22,414 bases of DNA. It comes from a virus. Under the pieces are notes generated by a model that did no database searches, had not been told where the DNA came from, and worked only from the letters and a program-made list of their open reading frames with translations. Positions 1 through 22,414 of this stretch are shown one piece after another. The stretch lies in the IMG/VR virus record IMGVR_UViG_3300030117_002483, positions 1 to 22,414 of that record, one strand, 5' to 3'. The position numbers were made by a program, and so were the translations under genes. Every line of letters starts with the position of its first letter. Positions within the stretch are counted from its first letter, which is position 1.

Positions 1-127
1 CAAGAAGAAAAAAGATGTAGAATAGTACAGAAGGTTTGTCATTAGACCTTTACCTCGAAAGCAGCAAGACCTGATAAAGAGTAGATTAAGTTCTACCACC
101 TCACTGTCAGAGCGTCAGTTGCTTTTT

Positions 128-163
128 TAGACAAGTGGATACCCGTAGCTTGTCTATTCTATT
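128..163 (+). terminator. Intrinsic terminator for a plus-strand unit entering from the left
   Basis: An 8-bp perfect stem (TAGACAAG at 128-135, CTTGTCTA at 149-156) with a 13-nt loop is followed by the T-rich stretch TTCTATTTT. It reads as a rho-independent terminator on the plus strand. Its right arm overlaps the stop codon of the minus-strand gene ending at 154, so the two units converge here. The 127 bases before it hold no gene I can support; a plus-strand gene probably ends just outside or within the first 25-45 bases. Confidence 0.6.
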
Positions 164-732
164 TTGTGAGTATGAGGGATAACTTGATTTGGTGGGATAT
201 TAACAACAATATCTTCACAGGTAATAGCACTAGGAGTATTAGGTTTGAAAGTAACACCTAATTTTGCCTGTTTCGCACACATCTCCAAACGATAAAGGCT
301 AATTTCCATTTTAGTTTTCTTTATAAGTAATCTTTGAGCTTCAATATTTACTTCAGTTGCTTCATGGCAAAGGGCAGGAGACTTGCCTAGTGGGATATTA
401 AACTGTGCAGATATTCCATAATTTAAATTGAAATTATCTTTTTCAAATCTTGGTATCTCTGAATAGTATTTTATTTCTCCAGTATCCTCATCATAAATAG
501 GTGTTTTCGTAATATATTCTTTGGGTCGTGCGAAAGACCAACTATCTGTTAGATAAGGTGTAATTGTAAGGCTAGGAGAAGCACAAACTATACCCTGACT
601 CATTCTGTAAGATGGCATGGCTGACGGGGTTATCATGGTAGCGTTATTGTTAACAACCCCTTGGGCATTGCTTGAAGGTGACGCAACGGTAGTGTTTGCA
701 AGGGTTTTGACAGGATAGAGAAGTAAAGCTAT
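154..732 (-). CDS. Putative secreted protein, third of a secreted-protein trio (start uncertain)
   Basis: I do not recognise the family by name. After a hydrophobic stretch (ALLLYPV, ending KTLA-N) that resembles a signal peptide, the mature part is about 175 residues. It holds four cysteines, an acidic patch (DEDTGE) and a helix-rich segment near EATEVNIEAQRLL, so it is probably exported across the inner membrane. The start is the problem. The frame is open back to an ATG at 900, but that would overlap the upstream gene by about 170 bp and add about 56 residues of Asn/Ser-rich shadow sequence before the signal peptide. No ATG, GTG or TTG lies near the expected boundary. An ATA at 730-732 overlaps the upstream TAG as ATAG and would place the signal peptide exactly at the N-terminus; I use it as a working guess. 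Translation from 900 or a frameshift product of the upstream gene remain possible. Confidence 0.6.
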   Translation of the reverse strand: MALLLYPVKTLANTTVASPSSNAQGVVNNNATMITPSAMPSYRMSQGIVCASPSLTITPYLTDSWSFARPKEYITKTPIYDEDTGEIKYYSEIPRFEKDNFNLNYGISAQFNIPLGKSPALCHEATEVNIEAQRLLIKKTKMEISLYRLEMCAKQAKLGVTFKPNTPSAITCEDIVVNIPPNQVIPHTHKIE

Positions 733-1160
733 TGCCCAAAGGTAGTTGTAGTTTCTGTTGTAGTGCTTGTTGTTATTTGACGAGTTATAGAGGTTACTGT
801 GTCTAGTCCTGGGGTTATTAGTGTCTCTTGAAGAGAAAACGCTGCTCCATCGTTTACAATTCCCCAACGTGGTATAGCTTCTAAGTTTGGTGAAGTCCAA
901 CTAAAATTTACTCCCCCGACTGTTTGTTGATCCGTAGTCGTAGGAGTAGGGTTGATATATCCCGTTTCAGATTGGATATTATGTCCTGACGCACTGTAGC
1001 TGTAGCCTGTCCTGTATTGATGGCTCGTGATCGTTTCATTAATTATTGACTCAGATGTACTAGATGTTGTACTGGATCCTGTACGAAACTGTGGTACTAC
1101 AGGAACAGCAAGTGTTCTTATAGGTAATGTTAATAAAACCAGCAGCCAAAGTCTAGTCAA
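729..1160 (-). CDS. Putative secreted Ser/Thr-rich protein, second of the trio, TTG start
   Basis: This is a 143-residue protein beginning with a textbook signal peptide: basic residue at position 3, hydrophobic core LWLLVLLTLP, and a cleavage-like TLA-V site. The mature chain is rich in Ser, Thr and Gly. I choose the TTG at 1158-1160 because it sits 8 bp inside the end of the upstream gene and begins right before the signal peptide; an ATG at 1202 would prepend 14 leucine-rich residues and overlap the neighbour by 50 bp. It shares a pattern with the upstream protein: a YS-x-SG-x-NI region, then TTT, then GG(V/I)N, then G(A/S)AFS, suggesting the two are diverged tandem copies. Function unknown; a role at the host envelope or virion surface is inference only. 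Confidence 0.7.
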   Translation of the reverse strand: MTRLWLLVLLTLPIRTLAVPVVPQFRTGSSTTSSTSESIINETITSHQYRTGYSYSASGHNIQSETGYINPTPTTTDQQTVGGVNFSWTSPNLEAIPRWGIVNDGAAFSLQETLITPGLDTVTSITRQITTSTTTETTTTFGQ

Positions 1161-1668
1161 TCGTAATAGTAACTTTAGTAGACCCAATACAGCTAGTACC
1201 ACTGCCTCCAGCCGTGCAAGTATGAATACCAGAACTTAATGAAGTAAGAGCAAGATTTCCTGCTGTACCACCAGAAGCAACAGTTGTTGTTCCACCTAAT
1301 ACTGGTAGTGCTGCTATACCGCTAGAAGGAGTTACAGCAGAAGGAGTAGCATCACCCATAATTACCGACTCTGTTTTGCTGAAGGCCGAGCCACTTGTGG
1401 TTACTGAGGTATCAGTTTGTATCATTGCTGGAACGCCATTAGTCAACGAGCCAACATTGATCCCACCAATCTTTCCTGATGTTGTGGTATCTCCTACAGT
1501 TACAGATGGCGTAATATTATTTCCGCTTAAAGAATAGGTCGTACCAACTTTTTGTGTAGTTACGAAAGGCATATCTACAGTTATCTGAGCAGATGTCACA
1601 AACTCTTGCTTAATGTCTGCAAGCACAGGACTAGATGCCAGTAATAATAATGGAAGTAGCTTTTTCAT
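1153..1668 (-). CDS. Putative secreted Gly/Ser/Thr-rich protein, first of the trio
   Basis: A 171-residue protein with a clear N-terminal signal peptide (MKK, then LLPLLLLASSPVLA, cleavage before DIK). The mature part is low-complexity, rich in Thr, Ser, Gly and Val and probably beta-structured, with a cysteine pair close to the C-terminus (IHTC...SC). The ATG overlaps the stop of the membrane protein upstream as ATGA, so translation is probably coupled. Similar signal-peptide proteins of unknown function occur in marine phage genomes to my recollection, but I cannot name a family. It resembles the following protein in the order of short motifs (YSLSGNNI, GGINVG, GSAFSKTE). Envelope or lysis-related function is inferred from the neighbouring holin-like gene. 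Confidence 0.75.
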   Translation of the reverse strand: MKKLLPLLLLASSPVLADIKQEFVTSAQITVDMPFVTTQKVGTTYSLSGNNITPSVTVGDTTTSGKIGGINVGSLTNGVPAMIQTDTSVTTSGSAFSKTESVIMGDATPSAVTPSSGIAALPVLGGTTTVASGGTAGNLALTSLSSGIHTCTAGGSGTSCIGSTKVTITID

Positions 1669-2024
1669 TTTGTAGGTTTAGGGTCGATTACTTCAGCACC
1701 TTCTATCTTAATAGGTGTTATTACCCTTATAGTTTGAACCATACCATCTTCCATAGCAACCTTATCGTCTTTCTTACTACTTTTCTTTGATCCCTCTAGC
1801 CCGAATGTTGCGAGTGCTCCCGTCAGGAGCGAAGCAGGAAACGTGATGTCTTTAGGCTCTGAACTATAACCTGGGATTGATATGTAGTTGAGAGTTACTA
1901 TAAATCCACTCCAGACAACAACACCTAGTCTGACAAATAAACTAATAATCGCCAGTTGTTCCTCTTTATCATCTAAACCTTCTTTAAGTTTTTGAAAGGG
2001 ATTCTTCTTCTTCTCTTCAGCCAT
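1665..2024 (-). CDS. Small holin-like membrane protein
   Basis: A 119-residue protein with a charged N-terminus (about 22 residues rich in K, E and D), a strong hydrophobic helix around residues 24-48, a second weaker hydrophobic segment around residues 62-78 (FPASLLTGALATFG), and a charged Lys-rich tail. Small size, one or two membrane helices and polar ends are what phage holins look like, and it heads a cassette of exported proteins, so a lysis role is reasonable but unproven. It is the first gene of the four-gene minus-strand unit and overlaps the next by 4 bp. A TGCTAGTAT sequence upstream (about 2046-2054, minus strand) resembles the extended -10 boxes elsewhere in this window, without an obvious -35. 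Confidence 0.65.
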   Translation of the reverse strand: MAEEKKKNPFQKLKEGLDDKEEQLAIISLFVRLGVVVWSGFIVTLNYISIPGYSSEPKDITFPASLLTGALATFGLEGSKKSSKKDDKVAMEDGMVQTIRVITPIKIEGAEVIDPKPTK

Positions 2025-2038
2025 AAAAGTTAAGATTC

Positions 2039-2067
2039 TTGTCTAATACTAGCAAAGTAGCTATGTT
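2039..2067 (+). promoter_or_regulatory. Predicted sigma70-type promoter for the 2090 gene pair
   Basis: TTGTCT at 2039-2044 and TATGTT at 2062-2067 are separated by exactly 17 bp. The predicted start of transcription lies about 16 bases before the ATG at 2090. It sits in the divergent gap between the holin-like gene and the small plus-strand pair. Confidence 0.4.
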
Positions 2068-2089
2068 TGGGAAGTAACACGTAAAAACG

Positions 2090-2266
2090 ATGGTAAAAAT
2101 TTTCAAACCTATCCTTCTAGTCTTTATCAAATCTAAAGCAATGAAAAGATTAATTGTGGATCTGTTAAAGGCAATAGCTAAGCAAACAGATAATTCAATA
2201 GACGACCAGGCAGTGGCTTTTATTGAATCCAGGATGTTCCCAGGATCTACTACAAATCTCCAGTGA
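2090..2266 (+). CDS. Small conserved-looking phage protein, 58 aa
   Basis: An open frame of 58 codons from ATG 2090 to TGA 2264-2266. The protein begins MVKIFKPILLVFIKSKAMKR, a short hydrophobic stretch with basic flanks, then a likely amphipathic helix (LIVDLLKAIAKQTDN), an acidic DD, and a C-terminal helix ending FPGS. I recall short phage proteins with this layout but cannot name a family. A promoter-like pair lies just upstream, and the next gene begins one base after its stop, so the two are probably co-translated. It overlaps no other credible gene. It could be a membrane-associated accessory protein; function is unknown. Confidence 0.65.
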   Translation: MVKIFKPILLVFIKSKAMKRLIVDLLKAIAKQTDNSIDDQAVAFIESRMFPGSTTNLQ

Positions 2267-2267
2267 T

Positions 2268-2564
2268 ATGAGAGATAGAGGCTTTATGAAAATGATCTTC
2301 GGGAATTTAGATCCCGAAACAGAGTTAACAGTAGAGCTACGATGCAGGGAAGTAAAGGCTTGTAATGATATAGACAAGATAAAAGCTTTTTGTATTGACC
2401 TTATGAAAAACCATGCAAAAAGTGAGGCTGTACTATCTCATGCACTGCTTCGTTTAGTAGAACTAGAGGTAGCCTTATCTGACCTAAAAGCGAAAGAAAA
2501 AGCAAGAGAAAAATCTAATCGTCTAAAATTGCTGCTTCAACGTCTGCGTGAGAAAATTGACTAA
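2268..2564 (+). CDS. Small helical protein with coiled-coil tail, 98 aa
   Basis: I start this at the ATG at 2268, one base after the preceding stop; the frame is open back to 2223 but that would run inside the upstream gene. The protein (MRDRGFMKMIFGNLDPETE...) has a short N-terminal region, a charged middle (ELTVELRCREVKACNDIDK) and a long Lys/Arg/Glu-rich helix from about residue 55 to the end that looks like a coiled coil. No catalytic motif is visible. Its last 50 bp overlap the end of the minus-strand gene 2515-2811, so two units converge here with no separate terminator visible. Function unknown. Confidence 0.7.
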   Translation: MRDRGFMKMIFGNLDPETELTVELRCREVKACNDIDKIKAFCIDLMKNHAKSEAVLSHALLRLVELEVALSDLKAKEKAREKSNRLKLLLQRLREKID

Positions 2565-2811
2565 GCAGTTTTTTCTGTATTTGGTTTATTTGAAAGTTAT
2601 ATTTAGTTAATTCTAGTTTCTGTTTAACAGACAATTCATAATTACCCTCGTATGTAACGTGGGCTGTGTAGTTATCTTTTATAGTTATATGATGCTCTAC
2701 TCCTCTAAGAGTGTGATCTAAGAATGTTCGCATAAGTTGTTTACACTTCCAATCTCTTATCTTTTTAAGGTTACGCTTGTCCTGTGTACTTCTTGGGATA
2801 ATTGGTTTCAT
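2515..2811 (-). CDS. Hypothetical basic protein, 98 aa
   Basis: A 98-residue protein with a strongly basic N-terminal third (KPIIPRSTQDKRNLKKIRDWKCKQ is cut here to its character: nine Lys/Arg in the first 25 residues) and a more neutral, helix-prone C-terminal part ending in acidic residues. The ATG overlaps the stop of the gene 2808-3056 as ATGA, and a GAAGG sequence upstream may aid initiation. It is the last gene of the minus-strand unit that contains the ribbon-helix-helix-like protein. The basic start suggests nucleic-acid contact, which is inference. No family recognised. Confidence 0.65.
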   Translation of the reverse strand: MKPIIPRSTQDKRNLKKIRDWKCKQLMRTFLDHTLRGVEHHITIKDNYTAHVTYEGNYELSVKQKLELTKYNFQINQIQKKLLSQFSHADVEAAILDD

Positions 2812-3056
2812 GCTTTGTTAGCTTTTCTACCTTCAATTCTTTTACGAACAGATTTCTGCCATACAACTATATCTTCTGCCTTAGCCATGTCATAAACAGA
2901 CTTAGGGTATGCTCGCTCCAGTTCTGAGTAGATTAAGTTTCTAACCCAGGCTGTAGCTTTGATACCCTCTTTGTCTGCCAACTCTTGAGCCAAATTAGCT
3001 CTATTTGGATCGACTAATACTTGGAAGTAAGTTTTGTTGCCGTGAACGATAGCCAT
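2808..3056 (-). CDS. Ribbon-helix-helix-like putative DNA-binding protein, 82 aa
   Basis: The N-terminal half has the layout of ribbon-helix-helix (CopG/Arc-type) regulators: a beta-strand-like KTYFQVLVD, a first helix (NRANLAQELADKEG), a turn (IKAT) and a second helix (AWVRNLIYSELERA). The remaining 30 residues are basic (VRKRIEGRKANKA). RHH proteins bind DNA as dimers through the paired strand, usually as repressors. The gene overlaps the following gene by 4 bp and is preceded by the extended -10-like box at 3077-3087. It could control this or neighbouring phage units. The assignment rests on pattern and size only. Confidence 0.5.
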   Translation of the reverse strand: MAIVHGNKTYFQVLVDPNRANLAQELADKEGIKATAWVRNLIYSELERAYPKSVYDMAKAEDIVVWQKSVRKRIEGRKANKA

Positions 3057-3076
3057 GAAATAACCTGTCTTGTACT

Positions 3077-3087
3077 ACTCTAGCACA
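3077..3087 (-). promoter_or_regulatory. TGTGCTA box (extended -10-like) upstream of the RHH-like gene
   Basis: Minus-strand TGTGCTAGAGT fits an extended -10 (TRTG-n-TANNNT). It lies about 20 bases ahead of the ATG at 3056, in the 57-bp gap after the 47-aa basic gene. No good -35 is seen 16-18 bp upstream. It is one of eight exact TGTGCTA copies in the window. Confidence 0.45.
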
Positions 3088-3113
3088 AAACCTGAAATAA
3101 GCAGCTAATTATA

Positions 3114-3257
3114 CTAAAAACCTTCAGGTTTACTTAGTTTAATTTTGGGTTTTTTCTTTGTAGGTCTACGCCTTCTTACTTTTACTTTTGGTTCTTTACC
3201 CATGTACTCCATAAAGACATTAGGCATCTCTCCAAATTCAGTGGTTCTTTTACTCAT
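3114..3257 (-). CDS. Tiny basic protein directly after DNA polymerase, 47 aa
   Basis: A 47-codon frame whose ATG shares one base with the polymerase stop codon (TAATG), so it is almost certainly translated with the polymerase. The first 20 residues (MSKRTTEFGEMPNVFMEYMG) are mixed. The rest is very basic, with a VKVRRRRPTKKKPKIK run. Such a tail suggests contact with nucleic acid or with the polymerase, but that is inference from charge and position. No family recognised. Confidence 0.65.
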   Translation of the reverse strand: MSKRTTEFGEMPNVFMEYMGKEPKVKVRRRRPTKKKPKIKLSKPEGF

Positions 3258-5089
3258 TAGTGCACCTCCCTCCATGTTTTACCTATCTGTACTTCTGCTA
3301 ATGCAGGTATTTCACCTAACCATAGAGATTCAGATAGTTCCATAACTTCTTTCAGTGTTTTAGCCCACTCTTCTGCGTGTTCTTCACGAACCAAAAGAAG
3401 TATCTCATCGTGTACTGCTGCTGCAATCTTTACAGTATCTTCACCAGCCTCTTTGACCTTAGACCATATCTTTCCTAGTGCACATTTAAGAATAGCTGCA
3501 CCTGCACCTTGTATGGGTGTGTTACATCTAACAGTAATTCTGTTAAGATCACCTTTTAGAAATCTTCTCATGCCAGACACAGGAACCCTAGTCTCAGCCC
3601 AGTCATCATCTTTAGTCTCTTTTGCTTCAAGATAATTCTTATTCTGCCAATCTCGAATACCACTATAGGCATTTAGCCAGTTGTCACGAACTTTACCTGC
3701 TTCATCAAGCGTCATCAATACCCCACTACTACCTGCGTAGTTACGTAGACCTTCCGAACCAGCTCCGTAAAGTAAACCAAAATTAGCTGATTTAGCTATC
3801 TGCCTATCGCAACCCATCTGCTCGGCAGTGTAATCATGTAAATCTGCACCATCTTTAAATGCTTTTATCATGTTCTTGTCATTGGCAAGTGCAGCAGCCA
3901 GTCGTAACTCCATCTGTGAAAAGTCAGCATCAACAATCAACCAACCTTCTGGGGCTTCAACACACTGTCTAAACTCAGAGTCTCTAGGTATCTGTTGATT
4001 ATTGGGTTTGATACTGGACATTCTTCCTGTATCTGCTCCAAGTTGCATATAAGATGCCCTAACAAAACCATCATCGGCCATCTTTTCCTGGATACTGGCA
4101 AGCATCTGTCTACGCTTCTCTGTCTTTTTCCAATTCATAAGTGTTTGGATCGCTTCAGAATCAGCAGCACATTTACGCAACGCTTCTCTAGATACAGATT
4201 TTTTACCTTTACTATCTGTGGGTGAATACTTTAGTAGTATCTCCAGCTTTTCTAGTAACTGCTTGGAGCTTTTTATATTGAAGCCTTTATACTTTTTAGT
4301 ACCTAAACGAACAGATCCTTCGTCTTTCGCACGTAAATTAAACTCTCCATCGTCATCCCGTGGTAGTTTCTGATCTTCTGGTAAAGCATTGTCTAACTCA
4401 CGTATAAACTCTTTACCCATCTCTTTAGCATCATCTTCATAATCTATAAGACATTGCTCTAGTGATTTTTTATTCCAAGGTAAACCAGTTCTCCACATTT
4501 GAGCCATAGCTGGAAGTGCATTACACTCTAGAGTAAATGCCTTGCCTAATCTTGCTGAAGCTATCTTGTAGTTTAATGTGGCATCAAGTTCAAGCAATAC
4601 TTCAATATCAGTAGCAGCATACTCAAGTTGTTCTTTAGTTAGTTTTTCTAAACTCCAGTCTGACCTCTGCTGTTCCTTAGATACTTCTCTATTTAAATGA
4701 CGTAAAGCTACATCAGCTAAACCATGTTTAACTTGCGGAATACCATTGGTAAGTAATCTGCTGGCTATCATGCTGCATCTAACAAGACCACTGGGATAGA
4801 TGTCGTGTTCCTGTAACCAGCCAAGATCGAACACTGCATTGTGAGCAAGCCAGTGCCTCTTCATACTGCCAAAGAAACGTATAAGATAATCCCAATCTTT
4901 ATCCACTAGGTCAAAGCAATCTATCACCACAATGGATCGTGATGAATAGCTGCCTAACTGAAGCAGACGTAACTTACCTTTCTCTGGTTGTAGTTGTAAG
5001 GTTTCAGTATCAAACGCAATGCTGTGTGCTGTATGAAGTCTGTAAAGTTCTTTGATACCGTAATATACGGTGTAATTTTGTGAGGTCAT
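3257..5089 (-). CDS. Family A DNA polymerase with 3'-5' exonuclease domain
   Basis: Replicative phage DNA polymerase, 610 aa, slightly shorter than T7 gp5 (704). The N-terminal 3'-5' proofreading domain (about residues 20-175) keeps its motifs: ExoI FDTET with D27 and E29, ExoII HNAVFD with D88, and ExoIII YAATD with Y157 and D161. There is no 5'-3' nuclease domain. The polymerase domain (about 190-610) has motif A VDADFSQMELR at 386-396, motif B R429-x3-K433-x3-F437-G-x2-Y441-G, and motif C HDE at 560-562. The position equivalent to E. coli F762 is Phe (F437), the usual state outside the T7/Taq-Tyr type. All catalytic residues are present, so it should be active. It is the lead gene of a short unit with its own TGTGCTACATT box 27 bp upstream. 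Confidence 0.97.
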   Translation of the reverse strand: MTSQNYTVYYGIKELYRLHTAHSIAFDTETLQLQPEKGKLRLLQLGSYSSRSIVVIDCFDLVDKDWDYLIRFFGSMKRHWLAHNAVFDLGWLQEHDIYPSGLVRCSMIASRLLTNGIPQVKHGLADVALRHLNREVSKEQQRSDWSLEKLTKEQLEYAATDIEVLLELDATLNYKIASARLGKAFTLECNALPAMAQMWRTGLPWNKKSLEQCLIDYEDDAKEMGKEFIRELDNALPEDQKLPRDDDGEFNLRAKDEGSVRLGTKKYKGFNIKSSKQLLEKLEILLKYSPTDSKGKKSVSREALRKCAADSEAIQTLMNWKKTEKRRQMLASIQEKMADDGFVRASYMQLGADTGRMSSIKPNNQQIPRDSEFRQCVEAPEGWLIVDADFSQMELRLAAALANDKNMIKAFKDGADLHDYTAEQMGCDRQIAKSANFGLLYGAGSEGLRNYAGSSGVLMTLDEAGKVRDNWLNAYSGIRDWQNKNYLEAKETKDDDWAETRVPVSGMRRFLKGDLNRITVRCNTPIQGAGAAILKCALGKIWSKVKEAGEDTVKIAAAVHDEILLLVREEHAEEWAKTLKEVMELSESLWLGEIPALAEVQIGKTWREVH

Positions 5090-5115
5090 GGAAGGACCAA
5101 ATAAACTGCATTACT

Positions 5116-5126
5116 AATGTAGCACA
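5116..5126 (-). promoter_or_regulatory. TGTGCTACATT box upstream of DNA polymerase
   Basis: Minus-strand TGTGCTACATT, an extended -10-like sequence identical to those at 9196-9206 and 12623-12633. It lies in the 43-bp gap between the unknown gene 5133-5828 and the polymerase start at 5089. The -35 region is weak. It suggests the polymerase has its own promoter as well as any read-through. Confidence 0.5.
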
Positions 5127-5132
5127 ATAAAT

Positions 5133-5828
5133 TTAAACTGCATAGTGTTTTCTAATATAATCTGGTATTTCACTATGCAAACCTTTACCCTGTAGCTCTG
5201 AAACTAGGCCAACCCACTTTAATCTGTATGCACCTGTTACCTCTTTGTAAGACTGTCCTAAATAAATACGTCTGCAAGTTTGGTAATCAATGTGCCAGGT
5301 GCTAGGAATATGAGTTTTAAGTAGATGAGCCAGTGAATACTTAGCAGTTTTATTATTGTTTTTATAATGGTTATTTCTGTGCCACTTAAATATAAAGTCT
5401 AGTAAGCAACTGACTTTACTTTCATCTATCCTGGATCGTACTCGTCTAGCTTCTCTTTCTGGTGTCTTGTTTTTCCAGTTTAGAGGTGCTTCCTGTTGAG
5501 TAGGCAATACAGTTTTGCTTATTTTTACAGGTATAGTCATTTCAACTACAGGTTCAGCAGCCACGGCCACGGGTGATGGCTCTTCAGTCTTTTTTGAATG
5601 AATAGCTTTTAGTTGTTCATTACTAAGAGGCTTTACATTTACTTCTCTAGATATATGAGAGAATTGATCTTTTGTTAGTGTAATAATCCATTTATTAATA
5701 ACATCGTCATTCTCTTGCTGAAAAGATATGTTGATTAAATTATTCTTTTCTTCAACTTTGGTTACTTTACCATCCTCAAAGTTTACCTCTGATTTATTAG
5801 TCAGAATCTCTGTATGTCTTAGTTCCAT
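5133..5828 (-). CDS. Hypothetical protein, possible DNA-binding C-terminal domain, 231 aa
   Basis: I do not recognise this family. Residues 1-75 look like a small mixed alpha/beta domain. About 76-125 is a Pro/Glu/Val/Ala-rich linker (SPVAVAAEPVVEMTIPV). About 128-231 is basic and helical, with a segment (ESKVSCLLDFIFKWHRNN...YSLAHLLKTHI...CRRIYLGQSYKEVTG) that reads like a helix-turn-helix-type fold, though I cannot place it in a named family. It lies between the polymerase and a promoter-like pair at 5856-5883, so it begins its own unit within the replication block. A role as a phage regulator or replication accessory is inference. Confidence 0.7.
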   Translation of the reverse strand: MELRHTEILTNKSEVNFEDGKVTKVEEKNNLINISFQQENDDVINKWIITLTKDQFSHISREVNVKPLSNEQLKAIHSKKTEEPSPVAVAAEPVVEMTIPVKISKTVLPTQQEAPLNWKNKTPEREARRVRSRIDESKVSCLLDFIFKWHRNNHYKNNNKTAKYSLAHLLKTHIPSTWHIDYQTCRRIYLGQSYKEVTGAYRLKWVGLVSELQGKGLHSEIPDYIRKHYAV

Positions 5829-5855
5829 AAATATTTGTGCTTTTGGACTTCTATT

Positions 5856-5883
5856 AATCTAGCACAGCAGTAAATTATGTCCA
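5856..5883 (-). promoter_or_regulatory. Promoter with TGTGCTAGATT extended -10
   Basis: On the minus strand TGGACA (5878-5883) is followed after 16 bp by TAGATT (5856-5861), and the -10 is preceded by TGTGC (extended -10). The -35 overlaps the end of the upstream gene (stop at 5875). It should drive the 231-aa gene whose ATG is at 5828. Confidence 0.6.
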
Positions 5884-6123
5884 GCTATTAATTCGTTTTT
5901 CTAACAAATCTGTATTAATTACAGTTCTGACATCTACATCAAGTCCACAATTTATGGCTGTCATAATCTGATTATTCATTTCAGTTATTGAGTAATAGTC
6001 AACCTGATTTACACAGTGCACTCTTCCTATTTCATCATACTCAGTGAACCTAACAGTAGCTATTGGCCCGTCTTTTGGAGCATATAGCTTCTGGATGGTG
6101 AGGCTTACATTTCTGGTGTGCAT
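5875..6123 (-). CDS. Hypothetical protein, 82 aa
   Basis: A compact mixed alpha/beta protein of 82 residues (MHTRNVSLTIQKLY...) with two cysteines and no motif I recognise. Its ATG lies 2 bases after the stop of the coiled-coil gene upstream, so the two are co-transcribed behind the primase-helicase promoter region or from the 6554 upstream gap. Its stop overlaps the -35 of the promoter for the next gene. Function unknown. Confidence 0.6.
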   Translation of the reverse strand: MHTRNVSLTIQKLYAPKDGPIATVRFTEYDEIGRVHCVNQVDYYSITEMNNQIMTAINCGLDVDVRTVINTDLLEKRINSWT

Positions 6124-6125
6124 AG

Positions 6126-6554
6126 CTATTCTTTTACGTATTGAAGTTGTGGTGGTATAGGTAAATTATATCTTTTTAAATATACTTTACACACATAAGG
6201 TTTGTAAAAACCTACGTTCCATTTGCCTTCTCTATCTTTTATAATGTCATAGCCTAGTTCTCGGCTTAAGCTAGATAATTCACCTCCAAGAATTTTATTA
6301 CTTTGTGTATCTCTAGGAAATCCACACATTGTTGCAAGCATAAGAGCAGTCAATCTACCCTTACAATCTTTTAAATTTTGAACTTCCTCGTAAACAAAAG
6401 CTAGTTCTTCCTCTAGCTCTGCACATTTTTTATCTGTCTGATCTACTTTGTGACTAAGAATTTTATTATCGTTAATCACGTTAGCCAGTACTTTATCGTG
6501 CATTGCAGCAGCCCGTACTATCAGCTCCATGTTCTCTTCGTGTTTGTTAGACAT
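6126..6554 (-). CDS. Hypothetical protein with N-terminal coiled coil, 142 aa
   Basis: Residues about 5-65 are heptad-like and rich in Glu, Lys, Asp and Leu (KKCAELEEELAFVYEEVQNL), a likely coiled coil for dimerisation. Residues 66-142 contain two cysteines and a basic, aromatic C-terminal region (GFYKPYVCKVYLKRYNLP). A purine-rich AGTAGGAGAAAA lies about 12 bases before the ATG. A TGTACTAAAGT sequence just before that resembles the -10 boxes elsewhere. It follows the primase-helicase after a 35-bp gap. No family recognised. Confidence 0.65.
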   Translation of the reverse strand: MSNKHEENMELIVRAAAMHDKVLANVINDNKILSHKVDQTDKKCAELEEELAFVYEEVQNLKDCKGRLTALMLATMCGFPRDTQSNKILGGELSSLSRELGYDIIKDREGKWNVGFYKPYVCKVYLKRYNLPIPPQLQYVKE

Positions 6555-6589
6555 ACGATAAGTTTTCTCCTACTTTAGTACACTAATAA

Positions 6590-9097
6590 CTATAAGTCTA
6601 TAAGTTTATTTTTGCCTTCTAAATCGTCTCTCATTATATCTATCTTTTCATCACTATTTACCTTACTAACCCCCTCAATTCCCCAAAATTTTTCACAATC
6701 TTCTATATACCCACGAGGGTCTGTGTATAAAGGTCCTTCCGTTCCAACGGAAAGGGTTTCAACAACATTGGGCTTTGTAGAAAGGTCCTCTTTGTATAAA
6801 GTCTCCTGACTACCATCTGGACTTTTTACAATCTCTGACTTTTTACAATCTTCATTGTTCTTCAAATCAGTTCCAGTATCAGGGTTTTCTACTTTATACA
6901 CACTATTACGGGGTGTCAAGGAAAACTGTCCTTTTTTGGTCTTTCCTATGGCTTTGTAATACTTAGCAGGTCTACCCCCTGTTTTAACGTCTGATGGTGG
7001 ATCACATTCATAAATTAATTTCTGATCTGATAGTTTATTAAGGCTATAAACTATGGCACGTTTCTTGTGCATACCTCCAACAAAAGGATCTTCGACCAAC
7101 TCTTTAACACACCATGCTTTATCTTCTTTACGCATGAGTTTAAGAATATCAATCGTATGCTGGTTAGGTGAGTCAAGCACCCTTTCATTGGTTCGCTCAG
7201 GTGCAGGGTTAATCGTATAGGAATAATCAGGCAATAAAGTAAACAACATCTTCAATCCTTCTCTATCCTCTCTTGATTTTTCTATAGTTACCATTCTTGT
7301 ATTCTGTGTAACTCCCATTTCAGCAGCATCATTCATAGATAACTTACGCATATTCCAAGTTTCATCTACAGCATTTTTGATAGCACTCGTACCTCTGAAC
7401 TTACCTTCCTTTGTATTGTGGTGAATGATAACTATTGAACAAGCAGGAAAGTCCTGACCATTTCTCCTAACTAATTTTTTGATAGGTAGAGCATACTCTC
7501 TCCTGTTCTCTTCGTATGGGTTGCTGTCATTACAACCATCCAAGCTATCAATAACAATAAGATCGTAAGCATACTTCTTTTGCATCCTTTTAAATCTTGC
7601 ATACCACTGCATATCCCACTCAGTAACTACTTTTACATTCTTATCGCAACCAATTAATTTCATTTGTCTACGTAATATTCTCTCGTTTTGATCGCCATTC
7701 AACCAGAGAACTTTACCCACTGGTACGTTTACTAAACTTCCATAAACATTAAAATCTTTACCCTGTCCAATATGTTTAGCTAAGGTCTGGCACATAGCAG
7801 TTTTACCAGTACCACCATCTGCATGAACTAATAGAGTCCAAGGTTTTGGTAGCAATCCTGGAATCAAATACTCAAAAGGTGTGTCATCTAACTCATCGGG
7901 TGTAAGAGGCTTCTGTCCTTTAGTCCTCTTAAACATTTCATGTTTATCAATTATCTGTTCAATAATTGCAGCATTGGCCCGCTTACATTCCATCGCCAAT
8001 TTATGCACAGCCTGATCGTGCATAGCTGGATCTTCATTCTCTGGATTAGCGTCTATCTCGTAGTAACGCCTGATAATATCTGCACCATCTGGTATATCTT
8101 CTTTGTATTTAAGAGGAATAGCTTGTACTTCATCAATAATTTTATCTAAACCAGTATGCTTAAATCTTTTTCTATCTGGATCAGCGTCATCTGCTAAATC
8201 AATAAGGTGAGACATATTATATCTAGCACCATCGTTACGCCAAGCTGCATACCATCTTCTCTCACAGGGATCTTCACCATTCTCCCAACAATGCTCATAA
8301 TCTGGATCTTTCTTTGACCACTCTCTCCATAAGTTAAGACCCTCTACACCAGGCAATTCATTATTAATCATTGCCCCTATCTCCCACCAATAGTCCTCAC
8401 TATTTGGGCCAGTGTATTTAATCACACTTAAGCAACCAGTTATTATGGCAACTTTTTCTTCAGTGGATCGCTTAGACCATCTATTATCTACATACTTTAT
8501 ATTTACGTCTTGATGTTTTTTCTTATACTGATCTTTCATACGAGATAGCAGCCACTCTGGAGCATCTGGTACTTCAAGCAGATTACCTTCTAACTTATAT
8601 TTGCCCTTTCCTACATTTTCTTTATAGTACTCACCAGCTATTACACCCTGTCCTCCCCATAGAACTTCCCATCCCTCGTGCCCAGCAGCAGTATGACTTA
8701 TGGAATCTACCTCAGACCAAAGTTCTTGCGGTACTTTAAATAAAAATTTTGCAGCGTTTTTCTTTAGTGAAGTTACCTTTGGAGCGTTTTTAAGATCCTT
8801 GCCCCACTTCTTATTTATTGCACCTAAGTTTTTATCAACATCAAATATCACTAGACCATCTGATCTCTGTCCAGTAAATACACCAATAGCTTTATACTTA
8901 TCTGGTTCGTTTTCAATCATCAAAGCAGAGTCGCTTGCTGATAATTTCTCTCTCCACGCTTTACCGTAAGGAACCTTACCATCAGAAAAAGTATCTGGTC
9001 TGGAATTATCTTTTTTAGGAAGTAGTACTCCTTGTGCGTATATAGGACAAGTTACCCAGTTATCAGGGATTTGTGGAATAAAACTTTTTTTACTCAT
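6590..9097 (-). CDS. Primase-helicase: AEP-type primase/PriCT-2 region fused to RecA-like ATPase
   Basis: An 835-aa replication protein that should unwind the phage origin or fork and lay primers. The N-terminal 190 residues resemble bifunctional prim-pol (archaeo-eukaryotic primase) domains: IFDVD with D86 and D88 as likely metal ligands, then HEGWEVLWGGQGVIAGEY at about 140-157, the usual late motif. About 205-305 resembles a PriCT-2 region (W-rich: DYWWEIGAM, LWREWSKKDPDYEHCW, ERRWYAAWR). About 405-590 is a RepA/RecA-like helicase ATPase with Walker A GGTGKT (428-433), Walker B LIVIDSLD (513-520, D517) and IIHHNTKEGKFRGTSAIKNA (557-576) as sensor-like motif. About 645-715 looks like a winged helix. 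The last 100 residues are low-complexity and may be a disordered interaction tail. The ATG is at 9095-9097. Confidence 0.9.
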   Translation of the reverse strand: MSKKSFIPQIPDNWVTCPIYAQGVLLPKKDNSRPDTFSDGKVPYGKAWREKLSASDSALMIENEPDKYKAIGVFTGQRSDGLVIFDVDKNLGAINKKWGKDLKNAPKVTSLKKNAAKFLFKVPQELWSEVDSISHTAAGHEGWEVLWGGQGVIAGEYYKENVGKGKYKLEGNLLEVPDAPEWLLSRMKDQYKKKHQDVNIKYVDNRWSKRSTEEKVAIITGCLSVIKYTGPNSEDYWWEIGAMINNELPGVEGLNLWREWSKKDPDYEHCWENGEDPCERRWYAAWRNDGARYNMSHLIDLADDADPDRKRFKHTGLDKIIDEVQAIPLKYKEDIPDGADIIRRYYEIDANPENEDPAMHDQAVHKLAMECKRANAAIIEQIIDKHEMFKRTKGQKPLTPDELDDTPFEYLIPGLLPKPWTLLVHADGGTGKTAMCQTLAKHIGQGKDFNVYGSLVNVPVGKVLWLNGDQNERILRRQMKLIGCDKNVKVVTEWDMQWYARFKRMQKKYAYDLIVIDSLDGCNDSNPYEENRREYALPIKKLVRRNGQDFPACSIVIIHHNTKEGKFRGTSAIKNAVDETWNMRKLSMNDAAEMGVTQNTRMVTIEKSREDREGLKMLFTLLPDYSYTINPAPERTNERVLDSPNQHTIDILKLMRKEDKAWCVKELVEDPFVGGMHKKRAIVYSLNKLSDQKLIYECDPPSDVKTGGRPAKYYKAIGKTKKGQFSLTPRNSVYKVENPDTGTDLKNNEDCKKSEIVKSPDGSQETLYKEDLSTKPNVVETLSVGTEGPLYTDPRGYIEDCEKFWGIEGVSKVNSDEKIDIMRDDLEGKNKLIDL

Positions 9098-9107
9098 GTG
9101 CTAGAAT
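9097..9107 (+). promoter_or_regulatory. TGTGCTAGAAT box overlapping the primase start codon, plus strand
   Basis: A perfect extended -10-like TGTGCTAGAAT on the plus strand begins on the last base of the primase CAT/ATG codon. A transcript from here would run away from the primase and meet the hairpin at 9131-9162 within about 50 bases. No strong -35 is present (17 bp upstream is TAAAAC). It may be a minor promoter, an operator, or chance. Confidence 0.35.
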
Positions 9108-9130
9108 ACCTACTGAAACAGTTTGTTTTT

Positions 9131-9162
9131 AAACCCTCAAGGTTCACCGATCTTGGGGGTTT
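9131..9162. terminator. Strong hairpin between divergent promoters
   Basis: An 11-bp stem with one G-T wobble (9131-9141 pairing with 9152-9162) and a 10-nt loop, followed by TTCTTATT on the plus strand; the minus strand side also carries an A-rich tract rather than a T-run. It lies in the 145-bp divergent region between the primase-helicase and the ssDNA-binding-like gene, upstream of both, rather than at the end of a gene. It would terminate a plus-strand transcript from 9097-9107 and would be in the leader of a minus-strand transcript from 9167-9195. Confidence 0.65.
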
Positions 9163-9166
9163 TCTT

Positions 9167-9195
9167 ATTGTAACCTATTGCCATTCATTTGTCAT
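9167..9195 (-). promoter_or_regulatory. Predicted minus-strand promoter for primase-helicase
   Basis: ATGACA (minus strand, 9190-9195) and TACAAT (9167-9172) are 17 bp apart. The predicted transcript starts near 9160 and carries the hairpin in its leader. It overlaps the plus-strand promoter at 9178-9206, so the two probably compete for polymerase. Confidence 0.45.
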
Positions 9196-9206
9196 TGTGC
9201 TACATT
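9178..9206 (+). promoter_or_regulatory. Promoter of the ssDNA-binding-like gene
   Basis: TTGCCA (9178-9183), 17-bp spacer, TACATT (9201-9206), the -10 preceded by TGTGC to give TGTGCTACATT. The predicted start lies about 30 bases before the ATG at 9243. The TTG at 9189 that extends the frame lies inside this promoter and cannot be the start. Confidence 0.7.
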
Positions 9207-9242
9207 AAAAGAGCAATTAGACTTTTAAGTCACTACGCAATT

Positions 9243-9842
9243 ATGCCTTTTGTTTCAAAAAGAGCCAGTGAAGATGCTTCCAACTCTGGAGCGTCTCGTG
9301 ACGGCTACCTAAATCCACACAACTTAGATGATGGCGACAAAGTTCGCTTTAGTCTACTCCAAGAAGCACCTTGGGAATGTTTCTTGTTATGGGGTCATGA
9401 AGATGGCAACATAAAAGCTAAAAAGCCATTCAGATTTGCTGATGATCCTAGCCCAGAGGATATAGAACACAAACTTGGTGAAAAGTATGTAAGACCATTG
9501 AATAGAGATGGTACTGCACCTGAGCCAGTTAAGTTAGAGCAATGTGTGGCTGTTTACAATCACGAAATGGAAAGAGTACAGGTTCTAGCCTGGACACAGA
9601 AAACCATTACAAGTGCCTTTGATGCAATCAGTCAACTAGAGGATTATGAAGATTCTTTCTTAGACATTGATTTCATCCTATCTCGTAAGGGTACAGGAAC
9701 TAACACTGAGTACAACCTTACACCTCTCAACAGAAAGAAAGGCTTGACTACCACTATTGATGAAGAGTGGGCAAAGGTCAAAAAGACTTTCAAGCTAGAA
9801 AGACTTTTAGATGGTGGTGATCCATTCAAAGAATCTGACTAA
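9243..9842 (+). CDS. Putative phage single-stranded DNA-binding protein
   Basis: A 199-aa acidic protein that resembles ssDNA-binding proteins of phages. The core (CVAVYNHEMERVQVLAWTQKTITSAFDAIS is abbreviated here: VAVYN...QVLAWTQKTI) is OB-fold-like beta sequence, and it carries the pattern ISRKG-T-GTNTEYNL (here LSRKGTGTNTEYNLTP) that is typical of Gp2.5/SSB-like phage proteins. The C-terminus is acidic (KESD), as in SSBs that recruit replication partners. It would coat exposed single strands during replication and recombination. Start chosen at the ATG at 9243 because the promoter lies between this and the upstream TTG. A clean terminator follows. It is monocistronic or feeds the nuclease gene by read-through. 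Confidence 0.7.
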   Translation: MPFVSKRASEDASNSGASRDGYLNPHNLDDGDKVRFSLLQEAPWECFLLWGHEDGNIKAKKPFRFADDPSPEDIEHKLGEKYVRPLNRDGTAPEPVKLEQCVAVYNHEMERVQVLAWTQKTITSAFDAISQLEDYEDSFLDIDFILSRKGTGTNTEYNLTPLNRKKGLTTTIDEEWAKVKKTFKLERLLDGGDPFKESD

Positions 9843-9854
9843 CACACTAAATAT

Positions 9855-9885
9855 GGGGTCACATAAGTTGACCCCTTTCTTTTTT
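9855..9885 (+). terminator. Intrinsic terminator after the ssDNA-binding-like gene
   Basis: A perfect 7-bp stem (GGGGTCA 9855-9861, TGACCCC 9869-9875) with a 7-nt loop is followed by TTTCTTTTTT. It is 12 bp after the stop codon. The stem overlaps TTGACC, which with TATTTT 16 bp on could form a promoter for the following nuclease gene. Confidence 0.85.
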
Positions 9886-9899
9886 ATGGTATTTTAATA

Positions 9900-10739
9900 A
9901 TGGGAACGTGTATTTATTATCCATTCATGGGAACGCTAGACAAACAAAATGCTTTAGCATCTCTCAGAAAATGGACCCTAATCCAAGACAACAGTGGACC
10001 GTACAGAGTATATAGGGATGAAAAGAACAATGTATATTCCAGCGTAACTCACATACTTAAAGAAACCGCACCCCAAGAATCTAAAGATGCACTTGAAAGA
10101 TGGATTAAACGACCTGACTCAGAAATGGAACGTGACGTTGCCTGTGAACGAGGTCGACTATCACACTCTCATGCCGAGTATATCCTCAAACTCGCTTCAA
10201 AGTTTGCTAGGCAAAGTGCTAATAAACGGAATATCTGGCGTACTGGATCGGATGGACTCGAAAGATGCCCAAAGAAAGTCACACAATGGAGCCTTTCAAA
10301 GGCAGCTCAATCTGCCCCGAAGGTTGCATGGTCAGCCAGTGGCTACGCCAGAGGCTTACGGTCTTTCATCCTGGAACGTGTAACCGCCATTCATGCAGTC
10401 GAATTTTCGGTATATAAAGAGGGATTTGGATTTGCTGGTACAGCAGATGCTTTAGTAGATATTGATGGAGACGGCCCATTCATAGTCGACTGGAAAACAG
10501 CAAAAGAAGCTAGATCAGACCAGATGGTGGAACAATTCTGTTGTCAACTTGGAGCGTACAGTCTAGGACTAAAATCTCTCACTCATATCGAACCTAAATA
10601 TGGAGCTGTAATTATTGCTAGACGATCTGGTAAACCACAGATAAAAATGTTAAACCGCCTCGAACTCATAGGAGCTGAGACGGAATTTTTAAGAAGAAAC
10701 GAGTTGTATCAGAAACAGTTGGAACTGGTTACTGTTTAG
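9900..10739 (+). CDS. PD-(D/E)XK nuclease, RecB/Cas4-like phage exonuclease
   Basis: A 279-aa nuclease-like protein with the PD-(D/E)XK order of motifs: ERGRLSHSHAEYI around residue 83-95 (His for the upstream motif), E168 in VEFS, GTAD at 180-183 (D183), the D-x-K pair in IVDWKTAK (D197, K199), and QLGAY (216-220) as the Q-x3-Y motif. This is the RecB/Cas4 family layout used in phages for end-processing during recombination and replication. Two identical ATGGGAACG starts lie at 9900 and 9927; the promoter-like pair at 9868-9895 would favour the second, but I keep the first. It sits between SSB-like protein and an opposing gene unit, overlapping the end of the latter by 11 bp. Confidence 0.85.
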   Translation: MGTCIYYPFMGTLDKQNALASLRKWTLIQDNSGPYRVYRDEKNNVYSSVTHILKETAPQESKDALERWIKRPDSEMERDVACERGRLSHSHAEYILKLASKFARQSANKRNIWRTGSDGLERCPKKVTQWSLSKAAQSAPKVAWSASGYARGLRSFILERVTAIHAVEFSVYKEGFGFAGTADALVDIDGDGPFIVDWKTAKEARSDQMVEQFCCQLGAYSLGLKSLTHIEPKYGAVIIARRSGKPQIKMLNRLELIGAETEFLRRNELYQKQLELVTV

Positions 10740-10923
10740 AATATTTACCTTTTTTAATCTTCCAATCGTATTTATTTATAAGAGCATTACAGTGTATACA
10801 ACCCAGTGCAGACCACGCTAAATGATAAATAGTAGCAGTCTTATTACACTTAGGGCACAGAATCTCTGCACCCGAATAGCGTTTACACTTGGAATACCTA
10901 GTAATTGGAACGTAATCAGTCAT
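10729..10923 (-). CDS. Small zinc-ribbon protein, 64 aa
   Basis: A 64-aa basic protein with CPKC (about residues 23-26) and CIHC (about 42-45), the two knuckles of a zinc ribbon, plus a Lys-rich tail (KKGKYSKQ). Such proteins bind one zinc and often contact nucleic acid or RNA polymerase. It is the last gene of the eight-gene minus unit and its ATG overlaps the preceding stop as ATGA. Its end overlaps the nuclease gene tail-to-tail. Identity beyond a zinc ribbon is unknown. Confidence 0.7.
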   Translation of the reverse strand: MTDYVPITRYSKCKRYSGAEILCPKCNKTATIYHLAWSALGCIHCNALINKYDWKIKKGKYSKQ

Positions 10924-11057
10924 AACTTACTATAAACATTATCAAAGTTTTTTCTATCTTCATCAGTGAAACACTCATCATTTATGTTATCTACCATATA
11001 GATAAATACATCTTTAATTAATTGTTTCTCTTCTTTTGTAAATGGATCGTTAGTCAT
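10920..11057 (-). CDS. Tiny acidic protein, 45 aa
   Basis: A 45-codon frame (MTNDPFTKEEKQLIKDVFIY...) preceded by a strong ribosome site TTGGAGG about 9 bases before its ATG. It overlaps the upstream zinc protein by 8 bp and the downstream zinc ribbon by 4 bp (ATGA). The chain is acidic and helical with one cysteine. No motif is recognised. Spacing and ribosome site make it very likely translated. Confidence 0.65.
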   Translation of the reverse strand: MTNDPFTKEEKQLIKDVFIYMVDNINDECFTDEDRKNFDNVYSKL

Positions 11058-11223
11058 TATTCATTTCCTCCAACATGGCATCAACCTCGGCTGCACAGTC
11101 TCCACACCGCCAGCCCTCATATTCATCTGTATAAACTGCATATCTGTTAAAACCTCTACCACTTCCAAGATGGCAGGATTTACCACAGTCTACACAGATC
11201 CCAGAATCAAATAAATTTTTCAT
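11050..11223 (-). CDS. Small cysteine-rich zinc-binding-like protein, 57 aa
   Basis: A 57-aa protein with CVDC (C10, C13) and CGDC (C40, C43) pairs, plus C17 and H18, giving a probable zinc-ribbon-like site. The C-terminus is acidic (AEVDAMLEEMNND). AAGGAGGA lies about 10 bases before the ATG, a strong ribosome site. It overlaps its upstream neighbour as ATGA. Together with the gene at 10729 it gives two zinc-ribbon-like proteins in one unit. Function unknown. Confidence 0.7.
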   Translation of the reverse strand: MKNLFDSGICVDCGKSCHLGSGRGFNRYAVYTDEYEGWRCGDCAAEVDAMLEEMNND

Positions 11224-11459
11224 TCTGCTAAATCCTCCTTATCTGGTACGCCATAAAAAGCATCTTCCCATTCTTTTTTATCGTCATCAGGTATGCTATC
11301 CCACTTGAGAGAATCTTCATTAAATTCTTCAATAACTTCAATAACTTCAGCATGACCAAAGTTACGATTAATAGCATCATGTCCAAAAGCAAGTTCGTAA
11401 ATTGCTTCGATAAATTCTTTATCGGTATATTCTGGAACTTGTGAATCAGTGTATTCCAT
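11220..11459 (-). CDS. Highly acidic small protein, 79 aa
   Basis: By my count 25 of 79 residues are Asp or Glu against about 6 Lys or Arg, and the acidic residues are spread along the chain (VIEVIEEFNEDSLKWD, PDDDKKEWED). The protein is helix-prone and lacks cysteine. It follows the equally acidic gene 11462-11767 by 2 bp. Highly acidic phage early proteins sometimes mimic DNA to block host enzymes, but that is inference from charge only. No family recognised. Confidence 0.65.
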   Translation of the reverse strand: MEYTDSQVPEYTDKEFIEAIYELAFGHDAINRNFGHAEVIEVIEEFNEDSLKWDSIPDDDKKEWEDAFYGVPDKEDLAE

Positions 11460-11461
11460 AG

Positions 11462-11767
11462 TTAATCTGTCTCCATAGGATAGTCTTTATCTTCAATAGG
11501 CTCATCCTCTATTGGATCGGGTAATTCTTCTAGCCATTTTTTAGCTAAAAGTTCGGCAGTAGAATTTAATTCTTCTTCAGTACAAGGTGGAAACTGGTAT
11601 TTGTTTTTCCTTGTAACTTCTTCTAAAGCATCTTCAAAAAGATTCTCTAAAACAGCATCATTATCGGGGCTAGGATAAACCCCAGCATCCTCTAGATGTT
11701 GGATCGCATCATCCTCACGCTGGCTGTCCAGTGCAGATTGATGGTTATGTAAAAATGAATCAGTCAT
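11462..11767 (-). CDS. Highly acidic small protein, 101 aa
   Basis: By my count 29 of 101 residues are Asp or Glu against about 7 Lys or Arg, with the acidic residues most concentrated at the C-terminus (PDPIEDEPIEDKDYPMETD). One cysteine is present. An AAGG precedes the ATG, which overlaps the upstream stop by 4 bp. Charge and position in a chain of small early-type genes fit a host-interaction protein. No motif or family is recognised. Confidence 0.65.
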   Translation of the reverse strand: MTDSFLHNHQSALDSQREDDAIQHLEDAGVYPSPDNDAVLENLFEDALEEVTRKNKYQFPPCTEEELNSTAELLAKKWLEELPDPIEDEPIEDKDYPMETD

Positions 11768-12132
11768 ACCTTTTTATAAAGCTTTAAGTGGTTCGAGTAA
11801 TTTTTAGCTGCATCCGTATAATTTTGATTATCCTCAGCAGTAGTAGTAGGTTTACCTAACTTAGTGGCATAGCTCTGGACTATATCCCACAGGTTATCCA
11901 GTATTACCTGTTTACGATCTATTTTCTTTTTTGGATCGTTACTTTTTTCGAGTTCCCACATGTATTCTCTTTCAGCCTCAGAGTGGTATCTGTAGCCAGT
12001 ACTCTCTGGAACTTTGAAATCTACATGTAAAATATCTACAATATCCTTACGGCATAGATATTTCTCTGGTGGATTCTTTTCATTTTCTCTAAAAATGTCA
12101 AGAATAAAATCAATAGCTTTTTTCTTATCCAT
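11764..12132 (-). CDS. Hypothetical charged protein, 122 aa
   Basis: I start this at the ATG at 12132 (MDKKKAIDFILDIF); the frame is open to 12174 but that would intrude further into the preceding gene. The N-terminal half contains a helical segment with FLCRKDIVDILHVDFKVPESTGYR-like character that could be a helix-turn-helix; the C-terminal half is Lys/Asn/Asp-rich helix. It overlaps the upstream gene by 8 bp and the downstream by 4 bp. Function unknown; DNA binding is only a possibility. Confidence 0.65.
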   Translation of the reverse strand: MDKKKAIDFILDIFRENEKNPPEKYLCRKDIVDILHVDFKVPESTGYRYHSEAEREYMWELEKSNDPKKKIDRKQVILDNLWDIVQSYATKLGKPTTTAEDNQNYTDAAKNYSNHLKLYKKV

Positions 12133-12295
12133 TATTAAAATCAATAAATTTTCTAAATAAGGATTCAAAAGCATTTAACAATACAGTCTTATTATCTGGA
12201 TCGGCTATTGAATAACAAGCTGCAAGGGCCTGTTCAAAACTACCCCCGAACCTATCCATATTTTGGATGGCTGTATAAATTTCGTATTTATCCAT
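12125..12295 (-). CDS. Tiny hypothetical protein, 56 aa
   Basis: A 56-codon frame (MDKYEIYTAIQNMDRFGG...) whose ATG shares a base with the upstream stop (TAATG), preceded by GAGGAG about 10 bases upstream, a good ribosome site. It overlaps the following gene by 8 bp. The sequence looks like two or three short helices and holds one cysteine. The overlaps and ribosome site support translation; no family recognised. Confidence 0.65.
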   Translation of the reverse strand: MDKYEIYTAIQNMDRFGGSFEQALAACYSIADPDNKTVLLNAFESLFRKFIDFNNG

Positions 12296-12597
12296 TAACT
12301 TATCTCCTCATTATCTAATTCCTGTATCGTTGGTTCTCTCCAAAATCCTACACTGGATGTTGATAGTAAATTATCATTATCTATTGAACATTCAATAGCA
12401 AATAAGTTACATTTCTCAACTGATTTACCATCAAAATACTGTTCAATCCTTTCAACATTACTAGGATAGTTGTCCTCAGCAGTCCAACAGTCAAAACAGG
12501 CTAGTTTAGCCTCAGCCATTGTACTGGCTACAACTTCAAAGGTCTCAATCATAGTATTATGAGTGACAACCTTAAATAATTTTTTGGGTGTGTCCAT
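12295..12597 (-). CDS. Hypothetical protein, first gene of the eight-gene early-type unit, 100 aa
   Basis: A 100-aa mixed alpha/beta protein (MDTPKKLFKVVTHNTMIETF...) with four cysteines and an acidic C-terminus. I recognise no motif. It stands first behind the promoter at 12623-12651 and probably sets the level of all eight genes down to 10729. The seven successors overlap or follow within 2 bp, so the whole is one unit. Confidence 0.65.
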   Translation of the reverse strand: MDTPKKLFKVVTHNTMIETFEVVASTMAEAKLACFDCWTAEDNYPSNVERIEQYFDGKSVEKCNLFAIECSIDNDNLLSTSSVGFWREPTIQELDNEEIS

Positions 12598-12622
12598 AAT
12601 CGGTGTTTAATAGAACATTCAT

Positions 12623-12651
12623 AATGTAGCACAGAAAAAATATTTTATCAA
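12623..12651 (-). promoter_or_regulatory. Promoter of the eight-gene minus unit
   Basis: TTGATA (minus strand, 12646-12651), 17-bp spacer, TACATT (12623-12628), the -10 preceded by TGTGC. This matches the box at 9196-9206. Transcription should begin about 20 bases before the ATG at 12597. Confidence 0.7.
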
Positions 12652-12675
12652 TTCTCAGTGATAATTCTGAGAATT
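12650..12675. promoter_or_regulatory. Inverted repeat between two divergent -35 regions (operator-like)
   Basis: A perfect 9-bp inverted repeat (AATTCTCAG 12650-12658, CTGAGAATT 12667-12675) with an 8-nt spacer. The left arm touches the -35 of the minus promoter (12646-12651). The right arm runs into TTGACA (12675-12680), which with TAATTT 16 bp later (12697-12702) could be a plus-strand promoter. The arrangement fits a dimeric repressor site controlling both directions; a cruciform is the alternative. Confidence 0.5.
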
Positions 12676-12732
12676 TGACATTCATTATATTAGCGATAAT
12701 TTAAAAATATAAACAGTTTACTGGATCGAACA

Positions 12733-12918
12733 ATGTTAGTAAAAAGTCATTCATTATTTACCGCAAAGTCAGTCACCATAAGGGGCTCTGATATATTCTT
12801 TTTACTCTGTGTGTTACAGAAACAGATGTCCAACCCTAATACTAGCGATAATTTCAACTTTAGAACAGAGGTATTATTGGATCGTATTATTGCTGATATA
12901 AATTTCAAGCGTATATAG
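12733..12918 (+). CDS. Possible small protein in the leader region, 61 aa (weak)
   Basis: An ATG-initiated frame of 61 residues (MLVKSHSLFTAKSVT...) between the divergent promoters and the DUF932 gene. A shorter start at 12826 gives 30 residues ending LLDRIIADINFKRI. There is no ribosome site I can see. The only support is a possible promoter at 12675-12702 and lack of another use for the 320-bp gap. It may be noncoding. Confidence 0.3.
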   Translation: MLVKSHSLFTAKSVTIRGSDIFFLLCVLQKQMSNPNTSDNFNFRTEVLLDRIIADINFKRI

Positions 12919-12920
12919 TG

Positions 12921-12949
12921 TTGACATTATTGTGCTACATGTGTAATAT
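12921..12949 (+). promoter_or_regulatory. Strong promoter for the DUF932 gene
   Basis: TTGACA (12921-12926), exactly 17 bp, TAATAT (12944-12949). The spacer contains TGTGCTACAT (12931-12940), the box that elsewhere forms the -10. Here it lies between -35 and -10, so it may be an operator or an alternative -10. Start of transcription is about 25 bases before the ATG at 12980. Confidence 0.75.
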
Positions 12950-12979
12950 ATTTATTGTACGCATATTTCACCCACTAAA

Positions 12980-14101
12980 ATGCAATCATTCGATCTATCA
13001 GTTCTCAATCAGAGAATTAACCAACTCAACCCTGAGTCTAATATGGAACCGCTACGCTTCGGCTATCAGGCACAGTCCAATGAAACAAGGATGCCTCACA
13101 GTGGTCTAGTAAATCCTAACCTTTCACATTTTGAAAATTTTGAAAAATTTGGATTAAACTTTGACCCCTATGCTGTTGAACTATTCCATAATATGGGAAT
13201 AGATGAGGATAACGAACTCAAGATCAATAAGACGTATAACGTCACAGGTTATGAGGCCAGAGATCAGCAACTATGCAAAGGATACAAAGCAATTATTAAT
13301 TCCAGATCTGGTCAATTACTTGGAATAGGTAAAAAAGGTTGGACACCTTTAAATAATTCTGTAATTAGAGATATTGGCGAAAAATACGTTAAGGCTGGTA
13401 TCTTAACTTTAGAATCAATAACCCTACAGAATGGTGGTGCTGACTGCATCATACAGTATGCCATTAATGGAACTGAGACAGACATCAGAAAAGATGATCC
13501 AGTTAAGAGGCGTGTTGCATTTATCAACTCATTCTCTCAAAGTACATCTTTCATGTGTAGCTTCTATGATATACGATTGGCTTGTTTCAATCAGATGCAA
13601 TCAGTACGTAAGGATGGTAAAAACATAGTCATCAAACATACATCCTCTATTGAAAGGTTAGTTAAGTCATTACCAGATCATATAGACTGGGCTAAATCTG
13701 ATTTTACTACCACAGTTGCCCAGCTCAGGGAACTGGATAAAACAAAGGTTAATGAAACAGATTTAAAAAATGTGTTTCAATATGCCTATCAGGATAAACT
13801 TAGAGGCACTATTACTGAGAAAGATGGAACTGTCAGAGCTAAAAAGTACACTGATCTGGACAGAGAGTGGTCAGCAGTCCAACGTCAGTATAAAAAGGAA
13901 GCTAGTAACCTAGGCAATACAGCGTATGCGATTCATCAGGCTATTACTCATCACCAATGCCACACTGAGGGTAGGACTAACAGCCCTGATTCAATCAATG
14001 CCTCTAGGATCAGATTCAATAATCTAATTAATCCTACTGGATCGAACAGTCAGAGAATCAATAAATCACTTGAAAAGTGTCTATCTTTGACTACTGTATA
14101 G
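12980..14101 (+). CDS. DUF932 family (phage/plasmid-like) protein
   Basis: A 373-aa protein that resembles DUF932 (phage/plasmid-like) proteins. Visible family traits are YKAIINSRSGQLLGIGKKGW (residues 102-121), a GG (152-153) then a DDPVKRRVAFIN segment (172-183), the central FMCSFYDIRLACFNQM (191-206) matching the R-x-x-C-x-N signature, and the IKHTSS motif (218-223). A Lys/Arg/Asn-rich C-terminus follows. The family occurs in phages, plasmids and elements near replication or defence genes, and its biochemical role is unsettled. It has its own strong promoter. A hairpin terminator lies about 90 bp downstream. It has no visible ribosome site, as for several first genes in this window. Confidence 0.8.
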   Translation: MQSFDLSVLNQRINQLNPESNMEPLRFGYQAQSNETRMPHSGLVNPNLSHFENFEKFGLNFDPYAVELFHNMGIDEDNELKINKTYNVTGYEARDQQLCKGYKAIINSRSGQLLGIGKKGWTPLNNSVIRDIGEKYVKAGILTLESITLQNGGADCIIQYAINGTETDIRKDDPVKRRVAFINSFSQSTSFMCSFYDIRLACFNQMQSVRKDGKNIVIKHTSSIERLVKSLPDHIDWAKSDFTTTVAQLRELDKTKVNETDLKNVFQYAYQDKLRGTITEKDGTVRAKKYTDLDREWSAVQRQYKKEASNLGNTAYAIHQAITHHQCHTEGRTNSPDSINASRIRFNNLINPTGSNSQRINKSLEKCLSLTTV

Positions 14102-14193
14102 CCATTCATCAGTCTAAGGTGAGTCTTATTTGATACACTTAAGAAGTAGTACTTTTTAAAACTTAAAAGGTATAAACACACCTGACGATAATT

Positions 14194-14230
14194 AAGATAA
14201 TAGGTTTTTAACTTATTATCTTTTTTATTT
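14194..14230 (+). terminator. Intrinsic terminator between DUF932 and the next unit
   Basis: A 9-bp perfect stem (AAGATAATA 14194-14202, TATTATCTT 14214-14222) is followed by TTTTTTATTTT. It ends the DUF932 transcript. The preceding 90 bases (14102-14193) hold no gene; they contain a GGTGAGTCTTATTTG word that recurs near 15120. Confidence 0.8.
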
Positions 14231-14236
14231 TAGGGG

Positions 14237-14266
14237 TTGACAATGTACTACAGTAGTCTTTATACT
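14237..14266 (+). promoter_or_regulatory. Promoter with ACTACaGTAGT palindrome in the spacer
   Basis: TTGACA (14237-14242), 18-bp spacer, TATACT (14261-14266). The spacer holds a perfect 11-nt palindrome ACTAC-A-GTAGT (14248-14258), part of a TGTACTACA word that recurs at 16325. It should drive the pair 14294-15009. Confidence 0.65.
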
Positions 14267-14293
14267 GTATAGTGTAGTCCACCAAACACATTT

Positions 14294-14536
14294 ATGACTA
14301 AACGAAATTTTGCTACATCTGGAACTGGTAAGGCCAGACTATCCCCAGAGACAGAGGCATTGCATAATCGAACTATCAACGAAAATGCTTTACTAAATAT
14401 GGACTGGTTCCATAAATTACCAGAGCAGGGTCAGATGGGTCTGGTTATTAGAATTGCACCTCTACACTATTCTGCAATAGTTCATGAGGATCTAGTTAAG
14501 GTTTATGAAAATGAAGTTAAGAGGTTTGTAAAATGA
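14294..14536 (+). CDS. Hypothetical protein, 80 aa
   Basis: An 80-aa basic protein (MTKRNFATSGTGKARLSPE...) with no recognised motif. The N-terminus is Lys/Arg/Thr-rich; the rest looks helical. It is the first gene behind the 14237 promoter and overlaps the next by 4 bp (ATGA). No ribosome site is visible before the ATG. Function unknown. Confidence 0.65.
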   Translation: MTKRNFATSGTGKARLSPETEALHNRTINENALLNMDWFHKLPEQGQMGLVIRIAPLHYSAIVHEDLVKVYENEVKRFVK

Positions 14537-15009
14537 GAGAGCCTAGAACTTTTAAGCAATTAGCTGACCATCCACACGTATCATCAGCACACACTGAGGG
14601 CAATGACCCTCAGTGGGGTACGGACTATTGGGTGTATTTAGAGTTTCCATATATTAGTCCTATGACTGAGACCCAAACAATTCATGAGTATGGAATGAAA
14701 GATACCTTAAGAGAATTTAAGAATAGGGAACTCAACTATGCTTATTTTCTATCAGAGGACTGGATCGGTAGAGCACCCAAGCCACCTGAGCAGAAACAGC
14801 CTACAGAGGGTCAACTTGAATTACCTCTGGAACAGATTAAATATCAGGAAGATAAAAAAGCATATCAGGATAAACTTTCAAAAATCTGGTCCGACTGCTT
14901 TATTCATTCCATTAAGAATGACCAGAGTCATTTAAATAAGTTGATGAAAATTAAAAATGATTTTCACAGAGGCATATTTCCTGATTGGAGGAACTATGAA
15001 AAATATTAG
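14533..15009 (+). CDS. Hypothetical protein, 158 aa
   Basis: A 158-aa protein with an aromatic N-terminal domain (HPHVSSAHTEGNDPQWGTDYWVYLEF) and a Lys/Glu-rich helical C-terminal half with a Pro/Gln linker (APKPPEQKQPTEGQLELP). I do not recognise it. Its TAG stop lies inside the first copy of an 11-bp tandem repeat that runs into a terminator. It is the second gene of a two-gene unit. Confidence 0.65.
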   Translation: MREPRTFKQLADHPHVSSAHTEGNDPQWGTDYWVYLEFPYISPMTETQTIHEYGMKDTLREFKNRELNYAYFLSEDWIGRAPKPPEQKQPTEGQLELPLEQIKYQEDKKAYQDKLSKIWSDCFIHSIKNDQSHLNKLMKIKNDFHRGIFPDWRNYEKY

Positions 15010-15065
15010 CCACTGATTAGCCACTGATTAGCCACTGATTAGCCACTGATCGGTGGTTTTTTATT
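15006..15065 (+). repeat. Four tandem 11-bp repeats (TTAGCCACTGA) leading into a terminator
   Basis: Four perfect head-to-tail copies of TTAGCCACTGA (15006-15049), the first containing the stop of the preceding gene. Then comes TCGGTGGTTTTTTATT, where CCAC of the last copy pairs with GTGG (15040s-15050s) ahead of a T-run, giving an intrinsic terminator. Each copy offers a CCAC, so the hairpin could form with earlier copies too. Confidence 0.8.
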
Positions 15066-15331
15066 ACTGGAATGTGAGACTCAAATAAGATTTACTGGAC
15101 AGTCTCAATATTTTCTCAGGTGAGTCTCATTTACTGGTAGATTTGTCTTAAGGTGTGTCTCATAGTAAACAGTTAATAATCCTATAATTTTAGAGTGCTA
15201 CACGTGTGTTTGTACCTGACCAAAATAAGGTTAATTTTAGCTATTTAGTAAATCAGAAAGTCAGGCTATATCTTGAGTCTCAAGCGATATAATTAAGAAT
15301 CCTATAATTTAAAATTAGTCCTGATCTGGTC
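15066..15331. other. Repeat-rich noncoding region
   Basis: No gene of note on either strand across about 265 bp. It carries AGTCTCA words (15101, 15123, 15276) plus TGAGACT (15075) and a GTCTCA at 15157, a direct repeat AATCCTATAATTT at 15178 and 15298 (120 bp apart), an imperfect hairpin TATATC-TTGA-gtc-TCAA-GC-GATATA around 15266-15291, and an AGTGCTACACG word (15194-15204) close to the TGTGCTACATG boxes. It is AT-rich. It could be a control region or a replication origin; the sequence alone does not decide. Confidence 0.5.
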
Positions 15332-15360
15332 TTGACATGTAGCACAATAGAGGCTATATA
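15332..15360 (+). promoter_or_regulatory. Promoter with TGTAGCACA in the spacer
   Basis: TTGACA (15332-15337), 17-bp spacer, TATATA (15355-15360). The spacer begins with TGTAGCACA, the reverse complement of the TGTGCTACA box, so here the box lies in the spacer and in opposite orientation to the promoter. This supports an operator role at this site. It drives the unit beginning at 15388. Confidence 0.75.
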
Positions 15361-15387
15361 TAGAGAGTATTCTATATTATTGTGATT

Positions 15388-15624
15388 ATGGCCACCCAAG
15401 CAAAACACATTTGGCACAATGCCGAACAGATGCACAAAGTAATTAAGGAGGAAACAGCCGCTAACTCTGGCTACTTTGATGAGCCACCTGTAAAAAAGGT
15501 TGTTATTGAAGAGGGTCCAGATGGTAGGCAACAGGTCTACTATGAAATGCCCCCCAGCCAGTGGGCTGTAGATGTCCTTATTAATGAGGCAAGAAACAGC
15601 CAAGCAAAAGGAGGTACATTCTAA
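15388..15624 (+). CDS. Hypothetical protein, 78 aa
   Basis: A 78-aa protein from ATG 15388 (MATQAKHIWHNAEQMHKV...); a GTG two codons earlier is also in frame. No motif is recognised. The middle is acidic and Pro-containing (GYFDEPPVKKVVIEEGPDG). It is first in a unit with the 107-aa gene, which begins within one base of its stop. It carries more GC-rich codons than the preceding genes. Confidence 0.65.
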   Translation: MATQAKHIWHNAEQMHKVIKEETAANSGYFDEPPVKKVVIEEGPDGRQQVYYEMPPSQWAVDVLINEARNSQAKGGTF

Positions 15625-15947
15625 TGACAGTCGCAACCTACCCAAACAGATATTGCTCAGACCTTAAGAGTGGCTGGTGCATCAGGACTAAATACAAAGG
15701 CCCCACCGATTACAGGGGGCCACGCATCCACGCAACAGTCCAGAGAGACACCAACACACTATGGGAAGTAGCACTTGAGCCTAAAAGTGAATTGGAATCA
15801 GTGGACAATCACCGCAGGGCTGCCCAGCTAATGATAGACACATGGGACTTTAAAGAGTACCACCCCAATATGAAAATTTTTGCTTACGGTTTTGACTGTT
15901 CATCTGGTTACTATTTCCTAGTCAACACCCCAGCAGAAATAGCCTAG
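15624..15947 (+). CDS. Hypothetical protein, 107 aa
   Basis: A 107-aa protein with four cysteines and many aromatic residues (GWCIRTKYKGPTDYRGPRIH; GFDCSSGYYFLV). It looks like a small compact beta-rich fold, but I recognise no family. A strong ribosome site (AAAGGAGGT) lies about 9 bases before its ATG, which shares one base with the upstream stop. GC content is visibly higher than in most of the window. Confidence 0.7.
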   Translation: MTVATYPNRYCSDLKSGWCIRTKYKGPTDYRGPRIHATVQRDTNTLWEVALEPKSELESVDNHRRAAQLMIDTWDFKEYHPNMKIFAYGFDCSSGYYFLVNTPAEIA

Positions 15948-15984
15948 TTTTTATCTTCACACATCACAGCAACCTCTTAAACAC

Positions 15985-16191
15985 ATGACCCGCCCAAGCA
16001 ACAGCCACCGCCCCCAGAGATCAACAGGCCCCCGCCCTCAAATCCAAGCTTATACACTGGCCCTGTCTTTGGTCTCTCTGGTGCTGGCTAGTGCCTACAC
16101 TGGAGCGTCCCCACAGTATGAGCAATGTCTCAGGGAGGCCACAACAGCCCGCCAGCAGACAGAGTGCCACGTCACCCACTTAGGCAGATAG
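15985..16191 (+). CDS. Small secreted or membrane-anchored protein, 68 aa
   Basis: A 68-aa protein with a Pro/Arg-rich N-terminus, a hydrophobic segment (about residues 22-39, YTLALSLVSLVLASAYTG) and a short hydrophilic tail with two cysteines (QYEQCLREA, QTECHVTHLGR). It reads as a signal peptide or single membrane helix, with a tail in the periplasm. It is followed after 40 bp by a strong terminator. It is the GC-richest gene in the window. Function unknown; start at 15985 has no visible ribosome site. Confidence 0.5.
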   Translation: MTRPSNSHRPQRSTGPRPQIQAYTLALSLVSLVLASAYTGASPQYEQCLREATTARQQTECHVTHLGR

Positions 16192-16232
16192 ACCGCCCAG
16201 CGTAGCCCAGAGGCAACACCGCCCAGCCCTAA

Positions 16233-16266
16233 CCCCCCACCGCACAGGGGGGCGGGTTTTTATTTT
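16233..16266 (+). terminator. GC-rich intrinsic terminator
   Basis: CCCCCC (16233-16238) pairs with GGGGGG (16247-16252) over an 8-nt loop, followed by CGGG and TTTTTATTTT. It ends the unit 15388-16191. From here to 16317 the sequence turns strongly AT-rich with no gene. Confidence 0.75.
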
Positions 16267-16317
16267 GTAAAATTTTTTGTAGATGATGGGGAACCTACTG
16301 ATAAATCAAGGCATAAA

Positions 16318-16346
16318 TTGATTATGTACTACAATATTATTATACT
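16318..16346 (+). promoter_or_regulatory. Weak plus-strand promoter facing the next
   Basis: TTGATT (16318-16323), 17-bp spacer, TATACT (16341-16346), with TGTACTACA (16325-16333) in the spacer. A transcript would be antisense to the gene at 16368-16817 and could continue to the terminase. It overlaps the stronger minus-strand promoter at 16339-16367. Confidence 0.4.
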
Positions 16347-16367
16347 AAACTACTACAATAGTGTCAA
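16339..16367 (-). promoter_or_regulatory. Perfect consensus minus-strand promoter with no gene downstream
   Basis: TTGACA (minus strand, 16362-16367), exactly 17 bp, TATAAT (16339-16344): a full match to the sigma70 consensus. It begins directly after the stop of the gene 16368-16817 and points left, into AT-rich sequence with no open frame on the minus strand until the plus-strand terminator at 16233-16266. Direct repeats TACTACAATA at 16327-16336 and 16351-16360 overlap it. Confidence 0.7.
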
Positions 16368-16817
16368 CTAATCTTTCTTCTCTTCTACCTTAATTGATAG
16401 TTGTGGAGTCTTAAGATTGATAGTCTCTTCGCTCTCCCCTAGTACTTTACCCAGTGAATCCAGTATTTGAGCAGCAGTCTGGTACTGTCCTCTCTTAACA
16501 GCCTTGTTAAAGAGATTCATTCTCATTCCCTGGAGTCGCCCAATCATCTTCTCTCTATCTTTATTCCAGTCCTCATCGTTCCATATCTTTACTTGCTTCC
16601 AATCTTCCCAGGCTGTCCACACTGAAACATTTTCCTTAACTGCATGATCCAGCACTAATTGTCTTGTAGTTAGACCCTCTATCTGTCTTTTATACAACTT
16701 CTGCTGTCTTGCTTCTATAACTGCTCGACTATTACGCCTTCCAGATATACCAAGACCTTCTTTTGTCTTAGGTGCATTTGGGTTGTCTGCGTTTGGGTGA
16801 AAGTATGCTTGAGCCAC
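16368..16817 (-). CDS. Terminase small subunit-like protein
   Basis: A 149-aa mostly helical, charged protein starting at GTG 16817. The N-terminal part is basic (GLGISGRRNSRAVIEARQQ), the middle has helix-turn-helix-like spacing (LTTRQLVLDHAVKENVSVWTA), and a long helix follows. The C-terminal helix KRGQYQTAAQILDSLGKVLGES resembles the late segment of terminase small subunits and related DNA-recognition proteins, so it probably recognises the packaging site for the large subunit. Against this, it is encoded on the opposite strand to the large subunit, with divergent start regions 100 bp apart. It could be a different DNA-binding protein. Clear signature residues are lacking. Confidence 0.55.
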   Translation of the reverse strand: MAQAYFHPNADNPNAPKTKEGLGISGRRNSRAVIEARQQKLYKRQIEGLTTRQLVLDHAVKENVSVWTAWEDWKQVKIWNDEDWNKDREKMIGRLQGMRMNLFNKAVKRGQYQTAAQILDSLGKVLGESEETINLKTPQLSIKVEEKKD

Positions 16818-16916
16818 GGACTAAATTGATACTATTTATTTGCATAATAACCCTAAATGTAGTACTTAGTCGACAAAATTAGGATAAAAAGTCAAATTTA
16901 AGCTATTCTTTACTAC

Positions 16917-18173
16917 ATGAGTGCAGCTACAACCGAAAATTTAACGCTTAGATGGGCACAGGGGGAGGTGTTCAACGCACAAAACAGATTTAGAGTCCTT
17001 GTAGCTGGCAGAAGATTCGGAAAATCTTATCTTTCCTGTATAGAACTGGTAAAAGCAGCAATAAATCGCCCAGGTGAAACCTATTTCTACTGTGCCCCAA
17101 CATATCGCATGGCAAAAGACATCGCCTGGAAGGAACTAAAGAAACTCGTACCAAGAGAATGGATACAGTCAAAAAATGAAACCGACCTAAAAATAGAACT
17201 AATCAATGGATCGCTAATCGAACTCAAAGGCACAGAAAACGCAACAACCCTGCGTGGCCGAAGCTTGGCTGGAGTAGTACTTGATGAGGCAGCCTTTATG
17301 GATGCAGAAGTATGGTTCGAGGTAATCAGACCTGCCCTCGCAGATAAACAGGGTTGGGCTTTGTTTATTTCTACACCAGATGGTACAGCCTCCTGGTTCT
17401 ACGATTTATGGTGTTACGTTCCACAAGATGAAACAGGTGATTGGAAACGCTGGAGCTTCACCACCATCGAAGGGGGAAATGTTGCAAAAGAGGAAGTTGA
17501 AGCAGCCAAGGCCCAGTTAGACCAACGAACATTTAAGCAGGAGTTCGAGGCCAGCTTCGAGAATCTCACGGGTCTCGTTGCAGTCTCATTTTCAGACTCC
17601 AATGTTTCTGAAGAGGCAAATGACCTACAGTTCCTTCCACTCCTTTTGGGAGTTGATTTTAACGTAGATCCACTTTGCGGGATCTGTGCAGTACGCCATC
17701 AAAATTATTTATACGTATTTGACGAGATAATTCTCACTGGTGGAGCAACTACCTGGGATTTTACAGAAGAAGTAATAAACCGATACGGGGTAGACAGACG
17801 AATAATTGCTTGTCCTGACCCCACAGGTGCAGCCCGAAAAACAGCAGGAGTAGGTTCAACTGACCACAACATCCTCCGAAGAAGCGGATTTACTGTTTCG
17901 TCACCTAAAGCACCTTGGAAAATACGTGACAAAATAACCTGTGTTAACACAGCACTATTTGATGCAGCCGAGGAAAGACGCACACTAATTCATCCAAGAT
18001 GTAAAGAATTAATAAAAGCACTCAGAACCCTTACTTATGCACCCAATACAGGCTTGCCTAACAAGAATCTGGGAGTTGACCACGCTTTTGATGCTTTCGG
18101 ATATTTATGTTTACAACAATTTAATCTTGTAAAACCAGAGACATTAGGGCAGACTGGGTTTAGAATATACTAA
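16917..18173 (+). CDS. terL: Terminase large subunit
   Basis: The packaging motor: ATPase plus nuclease that cuts the concatemer and pumps DNA into the prohead. The N-terminal ATPase carries Walker A GRRFGKS (residues 31-37), a typical R/K-rich variant in terminases, and Walker B VVLDEA (120-125), followed by the coupling-like STP (152-154). The C-terminal RNase H-like nuclease holds the three acidic positions: D247 in GVDFNVDP, D301 in CPDPTG, and D389 in GVDHAFDAFGY. At 418 aa it is compact but complete. The ATG follows TACTAC without a ribosome site. It opens the plus-strand head-gene block. Confidence 0.95.
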   Translation: MSAATTENLTLRWAQGEVFNAQNRFRVLVAGRRFGKSYLSCIELVKAAINRPGETYFYCAPTYRMAKDIAWKELKKLVPREWIQSKNETDLKIELINGSLIELKGTENATTLRGRSLAGVVLDEAAFMDAEVWFEVIRPALADKQGWALFISTPDGTASWFYDLWCYVPQDETGDWKRWSFTTIEGGNVAKEEVEAAKAQLDQRTFKQEFEASFENLTGLVAVSFSDSNVSEEANDLQFLPLLLGVDFNVDPLCGICAVRHQNYLYVFDEIILTGGATTWDFTEEVINRYGVDRRIIACPDPTGAARKTAGVGSTDHNILRRSGFTVSSPKAPWKIRDKITCVNTALFDAAEERRTLIHPRCKELIKALRTLTYAPNTGLPNKNLGVDHAFDAFGYLCLQQFNLVKPETLGQTGFRIY

Positions 18174-18192
18174 GTACTACCTAATTCTTACT

Positions 18193-18273
18193 ATGCCTTA
18201 TCACACTGGGATGAAAAAGAAGAAGAAAAAGAAGAAAGGAGGTAAAAAACGTGGCGAATGTTCCTGTAAATAA
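18193..18273 (+). CDS. Tiny lysine-rich protein, 26 aa
   Basis: A 26-codon frame (MPYHTGMKKK...) with an eight-lysine run, then GGKKRGECSCK. Similar MPYHTG/K-run mini-proteins are familiar to me next to terminase genes in marine phages, though I cannot give a family name. Its Lys-Gly codons carry the AAAGGAGGT that serves as ribosome site for the next gene, so its translation and that of its neighbour are linked. It overlaps that gene by 23 bp. It may bind DNA or capsid; inference. Confidence 0.55.
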   Translation: MPYHTGMKKKKKKKKGGKKRGECSCK

Positions 18274-18418
18274 AGCGTTATACTCTAGGGTAAAAGCAGA
18301 AGCCAAGCGTAAATTTAAAGTTTATCCTTCTGCTTACGCTAACGCATGGCTTGTACGAGAGTACAAAAAGCGTGGTGGAACTTATCGCACCGAGGCAAAG
18401 AAACGTGGCAAGAAGTAG
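18251..18418 (+). CDS. Small basic phage protein, 55 aa
   Basis: A 55-residue basic protein beginning at GTG (MANVPVNKALYSRVKAEAKR...) preceded by AAAGGAGGT about 7 bases upstream, which fixes the start. The family pattern (VKAEAKRKFKVYPSAYANAWLVREYK) is one I associate with small proteins encoded near phage terminases; a helical, Arg/Lys-rich fold. It overlaps the tiny lysine-rich gene by 23 bp and the DUF5872-like gene by 14 bp. Function unknown, possibly virion-associated. Confidence 0.7.
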   Translation: MANVPVNKALYSRVKAEAKRKFKVYPSAYANAWLVREYKKRGGTYRTEAKKRGKK

Positions 18419-18659
18419 TGGCGGTCTAACCCGTTGGTTCAAAGAAAAATGGGTAGATGTCAAAACTGGTAAACCCTGTGGCCGATCAAAAGGCGAAAAA
18501 CGAGGCTACCCAGCTTGTCGACCAAGCAAACGAGTCTCAAGTAAGACACCTAAGACAACTTCAGAGATGTCAAGTGCCGAAAAAGCAAGATTTAAGCGTG
18601 AAAAAACAGGAAGTAAGAAGATAAGTTATCAACATAGACGCAAAAAGAAGAAAAAATAG
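18405..18659 (+). CDS. DUF5872-like basic protein, 84 aa
   Basis: An 84-aa, strongly basic protein. I start it at GTG 18405 (VARSSGGLTRWFKEKW), since the frame open to 18351 would run inside the previous gene. It carries the pattern GGLTRWFKEKWVDVKTGKPC-GR-x-GY-P-ACRPSKRVSSKTPKT, which I associate with DUF5872 in phages and large viruses. Two cysteines (in PC and ACRP) may bind metal. The C-terminus is a lysine run. Its job is unknown; nucleic-acid association is inferred from charge. Confidence 0.7.
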   Translation: MARSSGGLTRWFKEKWVDVKTGKPCGRSKGEKRGYPACRPSKRVSSKTPKTTSEMSSAEKARFKREKTGSKKISYQHRRKKKKK

Positions 18660-18717
18660 CTTTAAAAGTTGCAGTTTCAAGGTAATATAGGCTTAGATGT
18701 AATTTTTCACCAAAATC

Positions 18718-19134
18718 ATGGCATTTTTTCGTGGCGAAGAAGGCTCTGTATCATTTGATAACGGATCTGGAACAGTTGGAGCTATAGCTTCTACAACAGC
18801 TTGGACTTTAGATGTAACAAAAGACACACTAGAGACCACTTCTCATGGTTCCACATCAAGAACCTTCGTAGGATCTCTAATATCTGGATCTGGTACAGTC
18901 GATCTTCTTTACACAGCAACATCAGGAGACGATACTGCTGAGATTATTAACGATGTGTTAACTACTGAAGATGATGGAACTGCTGCATTTAACCTTTTCC
19001 TAGATACATCAGGTTCTAAAAAATTAAGTTTTAACGGAATTATCACAGGAACTACGTATAGTTCAACAGTTGGAGATATAAATTCAGTATCAGTTAATTT
19101 TATAACTAACGGTGCTATTACCTCTGCTGTCTAA
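18718..19134 (+). CDS. Tail-tube-like or virion beta-sandwich protein
   Basis: A 138-aa acidic, Ser/Thr/Gly-rich protein. It has the layout of siphovirus tail-tube (major tail) proteins: MAFFRGEEGSVSF, then TTAWTLDVTKDTLETTSHGS, then RTFVGSLISGSGTVDLLY, and near the end FNGIITGTTYSS...VNFITNGAI. In the family this stack of strands forms a ring of six that line the tail tube. Its position between terminase and portal, upstream of the head genes, is unusual for a tail gene. It could instead be a capsid decoration protein. No cysteine. Confidence 0.55.
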   Translation: MAFFRGEEGSVSFDNGSGTVGAIASTTAWTLDVTKDTLETTSHGSTSRTFVGSLISGSGTVDLLYTATSGDDTAEIINDVLTTEDDGTAAFNLFLDTSGSKKLSFNGIITGTTYSSTVGDINSVSVNFITNGAITSAV

Positions 19135-19259
19135 TGCCTAAAGGATCTTATTCTCCTAAACAACGAAAGTTAGCTTCAGTAGCTCCTCCAAGAGACAAGA
19201 TCACTGCTGCTGACTTTAAAAAGCTAAACGCTAAAAAGAAAAAGAGGAAAAAGAAGTGA
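19134..19259 (+). CDS. Tiny basic protein, 41 aa
   Basis: A 41-codon frame (MPKGSYSPKQRKLASVAPPRDK...) ending in a run of Lys and Arg (AKKKKRKKK). The ATG shares one base with the stop of the tail-tube-like gene. The motif SPKQRKLA-VAPPRDKIT-ADFKKL is one I recall from small proteins near phage portal or terminase genes. It probably acts with the virion or with packaged DNA, which is inference. Confidence 0.65.
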   Translation: MPKGSYSPKQRKLASVAPPRDKITAADFKKLNAKKKKRKKK

Positions 19260-19405
19260 AACTTACCACTCGCCAAAAAAATCTATTAGAAAAACATTCT
19301 GAACATCATAGTGCGAAGCACATGGAGTTTATGAAAAGGCGAATGAGAGCAGGAGACACTTTTACCCAAGCCCATAAAAAGGCACAAGCAAAGGTAGGCA
19401 AGTAA
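19256..19405 (+). CDS. Small basic His-rich protein, 49 aa
   Basis: A 49-aa protein starting at GTG 19256 in a GTGA overlap with the previous stop; AGAGG about 8 bases upstream supports the start. It has an HSEHHSAKH cluster and the pattern HMEFMKRRMRAG-TFTQAHKKA-KVGK, recalled from small marine phage proteins. His cluster may bind metal. Unknown function; the next gene starts in its stop codon. Confidence 0.65.
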   Translation: MKLTTRQKNLLEKHSEHHSAKHMEFMKRRMRAGDTFTQAHKKAQAKVGK

Positions 19406-19671
19406 TGGCTAAACGAAAAGGAGTAAGTCTGTCAGTCGGAAGAGGTGAAAAATCAAAGAAAGGTGGACTAACTGCAAAAGGTAGAGCTAAATATAACCGA
19501 GCTACAGGCAGCAACTTACAAGCACCTGTAACCGAAAAGAACCCTACAGGTAAAAGGGCAGCTAGACGAAAATCATTTTGTGCCAGAATGAAAGGAGTCA
19601 AAGGCCCAATGAAAGATAGTAAAGGCAGACCAACTAGAAAAGCATTAGCATTAAGGAGATGGAAGTGCTGA
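19405..19671 (+). CDS. DUF6321-like basic protein, 88 aa
   Basis: An 88-aa, very basic protein with the recognisable pattern GGLTAKGRAKYNRATGSNL, then PVTEKNPTGKRAARRKSFC, then ARMKGVKGPMKDSKGRPTRKALALRRWKC. I associate this with DUF6321, a family of phage proteins found near portal and terminase genes. Two cysteines frame the end. Charge points to contact with DNA or the portal ring. The ATG shares a base with the preceding stop and the portal begins 2 bp after its own. Confidence 0.75.
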   Translation: MAKRKGVSLSVGRGEKSKKGGLTAKGRAKYNRATGSNLQAPVTEKNPTGKRAARRKSFCARMKGVKGPMKDSKGRPTRKALALRRWKC

Positions 19672-19672
19672 A

Positions 19673-21115
19673 ATGACTTACGCAATCCCAGGACCAATAC
19701 GAACTAACATTGTCTCATCTACTTCTGTAGGTGGGCCAGACAGTCCTTTCACTCGCACGAGGGCTGTCCTAGATATGATGAAGGGCTGGGAAATAATGAA
19801 AGCTGTAAGCGAAGGAACAGACTACCTACGAACAAATAGCGAAGCATTTTTACCTCTCGAACCAAGAGAAGATTACGATGCCTACTTAGCAAGAGTAAAC
19901 AGAGCAGTATTTAGCCCTTTTACTCAGAGACTAATCAGAGCAGCAGCAGGTCTAGTGCTTCGCAAACCAATAACATTGACAGGCGATCCATACTGGACAG
20001 AGATGTTCAAGATGGATGTAGACGGTTGCAAATCAGATCTAGACGAATACGCAAGAAGAATATTGATGTGTTCTCTTACATACGGCCAAAGTCACATACT
20101 CGTGGATTATCCTGCACCATCAGGAGCAGTAAGCCTTGCAGAAGAACGCTCTCAAAACCGTAGACCATACTGGATTGAGATTGATCCTACAAATCTTTAC
20201 GGATGGAGACTGGACAGAGAATCAAACTATGGAAACCTAGTCCAAGTACGTATAGGAGAAAAGGCTGTACTACCTGATGGACAGTTTGGTGAAAAGGTTT
20301 TCGATCAGGTAAGAGTAATCGAACCAGGAAAATACAGAGTATTCCGCAAGAAAGAACAGATAGAAGAAATGTATGACGTTTCTGACGGCAGCACTACAGG
20401 TCAGTTTGAAGTAGGTTCATCTGAGAAAGACTACAGACAGGTAGAATCGGGCAACTTTTCTCTTGGCGAAATACCATTAGTAACAATTTATTCTGGAAAA
20501 ACAGATAATTTAGTCAGCAAACCACCTCTACTGGATATTGCGTACCTAAATCTTGCACACTTCCAGAGACAAGCCGACCTAATCCACAGTTTGCACGTTG
20601 CATCGCAGCCATTATTAGTGATGGAAGGTTATGACGACCAGACCAAAGACCTTGCTATATCTGTAAACTACGCAATGGCTACACAACCTGGCAACAAAGT
20701 TTACTATGTAGAGCCAGCTTCCAGTGCTTTTGACGCTCAATCAGCAGAAATAAAAGAGCTACAGATGCAGATGGCAACACTCGGAATCAGTACATTATCA
20801 CAACAGAAATTTGTAGCCGAGTCAGCCGATGCCCGTAGACTAGATCGTGTAGACACCAACTCCATGCTTGCAATGGTATCTATGGAACTGGAGCAAAAGC
20901 TACAAAAAGCCTTCAATCTATCAGCAGAATATGTAGGAATTGAGCCACCAGAAGTAAAGATAAGCAGAGATTTTGATATAGAAAGACTAATTGGACAGGA
21001 TATTACAGCTTTAACATCACTATTCGATCAACAAGTCATTGATAGAGAAGAATTTAGGGATATTTTAGTCCAAGGTGAAGTTTTACCAACAGCAAGTGAG
21101 GTCAAACCAGAATAA
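19673..21115 (+). CDS. Portal protein, DUF4055 type
   Basis: A 480-aa portal: the ring at one head vertex through which DNA enters and to which the tail attaches. The N-terminal part (AVSEGTDYLRTNSEAFLPLEPREDYDAYLAR is summarised here as YLR...LP-x-E...Y-x-x-YL-x-R) and the following helix (SPFTQRLIRAAAGLVLRKP) match DUF4055 portal-like proteins. A beta-rich wing (about 170-270) follows, then long helices (SLHVASQPLLVMEGYD; QSAEIKELQMQMATLGI) that would form the tunnel. Length is typical. AAGGAG sits about 13 bases before the ATG. Order terminase, small basic genes, portal, scaffold, capsid is normal for siphoviruses. Confidence 0.9.
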   Translation: MTYAIPGPIRTNIVSSTSVGGPDSPFTRTRAVLDMMKGWEIMKAVSEGTDYLRTNSEAFLPLEPREDYDAYLARVNRAVFSPFTQRLIRAAAGLVLRKPITLTGDPYWTEMFKMDVDGCKSDLDEYARRILMCSLTYGQSHILVDYPAPSGAVSLAEERSQNRRPYWIEIDPTNLYGWRLDRESNYGNLVQVRIGEKAVLPDGQFGEKVFDQVRVIEPGKYRVFRKKEQIEEMYDVSDGSTTGQFEVGSSEKDYRQVESGNFSLGEIPLVTIYSGKTDNLVSKPPLLDIAYLNLAHFQRQADLIHSLHVASQPLLVMEGYDDQTKDLAISVNYAMATQPGNKVYYVEPASSAFDAQSAEIKELQMQMATLGISTLSQQKFVAESADARRLDRVDTNSMLAMVSMELEQKLQKAFNLSAEYVGIEPPEVKISRDFDIERLIGQDITALTSLFDQQVIDREEFRDILVQGEVLPTASEVKPE

Positions 21116-21148
21116 GCTGCTACAATATTAGATAAGTACTAATAAATT

Positions 21149-21319
21149 ATGGCTGGATCACTAGACCATGTTCTGCAACCTGACGGAACATATAAATGGG
21201 AAGTAGTAGAACACAAAAAAGAAGCTGATGAAGCTCCTGTTGTCTGCCCTGCTCCAGAACCAAAAGAAACACCTAAGAAAGTTTCAAAAAAGAAAACTGA
21301 CAGCCCAATCTCTGAATAA
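21149..21319 (+). CDS. Small hypothetical protein between portal and scaffold, 56 aa
   Basis: A 56-codon frame (MAGSLDHVLQPDGTYKWEVV...) with an acidic/Pro middle and a Lys-rich tail (PKKVSKKKTDSPISE). A GCTACAATATT sequence about 30 bases upstream resembles the -10 boxes of this phage and may give an extra promoter. It is followed by the scaffold gene after 3 bp. No family recognised; short portal-scaffold linkers of this type are common. Confidence 0.6.
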   Translation: MAGSLDHVLQPDGTYKWEVVEHKKEADEAPVVCPAPEPKETPKKVSKKKTDSPISE

Positions 21320-21322
21320 TTA

Positions 21323-22045
21323 ATGGAATTAGAAGAAAAAGTAATTCAGCCTGAGTCTGTGACCAACGCTGAACAGCCCGTGGCTGAAACTACTTCTCAA
21401 CCACAAGCACCTAATCTTGATAGCATCAAGAAGCAATATGAAGAACAGGTAGCTGCTGCCCGTAAAGAAGCTGCCGAAGCACAGGAAAAATTCAAGGGCA
21501 TCAAAGGTAAACTAGACGAAGTTTACAAACAGAAAGAAGAAAAGCGTACCAAAGACTTAGAAGAACAGGGTCAATGGAAAACTCTTTGGGAAGAGGCAAA
21601 CAAAACTGCACAGGATAAAGATCAGCAGATAATAAGCCTGACTCAACAACTAGAGGATCTAAAAAACTCTAACGAATTAGCCTCTACAAAGACAACAGCT
21701 CTTGCAGCTATCAGTAATGCAAACGCTATAAACGCAGAGCAGATGCTTTCTTTGTTACAAAATAAGTTACAAAAGAACGCTGAAGGAAAAGTCGTTGTCC
21801 TAAACGGTGGAGTAGAACAAGACATAAACACCTATCTCACCAGTCTCAAAAATCCAGGTAGTGGATACGAACACCACTTTAAACCAAGCTCTGCTGCTGG
21901 TATGGGTGCAAAGCCAAGCCCAGTGGCAAATGCAGGTGGAGGTCAGGTAAACCCTTGGAAAACGGGCAATCTCACACAACAGATGATACTATTAGAACAA
22001 GACCCACAGCTTGCAGCAGTGCTCAAGCAAGAGGCTCAGAAATAG
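21323..22045 (+). CDS. Capsid scaffolding-like protein
   Basis: A 240-aa acidic protein directly before the capsid gene, the usual site of a scaffold. Residues about 30-130 form a long heptad-rich coiled coil (EEQVAAARKEAAEAQEKFKG; KDLEEQGQWKTLWEEANK). About 165-240 is Gly/Asn/Pro-rich with QQMILLEQDPQLAAVLKQEA at the end, which resembles the C-terminal helix that docks on capsid subunits in phage scaffolds. No protease motif is visible. It should help the capsid protein close into a prohead. A short noncoding palindrome separates it from the capsid gene. Confidence 0.8.
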   Translation: MELEEKVIQPESVTNAEQPVAETTSQPQAPNLDSIKKQYEEQVAAARKEAAEAQEKFKGIKGKLDEVYKQKEEKRTKDLEEQGQWKTLWEEANKTAQDKDQQIISLTQQLEDLKNSNELASTKTTALAAISNANAINAEQMLSLLQNKLQKNAEGKVVVLNGGVEQDINTYLTSLKNPGSGYEHHFKPSSAAGMGAKPSPVANAGGGQVNPWKTGNLTQQMILLEQDPQLAAVLKQEAQK

Positions 22046-22064
22046 TTAGTCTCAGTGAGACTAA
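22046..22064. promoter_or_regulatory. Perfect 19-nt palindrome between scaffold and capsid genes
   Basis: TTAGTCTCA-G-TGAGACTAA begins immediately after the scaffold stop codon. With a 9-bp stem it can form a hairpin, but a T-run does not follow (TCCCCTTG), so termination is doubtful. It may set the ratio of scaffold to capsid by pausing or mRNA processing, or bind a regulator. It carries the AGTCTCA word found repeatedly at 15075-15282. Confidence 0.6.
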
Positions 22065-22112
22065 TCCCCTTGTCTGTGACTAGGGTATCGCAAAATTAAC
22101 ACGGAGATCTGA

Positions 22113-22414
22113 ATGGCTGCTCCATTTCAGAACTATTCGGGCGGTGTCCTACTAGCGGACATCGTAAAGAGAAATAATCTCAGCACATACGTTTCCGAAG
22201 CAATAAAAGAGCGTAGTGCATTTATTAAGTCTGGTGCTGTTGTAAGAAACTCACTTCTTGACGCAACAGAAGGTGGAACAAGAATACAAGTTCCAGAATT
22301 TAACCCAATCGCTCCAACTGAGGAAATCTTAGATGGCACAGCAACATGGGGTACAAGTAACTCTGGTTATTTGACACCACAGAAGATTGGTACAGGAACA
22401 CAGATCGCAACTAT
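22113..22414 (+). CDS. Major capsid protein, N-terminal part (cut by window end)
   Basis: The first 100 codons of the capsid gene; it runs off the window. It begins MAAPFQNYSGGVLLADIVKR and continues with a helical SEAIKERSAFIKSGAVV and strand-like GGTRIQVPEFNPI, the start of an HK97-fold coat protein as in phages whose coat gene follows portal and scaffold. A GGAG about 7 bases before the ATG gives the start. No delta-domain or protease site can be judged from this part. The rest of the virion genes should lie to the right. Confidence 0.85.
   Translation, partial: MAAPFQNYSGGVLLADIVKRNNLSTYVSEAIKERSAFIKSGAVVRNSLLDATEGGTRIQVPEFNPIAPTEEILDGTATWGTSNSGYLTPQKIGTGTQIAT

Follow-up and report, generated by a model that had tools for sequence, protein, structure and literature searches.

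There is a perfect consensus promoter close to the large terminase gene (terL) of an uncultured marine phage, and it points into gene-free DNA towards a short bipartite element that is conserved beside terL in many related phages. The element is most likely a packaging-initiation site, which we consider likelier than a small-RNA gene. Our tentative reading of the whole arrangement is that a promoter under the control of a phage repressor sends RNA polymerase across this pac- or cos-like site. The stretch analysed, referred to here as the window, is an entire virus record of 22,414 bases, and its relevant features are collected in Table 1. Among the papers listed by a literature search, none described either the element or the operator regulon associated with it. 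A sharply defined DNA element and an operator regulon occur in a widespread marine phage family that probably infects Prochlorococcus and for which the collection searched includes no closely related cultured phage. If the element is a packaging site, its arrangement would represent an unusual link between the control of transcription and the changeover by which replication gives way to packaging.

Table 1. Features of the window that bear on the terminase-proximal promoter, the conserved element and the operator motif.
Feature	Position	Strand	Remarks
82-aa ribbon-helix-helix-like protein, candidate repressor	2808..3056	-	AlphaFold2 pLDDT 88, strand-helix-helix
Operator	5118..5126		Upstream of DNA polymerase gene
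Operator	9196..9204		Between divergent primase and SSB-like genes
Operator	12625..12633		Upstream of minus-strand gene 12295-12597
Promoter TTGACA-18-TATACT	14237..14266	+	Operator TGTACTACA in spacer, 14244-14252
Promoter TTGACA-17-TAATAT	12921..12949	+	Operator TGTGCTACA in spacer, 12931-12939
TTGACA followed directly by operator TGTAGCACA (15338-15346)	15331..15359	+	Ahead of 15388-16191
Intrinsic terminator of the 15388-16191 unit	16233..16259	+	GGGGGG arm is the C run of the element
CCCCCC, second half of element	16247..16252	-	CCCC 38-40 nt after box in 120/124 relatives
Spacer, mostly variable sequence	16253..16290	-	Length constant, at 38-40 nt among relatives
Box GATTTATCAGTAGGTTC, first half of element	16291..16307	-	Conservation starts about 9 nt earlier, at about 16316
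Operator TGTACTACA / TGTAGTACA	16325..16333		Just downstream of -10 of minus-strand promoter
Consensus sigma-70 promoter	16339..16367	-	Predicted start about 16332
Partial second operator copy, TATTGTAGTA on minus strand	16351..16360		Inside promoter spacer
149-aa helix-turn-helix-type protein, candidate TerS	16368..16817	-	Ends at promoter; beside terL in relatives
TerL, large terminase	16917..18173	+	Pfam Terminase_6N 1.7e-16; phrog_2 2.3e-44

The minus-strand promoter had been described in an earlier note as perfect, and it does match the consensus TTGACA-17-TATAAT at 12 of 12 positions (16367-16339). Its hexamers have the 16-18 nucleotide spacing of a sigma-70 promoter and occur beyond chance: there is no other TTGACA-N15-19-TATAAT in the 22,414 bases, the mean in shuffled sequences is 0.04, and such a match turns up in 4 of 100 shuffles. 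The same note was right that the promoter begins directly after the stop of the terminase-small-like gene, which ends at 16368, and that there is no minus-strand frame ahead, because no ORF of at least 20 amino acids starts between 16332 and 16246. The first minus-strand ORF that is encountered is a 21 amino acid frame at 16245-16180. The direct repeats reported at this location are exact copies of TACTACAATA at 16327 and 16351, and they are better read as copies of the operator discussed below than as an unrelated feature.

A face-to-face promoter on the plus strand had also been proposed. A match at 9 of 12 positions is indeed present, but we set it aside as weak and not generally conserved, since it was found in 18 of the 65 relatives that carry the minus-strand promoter. 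Matches of this grade are hardly above chance between 14000 and 18500 (12 found versus 10.0 expected). At the same sensitivity there are 2 matches between 15900 and 16400 versus 0.6 expected, one of which is the minus-strand promoter itself.

Conservation in related phages, which had been named as a check on the promoter, speaks in its favour. We examined 241 loci, of which 184 carry the box in a terminase context when up to 4 mismatches are tolerated, and removal of short-context loci and identical 100-mers leaves 124 unique relatives. These were searched for promoters of the TTG[AT]C type with a spacing of 16-18 nucleotides and within 80 nucleotides of the box, wherein TTG.C and TA...T were imposed. 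A promoter of the form TTGAC-N17-TA...T is located 27-32 nucleotides before the box in 65 of the 124, compared with 47 of 5,962 windows drawn at random from these loci (0.8%). One further relative with TTGATA (L094) was left out of this count and was scored as promoter-bearing on the TerL tree. The spacer is 17 nucleotides long in all 65, the fourth base is always A, and the sixth base is A in 89% by weight. The promoter is shared by relatives whose TerS proteins are as little as 55% identical. For the 57 promoter-bearing relatives with at least 900 nucleotides of downstream sequence, the median longest ORF is 0 amino acids on the promoter strand and 145 amino acids on the opposite strand. Convergent genes face the promoter in nearly all relatives, and which genes these are differs from one relative to the next. 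Judged by its sequence and distribution, this is supported as a genuine, conserved and strong promoter that points into gene-free DNA.

The promoter is missing from one clade (L009-L051), from L105-L119 and from more distant relatives, although the element is found beside terL in the first two groups as well. A quick TerL tree with 102 rows requires at least 8 changes of the promoter trait, at least 4 of which are forced by supported branches, and therefore loss or gain of the promoter has happened repeatedly, with the element retained. Because the promoter is missing from about half of the relatives, its transcription cannot be essential for the element.

The element is about 70 base pairs long, and the promoter, where present, always faces its box. 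Between the box and the C run there are 22 interior columns that are nearly free to vary, and conservation stops abruptly after the C run, at column 60. A box and a CCCC held at fixed spacing, with a free interior and an abrupt end, form the pattern of a DNA site that is bound by protein. A search of all viral contigs for the exact box yielded 115 matches, with one exact match per contig, and 97 of the 109 identifiable loci are in a terminase context. At least 7 of the other 12 are copies of one gene from an unrelated phage group, and another (L276) looks like the same element cut by the end of its contig. Where TerL is present in the locus of an exact box (83 loci), it starts 61-611 nucleotides away on the opposite strand; the corresponding range for boxed relatives where measurable, for which terminase context was one inclusion condition, is 38-773 nucleotides, again on the other strand. 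There are three loci (L225, L236 and L254) wherein a weaker TerS match (32-57%) is located on the other side of the element, which indicates that the element keeps its place by terL and not by terS. A contig from a single-cell Prochlorococcus assembly carries a diverged box (5 mismatches) with 39-nucleotide spacing after TerS. No such element was found in P-HS2, a cultured Prochlorococcus siphovirus (TerL 27%), or in the stretches fetched from S-2L, HTVC202P and a Vibrio phage.

Several other interpretations of the element were considered and rejected. Reading by eye, the box is not coding sequence, since substitutions fall at all codon positions and stops occur. A sigma-54-like reading of the other strand (GG-N10-GC) fails by eye because its spacing is mostly one short, and cyanobacteria are not known to have sigma-54. 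The variable spacer has short AT palindromes in many sequences, with no single fixed centre that would define a dyad. An attachment site or host target was also dismissed, because neither the box nor its complement occurs in 151 Prochlorococcus genomes at up to 1 mismatch and the integrase family PF00589 was not found in 7 related contigs. The reversed control pattern of the box has several matches in the same 151 genomes. It is possible that Prochlorococcus genomes avoid the box, bearing in mind that these genomes are related to each other. Variable direct repeats of the GCGGTGG type follow the C run in many relatives (L013-L051), and in the window TGGGCGGT occurs twice after the CCCC of the element.

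For a DNA site that lies upstream of terL and keeps its internal spacing, the simplest explanation is a packaging-initiation site. The element is a conserved, single-copy site next to the terminase genes, as pac and cos sites are, and it may be where terminase loads or cuts. Three contigs end within the element (L080 and L278 at column 24, L109 at column 25), and these ends would fit a cut site and, equally well, an assembly break at the boundary between conserved and variable sequence. Counted against a packaging site is the observation that the opening position varies among contigs of similar full length.

The element resembles P22 pac and lambda cos in being a single-copy, asymmetric DNA site by the terminase genes that is bipartite with fixed spacing. 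P22 pac is located inside the terS gene, and neither P22 pac nor lambda cos is known to include a promoter that fires across the site. The 12-bp consensus of P22 pac is given as AAGATTTATCTG in one report (PMC11226127), and in a comparison made by eye and after the fact it agrees at 10 of 12 positions with TAGATTTATCAG, a sequence present in many relatives. However, the most conserved part of the box, AGGTTC, is not shared with P22. The orientation is also contrary: the box and TerL are on opposite strands, so that packaging would point away from terL if the site were read like that of P22. We therefore treat this resemblance as a lead only. The phiOR promoter of T7 transcribes across the genome-joining region, and transcription in that phage is tied to concatemer processing. 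The arrangement proposed here shares with this junction a promoter that crosses the site. T7 differs in using its own polymerase and terminal repeats, whereas the promoter here is of the host type and has an operator, and terminal repeats were not seen.

The putative operator is the near-palindrome TGTRSYACA, which has 7 sites in the window compared with 0.81 expected and a maximum of 4 in 300 shuffles. All 7 are intergenic, although 13.6% of the window lies between genes. The operator or a partial copy of it is carried by each of the three strict promoters (12921, 14237 and 16339), and repeats of the TATTGTAGTA/operator kind are present in all promoter-bearing relatives. In some relatives the motif sits on the -10 itself (for example, G007 at 4573 and G013 at 9473). 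Because the motif shifts relative to the promoter, we infer that an operator is a better interpretation for it than a component of the promoter. TGTRSYACA also exceeds shuffled expectation (means 0.5-1.4) in related contigs G001 (9 sites), G005 (5), G020 (4) and G024 (4), and it does not in G002, G003, G004, G006, G008 and G023.

A plausible repressor for this operator is the protein encoded by ORF 2808-3056, whose predicted model has the strand-helix-helix fold of the ribbon-helix-helix (RHH; Arc/MetJ) class. The top rows of a Foldseek comparison of this model with the PDB are Arc, NikA, CopG and antitoxins (probability up to 0.99), and most high-ranking matches are RHH proteins, with weak E-values of 0.36 and above. 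The ORF has no Pfam family match, and only near-operators, at 3070 and 3079, are located upstream of its gene. Among 24 related records searched, which are mostly fragments, 10 contain a homologue. Many intergenic copies of one operator that overlap promoters are likewise characteristic of the mycobacteriophage L5 and L1 regulons, and as in Arc-type repressors, the candidate repressor has a predicted Arc fold. In contrast to the near-palindromic motif here, the L1 operators are described as asymmetric (PMC1934351). Also unlike the L5/L1 case, no integrase was found in the 7 contigs mentioned above.

The element is the only constant thing that is transcribed, and it persists independently of the promoter. 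These observations lead us to propose repressor-controlled transcription across a packaging site. Host polymerase with sigma-70 would initiate at the minus-strand promoter, under the control of the phage's own repressor. Perhaps early in infection, with the repressor off, transcription across the element keeps terminase away or remodels the site. Later, the repressor would close the promoter and packaging could start. That polymerase traffic itself, once the repressor turns it off, decides when terminase may start on the replicating genome is a speculative extension that we hold to be doubtful.

The best surviving alternative is that the locus is the gene for a small or regulatory RNA, whose 5′ part includes the conserved box and pairs with RNA or binds a protein. 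This we judge to be unlikely. A conserved promoter does face conserved sequence at an almost constant distance with no ORF, and one 2,029-base contig (L287), which we take to be possibly from an RNA data set, ends in 17 A residues on the promoter's strand 49 nucleotides after the box. Nevertheless, the discrete small RNA that had been predicted finds no match in the evidence. The GC-rich hairpin at 16233-16252, previously put forward as its terminator, has a T run on the plus strand only and is therefore an intrinsic terminator for the plus-strand unit, not for the RNA made from the promoter. Intrinsic terminators on the box strand within 350 nucleotides are found in 2 of the 65 promoter-bearing relatives. 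There are no conserved pairs in 54 sequences, the stability of the RNA from the window is unremarkable (z -0.55), and there is no Rfam match. We thus rejected a small RNA with a shared fold or terminator. In addition, the box is retained in relatives without the promoter, and it is absent, in either orientation, from the 151 Prochlorococcus genomes.

Two further alternatives are improbable to a similar degree. The first is a replication origin of the R-loop or transcription-activated type, for which T4 oriF and the T7 primary origin are models, wherein a promoter is followed by an AT-rich unwinding element. The promoter, AT-rich spacer and gene-free location agree with this idea, and operator control would time its firing. 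In G008 the minimum of cumulative GC skew (39,408) is near the element (39,676). However, G001, G003, G004 and G005 have no such turning point at the element, and with 1 of 5 contigs in agreement we discarded GC skew as evidence for an origin. The element also tracks terL rather than replication genes, and the promoter is missing in about half of the relatives. The second is that the promoter and operator form a fence that only blocks convergent plus-strand read-through into the terminase genes. The convergent genes noted above are as expected for such a role, and terminators on the plus strand are frequent at this location (26 of 65), but a fence leaves unexplained both the conserved box at fixed spacing and its retention without the promoter.

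Least probable is the earlier suggestion of antisense control of the 15388-16191 unit, since an RNA of 70-110 nucleotides from 16332 would end at 16262-16222, short of 16191, and promoter-bearing relatives do not share the genes that face it; an RNA longer than about 140 nucleotides would overlap the 3′ end of ORF 15985-16191. For the 107 amino acid ORF 15624-15947, only one relative was found in the viral contig collection.

The assignment of the window's terminase genes and host draws on related contigs. ORF 16368-16817 is a probable small terminase, judged only by position and fold type. It has no Pfam or PHROG terminase match and no match in the phage collection, and its predicted model is helical (pLDDT 71). 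Identification by fold was set aside, since the TerS of G20C is only at rank 5, with a probability of 0.14 that is not significant. A 41,278-base contig holds a region matching the window, with a TerS that is 98% identical. The single-cell Prochlorococcus assembly includes a 41,291-base contig with relatives of TerL (81% identity) and the portal protein (94%), and therefore the host is probably Prochlorococcus or a near relative, as indicated by this one contig. No cultured phage is close, the best TerL identity being 43% among the 20 matches listed. A phage contig of the same family that has both promoter and box (L142) is located within a SAR202 MAG, which is probably a binning error.

There are additional repeats elsewhere in the window. 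Four tandem copies of the 11-base unit ATTAGCCACTG are located at 15005-15059, where they span the end of ORF 14533-15009 and continue into a plus-strand terminator hairpin. The long intergenic stretch at 15075-15290 includes a 37-nucleotide imperfect repeat ending in TCCTATAATTT, as well as three occurrences of the palindrome-like TGAGACTCA/TGAGTCTCA (in the region of 15075, 15122 and 15274), which possibly represent a second type of operator.
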